Part shown: piece after piece, positions 1-64,000 of the stretch
How positions within the stretch are numbered: the stretch's first letter is position 1
How the letters are laid out: each line of letters begins with the position of its first letter
Origin: Chloroflexota bacterium
GTDB lineage: Bacteria > Chloroflexota > UBA11872
Assembly (NCBI GenBank): GCA_026707585.1
Contig: JAPOWQ010000036.1
Location: 1 to 64,000, forward strand
Length of the DNA stretch: 64,000 nucleotides
Direction of reading: 5' to 3'
Notes under the pieces: model-generated
What the model was told of the DNA's origin: nothing
Seen by the model: the letters and a program-made list of their open reading frames with translations, nothing else
The model's database searches: none
Made by a program: the position numbers and the translations under genes

Positions 1-78
1 TCCCGGCCCTACGATTTCCCCCGGACGATCCGAGGGTCCTGCAACATACAAGGGGTCGTCTGACGTGGCGTCGTGCAC

Positions 79-834
79 TTATCGGATGCGCAGCCTGCGC
101 AGCACTATGTCGGCCACGACCAGCGTAAAGACCACCAGAACCAGCAAGCCAAAGCTTGCCGTCCGGTTTAACGCACTTACGGCCATAGCGGCCACGCCTA
201 TCGACACCAGGATGGCATGGCGGGTGAGCGCCCAGGTTGCCAGCTCTTTTGGGGTGGCGGCGGATCCGCGCCGCAGCCAGAATTCAAGGGTCCAGGAGGC
301 GAACAGCGCGCCGAAAGACACAGTGCCCACCACCGCAAGGACGTTGAGTCCGTGCGCCGGATTGGTGAAGACAAGCTGAAAGCCCAACAGGATGGGGCAG
401 GTCACCATGCCCATAGCCATGGCCAGCCAGAGCCAACGCGTCGTGTCGATCCGCTCGCGCGGTGGAGTCGCGGAAGCCTCGTAGCCGCGTGGCTCCGGGT
501 CGCTTAGGTCCAGGGCGAATTGGAATCGGCTGTCGAGATCGATTTCGGGGCCTGGGGCGGCTGCTTCGCGGCGGATAGGACTCGCCATTCGCTGCCCCGG
601 CGGATTGGCTGCGGATTGCGACTCGCCGCGGGACTCACCGTGGCGGACTCGGATGGGGGGATTCTCGTCCCCGCGCTGGCTGTTGCGGGGTGGCAATTCA
701 TCGCCCTTGGGCTTGGTCTCGGGCTTTCTGACACCAGCTTCTCGGATGGAGAGGTGAGAGCCGGGCGCGCGGCGAGACCCACGGCTGACGCCGCGCTGGC
801 GTGAGACGCGGTGGTTGGCCTCGGGCGCGCGCAC
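79..834 (-). CDS. Predicted multi-pass membrane protein, unknown function; last gene of the dinB/Mre11-like/Rad50-like run
   Basis: ORF with a charged N-terminal half and about four hydrophobic helices in the C-terminal half. GTG start shares one base with the TAG stop of the upstream gene (TAGTG), suggesting translational coupling. Confidence 0.65.
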   Translation of the reverse strand: MRAPEANHRVSRQRGVSRGSRRAPGSHLSIREAGVRKPETKPKGDELPPRNSQRGDENPPIRVRHGESRGESQSAANPPGQRMASPIRREAAAPGPEIDLDSRFQFALDLSDPEPRGYEASATPPRERIDTTRWLWLAMAMGMVTCPILLGFQLVFTNPAHGLNVLAVVGTVSFGALFASWTLEFWLRRGSAATPKELATWALTRHAILVSIGVAAMAVSALNRTASFGLLVLVVFTLVVADIVLRRLRIR

Positions 835-3821
835 TAGCCGGCGTTACGGATGTCGCGGTTCGCCGGCATGGCAGCACCCGCGTTCTCGTTTATCAGGCGT
901 GTCACGCGATCGAAGCGACCGAGGCCGGCTGTAGGCGACTGACCGATGGCGATAACCTGCGGATAACGTTGTGCTGCCTGTCCCCGGCAGGCCGTCGCTG
1001 TTACGGCCTGCAGGATTGCTCCGTCGTGATCCGTCGGCGATTGCTCTAGCCAAATGAAGGCCGGCAAGTCCGTGGCATCCAGCGGAGGACCGGCAATCGC
1101 AAAAGCCAGCGCCAACGCCCACTCCACCGGCTCGCGGCTTGGGCCGTCCATATCGCACGGCGCGCGCCACCTGCTCGCCTGCGGATCCCACACTTCCACA
1201 CCAAGGTCCTGACCGACTTGGGCATCCCAATAGCGACCAGCGCTGGCTGCCGGCAGGATCATCCGCAACTCGCGTTCAATAGCTGCCGGCAAGTTCTCCA
1301 GCGAGGCGTCCAGCGCACCGCGGACAATGGTCTGGCCGATCTCGCGAACTTTCCGAGCTCGCAGCGCCCGGTCCAGACGGTCTTGCGCATCGGCAGAATC
1401 GATATCCGTGTGTTCGGCGCCGGCTCGCAGTTCCAGTGTTTGTACGCGAGTTTCGGTCCGGCGCGCCGCCCCGCGGGCCTGGCGCAGCGAACGGCGAAAC
1501 CAGTCGGCGTCGAGCGACTCTGCATCCAGATCCGGGATGGCGGCATGCGCCTCAGCTGCGCTGGGATTTGCGTCAGCGGCGATTCCCAGGGCGCGCAACG
1601 CTGCCGCCAGATCGGTCGTGTGTCGCCTGGAGGCGGCGCGTACGGTTCGGCCCCGTAGGGCGGCGCCGCGCGCGGCAATGTGGGACCGCTCGCTACCAAC
1701 TTGTGCGGCGATGGCCGCCAGTTGCGCCATCTGCACGGCGCGCGCACGATCCTGCGCGCCTTCGGCATCGGTACCGCGCCGGCGGGCAATCCGAGCATCC
1801 AGCTCGGTTAGTTCGTCGCTGGCCCGGGTCTCGTCCCGGATCGCTACCTGTCGCCTGAGCTCCAAGTCGGCGCTGCCGCTTAACTGCCGCTGCAGCTCCT
1901 GGACCCTGCGCAGCGTGTTGCGCCGCGACTTCTCTATGGCCTGCCGGGACGTCCCGATGTGCAGTTCGTTCGCCAGGCGCTCCGCCGACCGTCGTGCGTC
2001 GGCTGCTCGTACCAGCTGCATTCGCCGTTCGGCTGCGGCGGCGATGAGTTGCTGCTCTGGATCGCTGTGGTTCTTCGTTGCCACTCGTGCTTCCAGTCGA
2101 CGAACGTCCCGCTCGGCGTCTTCAGCCTCCTGCGCCACGGCGTCCGCTTGCAGGCGAAGTTCGGTTGCATCACCCCGACTGTCGCCATCGGCCAAGTGCC
2201 GCAAACGAGCCGTCGCACTGTCCCGCAGGACCGTGGCCCTGTCCGCATTGGACGGGACTTCCAAGCCCAGATCCTCGAGTTGCCGCTCGATGCGGGTTTG
2301 GGCATCCCTTGCCTGCGCGGCTGCCAGAAGCTGGTGTTCCGTCTGTTCAAGCGCGCCCGACACGCTGTTCAGTTCTCGTTCCAGGTGGTCGGCACTCTCA
2401 GCTTCGCCACGGTCCGCCAGAGTTAACCAGATGCCCGCCAGCGTGCCTGCCATGCCCACGAGGAGCCCCAGGGGCGCGAGCGGCGCGAAAGCCAGAAGTC
2501 CCACCACTCCTGCCGTCAGCCCCGCCGCCGCGCTGCCGGCGGCCAGTCGCCGCCATCCTGCCCGTAGCTGGGTGCGGCGGTCATGGGCCCGAACCGCTAT
2601 CTCGAGGGCGTTCAGTTGCTCGTGAAGCGCCGCCGCCTCGGCCTCGGCCGTCTCCGCATCGTCGCCGTCTGCGGCCGCCTGGTCCAGCCACGCGCTCCAG
2701 AGGCGGTGCGCTGCGGGCAGATGCGTATCTTCGTTGGCCCGGTCACTTAGCGTGCGTGCACGCTTCGCCTGTGCGGCTAAGCGCTCTGACTTGCTCCGGC
2801 TGGCTGAGAGTTCCTGGCGAGCGCGTTCCAGTGCCGTTACGTCGTCGCCGACGGCTGTACTCGTGCGGCGTGCCTCTGCGGCGGCCGCGGCGGCGGTGTC
2901 GGCTCGCTGATAGGCGGCCAGTCCGCGTTCCAGCGTCGTCAGCCGTTGTTCGCTCGCCGTCAACTCGGAGCGGAGGTGGCTCAGCGCAGCCATCTGGGTC
3001 TCGAACTCGGCTCGCCGTTCACGCGCGGTCTGAAGCCGCTGAGCGGCTGCGTCCCGGTGGTCCAGCAAGTGCGCCAGCGCAAGCGCGTGATCGGCATGCT
3101 CAAGGTGGCGCTCGAAACTCTCCGCCAGCGTCGCCATGCGCGTCCGCTCGTCCTCGGCCTCGGCGACCAAACGCTCGGCTTCCTCAAGCTGATGAACCGC
3201 GCGCGCAGCCCGGTCGCGCTTGCGCAGGTACTCAAGCCGCTGAACTTCGGCAGCGGCGGCGTTATGGGCCTCGGCCGCCTTGGCCAGCGCGACGTGCAGC
3301 GACGCCACGCGCTCGGCTTCCTGGAGGTTCTGGCCCACCTCGACAGAGGCGGCCAGCACGTTCATTCGGCGTGAGCCAAGCCAGGCTCGAACGACATCGC
3401 GCAGTCGGCCCGCCAGCGGCTCCAGGTCGCGTGGCGGCCAGATAAGCGCGGCCATTGCCTCGCTGTCGGCGCCTAGCAGCCGTTCCAGTTCGCGTTCGAT
3501 GCGGCCGCTGCCTGTCACTGGGACCAATCCCGACGGCCCGCCTCGCGCCAGCGCCGTCGTGAGGCGACCATCGCGCGCAATTCGCCGTTCAATGGCATAG
3601 GCCGCGCCGCCGGTCACAATGGACGCACCGACCAGCGCGCCTTCCCGGCGGCCGAATCCCGGCGCCACGTCGCCGAAGAGCGCACAGCGCAGCGCAGCGC
3701 TGAGTGTGTCCGCCGTTTGGGGTGGTGCGTCGATCAGTTGGCGGCCGCGCGGCATGAACGCGATATCCACGTCGTCAACGTCGCCGACGTGATGGGCGAT
3801 CAGTCGCTCGAGGAATATCAC
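834..3821 (-). CDS. Rad50/SbcC/YhaN-like coiled-coil ATPase-fold protein with degenerate nucleotide-binding motifs
   Basis: 995 aa. N-terminal 'GRQLIDAPPQTADTLSAALRCALFG' aligns with the Rad50/YhaN pattern 'G..vI.GPNGAGKSTLLEAIrFALFG'. Long Ala/Arg/Glu-rich coiled coil with two central TM-like helices as in YhaN. C-terminus resembles an ABC signature/Walker B region ('MDGPSREPVEWALALAFAIAG...LPAFIWLEQSPTDHD'). Confidence 0.75.
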   Translation of the reverse strand: MIFLERLIAHHVGDVDDVDIAFMPRGRQLIDAPPQTADTLSAALRCALFGDVAPGFGRREGALVGASIVTGGAAYAIERRIARDGRLTTALARGGPSGLVPVTGSGRIERELERLLGADSEAMAALIWPPRDLEPLAGRLRDVVRAWLGSRRMNVLAASVEVGQNLQEAERVASLHVALAKAAEAHNAAAAEVQRLEYLRKRDRAARAVHQLEEAERLVAEAEDERTRMATLAESFERHLEHADHALALAHLLDHRDAAAQRLQTARERRAEFETQMAALSHLRSELTASEQRLTTLERGLAAYQRADTAAAAAAEARRTSTAVGDDVTALERARQELSASRSKSERLAAQAKRARTLSDRANEDTHLPAAHRLWSAWLDQAAADGDDAETAEAEAAALHEQLNALEIAVRAHDRRTQLRAGWRRLAAGSAAAGLTAGVVGLLAFAPLAPLGLLVGMAGTLAGIWLTLADRGEAESADHLERELNSVSGALEQTEHQLLAAAQARDAQTRIERQLEDLGLEVPSNADRATVLRDSATARLRHLADGDSRGDATELRLQADAVAQEAEDAERDVRRLEARVATKNHSDPEQQLIAAAAERRMQLVRAADARRSAERLANELHIGTSRQAIEKSRRNTLRRVQELQRQLSGSADLELRRQVAIRDETRASDELTELDARIARRRGTDAEGAQDRARAVQMAQLAAIAAQVGSERSHIAARGAALRGRTVRAASRRHTTDLAAALRALGIAADANPSAAEAHAAIPDLDAESLDADWFRRSLRQARGAARRTETRVQTLELRAGAEHTDIDSADAQDRLDRALRARKVREIGQTIVRGALDASLENLPAAIERELRMILPAASAGRYWDAQVGQDLGVEVWDPQASRWRAPCDMDGPSREPVEWALALAFAIAGPPLDATDLPAFIWLEQSPTDHDGAILQAVTATACRGQAAQRYPQVIAIGQSPTAGLGRFDRVTRLINENAGAAMPANRDIRNAG

Positions 3822-4915
3822 GACATGGCCTTCGTGGGTTCGCGTCGTCGGGCAATCTCGACGACACGCGCCCGTGCTGCGGCGATCATCTCGCGCTCGC
3901 TGTCGTCGCTGACAGCCGCCATAAGTCGCTCGCTGGTTCGTCTTGCATTGACCAGGAAGGACGAGCGCGCCGAGTCGCTCGTTTCGTTCGGGCCGTCTTC
4001 GACGGTCAAGTGGTCAATGGCCAAGCGCAGCAGCGTGCCAGTCGACGCGGCACGCTCAATCAATGCTGGGGGATTCAGGTTGTGCCAGGCCGCTCGCGAA
4101 ATGCGTCCGTGCAACTCGACATCGAGAATGCTTGCGACGCCCAGTTCCCTGGCAACCAGATTCGCCACCTCGCCGCCCGACTTTGGCGAGTCGATTTCGA
4201 GCAGCGATGGCCGCAGCACTTCCGTCGGCACGAACGTCGGAATCACCCCGGCGGCCGGGTCGATATCCAAGATCACAAATCCGGGCTCCGCTCGTCGTTC
4301 CAGCGAAGGGCCGGCCCAGGCCGTCGCGACTGAAGGGACATCGTCCAGGCCATCCGATCCTGCGCCAGGGGCCCTGGTGTCGACGACCATGTCGGCGGAT
4401 CCCGCAGGCATAGCCGGCTCGGCGCGTTCGCTGTCAGCCGTGACAATGTCGATGGTCACATCAGCGGCGTCGCTATTCGCGGCTGAGCCGGCAGTGACGA
4501 AGCCAATCTGTAGATTGGCGACTGACACCACCGTGGGCCCTGACGCCTGCGCACTTAGGACCGCGTCGACGAAACCGACTTCAGCCAGAAAGTCGGTGCC
4601 GTCCGTGCCGGGGCCTGGCGGTGCGCCGGTCGCGACCACGGTCATTCCCGCGCGCCGAGCGGATCTCAGCGGGCCCATGGCGGCGCGCACGATTTCCAGC
4701 GAGGGCGACGACTGCGCAAACAGACCGTCGCCACACACCAGCGCCTGGCACCCCGCCCGTGCCGACTGTTCAAGAACCCCGGCAAACGCTCGATGCGCCA
4801 GCGCGCCGTAAAGATCGCGTTGCGAAGGCGGCAGCACGGCCGGGTGCGCGCCAAGCTGAAAGCCTGCGGCTACGGCAAGACGGGCGCGACCTTCGATAGA
4901 TCCAACGATACGCAC
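3818..4915 (-). CDS. Mre11/SbcD/YhaO-like metallophosphoesterase-fold protein with degenerate metal-binding motifs
   Basis: ORF extends to 4996; GTG at 4915 with AAGGA upstream is a plausible start. 'LAVAAGFQLGAHPAVLPPSQRDLYGALAHRAFAGVLEQSARAGCQALVCGDGLFAQSSPSLEIVRAAMGPLRSARRAGMTVVATGAPPG' follows the SbcD/Mre11 N-terminal pattern. 4-nt overlap (GTGA) with the Rad50-like gene. Confidence 0.6.
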   Translation of the reverse strand: MRIVGSIEGRARLAVAAGFQLGAHPAVLPPSQRDLYGALAHRAFAGVLEQSARAGCQALVCGDGLFAQSSPSLEIVRAAMGPLRSARRAGMTVVATGAPPGPGTDGTDFLAEVGFVDAVLSAQASGPTVVSVANLQIGFVTAGSAANSDAADVTIDIVTADSERAEPAMPAGSADMVVDTRAPGAGSDGLDDVPSVATAWAGPSLERRAEPGFVILDIDPAAGVIPTFVPTEVLRPSLLEIDSPKSGGEVANLVARELGVASILDVELHGRISRAAWHNLNPPALIERAASTGTLLRLAIDHLTVEDGPNETSDSARSSFLVNARRTSERLMAAVSDDSEREMIAAARARVVEIARRREPTKAMS

Positions 4916-5049
4916 GGAGACAAGCTCATCCTTGCCCCCCGTGTCGCGGGCTGCACAAGCCGTGCCGCCCGCCGTCGGCGATGGTAGCACCAACAAGAGG
5001 GCTCGGCGTCGGTCAGTTCAAGCGGCACTGGCGAGCCGATTCCGAGCGC

Positions 5050-5607
5050 CTAGACCAATGCGTAGAGCGCTGGCACGCGTCTGCCAAGCTGCCGTGTCGG
5101 TTCCAGGTGTGTACGCGACGTCCTCGACTCCAACCGGATGCCGCATCCGTCATGTACGTATCGTCGCGATCCGTCTTCAATGACCAGCGTGTAGTCGCGC
5201 ATCCGCCGATGCAGGTCGCGCAGGACCAAGTCGACAACCGGAAACGTAAAGTTCCAGGTGGCCACGCGCTCGTGCGGTGCCCGTCCCGGATGGAAGCGAA
5301 GTCCGGTGCGCGCCGCGAACACCTCGCGGTGGACCTGATGACCCCAACTGACAAACAGCCGCGCCTCGCGCGTTCGGCGTCCTAGCACATGAGCCGGCCC
5401 GTGCCGCAGTGTCTGGCGAGCCACTTCACGGAGCACCACATCTCGCCCTGGCGCCGGGTGCCGGAGGGCGTAGCGGTACAGACGGCGAAGCCTGGCCATC
5501 GCCATTCGGCTGGCGGAGGTATCGGGCCCGCCGGCCTCGGCCGTGGCGTGGCCGCTGGCCACTTCGAGGCGCAGCAGGGCGCGGAACTCATCGGGCAGTC
5601 GCGACAT
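5050..5607 (-). CDS. Conserved-looking protein of unknown function (about 185 aa), second gene after dinB
   Basis: ATG at 5607 preceded by AAGGAG at SD spacing (minus strand gcgaaggagcgcccgATG). Co-directional with dinB. Confidence 0.6.
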   Translation of the reverse strand: MSRLPDEFRALLRLEVASGHATAEAGGPDTSASRMAMARLRRLYRYALRHPAPGRDVVLREVARQTLRHGPAHVLGRRTREARLFVSWGHQVHREVFAARTGLRFHPGRAPHERVATWNFTFPVVDLVLRDLHRRMRDYTLVIEDGSRRYVHDGCGIRLESRTSRTHLEPTRQLGRRVPALYALV

Positions 5608-5670
5608 CGGGCGCTCCTTCGCAGGCGATGGCTGCTCTGGCAACGGTGCAGAGTCGAAGAACGCAACGGC

Positions 5671-6924
5671 TCATCCCAGGACATCCTCACGCCAGGCGTA
5701 GCGCTCGCGATCCATGCGGGCGCTCGATCCCAGCAGGGCCGCATGCGTGACGACTGCATCGCCAAAGCGCGCCCGAACCTCGTCCATGGCGACTTCCAGC
5801 GCGCGACGATCGCGCTCATTCATTGACCTCAGCGCAAGTTGCCGCAGTGACGCCGACTGAACGCCCGATACATGAACCCCAACCAGCCGGTAGAGGTCCT
5901 GGTCACGCGCTTCTCGCATTAGCAGGTCCCGGATGGCGCCAAAAATGGTCCGTGTCTGGTCGGTTGGCTTGGTCAGCGTGACCTGCCGCGTGATCGTTCG
6001 GAAGTCTGCGTACCGCAGCTTTAGGACCACGGTGCGTCCCGCGAGCCCCTTCGCGCGTAAGCGTTGTGCAACGTGATCGGCGAGCTGGCGCAGGTAGCGC
6101 AGAACGAGCGCGCGATTACCGGTGTCGCGGCCGAATGTGACCTCGTTGCCTACGGACTTGGCCGTTCGCTCGCTCTCGACATCGCGACCATCGATCCCAC
6201 GAGCCAGGGTGGCTGGCTTACGCAGTTCGCGCATCCGCGCCGGATCGCGGCGCGCAAGATCTCCGATGCTGCGGATTCCGCGGACAGCCAGGCGGGCTTC
6301 GGTCTTTGGACCGATGCCCCAGATCATTCGCACCGGCAGCGGAGCAAGAAAACCTTGCTCGGCGCCTGGCGGCACAATCCGACGACCGTCGGGCTTGGCC
6401 AGGGTCGAGGCGATCTTGGCGACAGACTTGCTGGTCGAGATGCCCACGGAAATCGGTAGATCAACAGTTGTTCGTACCTGGTCCCGAATATGGTCGGCAA
6501 TCGTCCCGGGCGTTCCGAAGCGCCGCTCGCAGCCCGTGACGTCCAGAAATGCCTCGTCCAGCGATAGTGGCTCAACCAGCGGCGTATAGCTCCGGAAGAT
6601 GCGCATGACCTCAACGGACACATCGGCGTACAGCCGCATACGTCCGGGGACGAACTCGGCCTGTGGGCAAAGCCCGGCCGCCTGGCGCAGCGGCATCGCC
6701 GACCGGACGCCAAAGGCGCGAGCCTCATAGGAAGCGGCTGCCACGACGCCCCGCGCATCCCGTGCTCCGCCCACGATGACGGGGCGACCGCGCAATGCCG
6801 GTTGTTCCCGCTGCTCAACCGACGCATAGAAGGCGTCCATGTCCGCGTGCACGATTACCCGCTGCCCCCGCCACTCGGCGGGCGGGCGGCAGCGCTCCGC
6901 AGTGGTGACACGCGTCGTATCCAT
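5671..6924 (-). CDS. dinB: DNA polymerase IV (Y-family translesion polymerase)
   Basis: 'RVIVHADMDAFYASVEQREQPALRGRPVIVGG', 'YTPLVEPLSLDEAFLDVTG', 'ISVGISTSKSVAKIAS', 'WGIGPKTEARL': canonical Y-family motifs. Confidence 0.97.
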   Translation of the reverse strand: MDTTRVTTAERCRPPAEWRGQRVIVHADMDAFYASVEQREQPALRGRPVIVGGARDARGVVAAASYEARAFGVRSAMPLRQAAGLCPQAEFVPGRMRLYADVSVEVMRIFRSYTPLVEPLSLDEAFLDVTGCERRFGTPGTIADHIRDQVRTTVDLPISVGISTSKSVAKIASTLAKPDGRRIVPPGAEQGFLAPLPVRMIWGIGPKTEARLAVRGIRSIGDLARRDPARMRELRKPATLARGIDGRDVESERTAKSVGNEVTFGRDTGNRALVLRYLRQLADHVAQRLRAKGLAGRTVVLKLRYADFRTITRQVTLTKPTDQTRTIFGAIRDLLMREARDQDLYRLVGVHVSGVQSASLRQLALRSMNERDRRALEVAMDEVRARFGDAVVTHAALLGSSARMDRERYAWREDVLG

Positions 6925-6928
6925 GTCC

Positions 6929-6955
6929 GAAGGATACCGTACAATATACGTACGG
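6929..6955 (-). promoter_or_regulatory. Candidate LexA operator/promoter of dinB
   Basis: GAAGGATACCGTACAATATACGTACGG (+ strand), 23/27 identical to the element at 8483-8509 upstream of lexA. Contains the perfect palindrome CCGTAC-N7-GTACGG (6937-6955). Confidence 0.75.
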
Positions 6956-7076
6956 ACAAATTACGAACACGCGGTCGACGTGCGCAGTTCATGTCGAACG
7001 GTCGCTTGACGGACGACACGCGTGAGCTGGATGCAGTCTCGGACCGTGCGACGCCCTGCGTGGCTCGGGCGTTCCG

Positions 7077-7784
7077 CTAGAGGCTGTTTCGAGCTAGCGC
7101 CAATTCCTGAGCGCCCAGTTCTCCGTCGGTGTGTTCCAGCACACGCCGAAAGGCGACTGTGGCCGTCACGGAGTCCCCGGCCATTTGGTAGGCGCGCGCC
7201 AGGGCGAAATCCCAGCGGACGGAGGGGCGATCCGGCCGACTGGCTTCGAGGCGCGCCAGCGCGCGCCGCGCCGTGGCTGGCGACACCTCAACAGCTAGTT
7301 CAGCCAGCACGAGGTCTGCGGTAACTGCTGCTGTGGGCTTGAGCCGTTGGGCATGCTGCAACGCCTCAAGCGCGCCCGGCGCGTCGCCGGCCTTCAGGCG
7401 CACACGGCCTAGCGCTTGCCACACGGCCGAACCTTCAGCGCCGTGCTCCACCGCGGCTTCCAAGCACCGTGCGGCCGAGGCGTGATGGCCGGCGGCGTCC
7501 AGCGCGGCCGCCACGTTGCGATAGAGCCGCGGCCTTAGATCGTCGGCGCCCGATGCGCCAGTTGCTGTGTCAAGCGCCAGATCAAAGGCCTCGCGTGCCG
7601 CCGAACTGTTTCCCTCGGCGGCGTAGCGAACCCCCAGACTGGCCAGGTGCAACGCTGATAAGCGGATTTCCGGGCTGGGTGCTGCGGCGTCAACGGCCAG
7701 TAAGGCGCACTGGGCTGCGGCGTCAACGGCGCCGGCTGCGATCAGATCGGCAATATCGTCGCGGCGATCGTGAATATGCGGCAC
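7077..7784 (-). CDS. TPR-repeat protein immediately downstream of lexA
   Basis: Tandem TPR-like helices ('AVWQALGRVRLKAGDAPGALEALQHAQRLKPTA', 'WDFALARAYQMAGDSVTATVAFRRVLEHTDGE'). Starts 14 nt after the lexA ORF end. Confidence 0.75.
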   Translation of the reverse strand: MPHIHDRRDDIADLIAAGAVDAAAQCALLAVDAAAPSPEIRLSALHLASLGVRYAAEGNSSAAREAFDLALDTATGASGADDLRPRLYRNVAAALDAAGHHASAARCLEAAVEHGAEGSAVWQALGRVRLKAGDAPGALEALQHAQRLKPTAAVTADLVLAELAVEVSPATARRALARLEASRPDRPSVRWDFALARAYQMAGDSVTATVAFRRVLEHTDGELGAQELALARNSL

Positions 7785-7797
7785 GGCTCGGGCCGTG

Positions 7798-8397
7798 TCA
7801 GAGCCGCCGCATGATCGAGGTCACCCGCCCTTGCACGCGAACAGCGTCGGCGTAGATTGGCGCCATGTCGGCATTGGCTGGTTGCAGGCGGACGCGGTCA
7901 GCCTCGCGAAAGATCCGCTTCAGCGTCACCGAGCCGTCATCCAGCATGGCCACGCCAATCTCCCCATCGCGAACCGTCTCAACCGGCTCCACGATCACGA
8001 GGTCTCCGTCGCAAATGTGGTCCTCAATCATGCTGTCGCCGCGCACCCGCAGGGCATAGGCGCTGCTGTTTGGCGACATGTCGGCGGCGACCGCGACTGT
8101 ATCCAGCCGTTCTTCATAAGCATCAATCGGAGCCCCGGCGGCAATCTCGCCAACGATCGGCACATTCACCACCCCGCCGGGGATGCCGCCGCTCAGGATT
8201 TCGATGCCGTGCGACTGGCCGGATCGCCGGATGTACCCCTTGCGCTCCAGCACCTCCAGGTGCTGCTGCACGGTGGCCGGCGCGAGACCCAAACCGGCAC
8301 CAATCTCGCGCACGCTCGGCGTATAGCCCTCGTCCTGCACAAACCGCTCGATTGTCTGCAACACACGATGCTGGCGTTGTGTCAGCGGATCGCCCAC
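7798..8397 (-). CDS. lexA: LexA SOS repressor
   Basis: Winged HTH 'LTQRQHRVLQTIERFVQDEGYTPSVREIGAGLGLAPATVQQHLEVLERKGYIRR' and S24 domain 'LRVRGDSMIEDHICDGDLVIVEP' with the catalytic Ser context. Confidence 0.96.
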   Translation of the reverse strand: MGDPLTQRQHRVLQTIERFVQDEGYTPSVREIGAGLGLAPATVQQHLEVLERKGYIRRSGQSHGIEILSGGIPGGVVNVPIVGEIAAGAPIDAYEERLDTVAVAADMSPNSSAYALRVRGDSMIEDHICDGDLVIVEPVETVRDGEIGVAMLDDGSVTLKRIFREADRVRLQPANADMAPIYADAVRVQGRVTSIMRRL

Positions 8398-8482
8398 CGC
8401 AAGCCGTCCTTGCGCGCGCCTCGGTGCTCGTCGCGTGCACGGTGTGTGCCACGCTCCAGGCCCAGAGTCCTAACGTGCAGTT

Positions 8483-8509
8483 GAAGGATACCGGACAATA
8501 AGCGAACGG
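8483..8509 (-). promoter_or_regulatory. Candidate LexA operator/promoter of lexA-TPR
   Basis: GAAGGATACCGGACAATAAGCGAACGG (+ strand), 23/27 identical to the dinB element. Half-sites CCGGAC-N7-GAACGG. Confidence 0.7.
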
Positions 8510-8549
8510 TCAAGCGGAGCGGTGACGCCGGAGTGCAGATGCCGTGAAC

Positions 8550-8966
8550 TCAGGCAGGCTCGATCCGAATTGACGTGCCCGTGCGTACTCGTCGCAAGTG
8601 GTCAACGGGCGGATCGTTGATGCGCCCCACCACATTCACCGGACTGGCCGCGCGTATTTCGTTGCGCTGACTGGCCGGGGTTCGCCCAAAGAACACGCAA
8701 AACGCCAACCCCGGCGGCCAATACGCCAGGTCGCCGACGTCCACGATGTCCGAAGCGTCAGGCTCCTGGTCGGCTTGCACGCCGATGTCAAAGTAGAACT
8801 CATGTCCCCAGGTGTTGACCGTGCGCGCGATCGGCAGCGCCTTCCAAACGGCGTCGGCCGTCGGAGTATCGAAGAGCGTGCCGTCCATCTCGATGTCGCC
8901 AACGGTGATGGTGATGGCTCGGGGCATTCCGGGGCAGGCTGAAGCGGAGCACGCTGACCTTAGCAA
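8550..8966 (-). CDS. Cyclophilin-like domain protein (TM1367-type)
   Basis: 'ITITVGDIEMDGTLFDTPTADAVWKALPIARTVNTWGHEFYFDIGV...VGDLAYWPPGLAFCVFFGRTPAS...SPVNVVGRI' is characteristic of the family. Confidence 0.85.
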   Translation of the reverse strand: MLRSACSASACPGMPRAITITVGDIEMDGTLFDTPTADAVWKALPIARTVNTWGHEFYFDIGVQADQEPDASDIVDVGDLAYWPPGLAFCVFFGRTPASQRNEIRAASPVNVVGRINDPPVDHLRRVRTGTSIRIEPA

Positions 8967-9054
8967 CCTCGCCGACGGCGTGGCGACGGGCGCCTTGACA
9001 TGTCAACCCGATCCGACGCCCCAATTGATACGCGCGAGGAGGTGCGAACGAGAG

Positions 9055-11094
9055 CTAGGTGAGCTGGGCAGCCTTCTCCGCATATTTCTGTACGGTCGTG
9101 GCGAACTCCGCGTGGCTCCAGGTCAGTGGGCTCACGCTCAGGGGCGCACCGGAGTATGGATGGACCTGTTCGGCCAGCGTGCCGCTCGGCAGAGCGCGAT
9201 CCGCCACCCAGGCCAAAATATCGTGGGCCGGCTTGAGGTCGGCCTCCGTTTCCGCCAGCACCGCGTACCACTGCGCGAGCCACAGCGTGCAAATGAACCA
9301 GGGGTTGCCGGGCACATTGCGGATGTCGCTGCTGACCTGGTGGTAGTAGTCGTTCTGATAACGCGCCACGCCGCCGACCGAGGTTTTGACGCTCAGTTCG
9401 TCGCGGACGCTTTCCATGGTGGACCGCACGCGCGTGTCATTCGGCTCGAACATCCCAAAGCGCCAGACGCCATGGACGCTGGCATCAATATTGAGATCCG
9501 GCGTCAGCGATCCGTCGTCGTTCACCTCAACGCGACGGATAAACCGCCCGTGCTCCTCGCTGTACAAGTGCTCCAGCGCCGCCGCTCGGATCTCGGCTGC
9601 CGCCGTCCGGTAGTGCGAGGCTCTATCCAACTCGCCGAACCCCTCGGCAAACTCCGCTGCCGCCTCGAGCCCCGCCCACACCGAAGCAACGGTAAACGCA
9701 TGGATGCCCAGGCGTTCTTCCCACAAGTCCCACGAGGCCGCTGGCAAACCGCTGGGCTCATGCCGATACCGGACCATGAAGTCGGCCGCCCTTTTGACCA
9801 GCGGGGCATAGACGCCGCGGATGAACTCGGTGTCCATGAACCGCTGGTTATAGCGTTGCAGGGCCCACAGCACCAGCGCGGTCTCGTCTTCCTGGATGGG
9901 CAGCACGCGCCGCCGATTGGCATCGGCCCATGGATGCCAACTGCTGCCCGGTGAACCGTCCGGATGGTACTTGTGCAGCATGAAGCCCCCCGGCTGCAGG
10001 GCCCGGCGGCAGAACTGGAAGAAGCGCGCGGCCAACTCGCGCTGGTTGGCGCCGATCAGCGCCTCCGCCACCAGCGCCCCGTCCCGCGGCCACATGTAAC
10101 TGTAGGTATCGCGGCCAAACTGCAGGATGTCGCTGTCGTTCGCCGCGATAATCGCGCCGCCGTCGTCGATCTGCGTGCGCACGACCAGCATGCTGCGGCG
10201 GTAGAGGTCGCGGCTGGCCGGTCCCAGCGGCCAGAGATCGGTCGGGTCGCGCGTGACCCAGTAGGACCAGTAGTCGCTGGTTCGGCGGATGAAACTCTCC
10301 GGCGTGCGGGTCACCACGGTGTCGTTGTGGTCCTTTGCCCGGAAGAAGTCGTCGGAAGCCACGATCCAATAATGGGCCGTGGCCTCGCCGCCGCCCGCGG
10401 CCGGCACGCGCACCGACCCCACGCTGTCCACTTGCCCCTGGGCGATGGGGTTCCCCTCTAGGCGTCCGTCTTCGGCATCCAGCCACGTCCCCTGCGCGGC
10501 GTCTTCGGACTTTCCCCCAACGCTGTACTCGTCGAATCCCACCTTGTCCCCAACCTGCGCGTTGCACAGGAAGTTCACGTTGCGCTTGTAGTGGACGATG
10601 CCCTGGGTCCACGGGTCGAAATAGGCCGTGTCTCCGATCCCATCCCGCTCCAGCCAGAAGTCGGCGTGGAAATACAGGGTGAACGTGCGTTCGCGGTTCG
10701 CGAGGTTCCGGAGGGTGACCCGGCGCACGTAGATCGGGCGGTCGAAGTCCACCGCGTCGGCGCAGACTAGCTCTACCCCGAGGCGCGAATTCCGGAGCCG
10801 AACGTGGGTGACGAGCGTGTTGTCGGCGTAGTCCAGCTCACGCGACCACTCGTCGTTGCTGATCCATGAAAATTGTTCGCCTGCACCCACGCCGAATCGG
10901 CAGGCTCGTCCTCCCGTCTGGTTCTCCGACCCGACCCGTGGGTAGTAGATGTCGCGCACGCGGTAGCGCGAGTCGAAGTTGACCAGAAAAGATCCGTTGC
11001 CCAAGGCCAGGTCGCGCGGCATGGCGTGAGCTCCGCTGACTCCAAGCGCCGCGCACATTGTTGCAATTGGCCGCGCCGCTGGGTAGCGCAGCAA
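9055..11094 (-). CDS. Glycoside hydrolase family 15 (glucoamylase-type)
   Basis: 'YSYMWPRDGALVAEALIGANQRELAARFFQF', 'SWDLWEERLGIHAFTVASVWAGLEAAAEFAE', 'PLTWSHAEFATTVQKYAEK'. True start probably near 11022 (MPRDLALGNGSF). Confidence 0.93.
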   Translation of the reverse strand: MLRYPAARPIATMCAALGVSGAHAMPRDLALGNGSFLVNFDSRYRVRDIYYPRVGSENQTGGRACRFGVGAGEQFSWISNDEWSRELDYADNTLVTHVRLRNSRLGVELVCADAVDFDRPIYVRRVTLRNLANRERTFTLYFHADFWLERDGIGDTAYFDPWTQGIVHYKRNVNFLCNAQVGDKVGFDEYSVGGKSEDAAQGTWLDAEDGRLEGNPIAQGQVDSVGSVRVPAAGGGEATAHYWIVASDDFFRAKDHNDTVVTRTPESFIRRTSDYWSYWVTRDPTDLWPLGPASRDLYRRSMLVVRTQIDDGGAIIAANDSDILQFGRDTYSYMWPRDGALVAEALIGANQRELAARFFQFCRRALQPGGFMLHKYHPDGSPGSSWHPWADANRRRVLPIQEDETALVLWALQRYNQRFMDTEFIRGVYAPLVKRAADFMVRYRHEPSGLPAASWDLWEERLGIHAFTVASVWAGLEAAAEFAEGFGELDRASHYRTAAAEIRAAALEHLYSEEHGRFIRRVEVNDDGSLTPDLNIDASVHGVWRFGMFEPNDTRVRSTMESVRDELSVKTSVGGVARYQNDYYHQVSSDIRNVPGNPWFICTLWLAQWYAVLAETEADLKPAHDILAWVADRALPSGTLAEQVHPYSGAPLSVSPLTWSHAEFATTVQKYAEKAAQLT

Positions 11095-11477
11095 TTGAGC
11101 AACGGGAAACCGCCCGGGCTCCGAGCCGTGGGCCGGGTTCGATCGGTTCGCCGGCCGTCATGCCGGCGCCGGCGGAGATTTGGCCACAGGCAACCGCCGC
11201 GCCCTCCAAGGCGGCCATAGGCCAGCCGCGGGCAGAGCGGTCTGGGGCCTCCTGGCGAAGTCGGGAGTCAGCTTGATGTCGCAACGTGGCATGGCGACAG
11301 GTGCTCCGCCGGAGTCGGCGTGCCTGTCTCGAAGCGAGCGGAGCAGGCCGGAGCGGCTTTCCGCGTTCGCGGAAACTAGAACGCAAACTGACGCCCGACT
11401 ACTCGCGGCGCCCAGTGGAAAGATGCTTGTCTGGCGGATAAGGTGGACGAATCTTGCGCTCCTTGCCCACACACTAG

Positions 11478-11990
11478 TTGATGTCAGACGACGACCCGAC
11501 TGCCGGTACCGCGCACGAATGGACCGAGCGCCTGGCAAAGCAGGAACCGCAGGGGGGATCGTCGGCCGCGGCGCTGGAGCGCTGCGTGGCTGATCTGGTC
11601 AACGCGGTCGACAAGGGTGTGGCCGACGAGGTGTCCCCCTACGCGCTCATCCCCTCAGAGTTCAACCTCCTGCGGGTGTGCGCAAATGGACCGTGCGCCG
11701 CCACGCAACTGGCCGGCGTCCTGCCCGTCGATGCATCTCGCATTAGCCGCATGGTGACCCGGCTGGTCAACATGGGCCTGGTGCGGCGGCAGCGACTACG
11801 AAGCGACCGTCGTGTCGTGCTGCTGCATCTGACCGACAAGGGACAGGAATTGACGTCGCGTGTCAATCAGCGGGTGCAAAGCCACGTCTCCGGGCTGCTC
11901 AACGGCGTCAGCGATCGCGAGATGCGCGTGTTCGAGTCCGTCACCTCCAAGATCGTCGCCAACTATGCGACGCTGAAGCAATCGCGGTAA
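11478..11990 (+). CDS. MarR-family transcriptional regulator
   Basis: 'SEFNLLRVCANGPCAATQLAGVLPVDASRISRMVTRLVNMGLVRRQRLRSDRRVVLLHLTDKGQEL' winged HTH. Confidence 0.9.
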   Translation: MMSDDDPTAGTAHEWTERLAKQEPQGGSSAAALERCVADLVNAVDKGVADEVSPYALIPSEFNLLRVCANGPCAATQLAGVLPVDASRISRMVTRLVNMGLVRRQRLRSDRRVVLLHLTDKGQELTSRVNQRVQSHVSGLLNGVSDREMRVFESVTSKIVANYATLKQSR

Positions 11991-12132
11991 CGGGAAGCGA
12001 AACACTCTCCCGGCGGCCAAACCGCCCAGTCCGCCTCGGATCTGTTCACCGACTCTTGCTGAGTTTCCGGAATGCGCCGTCGAACGATGGCGCTGCGGCG
12101 GGTGCGCACTGTGCACAGCGTCCCTGGGTCCA

Positions 12133-13122
12133 TCAGGCGAGCCAGACGTGGTTTGCAGCTCCGGGTTGGACCACTCCGCGCAACGGCCTGTAGCCCAGGC
12201 ACTCGCCGGAAGCAATGGCGCCACAGGCGCTGGGGTGGCTGATCCACTGCTTGAGTGCGCGCTCCATGCTGTCGAAATGCCGCTCGGTCGCCACACCGTA
12301 CTCCGTTGCCGCATCACGCACCGCCGTCGATAGCAGCCAATCTTCGATGACGCTGGATAAGTGAGCTACGACCTCGGCTGTCGCGCAGGATGTGAACGAG
12401 GGTGACGGCGTGATGTTCCTGAAGCTGGCTTCCATCTAATGCCGCTTCAGTTCTTTCCCGATGCTGGGGTGGCCGTCGGCGGCGGTGATGTGTTCGGAGA
12501 GCCCTGCCCAGGACTCGCCGATAACTTCGTAGTCGGGCGCGAGGACCGAGGATCCGAAATTCGCTTCACGGGCCGAGACGAGGCCGCCGGGTTTCAAGAC
12601 CCGCTTCACCTCGGCCAGCACGGCCCGGGTATCCGGAACGGACGTGACAATGGCGTGGCCGTGCACCAGGTCGGAGTAATCGTCCTCGAAGGGATGATCA
12701 GTCACGACGCCCACGTGGAACGTCGCGTGGCCGTGTCCGCCCGCTTCCGCGATAGACCTCGCCATATCGATCTGTGACGGCTCCATATCGATGCCGTGAA
12801 TCTCTCCGGGCGCGATCAACTCGGCCAGGCCGATCGAAATCGTGCCCGGCCCACAACCACAGTCGGGAACGCGCAGACCGGGCTTGAGCTAGCGGAGCAG
12901 ATGTGCGGCATGACTGTGCGCCGTCCGCCGCTTGGACTGTCGGAGGATGGCCGCACCGAATCCCATCGCGTAGTGCGGCGCGGCGGATGTCGGCTCAGTC
13001 ACGGCTCCCGATGCCCGCGCCTCTGCAGGCCATGGATGTTCACGTGAACGCGTGTCTATGTACTCAGGACGTTCGACCTCGCCGGCACGCGCGAGACGTC
13101 GTCTTTCGACCGACGTGGACAA
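12133..13122 (-). pseudogene. SAM-dependent methyltransferase paralog interrupted by two in-frame TAG codons
   Basis: One continuous minus frame built from ORFs 13122..12889, 12819..12436 and 12435..12133. It aligns end to end without visible gaps to the intact gene 13244..14071. TAG codons: in 'AAHLLR*LKPGLRVPDCGCGPGTISIG' and at 12436-12438 in 'GKELKRH*MEASF'. Confidence 0.8.
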
Positions 13123-13243
13123 ACCGCTGGCGGCGAATCCGGCCCAAAGTCAGCCCTGGCCGGGTAGCGACGAAGATTCCGGCGACCCGGCCGGTGGGAG
13201 GAGTGCCTACCGCTTCCCTACCGACCTGGACGGCCGCTGCGAA

Positions 13244-14071
13244 TCAGGGCGGCGGCTTCCGAGCCAGCATTTCGCCATGGGCGACGGCGGCAAAGGCGCC
13301 GGGATGGTCCTTCCATTTCTCGTAGGCGATACCGATGTGCTTGCACAGCTCCGGGGTTGCGGCCCCGTATTTGATGGCCGCTTCGGTGATTTCGGGAGAA
13401 AGGAACCACTGCAGGGCGATGCCATAAATGAAGGCGACTTCCTCAGGCGTGGTGTAGGTATCGAACGAAGCGCCCACGCGGATGCTGGCAAAGCCGGCCT
13501 CAATGAAATGGGACTTCATGTCCTTACCCATTTGCGGGTGGCCTTCGTCGGCTGCAAGCAGGTCTTCGAACATGTCCCAGGCTTTCCTGATTACGCCGAA
13601 GTCGGGATGCGTGAAGCTTGACTCGGCGATCATTTCACGGCTGGCGATGAGACTGCCGGGCTTGAGGACCCGCTTCACCTCGCGCAGGACCGCCTGGGTA
13701 TCCGGAACATGCATGAGGACGTTGTGGCAGTGGGCAACGTCGAAGGCATCGTCCTCGAACGGAAGATCCGTGACGTCGCCAACGTGGAACGCGGCGTTGT
13801 CCCGTCCATACCGCTCGGCAAACATCCTCGCCAGATCGATCTGCGATGCCTCCATGTCAACGCCGTGGACTTCACCCGGCGATACGGCCTCGGCGAGTCC
13901 GATCGTTATGGTGCCCGGCCCGCACCCAAAGTCAAGGACCCGGAGGCCGGGCTCCAGATGGGGGAGCAGGTAGGCGGCGTTAGCCGAGGCCGAGACTCGC
14001 AGGAGCGCCTGGAGGTACTCTTCGCCATATCCCATTGTGTAGTCGGGCGTCCCCGACAACTCGTCAGTCAC
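13244..14071 (-). CDS. Class I SAM-dependent methyltransferase (UbiE-like)
   Basis: 'GLRVLDFGCGPGTITIGLAEAVSPGEVHGVDMEASQIDLAR', 'LPFEDDAFDVAHCHNVLMHVPDTQAVLREVKRVLKPGSL'. Confidence 0.95.
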   Translation of the reverse strand: MTDELSGTPDYTMGYGEEYLQALLRVSASANAAYLLPHLEPGLRVLDFGCGPGTITIGLAEAVSPGEVHGVDMEASQIDLARMFAERYGRDNAAFHVGDVTDLPFEDDAFDVAHCHNVLMHVPDTQAVLREVKRVLKPGSLIASREMIAESSFTHPDFGVIRKAWDMFEDLLAADEGHPQMGKDMKSHFIEAGFASIRVGASFDTYTTPEEVAFIYGIALQWFLSPEITEAAIKYGAATPELCKHIGIAYEKWKDHPGAFAAVAHGEMLARKPPP

Positions 14072-14815
14072 ATTTCACCCAAAACCCCTAGACACTCTCT
14101 GGGATCTGTTCCAGCCTGCGCACGCCGCGCCAGCGTACGCCCCACCCTATGCTTACCCTAGCGGGATGACACTATCTTCACAATTTCCAGTTTCGCGGTC
14201 AAGGATGAGGATGTCATCACGTCTACCACTGGTACGCTCGAACGGCCTGTCCCAGACATCGATCCGGGGTGAGGTCTGGGTCGCCGGCCGACCAGCGTCC
14301 CAGTGAGCGCACCGCACGTCGGATTCACGCGAATCAGGTTCCCCGGGCGCGGACTGACTGTTGGCTCACGACCTGTCCCGATGTCGTTGCGACGGCGTTC
14401 GCGCAGCCGTGGGAATCCGCCTGCACGCCCGACTTTGGCGTAGACGGCCTGGCGGACTGTCCGCTCGCCTCGCATCACGCTTCGGGCGGCGCCCACGCCT
14501 GTGCCAAGGTCGCCGGGATTCGGACGATTCACTCTCGCGACGCGAGTGCGGCACGCCACCCGAGGTGCGGAGCCTCGCACGCGTTATCCCGCTACGCGGC
14601 AAGCGGGTGGGACGCCCCCACTGGTTCCCGAGACCGATACGGCGTACCCGGAGCGCCGTTCGCGCGGGTGCTCACGGATCGGAGCCGCGAGGCGTCGCCC
14701 AGGCCGCCGTGTCCGCCCGCGCCAGACTTGGACCGGCGCTGGCGTCAAACATCCCGACCACGCATGCTTGGCACAATAGATGGTATAACATTGAATGAGA
14801 ATGCAGAAAATGTTC

Positions 14816-14845
14816 TTGACAGCTAATGTGGAGGCATTGTATGTT
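14816..14845 (+). promoter_or_regulatory. Sigma-70-like promoter for the second MarR gene
   Basis: TTGACA at 14816-14821, 18-bp spacer, TATGTT at 14840-14845, in a locally AT-rich stretch 23 nt before the ATG at 14868. Confidence 0.5.
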
Positions 14846-14867
14846 CACGCGATGGATGCCTGTGTGA

Positions 14868-15524
14868 ATGGTTGTTCATCCAACAAAACGCCTCCAGCGG
14901 GGGCGGTGGAACGAGGAATGCCGGCTGGTGTCTGAACCGCAACGCGGCGATCTCGACGAACCGAACGTCGACCTGCGAGTCCTCTGTACCAGCGTGATTC
15001 GCGGGTACGTCGCATTGGCGACCGGGCCGGTCGACGAAGCGGGCCTGACGCTCCCGCAATGGGGCGTCCTGGAACGGTGCGCCAGGGGCCAGGCCAACAC
15101 CATCACCGAGCTGACCGAGATCGTGCCGGTCGATCAAGCATCCATCAGCCGCGCTGCGGACAAGCTGGTTCGGCTGGGCCTCCTCAAGCGACAACGCCAA
15201 TCACGAGACCGGCGTGTGGTGCGCTTGGAGGCAACCGCCAAGGGCCAAGCGTTAGTACGCCACCTCTCGCCTGAAATAGCGGCGGTGTACGCCGTGCTCT
15301 TGGAAGGAATCCAGGACGACGAGCTTCAAGTCTTTACTCGGGTCGCTCGGAAAATATCGGCCAACGCCCGTGGCCGACCAGTCGTGGAAAGGAGGAAGGT
15401 GACAACGGTGCTGCGTCACAGTAGGGCCCGCCCCGACCAAGAGATGGGCCCCACCGTGACGGCCAAAGCCTTGGTGAGTTACCCAAGGCTGCGACGTCTC
15501 AAGCCTATCGTCAAGCCCGCCTGA
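14868..15524 (+). CDS. MarR-family transcriptional regulator
   Basis: 'LTLPQWGVLERCARGQANTITELTEIVPVDQASISRAADKLVRLGLLKRQRQSRDRRVVRLEATAKGQALV'. Confidence 0.9.
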   Translation: MVVHPTKRLQRGRWNEECRLVSEPQRGDLDEPNVDLRVLCTSVIRGYVALATGPVDEAGLTLPQWGVLERCARGQANTITELTEIVPVDQASISRAADKLVRLGLLKRQRQSRDRRVVRLEATAKGQALVRHLSPEIAAVYAVLLEGIQDDELQVFTRVARKISANARGRPVVERRKVTTVLRHSRARPDQEMGPTVTAKALVSYPRLRRLKPIVKPA

Positions 15525-15569
15525 AAGCAATCTAAACCCCTAGGCGGGTCGATCTCAAAGGCTTGAGAT
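15497..15569 (+). promoter_or_regulatory. Nested inverted repeats with a competing hairpin, between MarR and the giant surface gene
   Basis: Outer arms TCTCAAGCC (15497-15505)/GGCTTGAGA (15560-15568); inner arms CCCGCCT (15516-15522)/AGGCGGG (15542-15548). Alternative hairpin ATCTCAA (15552-15558)/TTGAGAT (15563-15569) reuses the outer 3' arm. Confidence 0.5.
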
Positions 15570-15647
15570 GCCCTCGCGCCGGCCGAGTCGACGCTCGGCC
15601 GTGCGCGGGTGGAGTTGGCCTGGCGCCCTTGTTCGCCGACAGGCTCT

Positions 15648-18600
15648 ATGCGTACGTTCCGCACGAACAGGGTCGGTGCCCGAAGGCAATGGCGGTTTCC
15701 TCGAGTCAGCGCGCGTGTGATTGCCCTGGCCCTGCTCGCCGCATTTGTCATGGTGACGGCGCTCTCCGGCGACGCGTCAGCTTCCTCGTCGTCACCGAAC
15801 GACGGCGACGCGCCCAACACCTTGTCCACCCCGGACCCAACGCCCACGGGGGCTCTCACCCCCGAGCCCGTGCCGACTGAAGCTCCCACGCCCGAGCCGA
15901 CCCCGACCCCCGAACCGACGGCGACTCCCGAGCCCACGCCCGAGCCGACCCCGACCCCCGAACCGACGGCGACTCCCGAGCCCACCCCCGAGCCGACGCC
16001 CGCACCGACTGCAACACCCGAGCCCACGCCGACTCCGGACCCGGACCCCTCGTCGGAGCCTCAGGCGGAATTGCCGCCCTACTTCCCGGCAGCCATGAAC
16101 CGGATCGAGTTCGACAAGGACGAGGACATCGGCACGCAGACGCTGCCGGAAGCCGCAGGCGGCGCCGGCGGCTTCGCCTACAGCCTGTCCGCGGACCTGC
16201 CGGCGGGCCTCTCGTTCGATCCGGAGACCCGTGCCCTTACCGGCACGCCTACCGCGGCGGGCGAATACACGATGACCTACACCGCCACCGACGAAGACGG
16301 TGAAGAGACATCATTTGACTTCACCATCGCCGTTCTTGCCGATCCGCCCACGGCGAGGCTTGACAACTCGATAGCCTCGGACTTGGTGAGACCGGGCACG
16401 CCGTCAGTGACGCGCACCCAATTCGACAAGCAGACGAACGCGGCCCTGGACGTGACCTGGACGGCCCCGCCCATCTCGATCGGCATCCAGAGCTACCAGG
16501 CGCGCTACCGCAAGCAGGGCACTACGACGTGGCGTACGTTCAATGAAACCTGGCTGGGCGCCAACACGCGCAGCCTCACCATCAATTCCCTGGAAAAGGG
16601 CGCCATCTACGACGTGCAACTGCGCGCCTACTACCAGGGCGGCACCTGGAGCCTGTGGTCGCACTCCGGCTCCGCGCGGACCAACCGTCCGCCCACCAAA
16701 ACCAACGTCACGATTGCCGACTGGAACACGCTGTGGCCGGCAAAGTCGAACAACGTGCTTTCGAACCTCCTTCAGGATGCTGACGGCGACACGCTGACTT
16801 GGGAAGTCATTTCGCAATATCCCGGCGTCGTCAAGCTCTGGACATCGACAGACGACGAACTGGGGGACATCTACACGACGCAGGTCCTCAACCCCGGTTC
16901 GTCGATCGTCAGTTACGGGGCGCGTGACGCCTATGGCGGCTACGTCGCTCACGTGTATACGGTTACGGCCACCGCAAACAGGACGGGCAGCGTCGCTGAG
17001 ACTGCCGCGCCCGGGACGCAGGTGAGCATTCCCAGTAGCACCGGCACACCCTACGGCGACGAGACGCTCAGCTACACCCTCACCGGCGAGGCGGCGAGCT
17101 CCGGGGCGTTCGAGATCGACTCGACAACCGGGCAGATCAGCGTCAAGCAAGGCGCCAGCCTGGACTACGAAACCAAGAGCTCCTACACCGGGCAGAAGCG
17201 CTGGTCGGTGCAGGACCAGGCGGCCGTCGTCAATCTGACCATCAACATCACCGACGTCGAAGTCGGCAAGCCTGCCGCGCCCACCCTGGCCCGCGTCGAG
17301 TTCAGCGAGCCGACCAACCCGGCCCTGGACGTGACCTGGACGCCGCCGGCCGCCAATGGGTTCACCATCACCTGGTACCAGCTGCGGTACCGCAAGCAGG
17401 CGGCCGCGGGTGCGGAGCCCGCCGAGTGGACGGTCTACAGCGAGCGGGTGCTGCAGAAGAAAGACACCAGCCTCAGGCTGTCGGACCTTGAGGCCGGCGC
17501 GACCTACGAGGTGCAAGTGCGCGCCGGCACGAATGAAGAGGGCCTGGGCCCCTGGTCGGACTCGGGAACCGGGCAGGCCAACTCGGCGCCGCAGTGGACC
17601 CAACTCGTCGCCCAGGACAAGAGTATCTCGTGGGGTTCCGTGGCCCGACTTCCGCTCGGTGGCCATTTCACGGATGCGGACGGCGACACCCTGACCCACC
17701 ACACCTCCTCGGAGTACCCCGGCATCGTGAGCGCCTGGATCGAGGATGGGCCCTGGGTGGTCGTAGAGGCGCGCAATCCGGCCACGTCCACCGTCACCTA
17801 CTGGGCGACGGACGCCTATGGCGGTCGCTCCCCGTCCGGCCCCTGGAAAATCACGGGCGTCGCCAACCCGACCCGGAACATCGCCGAGAACTCCGCGGCC
17901 GGGACCAACGTCGGTCGGGCCGTCCAGGGGAACGCCTACGGCGACGAGACCCTGACCCACTCGATGTCGGGTGAGATCGAGACGTCCGGGATGTTTGTCA
18001 TCGACTCGTCAACCGGCCAGATCAGCGTCAAGCAAGGCGCCAGCCTGGACTACGAGACCAAGAGCTCCTACACCGGCAAGGTGCACTGGACGGTGCAGGA
18101 GCAGGCCGTCGTTGCCAACCTCACCATCAATGTGACCGACATCGAGCCCGGCCAGCCCGGCACGCCAACGGTCACGCGTACGACGTTCAGCGAGCCGTCC
18201 AATCCGGCCTTGGACCTGTCCTGGACGGCGGCGGCGGCTAACGGACTGACCATTTCCGCCTACGAAGTTCAGTACCGCAAGCAAGTCGCCGAGGGCGAGA
18301 CGCCCAATGCCTGGACGGCGTACACCTACACCGACTCCGAAGAACAGGTCACCAGCAAGCTGTCGGCATCCGCCCGAAGTCTGAATCTGCCGGACCTGGA
18401 CGCGGGCGCCACCTACGAGATACAGGTGCGCGCCGTAACCGACGAAGAGGCCGGCGGCCCCTGGTCGGCCACCGGCTCCGGCCAGGCCAACCGCGCGCCG
18501 CGCCGCACAAGCGGCGGATACCCCCCCGGGCAGTTTGGTTTCGGCGCCAGGGTTCAACTTGGAGTTGTTGACATCGGCACCCTTTTCGCCGACGCGGACG

Positions 18601-21600
18601 GTGACGCCCTGACCTTTTCAACCTCGTCACCGTATCCCGGCCTGGTGAAGACCTGGTTTACCGACGCCACTGGAGACATGAGGGTATTTCACGCGATCAA
18701 CCCGACCCCGGCCTCGGGTATTCAAATCCCATTCCGCGCGCACGACGCGTACGGCGGGGTTGCTGTTGGCTATTGGAAGGTAACTGTCGTCGCCAACCCA
18801 GCCCGGAGCGTTGCCGAGAATTCCCCCGCCGGGACGAACGTGGGACGGGTCGTGCAGGGAGTTCCCTACGACGACGGCAACGACGAAACCGACGACGCGC
18901 TGACCCACACGCTGACCGGCGAGGCGGCGACCTCCGGGCTCTTCGTGATTGACGCTGCCACCGGCCAGATCAGTGTCAAGGAAGGCGCCAGCCTGGACTA
19001 CGAGACCAAGAATTCCTACACCGGCAAGGTGCACTGGACGGTGCAGGACCAGGCCGTCTTTGCCAGCCTCACCATCAACGTCACCGACGTCGAGGCCGGC
19101 CAGCCCGGCACGCCAACGGTCACGCGCACGACCTTCAGCGAAGCGTCGAATCCGGCCCTTGACGTCACGTGGACCGCCGCGGCCGCGAACGGCCTGACCA
19201 TCACCGGCTACGAAGTCCAGTACCGCAAGCAAGTCGCCGAGGGCGAAACCCCCAACGTCTGGACGACCTACACCTACACCGACCACGAAGAGAACGTCAC
19301 CAGCAAGCTGCCGGCAGCCGCCCGGAGCCTGAATCTGCCGGACCTGGACGCCGGCGCCACCCACGAAGTGCAGGTGCGCGCCGTGACCAGCGAGGAGGCC
19401 GAGGGCCCCTGGTCGGCCACCGGCTCCGGCCAGGCCAACCGCGCGCCGACTGCCACCAGCGCGCCCTTCAACGGCGGCACGTTCGAGGTCGGCCGCCAGG
19501 TCGACTACCGCGAATCCGGGGCCGGCGCGCTGGGGGTCATGTTCGCCGACGCCGATGGCGATGCGCTGACCTACGCCGCCGCCGCTCAGCATCCCGCCCT
19601 GCTCGGCGTCAGCCTGTCCGGTGACGCCGGCGAGGCCCACTTGCGGGCCACCCTGCGCAACCAGGGCTCGTCGAAGCTGACGTACACCGCCAGCGACGCC
19701 TACGGCGGGTCCGTGACCCGGACCGCCACCATTGCTATCTCCGCCAGGACGAGCCGCAGCGTTGCCGAAAACTCCGCCGCCGGCACCGCCGTCGGGGCCC
19801 CGGTGACGGGCACGCCCTACAACGGCGTCGCCCTGAGCTACACGCTGCAGGGCAAGGCGAAGGACTCCGGCAAGTTCGTCATCGACTCGGCCAGCGGCCA
19901 GATCAGCGTCGCGGATGGCGCGACGCTCGACTACGAGACGGATAACGCCCACCGGGAGACAGAGACGTCAAACGGCGAGGTCATTGCCAAGTTCTACCGC
20001 GGCGAGGTGCACTACACCGTCGATGGCCACGCCGCCGTCATCACCGTCAACATCAACGTCACGAATCTCACGACCGGCCAGCCGGACGCCCCCACGCTCG
20101 CCCGCACCACCTTCAGCGAGCCGTCCAACCCGGCCCTCGACGTCAGCTGGATCGCCCCCGCGGCGGTCACCGGCGTCACCATCAGCGGCTACCAGGTCCA
20201 GTACCGCAAGCAAGTCGCCGAGGGTGAAACGCCCAACGCCTGGACGACCTACACCTACACCGACCACGAAGAGAACGTCACCAGCAAGCTGCCGGCAACC
20301 GCCCGGAGCCTGAATCTGCCGGACCTGGACGCCGGCGCCACCTACGAGGCGCAGGTGCGCGCGCTCAGCAACGAGGGCACCGGCCCCTGGTCGGCCACCG
20401 GCTCCGGCCGGGCCAACCGGCCGCCGCGGAGCACGGAACCGGCCAACCTCCAACCCAGCTATACCCTTCTGTGGGGCGGAGACGACTCCGTAATTACACT
20501 CAGTGACAAATTTGCGGACGCCGACAGCGACACGCTGACCTATTCGGCCTCGGCGCAGTATCCCGGCGTGCTCAGGGTCTCTATCGAGGGTGAAAACTCC
20601 GACAAGCTGCGGATCCACGTCCTCAACCCGTCCACGTCAACGGTCACCTACGGGGTGTCCGACCCGTACGGCGGCTACGCCTCGAAGACCATTGACGTCA
20701 GCGGCTCCGCCGAGACCATCAACGGCGCGGATCTGAGCCGAAGCGTGGCCGAGAACTCCCCCGCCGGCACGGCGGTGGGAGACCCTGTAACCGGGACGCC
20801 CTACGACGACGGCGACGATCAGACCGACGATGCGCTGACCTATGCGCTGACGGGCGAGGCGGCGACCTCCAGGGCCTTCGTCATCGACTCGGCCACCGGC
20901 CAGATCAGCGTCAAACAGGGCGCCACCATCGACTACGAGGCCAAGAGCTCCTATACAGGCAAGGTGAAATGGACCGTGCAGGGTCAGGCGGCCGTCGCCG
21001 ACCTGACCATCAACGTCACTGACCTCGAGGCCGGCCAGCCCGACGCGCCGACGGTGACGCGGACCGAGTTCAGCGAACCGACCAACCCGGCGCTGGACGT
21101 GACCTGGACGGCGCCCGCCGCCAGCGGCGCCACCATCACCGGCTACGAGGTCCAGTACCGCAAGCAGGTCGCCGACGGTGAGACACCCAACGCCTGGACC
21201 ACGTACACCTACACCGACCCCAACGACGAAACCGAGACGATCAGCATGCTGCCAGCGGCAACCACCAGCCTCACCCTGCGTGACCTGGACGCTGGCGCCA
21301 CCTACGAGGCGCAGGTGCGAGCGCTCACCTCGCTTGAGGGCGAAGGCCCCTGGTCGGACTCCGGGTCCGGCCAGGCCAACCGCCCGCCGACTGCCACCAG
21401 CGCGCTCTTCAATGGCGGTACATTCGGGGTCGGCAGCCAGGTCGACTACCGCGAGACCGGGGCCGGCGCGCTTGGGGTCATGTTCGCCGACGCCGATGGC
21501 GACACCTTGACCTACGCGGCTGCCGCCGAGCATCCCGCCTTGCTCGGCGTCACCCTTTCCGGTGACGCCGGCGCAGCCCATTTGCAGGCCACCCTGCTCA

Positions 21601-24600
21601 ACCAGGGCTCGTCAGCGCTGACCTTCACGGCCAGCGACCCCTACGGCGGGTCCGTGACGCGCAATGCCACCATCGCGATCTCCGCGACGGAGAGCCGCAG
21701 CATTGCCGAGAACGCCCCCGCCGGCACCCCCGTCGGCGCGCCCGTGACCGGCACGCCCTACGGGGACGAATCGCTCAGCTATTCGCTGACCGGCGAGGCG
21801 GCCACCTCCGGGGCCTTCGCGATCGACGCCGCCAGCGGCCAGATCAGCGTCGCGTCGGGCGCCAACCTGGATTACGAGATCAAGGCGTCGTACACCGGCA
21901 CGGTCGAATACACCGTGCAGGGGCATGCGGCGGCCATCGACGTCACCATCAATGTGGCGGATCTGACGCCGCCCGCGCGGCCGGACGCGCCAACGCTCAC
22001 CCGCAAGACGTTCAGCAAGCCCTCCAACCCGGCCCTGGACGTCACCTGGACCGCGCCCGCGGCGGTTACCGGCGTCACCCTCGGCGGCTACGAAGCCCGG
22101 TACCGGAAGCAAGTCGCCGACGGTGAGACCCCCGAGGCTTGGACGACGTACACCTACACCGACCCCGTCACCAACACCGCCACCAGTCAGTTGTCGGCGG
22201 CGTCCACCAGCCTCACCCTGTCGGACCTGGACGCCGGCGCCACGTACGAGGTGCAGATTCGCGCCGTCAGCAGCGGCGGTGAGCGCGGCCCCTGGTCCGC
22301 CACCGGCGCCGGCCAGGCCAACCGGCCGCCTACGACGACCGGCCTGGCTCTCCAGGATCGCGAACTCACGCGTGGCGAACCAATCGATGAATCACTCGAG
22401 ACTCACTACTTCCAAGATCCCGATGGTGACGATTTGAGCTTCTCCGCGTCCGCGCAACATCCCGGGATTCTCAGAGCCGGAATCACGGGCGAGTTCGAAA
22501 CGTCGCTCACCGTTGAAGGCATCAATCCCAGCTCGTCCACCGTTACCTACGGCGCGCACGACGGCTACGGCGGATACGTTTCGCGCAGCTTCGTCATCAC
22601 TGTTACCGAGAGCGTGACTCGGAGCGTGCGCGAGGACGTGCCCGCCGGCACGCTGGTGGGCGCCCCGGTGACCGGGACGCCCTATCAGGGTGAAGCCGTG
22701 AGCTACACGTTGACGGGCGAAGCGGCGGATTCGGGCGCCTTCGCGATCGACGCCGACAGCGGCCAGATCAGCGTGGCGGAAGACGCCAGCCTGGACTACC
22801 AGGCCAAGAGTTCCTACACCGGCACGGTGGAGTACACGGTGCAAGACCAGCCGGCGACGATTGCGCTGACCATCGAGGTGACGCGCAAACCCACAGTCTC
22901 AAACGACCCGCTCCAGCGGCCCACGAAGGTGCCGCCGCGGGCGCCGGACCGGCCGGCGGTCTCGCGGTCGGACTCCCACCCCACCACCGCGCTGGACGTC
23001 ACCTGGACCGCACCGGATACCCGCGGCGGTCCGGCCATCACCGACTACGACCTGGAGTATCGGAAGACGAACGGCGGCCACTGGGTGGATCACCCCTTCA
23101 CCGGCGCGGCTACCGAATCCACGCTCACCGGCCTGACGCCGGACACGACGTACGAGGTCCGCGTCCGGGCACGCAACACCGACGGTCGCAGCGGGTGGTC
23201 GTCGCCAGGCGAAGGCGCCACGGCGCGACACAACCTTCCGCCGCAGTTCGCCTCGTCGGCCACGGAGCGCTCCGTGCCCGAAAACGCGCCGGCCGGCACC
23301 CGGCTGGGCGACCCGGTCACGGCCAGCGATTCCGACGGTCACTCGCTGACCTACTCGCTGCAAGAAGCCTCGACCCTCTTCGATCTGGATTCGGCCACCG
23401 GTCAGCTCAGCGTGGCCGCGGGCGCGTCCCTGGACTACGAAGCCGCGGAGTCCTACACCCTGGTCATCCAGGTCAGCGACGGCCTCGACAGCGGGTGGAC
23501 CGGCGACAACCAGTCCGTTGACGCCAAAATCACGGTGACCGTGACCGTGACCGACGTGGCCGAGGCGCCGGCGCAGCCGGACGGGCCGGCCGTGACGACG
23601 CCGGCCGGTGGGTCGACAACCTCGCTGAACGTGACATGGACGGCGCCGGACATGACCGGCAAGCCCGCCATCACGGACTACGACGTGCAGTACCGACCGG
23701 TCGGCACCGCGGCCTGGACGGACCACGAGTTCGCCGGCGCAGGGACCGAGACAACCCTCACGGGTCTCGACTTCGGGAACATGTACGAAGTGCAGGTGCT
23801 CGCCCGCAACGACGAAGGCGATAGCCCCTGGTCGCGGTCCGGCACTGGCGTCACCGGACCCACCCGGCTGAACGCGACGCGGCAGGTGTCCGAGGACGCG
23901 CCGTCCGGCGCTCCGGTGGGCGCTCCGGTAACCGCGACCAACCCGCGGGGGCACACACTCGCCTACGCCATTGTGAATGATGCGGGGAGCGGATCGAGTG
24001 GTGGGCGCAACCAGTTCACCATCAACAGCCGCACCGGACAGATCAGCCTTGCCGAGGGCGCGAACCTGGACCGCCAGGCAGCCGATCGGCACACCCTGAC
24101 GGTGCGTGCCAGCCACACGGCGTCCGGGTCAGCCGACGATCACATCGTCAACGCCGTCATCAGCGTGGTCATCAACGTCACCCCGGGTCCAGTCCAGCCC
24201 GGCGACCGCAACCACCCGCCGGGATTCGGGAACCAGCCCGGCAATCCGGACACGGTTCGCCGCTATGTGGCCGAGAACTCGGCCGCCGGGACCATCGTGG
24301 GCGACCCGGTAACGGCGACCGATGCCGACGGTGACGCGTTGACCTACGCGCTGTCCGGCTCGAACGCCTTCGTTATCGCCGCCGCCACCGGTCAGATTCG
24401 CGTGGCGCCCGGCGCCGTGCTGGACTACGAGACTACCAACGCCTACTCGGTCACGGTCAGCGTCACCGACGGCAAAGACGCCCAGGGCAACCGGGACGCC
24501 ACCGTGGATGCCACGCTGGACGTGACCATCCGGGTGCTGGACCAGCTGCCGCCCAATCGACCCGACGCGCCAACCGTGGCGCCGTCGACCGCCGATTCAA

Positions 24601-25409
24601 CGTCGCTGCACGTGACCTGGACGGCTCCGGCCAACCCCGATCGGCCGGCCATCACGGACTACGACCTGCGCTACCGAAAGGTGGGCGCGGCCTCCTGGAC
24701 CGCGCACGCCTTCGTCGGCGCCGGCGCCATGACCTGGATCTCAGGTCTGGACCCCGACACGGCCTACGAAGTGCAGGTTGCCGCGGCCAACGTGGAGGGC
24801 ATCGGTCCCTGGTCGGTCGCCGGTACGGGCCGCACGCCCTCACCGAGCGACGCGAACGATTCCAACCAGCCGAAGGACCCGAGTAGCCCCAATGGTCCAA
24901 GTGGCTCCAACGGCCCCAACAATGCCAGCGGCCCTGGCGACTCGGTCAACCCCCGAGGCGACTCGGGCAATCCGGCGTCGACAAATCCGCCTGGCGGTTC
25001 CTCCGACGGCCCCTCCGTGACCAATCTGCAGGTTCGCGCCGCGGAACGTCGAGCCTTGGCCCCCGCCACACCCTCGGAACCGATCGAGGCCGGTTACGGC
25101 GGATTCTCACGGGAGCAAGGCGGGTCCATGTTGGCGAGTTCCGCGGTCAACGATCCAATCACGACACTCCTGTCCGGCTTTGGAGCGTGGACGCCCGAAA
25201 AGGCCTTGATATTCAGTTTCGTGTGGCCGGCGCTGCTCGCCGCTTTCGCTCTGCTGTCACAAGTGCTGCAGTGGAAATTCCAAGTGTCCTTGTGGACGGC
25301 AATGCTCGCCGGTCTGACGGCAATCCTCCTCTTCTTCTGGCGACGCCGGAAGAAAGATGAGGACGGAGAGCAAGCCGGCGAGGCGCCGACGCTTAGCCCG
25401 GCGACCTAG
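15648..25409 (+). CDS. Giant modular surface protein: signal peptide, Pro/Thr/Glu-rich linker, about 10 FN3 domains alternating with cadherin-like domains, C-terminal TM anchor
   Basis: ORF from 15609 (GTG); ATG at 15648 better fits the signal 'RVIALALLAAFVMVTALSGDASA'. FN3 pattern 'ALDVTWTAP...YEVQYRKQ...LTLRDLDAGATYEVQVRA...GPWSATGSGQANRPP'. Cadherin-like 'RSVAENSPAGTAVGDPVTGTPY...FVIDSATGQISVKQGATIDYEAKSSYTGKV...LTINVTD'. C-terminal hydrophobic helices followed by RRRKK. Confidence 0.93.
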   Translation: MRTFRTNRVGARRQWRFPRVSARVIALALLAAFVMVTALSGDASASSSSPNDGDAPNTLSTPDPTPTGALTPEPVPTEAPTPEPTPTPEPTATPEPTPEPTPTPEPTATPEPTPEPTPAPTATPEPTPTPDPDPSSEPQAELPPYFPAAMNRIEFDKDEDIGTQTLPEAAGGAGGFAYSLSADLPAGLSFDPETRALTGTPTAAGEYTMTYTATDEDGEETSFDFTIAVLADPPTARLDNSIASDLVRPGTPSVTRTQFDKQTNAALDVTWTAPPISIGIQSYQARYRKQGTTTWRTFNETWLGANTRSLTINSLEKGAIYDVQLRAYYQGGTWSLWSHSGSARTNRPPTKTNVTIADWNTLWPAKSNNVLSNLLQDADGDTLTWEVISQYPGVVKLWTSTDDELGDIYTTQVLNPGSSIVSYGARDAYGGYVAHVYTVTATANRTGSVAETAAPGTQVSIPSSTGTPYGDETLSYTLTGEAASSGAFEIDSTTGQISVKQGASLDYETKSSYTGQKRWSVQDQAAVVNLTINITDVEVGKPAAPTLARVEFSEPTNPALDVTWTPPAANGFTITWYQLRYRKQAAAGAEPAEWTVYSERVLQKKDTSLRLSDLEAGATYEVQVRAGTNEEGLGPWSDSGTGQANSAPQWTQLVAQDKSISWGSVARLPLGGHFTDADGDTLTHHTSSEYPGIVSAWIEDGPWVVVEARNPATSTVTYWATDAYGGRSPSGPWKITGVANPTRNIAENSAAGTNVGRAVQGNAYGDETLTHSMSGEIETSGMFVIDSSTGQISVKQGASLDYETKSSYTGKVHWTVQEQAVVANLTINVTDIEPGQPGTPTVTRTTFSEPSNPALDLSWTAAAANGLTISAYEVQYRKQVAEGETPNAWTAYTYTDSEEQVTSKLSASARSLNLPDLDAGATYEIQVRAVTDEEAGGPWSATGSGQANRAPRRTSGGYPPGQFGFGARVQLGVVDIGTLFADADGDALTFSTSSPYPGLVKTWFTDATGDMRVFHAINPTPASGIQIPFRAHDAYGGVAVGYWKVTVVANPARSVAENSPAGTNVGRVVQGVPYDDGNDETDDALTHTLTGEAATSGLFVIDAATGQISVKEGASLDYETKNSYTGKVHWTVQDQAVFASLTINVTDVEAGQPGTPTVTRTTFSEASNPALDVTWTAAAANGLTITGYEVQYRKQVAEGETPNVWTTYTYTDHEENVTSKLPAAARSLNLPDLDAGATHEVQVRAVTSEEAEGPWSATGSGQANRAPTATSAPFNGGTFEVGRQVDYRESGAGALGVMFADADGDALTYAAAAQHPALLGVSLSGDAGEAHLRATLRNQGSSKLTYTASDAYGGSVTRTATIAISARTSRSVAENSAAGTAVGAPVTGTPYNGVALSYTLQGKAKDSGKFVIDSASGQISVADGATLDYETDNAHRETETSNGEVIAKFYRGEVHYTVDGHAAVITVNINVTNLTTGQPDAPTLARTTFSEPSNPALDVSWIAPAAVTGVTISGYQVQYRKQVAEGETPNAWTTYTYTDHEENVTSKLPATARSLNLPDLDAGATYEAQVRALSNEGTGPWSATGSGRANRPPRSTEPANLQPSYTLLWGGDDSVITLSDKFADADSDTLTYSASAQYPGVLRVSIEGENSDKLRIHVLNPSTSTVTYGVSDPYGGYASKTIDVSGSAETINGADLSRSVAENSPAGTAVGDPVTGTPYDDGDDQTDDALTYALTGEAATSRAFVIDSATGQISVKQGATIDYEAKSSYTGKVKWTVQGQAAVADLTINVTDLEAGQPDAPTVTRTEFSEPTNPALDVTWTAPAASGATITGYEVQYRKQVADGETPNAWTTYTYTDPNDETETISMLPAATTSLTLRDLDAGATYEAQVRALTSLEGEGPWSDSGSGQANRPPTATSALFNGGTFGVGSQVDYRETGAGALGVMFADADGDTLTYAAAAEHPALLGVTLSGDAGAAHLQATLLNQGSSALTFTASDPYGGSVTRNATIAISATESRSIAENAPAGTPVGAPVTGTPYGDESLSYSLTGEAATSGAFAIDAASGQISVASGANLDYEIKASYTGTVEYTVQGHAAAIDVTINVADLTPPARPDAPTLTRKTFSKPSNPALDVTWTAPAAVTGVTLGGYEARYRKQVADGETPEAWTTYTYTDPVTNTATSQLSAASTSLTLSDLDAGATYEVQIRAVSSGGERGPWSATGAGQANRPPTTTGLALQDRELTRGEPIDESLETHYFQDPDGDDLSFSASAQHPGILRAGITGEFETSLTVEGINPSSSTVTYGAHDGYGGYVSRSFVITVTESVTRSVREDVPAGTLVGAPVTGTPYQGEAVSYTLTGEAADSGAFAIDADSGQISVAEDASLDYQAKSSYTGTVEYTVQDQPATIALTIEVTRKPTVSNDPLQRPTKVPPRAPDRPAVSRSDSHPTTALDVTWTAPDTRGGPAITDYDLEYRKTNGGHWVDHPFTGAATESTLTGLTPDTTYEVRVRARNTDGRSGWSSPGEGATARHNLPPQFASSATERSVPENAPAGTRLGDPVTASDSDGHSLTYSLQEASTLFDLDSATGQLSVAAGASLDYEAAESYTLVIQVSDGLDSGWTGDNQSVDAKITVTVTVTDVAEAPAQPDGPAVTTPAGGSTTSLNVTWTAPDMTGKPAITDYDVQYRPVGTAAWTDHEFAGAGTETTLTGLDFGNMYEVQVLARNDEGDSPWSRSGTGVTGPTRLNATRQVSEDAPSGAPVGAPVTATNPRGHTLAYAIVNDAGSGSSGGRNQFTINSRTGQISLAEGANLDRQAADRHTLTVRASHTASGSADDHIVNAVISVVINVTPGPVQPGDRNHPPGFGNQPGNPDTVRRYVAENSAAGTIVGDPVTATDADGDALTYALSGSNAFVIAAATGQIRVAPGAVLDYETTNAYSVTVSVTDGKDAQGNRDATVDATLDVTIRVLDQLPPNRPDAPTVAPSTADSTSLHVTWTAPANPDRPAITDYDLRYRKVGAASWTAHAFVGAGAMTWISGLDPDTAYEVQVAAANVEGIGPWSVAGTGRTPSPSDANDSNQPKDPSSPNGPSGSNGPNNASGPGDSVNPRGDSGNPASTNPPGGSSDGPSVTNLQVRAAERRALAPATPSEPIEAGYGGFSREQGGSMLASSAVNDPITTLLSGFGAWTPEKALIFSFVWPALLAAFALLSQVLQWKFQVSLWTAMLAGLTAILLFFWRRRKKDEDGEQAGEAPTLSPAT
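15891..15986 (+). repeat. 48-bp tandem repeat (two copies) encoding PEPTPTPEPTATPEPT
   Basis: 15891-15938 and 15939-15986 are identical except the last base; a partial third unit follows. Confidence 0.9.
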
Positions 25410-25470
25410 GGCTCAGAAGGGGGCGCCGGCGCATAGGTAAGCGCGAGAGCCGGGAATCGCGATACGTTCG

Positions 25471-25506
25471 CCAGAGGGCCGCGGGAGAAATCCCGCGGCC
25501 CTCTGG
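25471..25506. terminator. Strong hairpin between convergent genes, likely bidirectional terminator
   Basis: CCAGAGGGCCGCGGGA-GAAA-TCCCGCGGCCCTCTGG: perfect 16-bp stem with GAAA tetraloop, no clear U-tract. Confidence 0.75.
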
Positions 25507-25703
25507 CTTAGGAATCAACCATTGAGTTCCGCGCGCCCCCGCGCCCGAACGTCCTGGACTGCTGCAAGAGCCCGTGGACTCTGCCGAGCGTTACCGAGCC
25601 GGCAATAGGAACCGGCGTCTGACCTCTCGTTGAACTCGACCGTCCGCGCTACTGGGCCGAGGCCGTCGGCGTGGGACCCCCGAGCCTGCCGCGCTGCGGG
25701 CCG

Positions 25704-28106
25704 CTACGGTTTCGCTAGCCGGTACCCGATCCCCGACTCCGTGAAGATATAGACGGGGTTTCTGGCGTCGTCTCCAAGCTTGCCGCGCAGGCCCTTCACG
25801 AATGACCGAAGCAACTGCTGGTCGGCCGAGTGGCCCTGTCCCCAAACCTTCACCAACAACTCGTCATGGGTCAAAACCCGCCCCGCATTGCTGGAGAGCT
25901 CGATGAGCAGTTTGAACTGGGTCGGCGTCAGCCTGACCGGCCGGCCCGCCAGGGTGACGCTGCGTTCGAGGTAGTTGATCTTAAGGTCGCCCAGCCGGAA
26001 GGGCTCGACGGCCTGGGCCTGCCGGTATATGGACCGCTTATGCAGCGCCGCCCGGATCCGTGCCACCAACTCCGTTGGCGAGAACGGCTTGACAACATAG
26101 TCGGCGGCGCCCATCTCGAAGGCCTTGGCAAAGTCCTGTTCACGGCCGCGACCGGTCAGGAATATGACCGGAACTTCGAAGACGTTCGGAATGCGCTTGA
26201 TCAGTTCGAAGCCGCTGGTCCCCGGCAGCACCAGGTTCAGCAGTACGAGATGCGGCTGCTCGGCCTCGATCAGGCTGTCAAGCTCGTCCGGTTCGCCGGT
26301 AACGACGACCGAGTAGCCAGCTTCCGAGAGAACACTCCGAACGTAGCGCAAGACTTGCGCGTCGTCGTCGATGGCGAGAATGCGCTCGGCGTAGGCCGGC
26401 GCGGCCTGCGTGGGAGTTTCGACGGGGGCGCTGGGCAGGTCCGCCAATTCATCGGCCGCATCGATCGCGGGCAGCGTGAACGTGAAGCGAGTGCCTTTGC
26501 CCTCGCCGTCGCTCTCGGCCCAAATGCGGCCGCCGTGCGCCTCGACGATTCCGCGGGAGATTGCAAGGCCCAGGCCGTAGCCCTCGACCTCCGGACTGCT
26601 GTCGCTGTCGATCCGCGAGAATTTGCTGAAGAGACGGGGCATCTGCGCGGCCGAGATCCCTCGGCCCTCGTCGATCACGCTCACGGCGACGTACACATCC
26701 TCCAGCGAGGCGTTCACGCGAATCGTGGACCATTCGCGCGAATACTTGGAGGCATTGGAGAAGAGGTTGTAGAGGACTTGGCCGACTCGCTGGCTGTCGG
26801 CGGGGATCCGGGGGATATCCGGCGCGACTGACACCTCGACGATGTTCCGGTAACCGCCGCTCAGGAAGGCGTTTCGCGCATGGTCAATTACGTCCCCCAA
26901 TTCCGTCGGTTCGGGAGCAACGGACAAAGTGCCGGCCTCGATCCGGGCCAAATCGAGCAAATTGTTGATCAGGTCCCGCATGCGGTCGGCCTGTTCTTCG
27001 ATGATTCGGAAGAACTGCCGCGTCTCGGCGGGATCGAGGGGATATGAGGCGCTCCGAGCAGTCGCCGCGGACCCTTTGATGGACGTCAAGGGCGTGCGCA
27101 ACTCGTGGCTCACCATGCCCAGGAACTCGGCGCGCAGGCGTTCAATCTCTTCCAGCGGCGTCATGTCCTGGACGGTTGAAACGACCGACACAATGTCCCC
27201 GTCCTCCGAGAAAATCGGGGTTGCATTGACGAGCGTCGTCACGGTCTGACCATCCAGACGTTGGATGGTCATCTCTTCGGCGCGCACCGTCTCGCCGGTC
27301 CTTAGGGCACGTTCCACCGGCATTTCAGCGGGAGGAATCTCACGCCCGTCGATGCGCCGAAACGTGAACAGCGAGAGCACGTGATCGAAATCCCGGTCAT
27401 GCCCACGCAAGCCACCGGCGAGACGCCGCGCTTCATCATTGAACTGCAACAACTCGCGTGTCTTTGCATCGACCACCAGGACCCCTACGGGCGAGGTATC
27501 GACGAGGACGGCTTGGTCGGCCTTGGCCCGCTGTTCCTCGCCATAGCGCCGCGCGTTGCTGATGGCGGCCCCGACCTGGGCGGCGAACATCTCCAGGGTC
27601 TCTTCGTCTTCGAGGGTGAAGTCAAGGCCGCGTTGCTTCTCGCCGATGTAGATGTTGCCGACCTGGTTGCCGCGGTCACGAATCTGTGCGCTAAGAAACG
27701 CGCCAATTGGCAGACAGAACTCCGGAAATCCAGCCAGGTTGGCGTGGGCGACAAAGTCCCGCGTGCGCAGTGGTTTCCGCAGCCCGCTGAGGTACTGGAA
27801 GATAGCCATGCCCTCCGGGATCGCCATGACTTCCTGTATCTCGGCGGAAGTCAGACCGGAAAAAACCAGGTCCTGGAGTTGCCCAGACTCGTCCTGAGTG
27901 GTTATCGCGGCATAACGCGCGTCCGTCAGCGAGCGTGCGCTGTCCACTACTTCCTGCAGCACCGTGTCGATGTCAAGGTCTTGACTGATGCGGAGGATTG
28001 CATCGGTGAGCCGGGAGAGCAGCGACCTTAGTCGCTCATTCTCTGACCGGAGGTCGTCGCTCTGCGCCAAATCTAGTCCTCGAATCCACCTGCGCTCAGT
28101 TATCAC
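25704..28106 (-). CDS. Single-chain two-component system: GAF-PAS-HisKA-HATPase-REC-winged-helix
   Basis: 'FLGMVSHELRTPLTSIKG' (H-box), 'VLYNLFSNASKYS' (N-box), 'GYGLGLAISRGIVEAHGGRIWAES' (G-box), REC 'RILAIDDDAQVLRYVRSVL...PHLVLLNLVLPGTSG', OmpR-type wHTH 'PVRLTPTQFKLLIELSSNAGRVLTHDELLVKVWGQG'. Confidence 0.93.
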   Translation of the reverse strand: MITERRWIRGLDLAQSDDLRSENERLRSLLSRLTDAILRISQDLDIDTVLQEVVDSARSLTDARYAAITTQDESGQLQDLVFSGLTSAEIQEVMAIPEGMAIFQYLSGLRKPLRTRDFVAHANLAGFPEFCLPIGAFLSAQIRDRGNQVGNIYIGEKQRGLDFTLEDEETLEMFAAQVGAAISNARRYGEEQRAKADQAVLVDTSPVGVLVVDAKTRELLQFNDEARRLAGGLRGHDRDFDHVLSLFTFRRIDGREIPPAEMPVERALRTGETVRAEEMTIQRLDGQTVTTLVNATPIFSEDGDIVSVVSTVQDMTPLEEIERLRAEFLGMVSHELRTPLTSIKGSAATARSASYPLDPAETRQFFRIIEEQADRMRDLINNLLDLARIEAGTLSVAPEPTELGDVIDHARNAFLSGGYRNIVEVSVAPDIPRIPADSQRVGQVLYNLFSNASKYSREWSTIRVNASLEDVYVAVSVIDEGRGISAAQMPRLFSKFSRIDSDSSPEVEGYGLGLAISRGIVEAHGGRIWAESDGEGKGTRFTFTLPAIDAADELADLPSAPVETPTQAAPAYAERILAIDDDAQVLRYVRSVLSEAGYSVVVTGEPDELDSLIEAEQPHLVLLNLVLPGTSGFELIKRIPNVFEVPVIFLTGRGREQDFAKAFEMGAADYVVKPFSPTELVARIRAALHKRSIYRQAQAVEPFRLGDLKINYLERSVTLAGRPVRLTPTQFKLLIELSSNAGRVLTHDELLVKVWGQGHSADQQLLRSFVKGLRGKLGDDARNPVYIFTESGIGYRLAKP

Positions 28107-28375
28107 TAGTCTGCCATGCCGCCCGCGCGTGCATGCAGCGCTGTGGTAGGGCGGAGCCCAGCTGGGATCGAAGGCTCGGCCGTCGCTGCTGTCGGCACTC
28201 GCAGCGGCGCCGAGACTGAACGGGCACGGCCCCGATGGACCAGCCGATCGTCGTGACCCGCGGGGGGCGCACCTCAGGTTGCTCCGTCATGCCAGCGAAC
28301 GCCGGAATGCACCCCGCCCCAGGCTCATTGACATTGGTTTTGGCTGGTCCCTAAGCTCGCCGCGCCGCCGCTGTC

Positions 28376-29386
28376 TTGGGAGTCGCTTGCGTGGATGACC
28401 GGCACAAGATCCTCATTACCGACTACGTCTGGCCTTCCACCGATCCCGAGCGCGAGATCCTGGCCGAACTCGACGCCGAGGTCGTTGAAGCCGAATCCGG
28501 CGATGAAGACCATCTCACCGAACTGGCCGTCGACGTCACCGGCATCCTCACCTGCTTCGCCAAGGTCACCGAGCGCGTCGTTCGCGCGTCCCCGCGATTG
28601 CGTGTCGTCGGACGCTACGGCGTCGGCACCGACAACATCGACGTCGACACCTGCACCTCGCTCGACATTCCGGTGACTTTCGTGCCCGACTACGGCTACG
28701 AGGAAGTCGCCGACCACGCCATGGCGCTGCTCATGGCCCAGGCCCGCGGCATTTCAGTGCTGGACCGCAGCGTGCGCACGGGCGAATGGACCAACCAGCC
28801 CGCCCGGCCCATGCACCGGATGCGCGGCCGCGTGCTTGGAATCCTGGGCTACGGCCGCATCGGCTTCGCCCTGGCCGAGCGCGCCATTCCGCACGGGCTC
28901 AAGATCCTCGTCCACGATCCCTACATCACCGCCGACCGTGTGGCCGACATCGATGCCGAACTGGTCGACAAGGACCGCCTGGTAGCCGAGGCCGACTTCA
29001 TCTCCGTCCACGCCCCCCTCACCCCCGAGACGCATCACACCATCGGCGAACCCGAGTTGCGAGCCATGAAGTCAACCACCTACATCATCAACACCGCGCG
29101 CGGTCCCCTGGTGGACGAATACGCCCTGGCCCGCGCCATTGCCGAAGGCTGGATCGCCGGCGCCGGCATCGACGTCCTCGAACAGGAGCCCCCGCCACCC
29201 AACCACCCGTTGATCGGTTTGGACCGCGCCATCGTCACCCCGCACGCCGCCTTCCTCTCCGAGGAATCGCTGCTGGAACTCGAGCGCCGCGCCGCCCTGT
29301 CCGTGGTCCGCGTCCTGCAAGGCCGGATGCCCGAATACGTCTGGAATCGCGAGGTCTTGGAACGAGTCAGCTTGGCGGAGGACTAG
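28376..29386 (+). CDS. D-isomer-specific 2-hydroxyacid dehydrogenase / CtBP-like NAD-binding protein
   Basis: 'GRVLGILGYGRIGFALAERAIPHGLKILVHDPY', 'INTARGPLVDEYALARAIAEGWIAGAGIDVLEQEPPP'. Confidence 0.93.
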   Translation: MGVACVDDRHKILITDYVWPSTDPEREILAELDAEVVEAESGDEDHLTELAVDVTGILTCFAKVTERVVRASPRLRVVGRYGVGTDNIDVDTCTSLDIPVTFVPDYGYEEVADHAMALLMAQARGISVLDRSVRTGEWTNQPARPMHRMRGRVLGILGYGRIGFALAERAIPHGLKILVHDPYITADRVADIDAELVDKDRLVAEADFISVHAPLTPETHHTIGEPELRAMKSTTYIINTARGPLVDEYALARAIAEGWIAGAGIDVLEQEPPPPNHPLIGLDRAIVTPHAAFLSEESLLELERRAALSVVRVLQGRMPEYVWNREVLERVSLAED

Positions 29387-29407
29387 AGGCGCGGTGCTGG
29401 GTCGGCC

Positions 29408-30265
29408 CTACATGAAGTTCTCGTAGAACCACGCTGATCCGACGCCAAGTGCCGATCCGACCACGATTCCCACGATGTCGACGACGATGTCGCCACTGAA
29501 CGGCGCCAGCGACACCGTTCCCTCCTCGGAGCCCTGCCAGACCCACCAGCGTGCCAACAGCCACCAGAGGGCCACGTTGCCCACGAAGATGGCCACCCGC
29601 AGTCGCAGGCGCTGGCTCACGCCGGTTGCGGCCGATCGCCTCAGCATTGTCCGACCCGGCCCCGCGGGGCCGGGGTCTTGGGCGGTGCTTGTGCCAGCGT
29701 CGGAAACCTCTCCTTCGATGATCGAGCGCGCCCGCGCGCCCGCCGGAGCATTGCTCACCATTGCCAGCGCTGTTGGATATGTCCGGTAGAAGTAGTAGCG
29801 GTACACAAAAGTCAGCGGCAGGCCGACGTACAGGCCAAGTCCAATCACGGCGCCGGCTTGGGCTAGCTGCTGCACCGCCAGCACAACCAGCAGGACTACC
29901 CATAGCAATCCTTGATGCAACAGGTACTGCTGATCGGCAGCCTGGACTCTGAACTCTCCCAAAACATTCTCCCGTCGCCAGCGCCAGCGCTCGATAACGC
30001 CCAGCCCAATGCCCAGCAGGCACAGCAACAGCGCGGTCGGTGCGGCCCCCAGCACGGCCAATGCGACGGCCGGCGCCAGCGCGGTCAGCAAGCCGGCAAT
30101 CGCGATGGCCGGCCATGCGGCAATGGCCGCCCGCACACGCGCGCGGTATTGCACGAACGCCCGTCCGGCCTCGTGCGGCGCATAGCCGGCGTCGATAAGC
30201 GCCCGCGCCGCGACTTGCGTGTGCTGCGGATCTTCAGGCCGGCCCTGCTGCAATCGGGTCAACAC
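29408..30265 (-). CDS. Predicted multi-pass membrane protein
   Basis: ORF with several hydrophobic segments, downstream of the AAA/VWA pair. Confidence 0.65.
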   Translation of the reverse strand: MLTRLQQGRPEDPQHTQVAARALIDAGYAPHEAGRAFVQYRARVRAAIAAWPAIAIAGLLTALAPAVALAVLGAAPTALLLCLLGIGLGVIERWRWRRENVLGEFRVQAADQQYLLHQGLLWVVLLVVLAVQQLAQAGAVIGLGLYVGLPLTFVYRYYFYRTYPTALAMVSNAPAGARARSIIEGEVSDAGTSTAQDPGPAGPGRTMLRRSAATGVSQRLRLRVAIFVGNVALWWLLARWWVWQGSEEGTVSLAPFSGDIVVDIVGIVVGSALGVGSAWFYENFM

Positions 30266-30329
30266 GTCGCGCGCCTTTCGGCGATTCCCCGCTTGGCGCG
30301 CCGATTCTCAGTTATTCGACTCTGAACTG

Positions 30330-32288
30330 CTAGGCCGCCCGAATCCGCTGATCCACCGCGTTTCGGATCAAGGTCGGCAGCAACTGGCTGTCGTGCACGA
30401 TCTCGCCGAAGCACGCCCCCAGCGGCCGCCCGTCGATTCGGGGCATATACGCTCGCTCGAACTCGGTGCGCAACACCCCCACCCCGAATGCCAGCACCTT
30501 CGTCGCCTGCCCGCCCGCTCCGTTGCGGTTGCGGCGGTCCAGATCCGTCAGCACCCGACGCAACTGCGCCGGATCGCTGCTGATCCCGTCCGTAATCACG
30601 ATCACGCTCTTCAAACCGGCCTGCGGCTGGATGTGCGTCAACGCTCGCCGCATCGCCCCGGCGTCGTCGGTCTCGCGGTGGTCCAACGTGTAGATGGTTC
30701 GGACAATCTGGCTGTGGTCGCGCGGGCGATACGCCGCCTCCGAGGGAATCCCGGCGGCCGTCCATACGCTCTGCTCGAAGCGCCAGTGCACCACCGCCTC
30801 CGTGCTGAAGCTCAGCACCGCGTACGGAATCCGCAGTCGTTCGTGAATCTCGATGAAGATCACCGCCGCTTCCACTAACCGGTCAAACTTCTTGGTCGGA
30901 AACCCGCGCTGCACCATGCTCCCGCTGATGTCCAGCAGGATCGCGCTGGCAAAGTCCCGCTGCCGGTCCTCCCGCGCCACCCGCACCCCGCGCAGGAACG
31001 CCGACGCCGGATCCGTGATCAGTCGCTCCGGATGCTCCAGGTCGATCTCTCCCGTATCGCCCCGCCGCTGCTTCCGCGGTCGCCGCCACGGGTCCACTGC
31101 CCCATGCCGCCGCCGGTCCATGATCTCCGCCAGCCCTCGGCGCCGTCCGCTGCCGTGGATGGACTCCCGGATCAGCGGCTCTAGCTTTCGAACCGCCGCC
31201 AGGTAGTCGAACGCCTCGTAGTCGATCTGCGGTCCGCGACCCTTCCGCAGGTACGAGATGAGCCCCGGATGCCATGACTCCCCCGTTGAGCTGAGCACCC
31301 GGTCCCGTACCTGCCGCCGGCTCCACCGCCGCCGCTCGCCCTGCCTGACCGAACTTGGCTCGCGATCCTCGGGCGCTTGCGGGGCGCCATCCCGGCGCCG
31401 GCTCTGCAGCGGCCGAGCCATGCCTTCCGGCACCTCCTGTTCCCGCTCGGCCGGTTCGTCGCTGGCGGACCCGTTGGTCTGCGCGCCCGCCTGAGCCGCG
31501 GCTGACGCGTCCTGCGGCTCCGGCTCGTCCTCCGTCGGCGTCGCGCCCGGATCGCTCGTGTCCGGAGCCTTCGTCGTGCTTCGAGCCCTCTCGGCCGCCT
31601 GCCGCCGCGCTTCCTGTTCTGCCGCCACCAGTGATCGGTACGCGGGCAGCACCTCGTCCGTCACCTCGTCCAGCAACCCCGACACCTGCGCGCGGCAGCT
31701 CGCACGCTCGACCGCAACCAGCGTCGCCTCGAACGCCGCCGCGGCCGGCCGGTCCAGAACCGGCGCCGCCCGGCTGCCGGGCCACTGCCGTTCCGTCCAC
31801 GCGTGAATGTGCGCATCCAGGAACTGGTGGTGCAGCGGCACGTCCCCGGTATCGCGAATCCCTTGCATGTCGTGCATCGGCTCCATCTCGACCCCGCGGC
31901 CATAGAGCCGCCGGAACAACCGCGACACGCCCGGGTACCGGGCCATGTGCAGCCGGTTCACCCGCATGTCGTTCACCACGTTCACCAGCAACGTCAGCGC
32001 CGCGGCCGATAGCGCCACGTCGGCGTGACCCTCGATCCACCGCGCCGTCGCCATCGCCCCCGCCTTGCCCGTAAAGCGCACCTCGGCCGCTTCGTGCGCC
32101 AGCCCCGCCACCATCAGCTCGGGCGGCCACTCCGACAGCAGCGCTCGCGGGTAATCCACGACTTCTTGCGCCGGGCGGTAGGCCCACCACGGCCCGGCCT
32201 CCAGGCGCACCGGCAGGTCGCTCAGGATCATCCGGCCGGCCAGCTCGAACTGTTCGGTCGTCAGCCGCGTTTCGTCAGACCAGGCCAT
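30330..32288 (-). CDS. VWA-domain protein, CobT/NorD-like
   Basis: ORF extends to 32348; ATG at 32288 (MAWSDETRL) more likely. MIDAS motif 'ASAILLDISGSMVQRGFPTKKFDRLVEAAVIF'; acidic/Pro-rich central linker. Confidence 0.85.
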   Translation of the reverse strand: MAWSDETRLTTEQFELAGRMILSDLPVRLEAGPWWAYRPAQEVVDYPRALLSEWPPELMVAGLAHEAAEVRFTGKAGAMATARWIEGHADVALSAAALTLLVNVVNDMRVNRLHMARYPGVSRLFRRLYGRGVEMEPMHDMQGIRDTGDVPLHHQFLDAHIHAWTERQWPGSRAAPVLDRPAAAAFEATLVAVERASCRAQVSGLLDEVTDEVLPAYRSLVAAEQEARRQAAERARSTTKAPDTSDPGATPTEDEPEPQDASAAAQAGAQTNGSASDEPAEREQEVPEGMARPLQSRRRDGAPQAPEDREPSSVRQGERRRWSRRQVRDRVLSSTGESWHPGLISYLRKGRGPQIDYEAFDYLAAVRKLEPLIRESIHGSGRRRGLAEIMDRRRHGAVDPWRRPRKQRRGDTGEIDLEHPERLITDPASAFLRGVRVAREDRQRDFASAILLDISGSMVQRGFPTKKFDRLVEAAVIFIEIHERLRIPYAVLSFSTEAVVHWRFEQSVWTAAGIPSEAAYRPRDHSQIVRTIYTLDHRETDDAGAMRRALTHIQPQAGLKSVIVITDGISSDPAQLRRVLTDLDRRNRNGAGGQATKVLAFGVGVLRTEFERAYMPRIDGRPLGACFGEIVHDSQLLPTLIRNAVDQRIRAA

Positions 32289-34548
32289 AACCGGCCAACG
32301 TCGCTTCCAGCACCGGGCGAATGTCGTCGCCCGACCCGTCCAGCACACCCCGCCGCAGCCAGCGCACGAACGTGGCCGTGTCGTCGCCCGCCCGCGCGCT
32401 GGTCACCAGTTCGGCCGTCGTCAGGCTCACCCGCTCGGCCGCCGCCCCGGCCAGGTCCGCCGGCACGTCGTTCAGCGGGTGCCGTGCGTCGCGGTCCCAG
32501 GCGCCCGAGAGAATCGCGCGGCCCGTGGCCGCCAGCTCAGCCGCCGAGTGCAATAGAGCCGGGTCGATCGCCTCGTCGGCAACGAACGCCAGGATCGCGG
32601 CCTCTTCATCCAGCGGCGGATAGTCCATGCGGATTACCGCCCCAAAGCGGTTCTCCACCGCCTCGTTCAGCGGCTTCACGCCCGGCCCCTCGGCAAACCC
32701 CGTGGCAACCAGCCGGAAGTCCGGGTGCGCGTGCACCACCCGTCCATCCGGCAGCAGCAGCCGCCCGCCCTTGTCGAACAGCCCGTTGATGATCGAGTGC
32801 ACGTCCGGATAGGCCAGGTTGTACTCGTTCACGATCACGAACAGCCCCTCGCTGGCCGCCTCCAGGAATCCCTGGATCGACCACGAGGTGGCCCCGCCCG
32901 TCAGCCGCCGCGCCGCCGTCAGGTCCGTCTTGCTCGTCTCGCCCGTCAGGCTGAACTCCACCGCCGGCAATTTCCACAAGTGCGCCAGCGTGCGAGCCAG
33001 CGCCGATTTCCCGCAGCCCGTCGGCCCGCGCAGGAACACCGGCCGCCCCGCCACCAGCGCGCCCTGCGTCAACCGCAAGGCCTGCCAGCTCGAAGCCGTC
33101 AGACACGGCAACACGCTGCGGGCCGGTGGTACGTGCCCGAGCGACGACGCCAGGTTCAATCCGTACTCCGCTCGCAGAGCCCGCCGCAGTTCGTCGACGG
33201 CCACGCCGTCGGTTCCGTTGTCGCTCTCGATTGCGGGCGGACCGTCGGATCGACCTCGAACTCGCACCTTGCGCCCGCCCGCCAGGTCCAGCGTCACTCC
33301 GGAACCACCGTCCACCGAAGTTGACTCGGCCACCGGAGTCGGCGGCGGCAGTGCTACCGCCGCGCCTGCATCCGGTCGCTCAATATCCAGCAGGGCCCGC
33401 CGCAGCTCGTCTGGATACGCCGTGGACGCCACCGCGCGTCCCAGCGCCTGCCGCGTCGTCTCCGCCACCGGCTGCATCAGGTCGTCGGGTGCGATCGAGA
33501 GCACGGCCTGCGCCCCGATCTCCGCCAGCGGCAGCCCCGTCGCATGCCCGAGCGCCAGCCAGTGAACCAGCGAGCGGGTCGAAATCCGGTCCCGCATGGC
33601 CCCGCCCAACTCGTCGTGCCCGCGCAGCTGGCCGGCCACGCCGACCAGTCGTTCGACGATCGATGGATTCGCCCGCAAATCCAGCGCCTCCGCCAGTTCA
33701 AGCCGCCCGAACTCGAAGGCCACCGCCTCGGCTTCCTCGTCCGCCGGCAGGAATCCCATCGGAATCGCGCCCAGCCCCCAGCCGAACCGCCGCTGCAGCG
33801 CCCGCCCGATCTCGGCGGCGCCCACGTAGTTCGGATTTGCCGTGGCGAACACCCCGAACTGCTCGTGCACCTCGATCTCGATATTCCCCAGGTCCGTTCC
33901 CGAGATCACCAATCGACCCGTGTCCATGGCCTGCGTCAGCGCGCTCACCAGGTCCGGCGGCAGCATGTTTATCTCGTTGATCAGCAGCTTGTGCCCGTGC
34001 AACATCGCCTGCACCGCCGGCCCCAGCGCCGCCACCGTCGACTGCCCCGTGTCGCCGCGCACGACCTCCGTCCGCTGAAAGAAGTCCGCCAGCGTCGTAT
34101 CGCCGCTGAACGTCAGCTCCACGCACGGCTCGTTCGCCAGGTGGCAGTAGGTCTTCACCATCGTCGTCTTGCCGCAGCCGGTCGGACCGGTCAGCAGCAC
34201 GAACGTCCGTAGGTGCGGATTGGCCTCGATCTGCGCCATCCGCTGCAGGATCTCCGCCATCGACGCGGTGATCCGGATAAAGACCTCGTCCCGCGTCGGC
34301 ACCAGCCGCGTCGCATCCGGCGCCTCGTCCCCGAACCCGCCCAGCTCCGCGCGAACCTCCGCGGGCACCGCCCGAAACCGCCCGGTTCCCAGGTCCCGCC
34401 GCGCAAACCGCTCACCCAGGATCTCGAGCTCCGACTCTGCGAGACCAATGTGCTCCCCAAACACCGCCCGCCCATCGCCCGCCGCCGCGCCACCACAGCC
34501 CTCGGCCGCGTCTTCCGCGCCAAACAGGGATCTCAGAAAACTCTGCAT
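32275..34548 (-). CDS. Tandem AAA ATPase (two MoxR/CobS-like AAA_5 domains)
   Basis: Two intact Walker A motifs, 'LLTGPTGCGKTTMVKTYCHL' and 'FLRGPTGCGKSALARTLAHL', with Walker B-like 'KLLINEINMLPPDL' and 'GLFVIVNEYNLAYPDV'. Confidence 0.88.
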   Translation of the reverse strand: MQSFLRSLFGAEDAAEGCGGAAAGDGRAVFGEHIGLAESELEILGERFARRDLGTGRFRAVPAEVRAELGGFGDEAPDATRLVPTRDEVFIRITASMAEILQRMAQIEANPHLRTFVLLTGPTGCGKTTMVKTYCHLANEPCVELTFSGDTTLADFFQRTEVVRGDTGQSTVAALGPAVQAMLHGHKLLINEINMLPPDLVSALTQAMDTGRLVISGTDLGNIEIEVHEQFGVFATANPNYVGAAEIGRALQRRFGWGLGAIPMGFLPADEEAEAVAFEFGRLELAEALDLRANPSIVERLVGVAGQLRGHDELGGAMRDRISTRSLVHWLALGHATGLPLAEIGAQAVLSIAPDDLMQPVAETTRQALGRAVASTAYPDELRRALLDIERPDAGAAVALPPPTPVAESTSVDGGSGVTLDLAGGRKVRVRGRSDGPPAIESDNGTDGVAVDELRRALRAEYGLNLASSLGHVPPARSVLPCLTASSWQALRLTQGALVAGRPVFLRGPTGCGKSALARTLAHLWKLPAVEFSLTGETSKTDLTAARRLTGGATSWSIQGFLEAASEGLFVIVNEYNLAYPDVHSIINGLFDKGGRLLLPDGRVVHAHPDFRLVATGFAEGPGVKPLNEAVENRFGAVIRMDYPPLDEEAAILAFVADEAIDPALLHSAAELAATGRAILSGAWDRDARHPLNDVPADLAGAAAERVSLTTAELVTSARAGDDTATFVRWLRRGVLDGSGDDIRPVLEATLAGYGLV

Positions 34549-34675
34549 TACCGGGCTCGTCCGTCACGCGCCGCCCGCATTCTAGGCGCGCACCTGCCCA
34601 ACCCCGACCGCGGCTGAAGGCCTTCGTGGTGTCGCATGTAGCAACGCCGGGCGATAGGTCGAGTGTGTGATACGT

Positions 34676-34764
34676 TGAATCCGATGCCCGACCCCGCCGG
34701 AGCGTCGCCGCATGAGCGCCGAAGCGTGGACGATTCTGGGCACGGGCGGGGCCCTGTTTGTTGG
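34676..34764 (+). repeat. Direct repeat copy 1 (5' region of small gene A1)
   Basis: 89 nt, 87/89 identical to 35538-35626, spanning the upstream leader and the start of the CDS. Confidence 0.9.
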
Positions 34765-35080
34765 TTTAGCTGGTTTGGCTGTCGCCATCTGGCGCAGCCT
34801 GGACGCCCGTCTCGAACTCATGGCGCAGCAGCATGCCGCCGAGCTACAGGTGTTGCGCGGCGACCTTCGCGACCTGCGTGCTGACCACGGCGCCCGTCTC
34901 GACAGACTGGAAGCTCGCCTCGACAGGATGGATGCTCGCCAGTTCGAATTGGCTCAGGCTCTGGCCCGCATCGAGGGCCGCCAGGAGCAGCAATTGGCCG
35001 CCGTGGCGTCAACACCCTCCTCGCTGCAGGAACTCTCGCGCCCGAGCGCTGTGGCGACAGGCGAGACCAGGCCCGAGTAG
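34712..35080 (+). CDS. Small TM + coiled-coil protein A1
   Basis: 'MSAEAWTILGTGGALFVGLAGLAVAIWRSLDARLELMAQQHAAELQVLRGDLRDLRADHGARLDRLEARLDRMDARQFELAQALARIEGRQEQQ'. Confidence 0.8.
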   Translation: MSAEAWTILGTGGALFVGLAGLAVAIWRSLDARLELMAQQHAAELQVLRGDLRDLRADHGARLDRLEARLDRMDARQFELAQALARIEGRQEQQLAAVASTPSSLQELSRPSAVATGETRPE

Positions 35081-35190
35081 CCCTTGACCCGTCCTCCGCC
35101 GGACCTTTTAGTCTCTCAGGTTCCAGCCACGTTCGGGTCATCGTGACACGTTTGACCTGTACTTGATTCAAGCGACTGGAACCCCGCCCC

Positions 35191-35496
35191 GTGACCCTCG
35201 AAACTGCCGATCTGCTGGCCATCGCCGGCATCGTGCTACCACTGCTGCTAGCCGTCATGGGCGGGACGCTGGCCTGGCTTAAGTCCGACATCCGAGAACT
35301 TAGGGCTGAGACTCGCGCTGACATGCAAGCTCTGCGGTCGGAAGTTAGATCTGAGATTCGCGCAATCGATGCCAAGGTCGATGCATTGACGCAGGCCATT
35401 CTCGCGAGCGCGCTAGCCCGTGGACCGCTAGTCGCCACGCCTGAAGCCGGGGCTTCGCCAACCGCATCTGAGTCCCAGTCCACGCCAACCAGCTGA
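35191..35496 (+). CDS. Small TM + coiled-coil protein B1
   Basis: 'MTLETADLLAIAGIVLPLLLAVMGGTLAWLKSDIRELRAETRADMQALRSEVRSEIRAIDAKVDALTQAI' (GTG start). Confidence 0.8.
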   Translation: MTLETADLLAIAGIVLPLLLAVMGGTLAWLKSDIRELRAETRADMQALRSEVRSEIRAIDAKVDALTQAILASALARGPLVATPEAGASPTASESQSTPTS

Positions 35497-35537
35497 CGCA
35501 TCCGCCCGGTACGGCTTACTGCCGTGAGCGTGTACCA

Positions 35538-35626
35538 TGAATCCGATGCCCGACCCCGCCGGAGCGTCGCCGCATGAGCGCCGAAGCGTGGACGATCTTG
35601 GGCACGGGCGGGGCCCTGTTTGTTGG
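35538..35626 (+). repeat. Direct repeat copy 2 (5' region of small gene A2)
   Basis: See 34676-34764. Confidence 0.9.
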
Positions 35627-35837
35627 ATTGGCTGGCTTGGTCATAGCGATATGGCGAAGCCTTGAATCTCGTCTTGATCTCATGGCTCAGCAGCACGCTG
35701 CTGCTCTGAGCGATCTGCGCGCCGATCATGGCGCGCGTCTGGACAGGATCGAAGCCCGGCAATTCGAAATGGCGCAGTCTCTCGCTCGCCTCGGCGAACC
35801 AGTACGAGATTCAACCACCGATAAGCCCGCTCCATGA
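35574..35837 (+). CDS. Small TM + coiled-coil protein A2
   Basis: 'MSAEAWTILGTGGALFVGLAGLVIAIWRSLESRLDLMAQQHAAALSDLRADHGARLDRIEARQFEMAQSLARL', paralog of A1. Confidence 0.82.
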   Translation: MSAEAWTILGTGGALFVGLAGLVIAIWRSLESRLDLMAQQHAAALSDLRADHGARLDRIEARQFEMAQSLARLGEPVRDSTTDKPAP

Positions 35838-36097
35838 CGCTCGAGACCGCCGATCTCCTGGCCATCGCCGGCATCGTCCTTGGCTCCATGCTCGCCGTCG
35901 TTGGTGGCGCATTGGCCTGGCTTCGGGCCGATATCGCCAAGCTCGACGATCGCCAACGCGCTACCGGTGCCACGGTGGATGCCTTGATCCAGGTTTTCCT
36001 CGCCGGAGCCCTGGCTCAGGACTCGAAAGCCAACTCGCTGGGGCCCAGCCGTACCGGTCCCGCCCAACTCGGGCACTCTTCTGAGCGAATCGAGTGA
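35834..36097 (+). CDS. Small TM + coiled-coil protein B2
   Basis: 'MTLETADLLAIAGIVLGSMLAVVGGALAWLRADIAKLDDRQRATGATVDALIQ', paralog of B1. ATGA overlap with A2. Confidence 0.82.
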   Translation: MTLETADLLAIAGIVLGSMLAVVGGALAWLRADIAKLDDRQRATGATVDALIQVFLAGALAQDSKANSLGPSRTGPAQLGHSSERIE

Positions 36098-36167
36098 CGA
36101 TGCGGCTCAGAGACGTCTATGTAACCCGTCGCTCGTGTTCGACACGGCCGAGAGATGCATTGTCCCC

Positions 36168-36392
36168 ATGAGCGCTGATCTGATCCCGATTCTCGGAACC
36201 GTGATTGGCGCGGCTGGCGCCCTGGCCGCCCTGATGGTGGCGCTGGCTGCCTGGCTTCGCGCCGACATCCGTGCCCTCGAGACCGACGTCCGCGCCGATA
36301 TCCGCGCTTTGGATGGCCGTGTGAATGTTCTGGCCGAACGCATGAGCGAACTCGGCGAGCGCGTCGCCCGCCTCGAAGCACGCCCTGACTGA
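36168..36392 (+). CDS. Small TM + coiled-coil protein C
   Basis: 'MSADLIPILGTVIGAAGALAALMVALAAWLRADIRALETDVRADIRALDGRVNVLAERMSELGERVARLEARPD'. ATG chosen inside ORF 36135..36392. Confidence 0.75.
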   Translation: MSADLIPILGTVIGAAGALAALMVALAAWLRADIRALETDVRADIRALDGRVNVLAERMSELGERVARLEARPD

Positions 36393-36532
36393 CCGCCCCT
36401 TCCCTCGGGCGCCGGCCACTCAGAGGTGCGTCGCGCTCACCCAGACTGCGGGCGCGTTGCCCAAGTTCGTGAAGCGGCCATCGGCGGATTCGGTGCTGGC
36501 GAAGTGAACGACGCTTCGTAGCTTGCCGCTAT

Positions 36533-37735
36533 TCACCCAACCCGCTCGTACACCTCCGCCGTCCGTGCCGCGCACCGCGCCCAGGTAAACATCGATACTG
36601 CCCGCTCCCGCCCGTTCCTGCCCCAGCGCCGCATTCGCTTGCCGTCGCGCAGTGCTTCGCCGAGCCCCCAGGCAATGTCCACTGGATCCGCCCCATTCAC
36701 GTGCAGCCCGCACTGGTTCGGCCCTTCGTTCATCACCTGTTCTCGAAATCCCACGACACCCCGCGCCCCAACCACCACCGGCTTGCCGCACGCCATCGCC
36801 TCAAGGCACACGATCCCAAACGGCTCGTACGTCGACGGCAACACCACCAGGTCGGCGGCTGCGAAGTGCGCGATGCGCTCGGCCTCGGAAACCCACTCCG
36901 TTCGCACCGTGACTGAATCCTCAATCCCTAGCCCGGCCACCAGCCCCCGAATCTCGTCGTCCTGATCGCCCGTGCCCAGCGCCACCAGCCGGGCCTCCGG
37001 ATGCTGTTCCACCACCCGCGGCCAGCCTTCGATCAACGGCCGCGTGCCCTTCACCCCCGTCAGCCGCCCAATAAAGAACACCACCGGCGCATCGTCAGCC
37101 AATCCATAGCGAGCCCTCAGCTCCGCCCCGCCCGGCGCATCCGGCGCAAACTTCTCCGTGTCCACCCCGTTCCAGACCCCGTGCACCCGCTCCGCGTCCC
37201 AGCCGTGCGCGATCAGGTCCCGCACCATCGCCTGGCTCACCGTAATCGTCGCGGCGGCCGCCCGGCCCGCCGCCGCTTCCCACTGCGACACGATCGGCGA
37301 AGGCCCGCCCGGCTGCCGCCCCCACTCCGCGCTATGCACGTGGAACACGATCGGCGCGTCCAGGTGCTGCGCCAGCGTCAGCCCGCTCGGCGCTCCCAGC
37401 CAGTCGTGCACCGCGATCACGTCGAACGGACGCCGCCCATGCTCCGCCCGCACCGCGTCGGCCCAGAGAATGTTTGTCGAGTACAACTCTCCGAAAAACG
37501 CCCCCCAGCTCGATGCCTCCTGGTTGTAGACGCCCAAATAGGTCGGGCTCAGGTCCAGCTGACGTGCCCAATGCGTATCCGGCTGCGGATCCGGCGCGTC
37601 GCCGTCCCGCAGCGCGGCAAACACCTGCACGTCGTGCCCCGCCGCCCGCAGCGCCGGCGCCATCGCGCCCGAATACGTCCCCAGCCCACCCACCACGTGC
37701 GGCGGGTACTCCCACACCACCATCGCAATACGCAA
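36533..37735 (-). CDS. GT4-family glycosyltransferase (glycogen synthase-like)
   Basis: 'RIAMVVWEYPPHVVGGLGTYSGAMAPALRAAGHDVQVFAA', 'VVLPSTYEPFGIVCLEAMACGKPVVVGARGVVGFRE'. ORF extends to 37828; start near 37735 more likely. Confidence 0.92.
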   Translation of the reverse strand: MRIAMVVWEYPPHVVGGLGTYSGAMAPALRAAGHDVQVFAALRDGDAPDPQPDTHWARQLDLSPTYLGVYNQEASSWGAFFGELYSTNILWADAVRAEHGRRPFDVIAVHDWLGAPSGLTLAQHLDAPIVFHVHSAEWGRQPGGPSPIVSQWEAAAGRAAAATITVSQAMVRDLIAHGWDAERVHGVWNGVDTEKFAPDAPGGAELRARYGLADDAPVVFFIGRLTGVKGTRPLIEGWPRVVEQHPEARLVALGTGDQDDEIRGLVAGLGIEDSVTVRTEWVSEAERIAHFAAADLVVLPSTYEPFGIVCLEAMACGKPVVVGARGVVGFREQVMNEGPNQCGLHVNGADPVDIAWGLGEALRDGKRMRRWGRNGRERAVSMFTWARCAARTAEVYERVG

Positions 37736-37779
37736 CGTCAGCCACCCCTCGAATCTGTTAGCGGTGCCGCCGGTGGCGG

Positions 37780-38586
37780 TCAGGCGCACCCGTCCAGCGC
37801 GCGTCGCTGATCGCCGTCCAGTTCCCAACCCACCGACCCCGCCAGCTCCGCCACCCGCTCCGGCCGGTCCGTCTTCGGAATCGCAATCACGCCGTCCTGG
37901 CTCACCAGCCAGTTCAACATCACCTGCGCCGGCGTCCGCCCCGCGGCCTGGCTCACCTCGCGTAGCACACCCGACCCCGCGTGTCCGTCAAAGTCCGCCA
38001 GCGCCAACGGCGTGTGGGCAATCACGGTGACCTTGGTCTCCTGGCAGTACTCCAGCACGTCATCCGCCACACCGCGGTCGAACAGGTGGTAGCGAATCTG
38101 GTTCGATACGATCGGATACCGCCGCGCCGCGTCCTGCGCCGCCTTTAACTGATCCGCCGAGAAGTTGCTGACCCCAATGAACCGGATCAGCCCCTCGTCC
38201 ACCAGCCGTTCCAGCGCGCCAATCGTCTCGCCAATCGGGATCGACGGATTCGGCCCATGGATCTGGTAAAGGTCCAGGACCTCCACGCCCAGCCGCCGCG
38301 CACTCGCTCGCGCATGCACTGGAACGTCCCATGCCCTCAGATTTCTCGGTGAAATCTTCGTGGCAATAAACACCCGCTCCCAGTGCCCCGCAAGCTCCTC
38401 TCCCACCAGCAACTCGGCCTCCCCGGGTTCATCGCCGCGGGCGTTGTACGACTCCGCCGTGTCGATCAGCCGCAGACCCGCCGCCAGCCCCTTCACCAGC
38501 ACACCGCGCCCGCCGAAATACCTCGCCGTGCCCAGCCCAATCTTGGGAACACACGTTTCGGTCGGTCCTAGAAGAACTTCATCCAT
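37780..38586 (-). CDS. Aldo/keto reductase
   Basis: 'RLIDTAESYNARGDEPGEAELLVGEEL', 'DLYQIHGPNPSIPIGETIGALERLVDEGLIRFIGVSNFSADQL'. Confidence 0.95.
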   Translation of the reverse strand: MDEVLLGPTETCVPKIGLGTARYFGGRGVLVKGLAAGLRLIDTAESYNARGDEPGEAELLVGEELAGHWERVFIATKISPRNLRAWDVPVHARASARRLGVEVLDLYQIHGPNPSIPIGETIGALERLVDEGLIRFIGVSNFSADQLKAAQDAARRYPIVSNQIRYHLFDRGVADDVLEYCQETKVTVIAHTPLALADFDGHAGSGVLREVSQAAGRTPAQVMLNWLVSQDGVIAIPKTDRPERVAELAGSVGWELDGDQRRALDGCA

Positions 38587-38598
38587 TCCATTCGCTCG

Positions 38599-39849
38599 TT
38601 AGCTGATCGCGTCGATGAAGTTGATGTACACCCGCTGGTGCTCCCACAGCAACCGGTCTGCCCCCAGCCACATCCACTCCCCCGGTGTGAAGTAGGCCGA
38701 AACGTCCGCCTCCGAGCCTTCCTTACCCACCCACTGCAACCAGTGCAGGTTGTCCGATTGCATCAGCAAGTGCGCCAGGTCGATCAGCGCCGGATCCTCC
38801 GTCAGCTGCGCGCTGCCGTACGCCGCCGTCATCAGCCGGAACACCGCCTGCTGCGCGTGGTTCCCCAGGAAGAACTCCAACCCACCATGCTGCCCCGCCC
38901 ACGTGGCCGGAAACGGCGACAGCGGCAAGTCATGCGCATCGCCGCCAAACGCCTCAACCGCCGCGCTGGGCGTCAAGCATTGAACCCCTCGTTTCGCCAG
39001 CTCGTCCGGCAGCGCATCCAGGAACTCAAAAACACCCGTATCCACGTTGTGGTGCTCGCCGAACGTCTCGAAGTCCCACGCCAGCGTCACCAGGTCGCCC
39101 GGCGTCGACGCAATCCAGTCGGCGTACCGGTCCGCCGTCAGCGGCCACCCGTCCCAGCCCTGGTTCGAGAACCGGTAGCCCACGTCGTCGCTCAGGTCGA
39201 AGTGCCGGGCCAGCAGAGGCAATCCCCCGCGTTCCTTGTACAGGTGAGCCGCGCTCCGCCACTCCATGATCCACGGCCGCCCGTCCACGAACCCCGCCTC
39301 GAACCCAACCCGGCCCAGCGTCCGCGCAATGTCCGACGACATCAGCATCTCGGTCGTATCCGCAACCCGCGCCCGCTGCCCGCACAGGTCTTTCAGTCCG
39401 TCCGCCGACCGCTCCATCCCGCTCGCAAACAGCGGTAGGTCCAGCAGCATGCTCACCGCGTGATACGGCTCCGTCGCCACCGGCTCGCAGTTCTCGTGCC
39501 GCAGCAGTCCCGTCAGGTCGTCCAGCAAATCCGGGTCCCATTCCTCGAACTGCGGCAGCGTCGACAGAGGAATCCCAAGCCCCAGCGCCAGCCCCCGATC
39601 CAGCAAATCCTGCCACTGCTTGATCGCCGGCCGGTAGCACCAGCGCGCCACCTTCTCGAAGTAAAACTGGTTCAACTCGTCGTCGAACAGCGCCGCCTCG
39701 ATCGTCGCCGCATCGGCCCCATGCGGAATCGGAACCGCCGGAATCCGCACCCGTCGCGGCTGGTGAATCAGCGTGTAGATAACCAGGTGTTCGGCGATTT
39801 GAAGTGCGCGATCGTTGGGGTCGGGCGGCCGGCTGGCGCTCCCCGAATG
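38599..39849 (-). CDS. Glycoside hydrolase family 57 (alpha-amylase-type)
   Basis: Conserved N-terminus 'HLVIYTLIHQPRRVRIPAVP...FDDELNQFYFEKVARWCYRPAIKQW' and 'LVTLAWDFETFGEHHNVDTGVFEFLDALP'. The frame is open from 39849, but the first ATG/GTG/TTG is the GTG at 39750, which lies inside the conserved region. Confidence 0.85.
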   Translation of the reverse strand, partial: HSGSASRPPDPNDRALQIAEHLVIYTLIHQPRRVRIPAVPIPHGADAATIEAALFDDELNQFYFEKVARWCYRPAIKQWQDLLDRGLALGLGIPLSTLPQFEEWDPDLLDDLTGLLRHENCEPVATEPYHAVSMLLDLPLFASGMERSADGLKDLCGQRARVADTTEMLMSSDIARTLGRVGFEAGFVDGRPWIMEWRSAAHLYKERGGLPLLARHFDLSDDVGYRFSNQGWDGWPLTADRYADWIASTPGDLVTLAWDFETFGEHHNVDTGVFEFLDALPDELAKRGVQCLTPSAAVEAFGGDAHDLPLSPFPATWAGQHGGLEFFLGNHAQQAVFRLMTAAYGSAQLTEDPALIDLAHLLMQSDNLHWLQWVGKEGSEADVSAYFTPGEWMWLGADRLLWEHQRVYINFIDAIS

Positions 39850-41283
39850 CTAACCGACCACCACGTCCTGCCCGGCCGCCAGGTGGCGCATCCGGGTCAG
39901 GAATATCGGGGTCACGGCTTCCCAGGTAAACAACTCCGCCGCTCGACGCGCGCCAGCCCGAATCGACGCATTGAGCTCCTGGTCATCGTTCAGTTGCAAT
40001 GCAAATCGGACGATCTCATCCGGATCCGCCGCGTCGTCCAGCACCACGCAGTTCTGCAGCGGCCGCGCGTAGTCCTCGCCCGTGGACCCCACGTACGCAA
40101 TCCCGCCCGCCGCCATCGCCTCCAGCCCCACCAGCCCGAACGGTTCGTAGCCGCTATTGGCCAGCGTGCCGTCCGCGGCGGTGTAAAAGACCGGCAAGAC
40201 CTCGTCCGGCACGAAGAATCGCAGGTCCAGCACCGCAGCCTCCGGCGCGGCGCCGAGGGCCGTGGCAATCCCTGGCACCGAGCGGTCGTCGGTCGCCACC
40301 TCCGCGCGATCCAGTCCTCGCCACACCATGTGCCGGTAGACCTCGTCGCCATGCGCTTCGTATGCGCCCGGCTTGATCACCAGCCGGGCGTTGACACCCT
40401 GCTCGCGCAGCCGGTGGACGGCCTCCACGGCCTCCAGCCAGCCCTTGTCCGGATCCGTCCGTCCGAGCTTGAAGAACCACACGTCGCAGTCCATCGCCCG
40501 CCGGAACGCCGCCACCGCATCCGGATCCACCGTCGCCAACCGTTCCTCCGGCACCCCGTTCGGAATCACCACCGGGTTGACGCCGCAGTCCCACATTTGA
40601 TGCTTGACGTACTTTGAGACCGCCGCAAAGTCCGCCACGTAACCAATCCGGTCCCAGTTCATGCGGTTGAAGGACATGTCGTTGTTCGCGTTCCACACCA
40701 GCACGCAGCTCTGCCGAATCCCGTTGAAGTGCAGGGAATCGCTCAGCCGAGAGAGCGCGTCGGCCGTGTGCCACTCCTCCGCCATCACAACCACCGTGCG
40801 CCCGGCCTCCACGGCCGGCGACGCAATCTCAAACGTCACGTGCGCCGGCACCGAGTCCTGGAAGTCGTGAACTTTCTCGATCTCAGCCTCGTACACCCCG
40901 CCCCGGTGATGCGTACTGAGCCACTGGCACCACCGGTGCAAATGCAGCCGCCCCTCCTCTTGCACCTCGTACCCGGGTCGGTCGGGATCCCCAACAAAGA
41001 TCAGATGCGTGTTGAACCCCTGCCGCGCCAGCGAACGCGTGAACTGCGCCACCCGCACCCCCAGCCCCCCGGCCTGCGAGTAGGGTTGATCCGGTCCCTC
41101 GAATGAGAGAAACACAATCTCCAGGTTTTCCGGCGTGAAGTTCGGCGGCACGAACACGTCTCTGGGTGTGCTGTGCGACAACCGGCGTCCGGCTGCCCGC
41201 ACAGATGGCATTGCCAACAATCTTAGCCCGGTTCCAAGCCACCCCTCCGCTTCGGTCCAAAGTTCTGCGTTTCGTGCCACCAC
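39850..41283 (-). CDS. GT4-like glycosyltransferase (starch/glycogen synthase-like)
   Basis: 'GPDQPYSQAGGLGVRVAQFTRSLARQGFNTHLIFVG', 'SGYEPFGLVGLEAMAAGGIAYVGSTGEDYARP'. Confidence 0.9.
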   Translation of the reverse strand: MVARNAELWTEAEGWLGTGLRLLAMPSVRAAGRRLSHSTPRDVFVPPNFTPENLEIVFLSFEGPDQPYSQAGGLGVRVAQFTRSLARQGFNTHLIFVGDPDRPGYEVQEEGRLHLHRWCQWLSTHHRGGVYEAEIEKVHDFQDSVPAHVTFEIASPAVEAGRTVVVMAEEWHTADALSRLSDSLHFNGIRQSCVLVWNANNDMSFNRMNWDRIGYVADFAAVSKYVKHQMWDCGVNPVVIPNGVPEERLATVDPDAVAAFRRAMDCDVWFFKLGRTDPDKGWLEAVEAVHRLREQGVNARLVIKPGAYEAHGDEVYRHMVWRGLDRAEVATDDRSVPGIATALGAAPEAAVLDLRFFVPDEVLPVFYTAADGTLANSGYEPFGLVGLEAMAAGGIAYVGSTGEDYARPLQNCVVLDDAADPDEIVRFALQLNDDQELNASIRAGARRAAELFTWEAVTPIFLTRMRHLAAGQDVVVG

Positions 41284-41567
41284 TTCTCGCGCTCAAGGGA
41301 CCCGCCGTCAATTCCCCTTCGTGGCGACTCGTGAGTCATGCGCTTCGAGCACGGGCATTAGCGCCTGGCGGCCGGTACCGGCGCGCAGGCGTCCCGCCAC
41401 GCTGTTCAGGGCGCACTGGCTAAGGGACGCCTCTCTCCGGCCGCGACGCCGCAGATAGCCTCTCCCCGGGCGACCGAAAGAGCGCTGCTACCGACGACCC
41501 GCGTGGACCCTGCAGCCTTGCTGGGCGTTGAGGGTTGCGGGGAAGACGTTAGGTCTGAGACGAAGCC

Positions 41568-42335
41568 CTATGAAGACGGAGGCTGGGCGGCTTGGGCGGT
41601 GGCTAGGTCCTGGGCGCCGAGGCGGCGGATCCATTTGCTGTCGTTGCCGCAACTGACGAAGAGCATGCCCTGGCGGATGCGCTGGGCGGCTTCTTCGCCG
41701 TCGCCGCACGACATGCCGGCGAATTTGCCGGTGTCCTTAGCGGCCTGGACGACTTTGGCGTAGGCGGCTTCGGCGTCGGTGCCGGCGACATCCGGTTCCA
41801 ATTGCATGGAGCGGCCCATGTCGGCGGGGCCGATCCAGCAGCCATCAACGGTGGGTTCGGCGAGGATGGCTTCGCAGTTGGCGACGGCCTGGGCGGATTC
41901 GATCTGGACCATCATCAGGATCTGGTCGTCGGCCCAGTCCATGTAGTCAGCCCCGTAGCGCTGGGCATGGGTGGCGCCCAGCGAGCGGACGCCGCGGGGC
42001 GGATACCGCACGGCTTCGCCGGCGCGGCGAGCGTCTTCCGCAGTGTGAACCATGGGGACGACGATGCCCAGCATGCCGGCATCGAGGGCCTGGCCGATTT
42101 CGGTGACGTTGTTGCGCGATACGCGAGCGAAGGGCACGGAGCCGCCGGCGACGATGGAGATGAGGCCGTGCTGGAACAAGGACCAGTCCCAGACCCAATG
42201 TTGCTGTTCGAGCATGACCCAGTCGTAGCCGAGACGGGCGCAGATTTCGGTGGAGACGGGCGACTGGAGGCCGCAACTGATGCCGATGGCGGGTTCGCCG
42301 CGGGCCATTTTGGCCTTGGCCTGGTTGGTGTGCAT
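41568..42335 (-). CDS. HpcH/HpaI aldolase / citrate lyase beta-like family
   Basis: 'ISCGLQSPVSTEICARLGYDWVMLEQQHWVWDW', 'DAGMLGIVVPMVHTAEDARRAGEAVRYPPRGVRSLG', 'VDGCWIGPADMGRSM'. Start reassigned from 42602 to the ATG at 42335. Confidence 0.92.
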   Translation of the reverse strand: MHTNQAKAKMARGEPAIGISCGLQSPVSTEICARLGYDWVMLEQQHWVWDWSLFQHGLISIVAGGSVPFARVSRNNVTEIGQALDAGMLGIVVPMVHTAEDARRAGEAVRYPPRGVRSLGATHAQRYGADYMDWADDQILMMVQIESAQAVANCEAILAEPTVDGCWIGPADMGRSMQLEPDVAGTDAEAAYAKVVQAAKDTGKFAGMSCGDGEEAAQRIRQGMLFVSCGNDSKWIRRLGAQDLATAQAAQPPSS

Positions 42336-42450
42336 GGGGATCTGGGGCGGGGGGCGACTGGGGGGATGGTAGTTGGAAGAGAGGGGAGTGGGAAGAGAGG
42401 GTGGCACGGCCACGCTTGCTACGGGCGGAGGGCGGAGGAGGCGAGGGCAG

Positions 42451-42636
42451 CTACGGGAGGCGTGAGGGCTTAGGGCTTGGGGGCTGCAATGCTTCGATGA
42501 CTTGCTGCTTGCTGACGGGTTTGGTTGAGAGGCCCTGGGTAATGGCCTCCGCCAGCCTGGCGTCTTCGGACGTGAGGGTGTCGTCGGCTGGTTCTTGGTC
42601 AATCAGGTTGATTTCGTCGCCTTGGGAGGTGTCCAT
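42451..42636 (-). CDS. Small acidic protein (61 aa) between formamidase and aldolase genes
   Basis: 'MDTSQGDEINLIDQEPADDTLTSEDARLAEAITQGLSTKPVSKQQVIEALQPPSPKPSRLP': not composition-biased like the antisense artefact ORFs. ATG at 42636 just after the formamidase stop. Confidence 0.5.
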   Translation of the reverse strand: MDTSQGDEINLIDQEPADDTLTSEDARLAEAITQGLSTKPVSKQQVIEALQPPSPKPSRLP

Positions 42637-42642
42637 TGGGGG

Positions 42643-43542
42643 TTACGCGGGGAGGGCGGACTTGGGGAAGCTGGCGTAGGCGCTGACGGGGACGCCGTAG
42701 CCGCCGGCCTGGCCGAGGCGGAGGTCCATGGCGGCGCCGGCGAGGGCGCGCGCGGTCTGAGGCGATATGTCGAGCTGGTCGACGAGGCGGGTTTCCATGG
42801 CGTGCTGGGCGATGCGCAGGGCCTCGGTGAGATCGTCGTGCACGCCGACGGTCATCACGTGGGTGGCGGTCTCGAACCAGGGCCACTGCAGGTGCTGGCT
42901 GGGGGTGAGGGAGAGCTGGAGGTCGATCTCGGCGTCGATGTTGACGCCGGAGTGGGCTTCGCCGTCGCCCATGGTCGCGTGGACGTCGCCGATGGCGAAG
43001 AGGGCGTCGGGCGCCCAGACGGGCAAATGAACGGTGGTGCCGGCGGTGATGTCGTTGAAGTCGAGGTTGCCGCCGTGGATGCCGAGGCTCAGGGCTTCGA
43101 TGGCGCCGCAGGCGGGTGCGACGCCGAGCGTTCCGACCATGGGTCGAACTGGCAGGGGTACGCCGGCCACGGTGACGGTCTGGTTCGCCACATCAAAGGG
43201 CTGGACGGAGGGGGGCACGGGACGGTCGCCCAGAAGCCCGGTGCCGGGAGTAGTGGCGACATAGCCGCGGGGACCCAGGCGAACATCCCGGATGTCGACC
43301 TGGAGGGTGTCGCCGGGTTGGGCGCCGCGGATGGCGATAGGGCCGGTGGCGGGGTTCATGCGGCCCGGGATGCGCTTGGCCAGGTAAGCCTCGATGTCGA
43401 GGTCGTTGCAGCCGCGGTCGTACGCGTCGCGGGCTTCGACGGTGAGGTCGGCGGGCGGGGTGACGTGGGCGATGGGAGGCGTAGTGGGGTCGAACGCGTA
43501 GATGACGTCGTCGGCGGAAATGCGCAGGCGTTGGGTGGGCAT
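42643..43542 (-). CDS. Acetamidase/formamidase family protein
   Basis: 'TGPIAIRGAQPGDTLQVDIRDVRLGPRGYVATTPG', 'GNLDFNDITAGTTVHLPVWAPDALFAIGDVHATMGDGE'. Confidence 0.93.
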   Translation of the reverse strand: MPTQRLRISADDVIYAFDPTTPPIAHVTPPADLTVEARDAYDRGCNDLDIEAYLAKRIPGRMNPATGPIAIRGAQPGDTLQVDIRDVRLGPRGYVATTPGTGLLGDRPVPPSVQPFDVANQTVTVAGVPLPVRPMVGTLGVAPACGAIEALSLGIHGGNLDFNDITAGTTVHLPVWAPDALFAIGDVHATMGDGEAHSGVNIDAEIDLQLSLTPSQHLQWPWFETATHVMTVGVHDDLTEALRIAQHAMETRLVDQLDISPQTARALAGAAMDLRLGQAGGYGVPVSAYASFPKSALPA

Positions 43543-43833
43543 GGTTGCGGGGATGGTGGCGGCGAGGGGGACGCTAGCACAAGGCGGACGCGGCGAGGGA
43601 TCAGGAGTGAGGACGAGCGGAAGAAGACTGAACTGAGCGGGACGGCAGGCCCAGATGAGAGTTGGATGAGAAAACCGGATTTTGGGCTCGTTGCGTCACA
43701 TCTCTTACGGAAACACCGCTTTGACTGGCGGTTTACTCAGTCATCCGGCGGGAAAACCCGCGGGAGACCCGCCACTGACAACGGCGTCGGCGGCGGGGGG
43801 ATCCAGCGAAGGACGTGAAAGGGCCAGCGGGCG

Positions 43834-44856
43834 ATGACTACCGAGATGGCGACGGACACGGTTCAAACGATGGCGGTCGGGGGGCGAGCCGCGGCGGCCG
43901 AACTTGCCGACGAGTTGATGCTGGATGACATCGTGTGGGTCGAGGCCGACCCGAACGCAGATGAGCGGCCGGCGCCGCGCGGCGATCGAGCGGACACCGT
44001 GGCGGAGCCGGCCGCCAGCGGCGGCGCGGCCATCGGCGACCCGGTGCGGCGCTACCTGAACGAGATTGGCCGGATTCCGCTGCTGACGGCGCAGGACGAA
44101 GTGCGGCTGGCAAAGGCGATCGAGCGTGGGGACGCGTCGGCCCGCCGCCAGATGATCAACGCGAACCTGCGGCTGGTCGTGAGCGTGGCAAAGAAATACA
44201 CGGGCCACGATGTCCCGCTGCTCGACCTGGTCCAGGAGGGCAACAGCGGGCTCATGCGCGCGGTCGAGAAGTTCGACTGGCGGCGTGGGTTCAAGTTCAG
44301 CACCTACGCCACGTGGTGGATCCGGCAGTCGATCACCCGGGCGATCGCGGAGCAGAGCCGAACGATTCGGCTACCGGTCCACACGCACGATCGCCTGGCC
44401 AAGAGCTCCCGCGTGCGGCGCGATTTGCAGCTCACGCTGGGTCGCGAGCCAACCGACCGAGAGATAGCCACGGAACTGGGATTCAGCGAAGAGCAGATGG
44501 CGTCGCTGAACCGGGTGGCGCGCGCACCGGTGTCGCTGGACGCGCCGGTGGGCCAGGATGGCACAACGGCGGTGGGTGACCTGATCCCCGACGACGAGGC
44601 CGGCGAGCCGCTGGAGGAGATTGCCGACCAGCTGCTGATCGAGCACCTGGCGGCGGCGATGGATCAGCTGGCGCCCCGTGAGCAAGAGGTGCTGCGATTG
44701 CGCTACGGCCTGGGCACCGAGACGCCGCTGACGCTTGAGGAGATCGGCCAGCGCTTCGGCCGCACGCGCGAACGCATCCGACAGATCGAGGCGATGGCGC
44801 TGCGGAAGCTGCGGCGACCGCACATGGCCGGGCACTTGAAGACGTTCTTGGCCTAG
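43834..44856 (+). CDS. RNA polymerase sigma-70 family factor (RpoD/SigA-like)
   Basis: '[32 protein letters not shown]', '[43 protein letters not shown]', '[29 protein letters not shown]'. Confidence 0.95.
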
Positions 44857-44880
44857 ACGCCGGCGGACCCGCAGCGGACG

Positions 44881-44911
44881 CGGGGGCTCGTGGGAGAATC
44901 ACGAGCCCCCG
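44881..44911 (+). terminator. Hairpin downstream of the sigma factor gene
   Basis: CGGGGGCTCGTG-ggagaat-CACGAGCCCCCG: 12-bp perfect stem, 7-nt loop. Confidence 0.75.
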
Positions 44912-45013
44912 GTGCTGGCGGAGAGCCGCGGTTAGTTCTGACGCAGACGCCCGCGGCGACCGCGCGAAAGCCGTGCCTCTCTGACTATCGGCGGTGGAGA
45001 TCTGCGCAACGTC

Positions 45014-47215
45014 TCACCCCACGTAGTCAATGAACGGCGCACCATGGTATTCCCGGTACCAGTGCCGGACTTCATCATGCAGCTCGAGCGGCGTGTGCTT
45101 CATGAACGTACGAAAGACCTCTTTCTCGCTCGGTATGCGGATACCTTCGTCGTTTTCGCGCGAATAGTTGTGGTTGGCGATATGGTGGAGCTCGCCGAGG
45201 GCAGCCGACATCCGCTCCTCACCGAGCGTCAGGAACAGACGAAGTAGCAAGAGTCGTCCATAAGCTTCCGTGCAGTCGCGAAATTGGCGTGCGGTCGCGG
45301 TATCCCCGGGATAGGCGATCCTTGATATCGTATAGATTGATGCGAGTCCCCTTTCCGTGCAGTCGACGCGAGCATCCTCTGCCCACTCGTGGTTCTGAAC
45401 AAGGATGCCCTTGGTTCCCAGCCAGTCGTTCGTATAGGCTCGAACGAATTCAGATCCGCTATTCTCCAGCCACGCTGTTTCAAAGAGAATCTGTGAGCCG
45501 ACAGGCCAACTGTCGATAGCAGGGTAGTGCGGGCCCATGCTGTAGTCCAAATAGAGCTTAGCAACGGTCTCGAAGATGAGATCCCGTGTGAATTCTTCCG
45601 GATAGCGGTTCGGAGGCGGAAGAAGCAGGCGGTTCGGAAACTCGGCGGCTCCGCGGTTGCCGCTCAGGTAGACGACGACATCGTTGGTTGGCAGCGCCGT
45701 CCCCATGATTCGGCTGGCGCCAAGCAGGCCCTGGGCCACCGTTCCCAGCGAATTCTCTCCTTCTGCAAACGGCACGTGCTGAAAGGCCCAGAGGCGGACA
45801 GGTCCGGTGCCGGGTAGCGCAATGGTCGCCGACTGTGCATAGTAGGATTGCACAATGTCAGCGTATTCTGAGCTATACTTGGCACCGCTTCCAATTGCGA
45901 TAATAAACGCTCGCTCCTCGGCATTAAGACCGTCCGCAAACCATGGCTGTCTGCGTAGGAGATTATAGGCTGAAATATTGCTTGGTTCATGTTCACCGCC
46001 GCCGAAGCGGATATCGTACACGACTCGAATGAAATCAAGATCGCTAGTGAAGAGCGGGTCTTGCAAGGCATATTCGATAAGTTGCCGGCCTCCCTCGGGA
46101 GGGTTTTGGAGCACCGCGTCTATGGAGTCGAGTGCCCAATCTTCATACCTCGCAATGCCGTCTTTGAGCCACTCGGTATCTGCTAATCGAATAGCGAATG
46201 GTAAGTCGTGTACGGAAATGCGAAAGATCCGCCTGAGAGCCGATGATTCATCGTCACTCAAGTCGTCAGTAATCCATGGATAGCTCAGAATGATGTTGCG
46301 CAGAGCGGGATCCCTGGCAGACAAGTTACGCAGTGACCGGAGCGCATTTCGTCCTGACCTGTATGGATCGTCATAGTCCACGCCTTCGACGAACCAGGCG
46401 GCGTCGGCGATGAGCCTGGCGGCTTGCTCGCTGGCAAATGCAATGTCATTCAGTTGCCGGAGTTGGTTGCGATCGTCGCTGGACACGCCGTCGGCAAGCC
46501 ATGTGTAGGTGTGGCAGGCCAGCCAGGGCATGTCGGCCAGGACGTTGCGTAGGCCGAAATCTGTTCGAGCGAGGGCTGCAATTGCCTCGTGCGGCGTTCC
46601 GGGAGGGGCTTGACCGGTGGTCTGGACGGAATACGCCGCCGCCGGCGCGTCGCAGGCGGCGGCCCAGGCAAAGAGCTCCTGGACGTCTGCCCGATGGTCA
46701 TTGCGACAAGCCGACTCGGCTTCGCCTGCGAATGCGCGTTGGTAGATGGTGACGTTGTGGTGGTTGCCGAGATGGGCCTCAACGATGTCGTTGAGCTCCA
46801 CGCAGGTGGTTGGCCATCCGCCGATGTCCGCCGGGGCGACACCGTCGCTGGCGTCGGAGGGCGACGAATCGTCGAGTGCCCACACAAAGACTCCGCGCAC
46901 GTCCTCGAGATGATCGCTCTGACAGGCGTCCTCGGCCTGGTCGCCGAACACCCGCTGGTAGATCCCCTCGTTGGCGTCGTTGCCCAGGTGCGCTTCCACA
47001 ATGTCGTTGAGGTCGACGCAGGTCGCAGGCCACTGCGCACTGGCGCCGGCCGCCGTACCCGCGGCAACGACCATCGCCACCGCCACGGCAAACGCGAGGC
47101 GACGAAGTCGGCCCAACGCAACCGTTCGTGTGGAGCGTCGCCGCACCGCGTTGGCACCCTTCGGCGTAGAGATCCAAACTAGGCTGCCTGGGCGCCAGCG
47201 TCCAGCCGGTGGCAA
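45014..47215 (-). CDS. Secreted protein of unknown function with a duplicated N-terminal two-Cys module
   Basis: Signal-like 'RRLAFAVAVAMVVAAGTAAGASA'. Repeated module 'WPATCVDLNDIVEAHLGNDANEGIYQRVFGDQAEDACQSDHLEDVRGVFVWA' / 'WPTTCVELNDIVEAHLGNHHNVTIYQRAFAGEAESACRNDHRADVQELFAWA'. Actual start probably downstream of 47215. Confidence 0.82.
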   Translation of the reverse strand: MPPAGRWRPGSLVWISTPKGANAVRRRSTRTVALGRLRRLAFAVAVAMVVAAGTAAGASAQWPATCVDLNDIVEAHLGNDANEGIYQRVFGDQAEDACQSDHLEDVRGVFVWALDDSSPSDASDGVAPADIGGWPTTCVELNDIVEAHLGNHHNVTIYQRAFAGEAESACRNDHRADVQELFAWAAACDAPAAAYSVQTTGQAPPGTPHEAIAALARTDFGLRNVLADMPWLACHTYTWLADGVSSDDRNQLRQLNDIAFASEQAARLIADAAWFVEGVDYDDPYRSGRNALRSLRNLSARDPALRNIILSYPWITDDLSDDESSALRRIFRISVHDLPFAIRLADTEWLKDGIARYEDWALDSIDAVLQNPPEGGRQLIEYALQDPLFTSDLDFIRVVYDIRFGGGEHEPSNISAYNLLRRQPWFADGLNAEERAFIIAIGSGAKYSSEYADIVQSYYAQSATIALPGTGPVRLWAFQHVPFAEGENSLGTVAQGLLGASRIMGTALPTNDVVVYLSGNRGAAEFPNRLLLPPPNRYPEEFTRDLIFETVAKLYLDYSMGPHYPAIDSWPVGSQILFETAWLENSGSEFVRAYTNDWLGTKGILVQNHEWAEDARVDCTERGLASIYTISRIAYPGDTATARQFRDCTEAYGRLLLLRLFLTLGEERMSAALGELHHIANHNYSRENDEGIRIPSEKEVFRTFMKHTPLELHDEVRHWYREYHGAPFIDYVG

Positions 47216-47460
47216 TCACTGCTGCGGGCGCTCCCGCGTTGCTAGGCGCGCCAGCCAGACTCGGGGCAACGCCGAATCCGCGAGTCCAGGTGGCCTGCCG
47301 CGGTCCGCGGGACATCCCGACAGGTTTCTCGGCAGCCCTCGGTCCGGACAGCGCAGGTCAAGTACGTCCTGCTCGGAATGCCGACATCGAACTCGGTGCG
47401 TCGTGGGACAATCTCGGCCCCGCGGAGTGTCTGGGAGGTGCGCTGCTGGCTGTTCCACTA

Positions 47461-48477
47461 GTGTGCTCGGACGTGCATCGGGGGCATGCGCCCAAGCTGC
47501 AGACCGTGGATGGACAGTTGTACGACCATCCGGAGACGCCGGCGCGTCCGGCCCTGGTTCGAGAGGCGCTGGAAGCGGCGGGCCTGGCGCGGTCGGTGGC
47601 GCCGACGGCCCACGATGTCCGGCTGCTGGACGCGGTGCACGAGCCGAAGTACCGGGAGTTCATCCGAGATACCTGCGCCGAACTGGGGCCCGAGGCGATC
47701 TTGACGCCGGTTGGCGTGTCCATGGATCCCGCAGTCCTAGAGCGGTCGGACCCGGCGGAGCGGGCGGCCTATTACTCGTTTGGGCAGGACGCGCCGCTGA
47801 TGCAGGCGACGTACCGGGCGGCGCGCGAAGCGGTGGACGTGGCGCTGACGGGGGCGGACCTGGTGCGGGGGGGCACGGTGGACGCATTTGCGCTATGCCG
47901 GCCGCCGGGGCACCACGCGGAGCACGACCGTATGGGCGGCTTTTGCTACTTCAACAACGCGGTGGTGGCGGCAAACCTGTTGAGCGGCGACGGGCGGGTG
48001 GCCATCCTGGACGTGGACTACCACCACGGAAACGGGTCGCAGCACCTGGCGTACACGCGCGACGACATCCTCTACGTGTCGCTGCACGCGGATCCGCGGT
48101 TTGCGTATCCGGGGTTCTCGGGGCATGCGAACGAGCGAGGACGCGGAGCCGGCGTTGGGTTCAACCTGAACCTGCCGCTGCCGCCGCACATGCAGATCGA
48201 CGCCTACATGGATGTGCTGGACCGGGGCTGCGAGGCAGTCGCGAAGTTCGACCCGCGGGCTCTGGTGGTTTCGCTGGGGTTCGATACGCACCGGGAAGAC
48301 CCGATCGCGGTGCTGGGCCTGTATAGCGAGGACTTCGGACGGCTGGCCGAGCGGATTGCCGGCCTGGGCACGCCGCGGCTCCACGTGCTGGAAGGCGGGT
48401 ACGCGCTAAACCGGCTCGGCGAGTCGGCGGTGGCGTATGTGCAGGGGCTACCAGGCGGGACAGTCGCCGACGCATAG
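47461..48477 (+). CDS. Histone deacetylase-like / acetoin utilization family hydrolase
   Basis: 'PPGHHAEHDRMGGFCYFNNAVVAANLLSGDGRVAILDVDYHHGNGSQHLAYTRDDILYVSLHADPRFAYPGFSGHANERG', 'LVVSLGFDTHREDPIAVLGL'. ORF opens at 47209; start chosen near the conserved N-terminus. Confidence 0.93.
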   Translation: MCSDVHRGHAPKLQTVDGQLYDHPETPARPALVREALEAAGLARSVAPTAHDVRLLDAVHEPKYREFIRDTCAELGPEAILTPVGVSMDPAVLERSDPAERAAYYSFGQDAPLMQATYRAAREAVDVALTGADLVRGGTVDAFALCRPPGHHAEHDRMGGFCYFNNAVVAANLLSGDGRVAILDVDYHHGNGSQHLAYTRDDILYVSLHADPRFAYPGFSGHANERGRGAGVGFNLNLPLPPHMQIDAYMDVLDRGCEAVAKFDPRALVVSLGFDTHREDPIAVLGLYSEDFGRLAERIAGLGTPRLHVLEGGYALNRLGESAVAYVQGLPGGTVADA

Positions 48478-48584
48478 GCACGCCATCCACGCATCTTCAG
48501 GCGTCCCGCGGGTGACCAGATTCTCTAAAGGTCTTTTGGTGTGCCGTCTCGCCTGGTCTCAGCCCCGGAAGTCGTCCGTTGGGC

Positions 48585-49619
48585 CTACGCCCAGCGCACC
48601 GTGCTATCCGCCGGCAAATGTGCGCGGCGAATCTCGTTGAACTCCTGCCACGTCCGCACCACCGCCTCCGGCCGCGACCGGCTGCGCACCAGGAAGTCGG
48701 ACTCCGGCGGATAGCAGGTCAGCGGCGCTTCGGGCAGCGACCCGTCGGCGCTGCCGGCGCCGTTGCCCGAGGCCAGGCCGTTCCGATCCATCACCAGCGG
48801 TGGGAAGTTCGTCGGCAGGTCCGCGCTCTGATAGCGAATGTCGATGCTCCAGCGAATCACGTCACTGCGGTTGGGCGTCGAGCGGTGCGGCGTCCGGTTC
48901 GTCAGCAGCACGACCCCGCCGCGGTCCACCGGCGTGGCCACCACGCGCTCGCCCGGCAGATCCTCCTCCCGGATCTCCAGGTACGCGCGCCGGCCTTCTT
49001 CGCCGGGTGCCAGTTGCGTGTGCCGAACAACGCCGCCCCTGTGCACGCCCGGCATCACCTCCAGGCACCCGCGCTCCACCGTCGCGTCCACAAAGGGTAC
49101 CCAGACTGTCAGGATCAGCTCGTTGTCGCAGACTGGCTCGAAGTAGCCCGAGTCCTGGTGCCAGGGCACCTCGCCGTGCCAGTGGCCCGGCAGCTTGGGT
49201 CGCAGCCGGTAGACCGCCGATCCAATGATCTCGGGCCCAACCACCGACTCGGCCAGGTCCAGCAACTCCTCGTTCGAAACCAGCGCGAAAATCCCGTGGC
49301 CCTGCAATTGACCGTAGATCACCGACCAGTACAGGTCCTCGTATTCCTGGTGAATCTTCCACAGCCGCGTCTCGAAGGGCTCATCGGCATACGTGTGGTT
49401 CAGTTTGCCGTCCGCCACCGCCGCCTCGGCATGCACGTCAATGGTCGCCGTGATCTCGTCGATTGCCGGCTGCAGGCCCGTCGGATCCAGCGCATTCGGC
49501 GCCACCAGAAACCCCTCGCGCCCAAAGAAATCCAGTTGCTCGCTATCTAGACGCATACCTGGGTCCGGCCCTCGTACCTGCCTACGTCCGATTCTCGCCC
49601 GTTCAACCGCCGCTGTCAC
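48585..49619 (-). CDS. Phytanoyl-CoA dioxygenase (PhyH) family protein
   Basis: 'LDSEQLDFFGREGFLVAPNALDP', 'WHGEVPWHQDSGYFEPVCDNELILTVWVPFVDATVERGCLEVMPGVHRGG', 'VVLLTNRTPHRSTPNRSDVIRWSIDIRYQ'. Likely start near 49553. Confidence 0.92.
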   Translation of the reverse strand: MTAAVERARIGRRQVRGPDPGMRLDSEQLDFFGREGFLVAPNALDPTGLQPAIDEITATIDVHAEAAVADGKLNHTYADEPFETRLWKIHQEYEDLYWSVIYGQLQGHGIFALVSNEELLDLAESVVGPEIIGSAVYRLRPKLPGHWHGEVPWHQDSGYFEPVCDNELILTVWVPFVDATVERGCLEVMPGVHRGGVVRHTQLAPGEEGRRAYLEIREEDLPGERVVATPVDRGGVVLLTNRTPHRSTPNRSDVIRWSIDIRYQSADLPTNFPPLVMDRNGLASGNGAGSADGSLPEAPLTCYPPESDFLVRSRSRPEAVVRTWQEFNEIRRAHLPADSTVRWA

Positions 49620-49631
49620 GCGCTGGCGGCG

Positions 49632-50543
49632 CTAGAGCGGCCCACTCACCGGCCTCCGAAACATCGCCGCCGCCACCCGCGGCGGCCACCAAGACACGTC
49701 AATCAGCCATCGCACCAGCGTCGGTGTTGCCGGATGCCCCTGCTGAGCGCGTCGCGCCAGTTCGCCCGGCCAGACTTCCGTGTACAGCGCATACGTAGCC
49801 GCCACCAGCGGCGGCCGGATCAGCTTGATCGCAATCCACACCTGCGCCGCCAGCGTCGCGGTAAACACCTCCAGCGCCGGTCCGCTCAACGTCAGGTAGA
49901 ACCCCATGAACACCACCGCCAATGGCACCGCGATTGGCCCCGACGTAACCACGAAGGTGGCGAAGACTCGCCCGAATTCCCGCCCGCTCACTCGCCACGA
50001 TTCCAGCGCCGCCAGCGAACCTGGCACGTTCCCATGCACCGCGATAAACGGCGCCAGCAATGTCCGCGAATGCACGTAGATCCCCGTCCCGCCGATCACC
50101 ACAATCCACAGTATCGAAATCAGGCCCCCCGCAAGCGTCTCGGCAAACGGCATCCGCTGGTAATTGATCAGCCCCAGCGTCAGGATCCCCACCGGCGCCC
50201 AGAAAATCACGGTGGTGTGCAAATTGGTCCAGATGTAGCGCGGCAACCAGCGTGTGCCGTCATCGAGGTGCCGCCACAATCCCGGCCGCCGGCCCTCGTG
50301 CGCCGCCGCCACGGCCTTCATGAACATCACCGGCGCAACGGTGCCTGATAGTAGATTCAGGATCGTGGTACCTGCCGTCCGCCCGAATCCCTCCGGCAGG
50401 TCGGCCGCGGTTATCCAGATCACCCCCGCAGCCGGCAGCGAAAACAGCACCATGATCGCCACGATCACGAAGGGCGTGACCCGCAGCGTGGCCAAGCCTC
50501 GAATCGCGTAGCCTGTCCCCGCGCTCCAGGATGCACGCATCAC
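49632..50543 (-). CDS. Predicted membrane protein of unknown function
   Basis: ORF with several hydrophobic helices, e.g. 'TPFVIVAIMVLFSLPAAGVIWITAADL'. Confidence 0.7.
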   Translation of the reverse strand: MMRASWSAGTGYAIRGLATLRVTPFVIVAIMVLFSLPAAGVIWITAADLPEGFGRTAGTTILNLLSGTVAPVMFMKAVAAAHEGRRPGLWRHLDDGTRWLPRYIWTNLHTTVIFWAPVGILTLGLINYQRMPFAETLAGGLISILWIVVIGGTGIYVHSRTLLAPFIAVHGNVPGSLAALESWRVSGREFGRVFATFVVTSGPIAVPLAVVFMGFYLTLSGPALEVFTATLAAQVWIAIKLIRPPLVAATYALYTEVWPGELARRAQQGHPATPTLVRWLIDVSWWPPRVAAAMFRRPVSGPL

Positions 50544-50644
50544 GGTGCGTGCTGGGCCGGTGTCGTTGCGTACATACCGGTCAGCCCTGCTCCTGGCTCA
50601 CTTAGTACTGAAACTAACTCTACGCCCTCCGCTCGCATGCCAGA

Positions 50645-51115
50645 ATGATCGCCCCGTCTTCCCGGCGTCCGCACATGCAGGAACTCGCACGCATCCAGAT
50701 CGATGCCTCGCCCGAGGCCGTTTTCGACCTCCTCGCCGACAACACCCGCCGCGGCGAATGGGCCGAGGGAATGGAAACGTTCGACTACACCTCCGACTTC
50801 GATCCTGGCAACCCCGTCGGCACTACATTCACCCAGCGCATCCGCGAGGGCGGCCGAATCACCGAATACCACGGCGAAATCACCGTCTACGATCCGCCCA
50901 ACGCCTACGGCTCCCAGGTGACCGGCGGCTCCTACTCGATGGTCGTCGAGTACCACTTGACCCCGGTCAATGGCGGAACCCAGGTTGTCAACGTGTGCGA
51001 CGTGGACTCGTCCTCCCGCTTTGTCCGCATCATGGGATTCCTCTTCGGCTGGTTCACCAGGTACCTCGGCCGCAAGCAACTCCGCAAGCTCAAGGAGCTC
51101 GTCGAAGCCGCCTGA
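50645..51115 (+). CDS. SRPBCC (START-like) family protein
   Basis: 'ELARIQIDASPEAVFDLLADNTRRGEWAEGMETFDYTS...YSMVVEYHLTPVNGGTQVVNVCDVD'. Confidence 0.85.
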   Translation: MIAPSSRRPHMQELARIQIDASPEAVFDLLADNTRRGEWAEGMETFDYTSDFDPGNPVGTTFTQRIREGGRITEYHGEITVYDPPNAYGSQVTGGSYSMVVEYHLTPVNGGTQVVNVCDVDSSSRFVRIMGFLFGWFTRYLGRKQLRKLKELVEAA

Positions 51116-51140
51116 CCCCGCTGCCCACCGCGGCCGCTCG

Positions 51141-51971
51141 CTAGGCGAGCGGCGCGGTGGCAAAGACCACGTGGAACGGCACGCAGTAGATCACCACGGT
51201 CTTGTATTCACTGACGTCCGTCCCGGCCGGAACCTCATAGTTCTGGTTGCCGACGTTTCCCTTCAGCGGTCCCAGGTCCAGGTACTCGCCCAGGTTCTCG
51301 CTGCTGGTGATCCCCTCGGCCTTCGAGATCAGCACGCTCAGCGCCGGGCCGTTGGTCACCATGAAGTCCTCGAACCGCAGGATGTGATTCCCGTCCGGCC
51401 CGCGGAACATCGTGGCCGAGCCGGAACCCCGGTGAAAGTCATCGGCATCCATGAACATCCCCATGGCCACCGCCGCCGGACCCGTCTCGGGCATTGCCGT
51501 TGGCGCCGGGGTTGCGGTCGCGGTTGCTGCGGCCGTCGCCGTCGCGGCCGGCGTCGCCGCCGGCATCACGGGCACGGCTACCCCCGCCAGCCCGGCCGGC
51601 ATGGGCTCGTCCATCATCGTGTCGGGCATCTTCGCGGCCACGTCCATCACCCGCTCCTGGACCTGCTCACGATCCGCAGGACTGAGAGACTCGATGGTGT
51701 CCATGCTCGGCATGGCGGCGTCGAACTTGGCCTTCAGTTCCTGCTTCTCTTCAGTCGGCATGCTGGCCATGGCGGCCGATTCCGGCATCTCGAACGGAAA
51801 GGCCTCGTCCACAACGTTGGTAACGAACAGCGGCGACACCAGCCACCAACCCACCGCAATCGCCACGATGGCTCCAACACCGCCGCCAGCCAATATGATT
51901 CGTCGTCGCATCGACATGTCAGCGCCCTCCTGCCCTCCGGCTTGCGGTTGAACTCGTGATTGCTGCACCAC
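51141..51971 (-). CDS. Membrane-anchored DM13-domain protein
   Basis: N-terminal TM 'IILAGGGVGAIVAIAVGWWLV', Ala/Thr/Pro linker, then 'GSATMFRGPDGNHILRFEDFMVTNGPALSVLISKAEGI...YLDLGPLKGNVGNQNYEVPAGTDVSEYKTVVIYCVPFHVVFATAPL'. Confidence 0.88.
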   Translation of the reverse strand: MVQQSRVQPQAGGQEGADMSMRRRIILAGGGVGAIVAIAVGWWLVSPLFVTNVVDEAFPFEMPESAAMASMPTEEKQELKAKFDAAMPSMDTIESLSPADREQVQERVMDVAAKMPDTMMDEPMPAGLAGVAVPVMPAATPAATATAAATATATPAPTAMPETGPAAVAMGMFMDADDFHRGSGSATMFRGPDGNHILRFEDFMVTNGPALSVLISKAEGITSSENLGEYLDLGPLKGNVGNQNYEVPAGTDVSEYKTVVIYCVPFHVVFATAPLA

Positions 51972-51996
51972 TGCCGGAAACGCTCACTCCATTAAT

Positions 51997-52575
51997 CTAC
52001 TCTGCGCCGCCGGCTGACGTGACTTCCCCTACAAGTCGCAAGCGATGTCGCGGGTTGTATGCCCGCGAATCGCAGCGACGGCAGCTCACTTGTCGTCGGC
52101 CATACCGCCGCAGCCGAATCACCTCGTGCCCGGCCGGACAGCGGTACAGCCATCGCCCGGTCACCGCCAACTCAGCCGTCGGACAAGCCCGTGGCCGCGC
52201 CCCAATCGCACGCATCCGCTCACGAAACCACGGCCCATGCGGCGCTTCGTCCGGCGCTCGGATGAACTGCTCCACGTGGACTAACTCATGCACCAGCACC
52301 TCGTCGCGCAGGTTGAATCGCGATTCCGCAACAGGCTGGTCCCCGCCCGATCCGTCCAGCAGACGGGCAATTCGCACGACAAACTCTGACCTCTGCGGAT
52401 TCGTACGAACCGATCCAAGCTGGCGCACGCCGGCCGACGGTAGAAACTTGACACTCGCCAGCGGCAGCTTGCCGCCGAACAGTTCGCCGTTGAATGCTTC
52501 CGCCCGAGCCTTCAAGTCGGCGATGAAGCTGACATCGGCACGGTTTAGTCGAATCAGCCTCGGGAAGCGTTTCAC
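51997..52575 (-). CDS. SprT-like zinc metalloprotease-fold protein
   Basis: 'LRDEVLVHELVHVEQF' (HExxH) plus C-terminal zinc ribbon 'YRCPAGHEVIRLRRYGRRQVSCRRC'. Confidence 0.8.
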   Translation of the reverse strand: MKRFPRLIRLNRADVSFIADLKARAEAFNGELFGGKLPLASVKFLPSAGVRQLGSVRTNPQRSEFVVRIARLLDGSGGDQPVAESRFNLRDEVLVHELVHVEQFIRAPDEAPHGPWFRERMRAIGARPRACPTAELAVTGRWLYRCPAGHEVIRLRRYGRRQVSCRRCDSRAYNPRHRLRLVGEVTSAGGAE

Positions 52576-52581
52576 CCTGCT

Positions 52582-53244
52582 TCAGCCGGCCTCAAGCCGC
52601 TGCGCTAGGTCCTCGTGACCCCGCTCCCGCGCGTAGTCGGCCGCCGCCTTCCCGTCATCCGACCGCAACCCCGCGTCCGCGCCGTGTGCCAGCAGCGCCT
52701 CAGCGGTTGAGGCATCACCCAGGTGCGCCGCGGTGTGCAGAGGCGTATTCCCGCCCGCCTGGCGGTTGTTCACGTCCGCCCCGGCCTCCAGCAGCAGCCG
52801 AACGCAGGCCGTTCGCGTCTCGGCATTCGGTCCCGCCACGGCGGCATTCAGCGGCTGGTTGCGCAGCGTGTTCCTGCTCACCGCCGCCAGGTCGGCGCCT
52901 CGTTCCAACAGCAGCCGCGTCGTTTCCGGCTGCCCCGCCCACGGCGCCAGGTGCACCAGCGTCCACCCGTCAGGCGAATAGGCCGTCAGTAGTTCGGGAT
53001 CGTCGTCCAACCGCGACGCCAGCTGTTCTGCATCGCCCACAATCGCCGCCTCAAACGCATCCAGCTCCGGCCCCGCCGCCAGCAACACGTCCACAACCGC
53101 GTGCTGTCCGCCAAAGAAGGCCATTTGGATCGGCGAAAGTCCCTGCCCATTTCGCGCGCGAATGGCTGCGGGGTCCTTCGCGATCAGCGTCTCCACCGCC
53201 GCAACGTCGCCCGCCTGCACCAGGTCAAAGATGTCGTCAGGCAT
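52582..53244 (-). CDS. Ankyrin-repeat protein
   Basis: 'GLSPIQMAFFGGQHAVVDVLLAAG', 'GNTPLHTAAHLGDASTAEALLAHGADAGLRSDDGKAAADYARERGHEDLAQRL'. Confidence 0.9.
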   Translation of the reverse strand: MPDDIFDLVQAGDVAAVETLIAKDPAAIRARNGQGLSPIQMAFFGGQHAVVDVLLAAGPELDAFEAAIVGDAEQLASRLDDDPELLTAYSPDGWTLVHLAPWAGQPETTRLLLERGADLAAVSRNTLRNQPLNAAVAGPNAETRTACVRLLLEAGADVNNRQAGGNTPLHTAAHLGDASTAEALLAHGADAGLRSDDGKAAADYARERGHEDLAQRLEAG

Positions 53245-53262
53245 CCGGCGCTCGCTTGGCCG

Positions 53263-54045
53263 CTACTCCCGCGGCCCGTGCGCGGCCCATCCGCCGTCAA
53301 CCGTCAGGATGTGCCCCGTCACAAAGCTGGCCTCGTCCGACAGCAGGAAGATCGCCGCGGACGCGATCTCCTCGGGCACCGCCAGGCGCTTGAACGGCAC
53401 GTGCCCAATCAGCCGGTCCATCTCAATGCTGTCCCGCTCCTTGCCGGCGTTGAACAGCGGCGTATCCGTATAGCCGGGCGCCAGCGCGTTCGCGCGCACG
53501 CCGTGCTCCGCCAGTTCCAGCGCCAGCACCTGCGTCAGCATCACCACCGACGCCTTGGATGTGCAATACGCCGCCCGCTGCTTCACCGCCCGCTGCCCGT
53601 ACATCGAGGCCACCGTCACGATCGAGCCGTTGCCCTTCGTCACCATGTGCCGTCCTGCGGCCTGCGCGCCAAAGAACACTGCGTCCACGTTCACGTCCAT
53701 CACGCGCCGCCAATCAGCCCGCGTTTGCTCCAGCGCGAACTGGCCGGAACCCGTGCCCGCGCTGCCCACCCAACCGTCCAGCCCGCCAAGCTCGTTGACC
53801 GCCAGTTCGACCAGCGCTTCCTGGTCGTCGTCCGTGGTGACGTCGACGATTCGCGTCACCGCTCGCCGCCCCAGGTCCTGGATCGCGGTCGCCGTCTCCG
53901 CCAGCCCCTCGGCGTTGATGTCCCCCAGCGCCAGGTCGGCCCCTTCGGCCGCCGCCGCCAGTGCGCAGGCCCGCCCGATCCCCGAGGCGCCCCCAGTGAT
54001 GCCGATGACGCGATTCGCGAGCCGCATGCTCGGATCCCAATCCAC
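53263..54045 (-). CDS. Short-chain dehydrogenase/reductase (SDR)
   Basis: 'NRVIGITGGASGIGRACALAAAAEGADLALGDIN', 'YCTSKASVVMLTQVLALELAEHGVRANALAPGYTDTPL'. Confidence 0.95.
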   Translation of the reverse strand: MDWDPSMRLANRVIGITGGASGIGRACALAAAAEGADLALGDINAEGLAETATAIQDLGRRAVTRIVDVTTDDDQEALVELAVNELGGLDGWVGSAGTGSGQFALEQTRADWRRVMDVNVDAVFFGAQAAGRHMVTKGNGSIVTVASMYGQRAVKQRAAYCTSKASVVMLTQVLALELAEHGVRANALAPGYTDTPLFNAGKERDSIEMDRLIGHVPFKRLAVPEEIASAAIFLLSDEASFVTGHILTVDGGWAAHGPRE

Positions 54046-54176
54046 GCAGTGCCTGCCATCCGCCGCTCAGCCTAAGGCACGCGCCGTCACCGACCCCATG
54101 GGTGTGGCCTTTCGCACGACACGCCCGCGCCCTCACCCCTAAGCTGAGGCCAACGAACACAATTCGGATATACGGA

Positions 54177-55634
54177 ATGACGGCCCCACAACTGACCCGC
54201 CGGCGCGCGCTTGCCCTGGCCGCCGTGGCCGGTGTGCTTGCCGCCTGTGATCCGGAGCCCGAGGAATCAACGCAGGCGTCGGTCGTCGACGACGACCTGG
54301 CCACCCGCATGTTCAAGACCCTCCGCTCAACCACCAGCCTGGACGAGTTTCAAGCGGCCATCGACGAGGCAGCCGCCAGCGGCGACCAGCGCTTCGTCTC
54401 CGTCCTCATCGAAGTCCTGCGCGCCCAGGAAATCGGCATCCTGCCCGGCGAAGGGGCCTCGGCCATTCGCGCCCTCAGTCAACTCACCGGCCTCCCCGAA
54501 CAACCTTGGCCCGATTGGGTCCTCTGGTACGCCACCACCGACCTCCAACCCCCGCCCGGCTTCCGCCGGTGGAAAGGCCTGCTCTACAGCCGCATCGACG
54601 AAGAGTTCCCATCCTTCTTCCGTGAGGACGCCCCGTCCACGATCCGCGTGGAAGAAGTCGTCTGGGGCGGCGTCGCGCTCGACGGCATCCCCGCCCTGGT
54701 CAACGCCCGCATGCTGCCTGCGGCCGATGCCGACTACATCACGCCCACCGAACTGGTCTTCGGCGTCGAGATCAATGGCGACGCCCGCGCCTACCCCCTC
54801 CGCATCCTCGACTGGCACGAGATGGCCAACGATGTCGTCGGCGGAGTCCCCGTGGCCCTGGCCTACTGCACCCTCTGCGGCGCCGGCGTGCTCTTTGATA
54901 CCCGCGTCGGCGACGCCACCTACGAGTTCGGCTCCTCCGGCTTCCTCATGCGCAGCAACAAGCTCATGTACGACCGCACCACCTACACCCTCTGGAATCA
55001 GCTCACCGGCGAGCCCGTCCTCGGCAAGCTGGCCGACGGCTCCATCGAGCTCAAGCGCCTCCCGGTCGTGGTCACGCGCTGGCAGGCCTGGCTCGACCGC
55101 CACCCCGACACCCAGGTGCTCAGCCTGGAAACCGGCCACCTGCGCGACTACACCCCCGGCAACCCCTACGGCAGCTACTTCGCCAGCCCCGAAACCATGT
55201 TCCCCGCCGGCGATCCCGCCCAGCGCCTGCCCGATAAGGCCCGCATTTACGCCCTCCACATCGATGGCCAGCCCCACGCCCTCGCCACCACCGACGTCGT
55301 GCGCGAGCGCGTCGTAAACGACAGCGTCGGCAACACCCCCGTCGTCGTCATCGCCGGCGGCCCCGATCTCAAGGGCGTCGGCATCGACCGGCGCGTAGGT
55401 CCCGTCGTCTGGGACGCCGGCGCCGAAATCCGCGCCTACGAACGCAACGACCACACCTTCCAGCCCACCGAGGGCGCCGAACAGGTCCGCGATGCGCAGG
55501 GACGCCTCTGGCAAATCACCGAGGACGCCCTCCTAGGCCCCGACGGCCAGACGCTCGACCGCCTCGGCGGCCACCTCGCCTACTGGTTCGGCTGGGTCAG
55601 CTACTTCCCCAGGACCACGCTCTACGGCGAATAG
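54177..55634 (+). CDS. DUF3179-domain lipoprotein
   Basis: Lipobox 'RRALALAAVAGVLAAC'; 'NDVVGGVPVALAYCTLCGAGVLFDTRV...SGFLMRSNKLMYDRTTYTLWNQLTGEPVLG'. Confidence 0.88.
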   Translation: MTAPQLTRRRALALAAVAGVLAACDPEPEESTQASVVDDDLATRMFKTLRSTTSLDEFQAAIDEAAASGDQRFVSVLIEVLRAQEIGILPGEGASAIRALSQLTGLPEQPWPDWVLWYATTDLQPPPGFRRWKGLLYSRIDEEFPSFFREDAPSTIRVEEVVWGGVALDGIPALVNARMLPAADADYITPTELVFGVEINGDARAYPLRILDWHEMANDVVGGVPVALAYCTLCGAGVLFDTRVGDATYEFGSSGFLMRSNKLMYDRTTYTLWNQLTGEPVLGKLADGSIELKRLPVVVTRWQAWLDRHPDTQVLSLETGHLRDYTPGNPYGSYFASPETMFPAGDPAQRLPDKARIYALHIDGQPHALATTDVVRERVVNDSVGNTPVVVIAGGPDLKGVGIDRRVGPVVWDAGAEIRAYERNDHTFQPTEGAEQVRDAQGRLWQITEDALLGPDGQTLDRLGGHLAYWFGWVSYFPRTTLYGE

Positions 55635-55687
55635 AGCAACGACGGCTCCGGCTAGACTCCGCCCACCCGAAACCTGGGACTCACCTA

Positions 55688-56902
55688 GTGGATGCCGACA
55701 TCCAGGCCGCGCGCGGCGTCACCATTCGCCGCGTCACCTCCGGCCCCGCCAGCCACTTCTTCGGCTACTACGACATGCCCTCCTGGGACGCCTCGGGCCG
55801 TTACCTGCTGACCCAGCGCGTGAACCTCGACGTCGAGATCCCCTCCGCCGACGACCACGCCACCATCGGCACGGTCGACCTTGAGAACGCCTGCCGGTTT
55901 CGCGAGATTTCCACCACCCGCACCTGGTCCTGGCAACAGGGCGCCATGCTCCACTGGCTCCCCGAACACGGCCCGACCACCGTCGTCTACAACGACAGCG
56001 ATGGCGATCGCTACGTCACCCGCGTCGTCGACATCGAGTCCGGAACATCCCGCGTCCTCGACCGCCCCATCGCCGCCGTCAGCCACGACCAGCGCCGTGC
56101 CCTCAGCCTCAACTTCGCCCGCCTGCGCGTCCGCCCCGAGGTCGGCTACCCCGGCCTCCCCGATCCCTGGGAAGACGTGGACCACCCCGCGGACGACGGC
56201 ATCTACCTCGTAGATCTGGACAGCGGCACGGCAGAACTGGCGGTCTCGCTCGACGAGATCGTCTCCGTGCGCCCCCACCCCTCCATGCACGGCGCCATCA
56301 ACTGGGTCAACCACCTCATCTTCAGCCCTGACGATGCCCACGCCATGTTCGTCCACCGCTGGTGGCCGCCCGGCGCCCCCCGCTTCCGCACGCGCTTCAT
56401 GCTGCTGCGCATCGCCGACGCCTCGGTCCGCGAGATCTGGCCCACCCGCGCCTCCCACATGTGCTGGCGCTCGCCCTCCGAAATCCAGTTCTCAGCGATT
56501 CCCGCGGACGTACCCGACGACCCGGAATCCCGCTCGGGACAGATGGGCTTCTGGCTGCTGGACCTGGCAACCGGCGACGCCCGCCCCGTCGGACGCAACG
56601 TCCTCCCGCCCGACGGCCATTGCAGCTACCGTCCCGGCGGACGCTTCGTCCTCATGGACACCCAGCCCGACTCCAGCGGACTGCGCCGCCTGCTGGTCTA
56701 CGACGAAGACACCGAACGCGCCCTGGAACTCGGCCGCTTCCACTCCCCGCCGCGCTACGCTGGCCCGGTGCGCTGCGACCTGCATCCGCGCTGGAGCCGT
56801 GACGGTCGGCAGGTCTGCATTGACTCCGTCCACGAAGGCAGCCGCCAGATGTACGTAATCGACGCCGCCGAGGCGCTGAACGCCTGGATCCAGGAGGCCT
56901 GA
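55688..56902 (+). CDS. Beta-propeller protein (oligogalacturonate lyase/TolB-like)
   Basis: 'SHFFGYYDMPSWDASGRYLLTQRV', 'VNHLIFSPDDAHAMFVHRW', 'DLHPRWSRDGRQVCIDSVHEGSRQMYVID' blade motifs. Confidence 0.8.
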   Translation: MDADIQAARGVTIRRVTSGPASHFFGYYDMPSWDASGRYLLTQRVNLDVEIPSADDHATIGTVDLENACRFREISTTRTWSWQQGAMLHWLPEHGPTTVVYNDSDGDRYVTRVVDIESGTSRVLDRPIAAVSHDQRRALSLNFARLRVRPEVGYPGLPDPWEDVDHPADDGIYLVDLDSGTAELAVSLDEIVSVRPHPSMHGAINWVNHLIFSPDDAHAMFVHRWWPPGAPRFRTRFMLLRIADASVREIWPTRASHMCWRSPSEIQFSAIPADVPDDPESRSGQMGFWLLDLATGDARPVGRNVLPPDGHCSYRPGGRFVLMDTQPDSSGLRRLLVYDEDTERALELGRFHSPPRYAGPVRCDLHPRWSRDGRQVCIDSVHEGSRQMYVIDAAEALNAWIQEA

Positions 56903-56905
56903 CCC

Positions 56906-58561
56906 ATGCCAACCCGACCCGGCCGCGACGTCTTGATGGAAGTCCTCGAAGCCGAGGGCGTCCAGTACATCTTCGGCAACCCCGGCACCACCGAGGGCGC
57001 CATCATGCACGCCCTCGAAGACCGTCCCGATCTCGAATACATCCTCGTCGCCCAGGAAGGCGTGGCCGTGGGTATGGCCGACGGCTTCGCCCGCGAGAGT
57101 GGCCGCCCGGCCTTCGTCAACCTGCACATCGAAACCGGCCTGTCCAACGGCCTCAGCCTCATGTGCAACGCCTACGCCGGCGGCACCCCGATGGTCGTCA
57201 CGGCCGCCAACAGCTCCATCGGCAAGGTGGCGGAAGGCCGCACCGACCTCGTGGACCTCGCCCGCCCCTTCAGCAAGTGGGGCGCGGAAGTCACCAATGC
57301 CGATCAGATTCCCGCAGTCATGCACCGGGCCTTCCGCGAAGCCAAGACGCCACCCACCGGCCCCACCTTCGTCTCGTTCGCCCAGAACGCCCTGGACGAA
57401 ATGACCGACGTCCGCGTCGCCCCCTCCGGCGACCTCAGCACCGTGCTCACCCCCGACCCGCAGGCCATCCAGGCCGCCGCCGAGCTACTGGCCTCCGCCG
57501 AACGCCCCGCCCTGCTCGTTGGCGATCGCGTCGCCCAATACGGCGCGGTCGACCAGACGGTCCGGGTCGCCGAGCTCCTGGGCACCCCCGTCTACGGCGC
57601 CTCCTACCCCACCATGATGTTCCCCACCTCGCATCCCCAGTGGATGCACCAGCTTCCGCCCTACGTGGGGCTTTATCGGGAAGCGTTTGCCGAGACCGAC
57701 GTCCTGCTGGCCGTCGGCGCCCGCGTCTTCCACGACTTCTTCGCCCCCGCCACCGGCATCCTGGCCGACGACGCCCGCCTGGTTCACCTTGACATAAATC
57801 AAGACGCCATCGGACGCGTCGAACCGACCGACGTCGGAATCTGGACCGATCTGGGTATCGGTCTGGACGAGCTCTACGCCGCCGTCAGCGAACTCCAGAC
57901 CTCCGCCCAGGCCGAAGCCGCCCGCCAACGCGCCGCTACCCTGGCCGCCGGCTACCCCGCTCGTCGCGCCTCGCCGCCGGAAGCCGACGGCGCCCGGCCC
58001 ATGCCCTCAACCGCCATGATGGCCGCGCTCGCCGAGGGCCTGCCCGCCGACGTCATCGTCGTCGACGACAGCATCTCCTGCCGCCCCGACCTCCACGCCG
58101 CCGTCACCTTTGACCATCGACGCCGCGTCCAGGCCGAACGCGCCGGCGGCGCCATCGGCTGGGGCATGGGCGGAGCCCTGGGTGTGGCCCTGGCCGCACC
58201 CGACCAGCGCGTCGTCGCCGTCATCGGCGACGGCAGCGCCATGCTCACCGTCCAGGCCCTCTGGACCGCCGCCGCCTACCGGATCCCGGTCGTCTTCTGC
58301 ATCTGCAACAACGCCGGCTACCGCGTCCTCAAGCTCAACCTGCGCCGCTGGTTCGCCGACGTCCTCCACGAACCCGACCGCCCCAGCCAGTACCTCGGCA
58401 TGGACCTCAACCAACCATTCGACCTCGCCGCCATCGCCCAGGCCATGAACGTCCCATCCGAACGCATCGAAAACCCAACCCGCATCCCCCCCGCCCTAAC
58501 CCAGGCTCTCCACCACAACGGCCCCACCCTCCTCGACATCATCATCGACGGCAGCGTCTAA
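56906..58561 (+). CDS. ThDP-dependent decarboxylase/synthase (benzoylformate decarboxylase / AHAS large subunit-like)
   Basis: 'GVQYIFGNPGTTEGAIMHALED', 'EGVAVGMADGFARESGRPAFVNLH', ThDP motif 'VVAVIGDGSAMLTVQALWTAAAYRIPVVFCICNNAGY'. Confidence 0.95.
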   Translation: MPTRPGRDVLMEVLEAEGVQYIFGNPGTTEGAIMHALEDRPDLEYILVAQEGVAVGMADGFARESGRPAFVNLHIETGLSNGLSLMCNAYAGGTPMVVTAANSSIGKVAEGRTDLVDLARPFSKWGAEVTNADQIPAVMHRAFREAKTPPTGPTFVSFAQNALDEMTDVRVAPSGDLSTVLTPDPQAIQAAAELLASAERPALLVGDRVAQYGAVDQTVRVAELLGTPVYGASYPTMMFPTSHPQWMHQLPPYVGLYREAFAETDVLLAVGARVFHDFFAPATGILADDARLVHLDINQDAIGRVEPTDVGIWTDLGIGLDELYAAVSELQTSAQAEAARQRAATLAAGYPARRASPPEADGARPMPSTAMMAALAEGLPADVIVVDDSISCRPDLHAAVTFDHRRRVQAERAGGAIGWGMGGALGVALAAPDQRVVAVIGDGSAMLTVQALWTAAAYRIPVVFCICNNAGYRVLKLNLRRWFADVLHEPDRPSQYLGMDLNQPFDLAAIAQAMNVPSERIENPTRIPPALTQALHHNGPTLLDIIIDGSV

Positions 58562-58569
58562 TCTCGCTT

Positions 58570-60036
58570 GTGGGCAAGGCTTGGGCTCGACGTCGATCGA
58601 TCAGCCCAACAAGCGCACGAGCTGCCGTGTGGTCACGTCGCGATCCCGAGGCTAGCGCGGTAGCGCGGCAAGCTGCTGCCCTATTGGCAGTCGCGTCGCT
58701 CGCGCTTTTCGCGGCCTGCGGCGAGTCGTCGGATTCCGCTGAACAGACTGAGACTCCCACGGCGGCATCTGTGCAGGAGAGTCAGCCTCCGACAGCACCG
58801 CCAACCCCGGTAGCTGCACGCCAGCCAGCGTCCACGTCCACGGCAGAATCAACACCCGCTCCAACGGTCGCGAAGCCACAAGAACCAGCGCCCACGCCGC
58901 AGACCGGCCAGGTGCCCTCGCGCGACGAGCTGATTCGCCAATGCTCGAACGGCGTAGCCGTGCCCGATCCCCAGGCAACGCCAGGGCTGGCGCGGGACTG
59001 CGCCGTGCTGCTTGCCGTCCGCGACACGCTGGCCGGCGAGACAGCCCTGAACTGGGACGCTGATCGCTTCATTGACGATTGGTACGGCGTGGTTGTGGGC
59101 GGCTGGCCGTGGCGTGTGATCGAACTGGATCTGGCGTCCTACGAGCTGACCGGCGTGATCCCAGCGGGGTTGGCCGAGTTGATCGACCTGCGCGTGCTGA
59201 ATCTGTGGAATAACAAGCTGACGGGGTCGATACCGACCGAGCTCGGCGCGCTGGTCAATCTGAAGGAACTATCGCTCGGGAACAACCGGCTGACGGGATC
59301 GATTCCGCCCGTGCTGGGCGATTTGTCAAACCTTGAGTTGCTGGCGCTCTGTTGCAACGCGTTGACCGGGACGATTCCCCCTGAGCTGGGTGCGCTGGCC
59401 AGGTTGGAGGGGTTGTATCTCTGGGACAACCGCCTGGCGGGGACGATCCCACCCGAACTGGGCGCGTTACGCGTCCTTGTCGACCTCAGCCTCGAGGGCA
59501 ACCAACTCACCGGGCCTATTCCCTCCGAACTGGGCGGACTGGCAAATCTCAGACGGATGGACTTCTGTTGCAATGAGTTGACCGGGGCGATCCCACGGGA
59601 ACTGGGTACCTTGGTCGAGTTGGAGGGCTTGTATCTCTTGGGCAACCAACTCTCCGGCCTGATCCCCCCGGAACTGGCCGCATTGACCAGGCTGGAGGAT
59701 CTGAACCTGGGAAGCAACCGGCTCGTGGGGACGATTCCACCGGACCTGGGTGCACTGACCAGGCTGCGCACACTGAACCTCTCGGACAATGCCCTGACTG
59801 GATCGATTCCGCTCGAACTGAGCGCGCTTTCAGACCTGCACAGTCTGGTTCTTGCGTCCAATCAGCTCACGGGTTCCATTCCGTCCTGGCTGGGCTCCCT
59901 TCCGGGGCTGCACGTCGTCGACCTACACGACAATCGGTTCACCGGACGTGTCCCTTCAGAACTCGACCGACATGAAAATCTTCAGGTGCTGAATCTCCGC
60001 GACAACCAACTCACGGGCGAGATTCCGCACCGCTAG
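58570..60036 (+). CDS. Plant-type LRR lipoprotein 1
   Basis: Lipobox 'LALFAAC'; 'CSNGVAVPDPQATPGLARDCAVLLAVRDTLAGETALNWDADRFIDDWYGV' cap, then 'LTGSIPxELGxLxxLxxLxLxxNxL' repeats. Confidence 0.93.
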   Translation: MGKAWARRRSISPTSARAAVWSRRDPEASAVARQAAALLAVASLALFAACGESSDSAEQTETPTAASVQESQPPTAPPTPVAARQPASTSTAESTPAPTVAKPQEPAPTPQTGQVPSRDELIRQCSNGVAVPDPQATPGLARDCAVLLAVRDTLAGETALNWDADRFIDDWYGVVVGGWPWRVIELDLASYELTGVIPAGLAELIDLRVLNLWNNKLTGSIPTELGALVNLKELSLGNNRLTGSIPPVLGDLSNLELLALCCNALTGTIPPELGALARLEGLYLWDNRLAGTIPPELGALRVLVDLSLEGNQLTGPIPSELGGLANLRRMDFCCNELTGAIPRELGTLVELEGLYLLGNQLSGLIPPELAALTRLEDLNLGSNRLVGTIPPDLGALTRLRTLNLSDNALTGSIPLELSALSDLHSLVLASNQLTGSIPSWLGSLPGLHVVDLHDNRFTGRVPSELDRHENLQVLNLRDNQLTGEIPHR

Positions 60037-60173
60037 CTCCCGGTACCGGCATCGTCGGCTGTTAGCAACGCGGTAAGTTTCTCGGGATCAGCGGATGCTC
60101 GACAACTCGTGGAAGTGTCGTGTACTACACCAGGGACCGGGCGCCGCCAGGCCCAGTTCACATGCGGAGGTCA

Positions 60174-61546
60174 TGGTGGCTAGTCAGACCGGTCGCAACT
60201 TTCGGCGCAAGGTCGTCCAGATATCGGAGCTTGCCGAGCGTACGTCGCGAATACTCATCGCATTGGCTGTAGGCGCCACCGTCGTTTTGCTGGCGGCCTG
60301 CGATGGCTCAGTCCCAAGCTCTGCTCAGGACCAGGAGTCTTCCACTGCGGTGGTTGACCGACCTCGCACTCAGCCTGAAGCTGCGGCAGCAGAGCAGGCG
60401 TCAGCCACGCCGGTAGCCACCGCCACTCCGGGCACACCTCGCGAGCTGACACCAGCGGTGAGTCCGGTAGCGACGTCGACGCCGGATGCCGCACCCACGC
60501 CGATGGCCGAACCAACGCCAGAATCCACGTCCGCTCCATCGCGAGCACCCGAAGAACACGGCTGTGCCAACGGCGTGGCCGTGTCGGATCCAGAGAACAG
60601 TCCCGGGCTGGTGGAGGACTGTGCGGTACTTCTGGCTGTGCGCGATGCGCTGGTTGGCACTGCTCCGCTGATGTGGAGCACCGACCGCGACATATCTGAC
60701 TGGACAGGCGTATATCTGGACGAAGGTCCGGAGCCGGACAGGCGAGTCATCGGGCTAGAGCTCTCGTGGCTCGACTTGGGGGCGCCAATCCCACCGCAGT
60801 TGGGTGAGCTGCCGGAGTTGGTGTATCTGGATCTGAACTACAGCGGGCTGACGGGAAGCATCCCCGTGGAGTTGAGCGCGCTCACCAAGCTGCAGGTGCT
60901 CTATCTCCGCGGTAACCAATTGTCGGGCCCGATTCCGTCCGAGCTGGGAATGCTCACCGACCTGGCGGAATTGGACCTCGCGGAGAACCAACTCACAGGT
61001 GAGATTCCACCTGAACTGAGCGCGCTGACGGATCTGCAATGGCTCGTTCTCGGAAACAACAAGCTGACCGGCGACATTCCGCGGTCAATGAGCGCATTGA
61101 CCGGACTGCAAGAACTCAACCTCGGTGAAAACAGATTGACCGGCCCTATACCAGAATGGCTGGGGGAGCTCACGCAACTCGAGGCGCTGTATCTGGATGA
61201 CAACCAACTGACCGGAACGATCCCGGTTGACCTGCGTTGGCTGTCAGGACTCAAGTGGTTGAGCCTCCGGAGAAACGCGCTGACAGGGTCCATTCCGCCC
61301 GAACTGGCCGGACTGGTCAACCTGGAACAGTTGGACTTGCGAGGCAACCGGCTGACTGGCGAAGTCCCCGCAGAGCTAGGGCTGCTGCGGAAGCTCAGAG
61401 AGCTCGACCTGTCGTGCAATCAGTTGACGGGATCTGTCCCGCCTGAGCTGGCCGAGCTTCCCGATCTAAGGACGGCGAACCTCGCGGGCAATCGGTTGAC
61501 CGGACCTGTGCCGTCGGCAAATCACTGGCCCTGCACTGAAATATAG
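60174..61546 (+). CDS. Plant-type LRR lipoprotein 2
   Basis: Lipobox 'VVLLAAC'; 'CANGVAVSDPENSPGLVEDCAVLLAVRDALVGTAPLMWSTDRDISDWTGV' and LRRs. ORF opens at 60095. Confidence 0.92.
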
Positions 61547-61613
61547 CGGCAAGAGGCTGCCCGCGTCGGTGATTCGGGCTCTTTCCAAGGCGGGGCCGCG
61601 CGGTGCGCTGTTG

Positions 61614-61900
61614 CTAGCGAACCAGCACAACCTTCCCAATCGGCTTCCGCTCCTTGATCGCCGCATGCGCCGCCGACGCTTCCGCCAACGGATACGCACC
61701 ACCCACCACCGGCCGCAACCGCCCCGCTTCGGCCAGTTCAATCAGCTCCCGCATGATCTCCGGCGCATACGCATCGGAGTTGCTCTGCCCGCCCCAACCG
61801 ATAAGTCGCAGGTTCTTCACCCAGAACGACCAGAACTCGACCGTTCCCGTCCCCGTAAACGAGTTCGACCCCCTGTTCACCAACCGTCCACCCTCGGCCA
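61614..61900 (-). pseudogene. C-terminal remnant of an MDR-family (zinc/quinone) dehydrogenase
   Basis: 'GGRLVNRGSNSFTGTGTVEFWSFWVKNLRLIGWGGQSNSDAYAPEIMRELIELAEAGRLRPVVGGAYPLAEASAAHAAIKERKPIGKVVLVR*', with no upstream catalytic or Rossmann portion in frame. Confidence 0.8.
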
Positions 61901-61977
61901 TCGCGCGGCGGCGAGGCCCGGCTGCCAACTTCTGCTGGCGTATAGTCGGATTCCAGCACGACGATTCCAAGAGAACT

Positions 61978-63846
61978 TTGCGGGTGCGAATCAGCTTAGT
62001 TTTTGTCGTGGCTTTCGCTTGGCTGGCCGCCTGCGATGGCCAGCCGCCCGCCGAAGCTCCATCGCGCGCGCCTGCCACTCCGACAGTCGAACAACCTAGC
62101 GTTCAGCCGCCCGAAATGAAGTCGCCGGAAACCACGCCGTCGGCCGACGCTTCTCCTGAGAATTCGACAGCGTCGTTTGAGCAACAGTGCGCCAACGGAA
62201 TAGCCGTACCCGATCCGCAGGAGAATCCTGGACTCGTCGAGGATTGCGCCGTGCTGCTGGCCGTCCGCGACACGCTGGCTGGCACAGCGCCATTGAACTG
62301 GAGCGCCGATCGCGATATCTCCAACTGGTGGGGAATCTATCTCGGTGGGTGGACACAGAGCCGTCGCCTATTCGAATGGCGGGGTTTTGATTACCCTGGT
62401 CGGCAGGCGCCGGACAATCGAGTGTCCGAACTAGACCTCGGGTCGGTCCAACTGACGGGGACGATTCCAGCAAAGCTCGGCGCGCTGACCGAGTTGAGGG
62501 TCTTGGACCTGTCGAATAATCAACTCATCGGGCAGATTCCATCCGAACTAAATGCACTTGCCAACCTGGATGAGCTTCTGCTCTCCGAGAACCTGTTGGT
62601 CGGGCCGATTCCAGCGCAGCTAGGCGCACTGTCCAATCTTCGCGTGCTCGAACTTCGAAGCAACCGTTTGACGAACGAAGTCCCTCTCGAGATTGCTGAG
62701 CTGACCAGTCTGGTTCTCCTTGACGTGTCGGATAACCAGTTGACAGGAACGATTCCAGCCGAGCTGAGCAAGCTCAGCAGCCTCGAGGTAATCCTCCTGG
62801 GCGAGAATGAGTTGACGGGCCAGATTCCGACCGAGCTTCGAGAGCTTAGTCGCCTGGAGGTCTTGGATGTTTCGGGCAACGAGCTGACCGGCGAAATTCC
62901 TCCGGAAATGCGCGCACTGACCAATCTGAGGGCACTGTTTCTCAGCAGCAACCAGTTGACTGGCAGGATCCCTGAGTGGTTGGGTGAGTTAAGACGGCTT
63001 GAATGGCTCTATCTGTCGGACAACCAGTTTACCGATGAGATTCCCCCGACGTTAGGGGCCCTTGCACTTCTGATGGAGCTAGATCTGGAGAACAACCAGC
63101 TGTCAGGCGGTTTACCGGCGTCGTTGAAGACACTGACTAAACTGAAAATACTAGACCTCAGCGGCAACCAGTTGACCGGTGAGATACCCAGGCAACTGAG
63201 TGAACTTGCCCAACTGCAGTATCTAGACCTGGAAGGCAACCAGCTGACGGGCGGCGTCCCAGCTGCGTTTGGCACGCTGACGAGCCTGGAGACGCTTGAC
63301 CTATCGGACAATGAACTGGCGGGGTCGATACCGCCGGAATTGGGTGATCTCTCCCAGTTGGAGTATCTCGATCTGGACGGCAACCAGCTGACGGGCGGCA
63401 TTCCAGCTGCGTTTGGCATGCTGACGAGCCTGGAGACGCTTGACCTATCGGACAATGAACTGACGGGGTCGATTCCGCCGGAAATGGGAGCGCTTGCTAA
63501 CCTGGAGTGGTTCAGCCTGCAGGGCAACAAATTGACGGGTGCAATTCCGCCTGAGCTGGGGGCGCTCCGCAAGCTGGAAACGCTCGACTTCGCAAAGAAT
63601 CAATTGACCGGGCCGATCCCGACTGAACTAGTCGCGCTGGTTAACCTGGATTGGTTGAACCTCGGATTCAATCGCCTGACCGGTGAGATTCCAGCCGGGT
63701 TGGGTACGCTTCCGAATCTTAGAGTGCTTTCCCTTGAGTACAATCAGTTGACTGGAATTGTTCCTTCTACGTTAGTTCCGCCGCATAACTTGGAGATACT
63801 TGACCTGCGTGCCAATAATATGAGGGGCACTGTCTATTCCAAGTAA
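61978..63846 (+). CDS. Plant-type LRR lipoprotein 3
   Basis: 'LRVRISLVFVVAFAWLAAC' lipobox (TTG 61978 or GTG 61984); 'CANGIAVPDPQENPGLVEDCAVLLAVRDTLAGTAPLNWSADRDISNWWGIYL'; long LRR array. The 61654 ORF start is rejected. Confidence 0.92.
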   Translation: MRVRISLVFVVAFAWLAACDGQPPAEAPSRAPATPTVEQPSVQPPEMKSPETTPSADASPENSTASFEQQCANGIAVPDPQENPGLVEDCAVLLAVRDTLAGTAPLNWSADRDISNWWGIYLGGWTQSRRLFEWRGFDYPGRQAPDNRVSELDLGSVQLTGTIPAKLGALTELRVLDLSNNQLIGQIPSELNALANLDELLLSENLLVGPIPAQLGALSNLRVLELRSNRLTNEVPLEIAELTSLVLLDVSDNQLTGTIPAELSKLSSLEVILLGENELTGQIPTELRELSRLEVLDVSGNELTGEIPPEMRALTNLRALFLSSNQLTGRIPEWLGELRRLEWLYLSDNQFTDEIPPTLGALALLMELDLENNQLSGGLPASLKTLTKLKILDLSGNQLTGEIPRQLSELAQLQYLDLEGNQLTGGVPAAFGTLTSLETLDLSDNELAGSIPPELGDLSQLEYLDLDGNQLTGGIPAAFGMLTSLETLDLSDNELTGSIPPEMGALANLEWFSLQGNKLTGAIPPELGALRKLETLDFAKNQLTGPIPTELVALVNLDWLNLGFNRLTGEIPAGLGTLPNLRVLSLEYNQLTGIVPSTLVPPHNLEILDLRANNMRGTVYSK

Positions 63847-63915
63847 GCCCCTAACGGAATCCGGGTTCTAACAGCGTAAGAATGGCTCGTGGCGGGACTG
63901 CACCACAGTCTCTTC

Positions 63916-64000
63916 CTAGGTAATCAGCACAACCTTCCCAATCGGCCTCCTTGCCTCAATCGCCGCATGCGCAGCCGCTGCCTCGTCGAACCCATACGTC
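63916..64000 (-). CDS. C-terminus of an MDR-family dehydrogenase (truncated by window edge)
   Basis: Minus-strand translation '...TYGFDEAAAAHAAIEARRPIGKVVLIT*'. Confidence 0.75.
   Translation of the reverse strand, partial: TYGFDEAAAAHAAIEARRPIGKVVLIT

Follow-up and report, generated by a model that had tools for sequence, protein, structure and literature searches.

The lexA and dinB Genes and Their Promoters

The window examined here, a stretch of 64,000 nt from the genome of an uncultured Chloroflexota bacterium (3.92 Mb in 75 contigs), carries on its reverse strand the genes for LexA (nt 7798–8397; TIGR00498, 3.9e-55; S24 peptidase and LexA DNA-binding domain) and for DNA polymerase IV (dinB, nt 5671–6924; NF003015, 2.3e-124). 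The start codon of lexA is a GTG, kept in relatives, that is preceded by AAGGA and a leader of about 80 nt. LexA proteins 71–94% identical to that of the window are encoded at loci in Chloroflexi/Chloroflexota MAGs. Between lexA and dinB, and running in the same direction, is a gene for a TPR-repeat protein (nt 7077–7784, reverse strand). Relatives in the same genus (g1) have lexA and dinB at the same distance from each other, so the TPR gene may be transcribed by read-through from the lexA promoter.

Two matching 27-nt elements described previously upstream of dinB and lexA were found at nt 6929–6955 (GAAGGATACCGTACAATATACGTACGG) and nt 8483–8509 (GAAGGATACCGGACAATAAGCGAACGG). An oriented 24-mer (CCGTNCGNNTATTGTNCGGTATCC), allowing up to three mismatches, has exactly two matches in the 3.92 Mb genome, which are this pair, and the reversed control has none. 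Both elements are predicted LexA operators, situated between the −35 and −10 hexamers of the two genes. For lexA, the −35 hexamer (TTGACC, nt 8508–8513) is invariant in 11 promoters of genus g1 and is separated by a 17 bp spacer from the −10 hexamer (TATCCT, nt 8485–8490; TANNNT in relatives). The spacer holds the LexA box, GTTC-GCTTATT-GTCC (nt 8493–8507); 24 of 24 genomes of the order have a box in the same register. All of these features are on the reverse strand, as are those of dinB.

The inferred promoter of dinB consists of a −35-like hexamer (TTGTCC, nt 6954–6959), conserved in position among relatives, and, 17 bp away, a −10-like hexamer (TATCCT, nt 6931–6936). It carries two boxes. 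Box B (GTAC-GTATATT-GTAC, nt 6939–6953) is a direct repeat of period 11 that is coincidentally also palindromic. Box A (GTTC-GTAATTT-GTCC, nt 6954–6968), which the earlier note overlooked, is in tandem with box B, 15 bp upstream, and overlaps the −35 hexamer; it is kept across the dinB promoters of the family and reads GTTC-N7-GTTC in genus g2. The A of the ATG (nt 6924) is only 7 nt downstream of the inferred −10, so the dinB mRNA is probably leaderless, in line with the very short leader proposed earlier. The suggestion that conservation beyond the box marks a common promoter core also held, the shared TATCC being the −10 element. In the window's genus the arrangement is TTGACC-17 bp-TANNNT at lexA and TTGTCC-17 bp-TANNNT at dinB, and the promoters of 18 family relatives share one architecture, with small variations outside this genus, in which the box occupies the 17 bp spacer.

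Symmetry of the Box

The window's pair of elements had been interpreted as a palindrome, CCGNAC-N7-GNACGG, which would be bound by a symmetric LexA dimer. It is perfect in the dinB copy and retains four of six arm positions in the lexA copy, and a scan of the 64 kb window gave zero-mismatch occurrences at these two sites only; with up to two mismatches, the pattern is at chance level (150 observed against 168 expected). However, the palindrome is not kept in relatives. Across the 24 genomes of the order, the box is a direct repeat, GTNC-N7-GTNY, with a period of 11 bp. Depending on the species, lexA sites read GTTC-N7-GTCC or GTTC-N7-GTCT, and dinB sites GTAC-N7-GTAC, GTAC-N7-GTTC, GTCC-N7-GTAC or GTTC-N7-GTTC, the last three being non-palindromic forms of box B found in other species. 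GTTC-N7-GTAC is also seen among the other species and genes, and the left CC of the palindrome is not conserved.

Half-site column similarity was scored for nine lexA and dinB sites chosen by promoter position alone, a set that is unbiased toward a direct repeat. The direct alignment with period 11 scored +4.9, against −0.2 to −0.3 for the best inverted axis. A larger collection of 25 sites over 12 targets gave +7.5 (direct) and −1.8 (inverted), values that are biased because part of the set was found with the direct-repeat pattern. Inverted symmetry, sought by this scoring in both the 9 and the 25 sites, was not conserved. The dinB copy in the window is palindromic because GTAC is its own reverse complement, while the CCG and CGG arms belong to the sequence that flanks the box in these two promoters, with the final GG immediately 5′ of the −10 hexamer. 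A palindromic operator is, in our judgement, very unlikely, and the motif is best written as GTNC-N7-GTNC, which is distinct from both GAAC-N4-GTTC and CTGT-N8-ACAG, as had been claimed.

Genome-Wide Matches and the Predicted Regulon

Matches to GTTCGNNNTTTGTNCG are clearly in excess in the window's genome, with five exact matches against none for the reversed-pattern control, and 20 against three when one mismatch is allowed. The 19 family genomes gave 71 exact matches, compared with three for the control, but the pattern showed no excess over the control in 16 genomes from three other families of the class, and one divergent genome (G018) had no exact match to it. A looser pattern, GTNCGNNNNTTGTNCG, was dropped as it gave a weak contrast in the window's own genome (16 against 11 for controls).

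Half of the 20 matches in this genome are upstream of ten targets. These are dinB, lexA, mutS, the imuA-like first gene of an imuA-imuB-dnaE2 operon, and genes for an Lhr-type helicase, an Rv2578c/SPL-like (photoproduct-lyase-like) radical SAM protein, an SbcD/Mre11-like nuclease, a DUF72 protein, a DUF5131 protein and an M78 (IrrE/ImmA-like) peptidase. In the sister genus g2, mutS and the M78 gene were matched again, together with yebC and a tcmP-like gene, the last a three-Cys-motif partner look-alike named by eye, for which a Pfam match was absent. In the sister family f2 of the same order, the box is present at lexA, imuA and the radical SAM gene. As the collection covers sites with at most one mismatch, this regulon represents a minimum; the MAGs are incomplete.

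The box occurs above chance at several separate DNA-repair and translesion genes. An alternative reading is that the elements are just a conserved sigma-70 promoter core with no operator function. Their location between −35 and −10 with a 17 bp spacing would suit such a core, and the −10 accounts for the trailing TATCC. However, the sequence of the spacer is itself conserved and recurs at SOS genes; the box is also found outside this promoter context (at mutS, DUF5131 and the upstream dinB box), and both recA and the families with a different LexA lack it. This makes a promoter core alone hardly credible, and the elements are better explained as operators.

The enrichment at other SOS genes that the earlier note had suggested looking for was seen at imuA-imuB-dnaE2, mutS and others, but not at recA. 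The box was absent upstream of recA in every family genome in which that region was read (18 loci), the best matches having three to four mismatches, the same as in shuffled sequences, and recA was ruled out as a target. SOS induction may leave the level of RecA unraised in this family. The recA promoter region carries instead a conserved GATACCATGA, or a similar sequence.

At the M78/IrrE-like metallopeptidase gene, the box lies right at the start codon in both genera (three loci, the window's genome included), and the protein is possibly an SOS-controlled protease. This gene adjoins an FAD-linked-oxidase-like gene (named by eye). A box was also observed at the gene for DUF5131 (phage Gp37/Gp68-like) in the window's genome and at the tcmP-like gene in a different genus (genome G003); that both carry the box suggests that they could form one SOS-controlled module.

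Distribution of Box Types and Features of LexA

The direct repeat stands at every one of the 24 lexA promoters of the order (families f1 and f2), whereas GAAC-N4-GTTC, sought with up to one mismatch, is found at none of them. In other families of the phylum, GAAC-N4-GTTC is found at 38 of 42 lexA genes (35 exact) and the direct repeat at none of the 42, which bears out the idea of a lineage-specific LexA box. Families f3 and f4, which belong to the same class as the order, have the inverted box. Upstream of lexA in G023, a member of f2, there are three half-sites in a row, GTTC-N7-GTTC-N7-GTTC, with an 11 bp period.

The LexA of the order retains a winged HTH and an S24 peptidase with the Ala-Gly cleavage site and the Ser/Lys dyad. 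In the alignment with the other primary LexAs from Chloroflexota, its DNA-binding domain is one residue shorter at the recognition helix (LAPAT-VQQHL compared with, for example, IASTSHVDYHL), and there is a second one-residue deletion in the wing. In the predicted structure (mean pLDDT 82.7, 22 sequences), the fold matches solved LexA structures, the nearest being that of Thermotoga (3k2z), and the first gap falls close to where the recognition helix (residues 40–52) begins. The change of operator coincides with these two deletions in the sequences compared. The first gap is also present in planctomycete LexAs and therefore cannot alone determine which box is used.

Phylogenetic reconstruction placed the LexAs of the order in a single clade (98/97) inside the Chloroflexota part of the tree. 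Acquisition from Acidobacteria or Planctomycetes, considered because of out-of-phylum matches, was rejected on this basis, and in acidobacterial lexA promoters a search for GTTC boxes of the given spacing, direct or inverted, yielded nothing beyond chance matches. A second, diverged LexA-like protein is encoded in several neighbouring families of Chloroflexota (eight loci), and no recognisable GTTC box was found upstream of these genes. These paralogues were rejected as a source of the order's LexA, as they have different HTH segments and other positions in the tree. It has been proposed that operators change after duplication of lexA and loss of the original copy (PMC8565304); the second LexA-like proteins fit such a background, although none of those compared is the source.

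A Probable Direct-Repeat LexA Operator

We consider it highly probable (about 0.92 for the explanation as a whole) that the operator is a direct-repeat LexA box. A LexA dimer would bind two same-facing GTNC half-sites separated by one turn of the helix (GTTC-N7-GTNC, period 11 bp) and, by occupying the −35/−10 spacers of lexA and dinB, would block RNA polymerase, with the two tandem boxes of dinB giving tighter repression. Following DNA damage, the RecA filament would bring about self-cleavage of LexA, which would allow expression of lexA, dinB and the rest of the genes with a box. Within the order, the operator would have changed from the inverted GAAC-N4-GTTC usual in the phylum to the direct repeat, along with the deletions in LexA. 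Counting against this reading are the missing box at recA, a core SOS gene, the lack of an exact match in G018, and the degeneracy of the second half-site, GTN followed by C or T, which may leave the halves unequally bound.

Direct-repeat LexA boxes have been described mainly from Alphaproteobacteria. The GTTC-N7-GTTC direct repeat is the recognised LexA box of that class, as in Rhodobacter and Caulobacter (PMC3323433, PMC9578287, PMC8565304), a match that the earlier note missed. The box of the order resembles it in being a direct repeat with a GTTC half-site, a 7 bp spacer and tandem overlapping boxes, and the SOS gene set, including imuA-imuB-dnaE2, is also similar. Several sites of the order are exactly GTTC-N7-GTTC, and the rest are GTTC-N7-GTNC. 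They differ in the degenerate second half-site (GTNC/GTNT) and in belonging to a different phylum, and the LexA of the order differs from the alphaproteobacterial protein in its shortened recognition-helix segment and wing, with only 30% identity in the DNA-binding domain. The motif itself is known from Alphaproteobacteria; here it occurs in a clade whose LexA, judged by sequence comparison, looks unlike theirs.

The GAAC-N4-GTTC box of Gram-positives and Chloroflexota shares the GTTC half-site and the predicted repression of lexA and SOS genes, but is an inverted repeat with a 4 bp spacer. The cyanobacterial LexA box is AGTACWNWTGTACT (PMC3091678). GTAC half-sites occur in both the cyanobacterial box and that of the order, but the former is inverted with a shorter spacing, while GTAC in the order is one GTNC variant within a direct repeat of period 11.

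The similarity to the alphaproteobacterial box could reflect a common origin, in which the LexAs of the order and of Alphaproteobacteria descend from one direct-repeat-binding ancestor, or the former was acquired from the latter. All three alphaproteobacterial control lexA genes carry GTTC-N7-GTTC, two of them with three half-sites in a row; the run at G023 lexA matches those of Methylobacterium and Sphingomonas. The free LexA tree groups the order with Chloroflexota, apart from Alphaproteobacteria, yet a joint clade with the latter was not rejected by the AU test (p-AU 0.36), and convergence is likely but unproven for this reason. Against a common origin, the recognition segment in Alphaproteobacteria (LxSKSGIHRLI) has its full length, with only 27% identity to that of the order, and Alphaproteobacteria lack both deletions in the DNA-binding domain. 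We regard shared ancestry or transfer as unlikely, and an independent origin of the direct repeat as the likely course. The fuller scenario, which we favour with some reserve, is that it evolved within the order from a GAAC-N4-GTTC ancestor; the GTTC half-site would have been kept, the orientation of one monomer on the DNA flipped, and the two one-residue deletions, in the recognition helix and the wing, would have made or accompanied the switch.

The order bears on the question of how a LexA operator can change radically while the regulon stays. The old inverted and the new direct box are found in families of one class, whose LexAs are about 50% identical and show few candidate changes in the DNA-binding domain, so that the switch is testable with chimeric LexA and two short DNA probes. 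By 2021, 17 LexA motifs had been reported (PMC8565304). In a literature search, with subscription papers mostly outside its coverage, a LexA box of this group of Chloroflexota was not found described, and the regulon given here is the first SOS map known to us for these uncultured bacteria.

Elsewhere in the window (nt 15609–25409, forward strand) is a gene for a putative surface protein of 3266 aa with about ten fibronectin type III and eight cadherin-like repeats, a Pro/Thr-rich N-terminal region and a hydrophobic C-terminal segment. We take it to be a eukaryotic-like repeat protein, a type that has been reported from symbionts of sponges.
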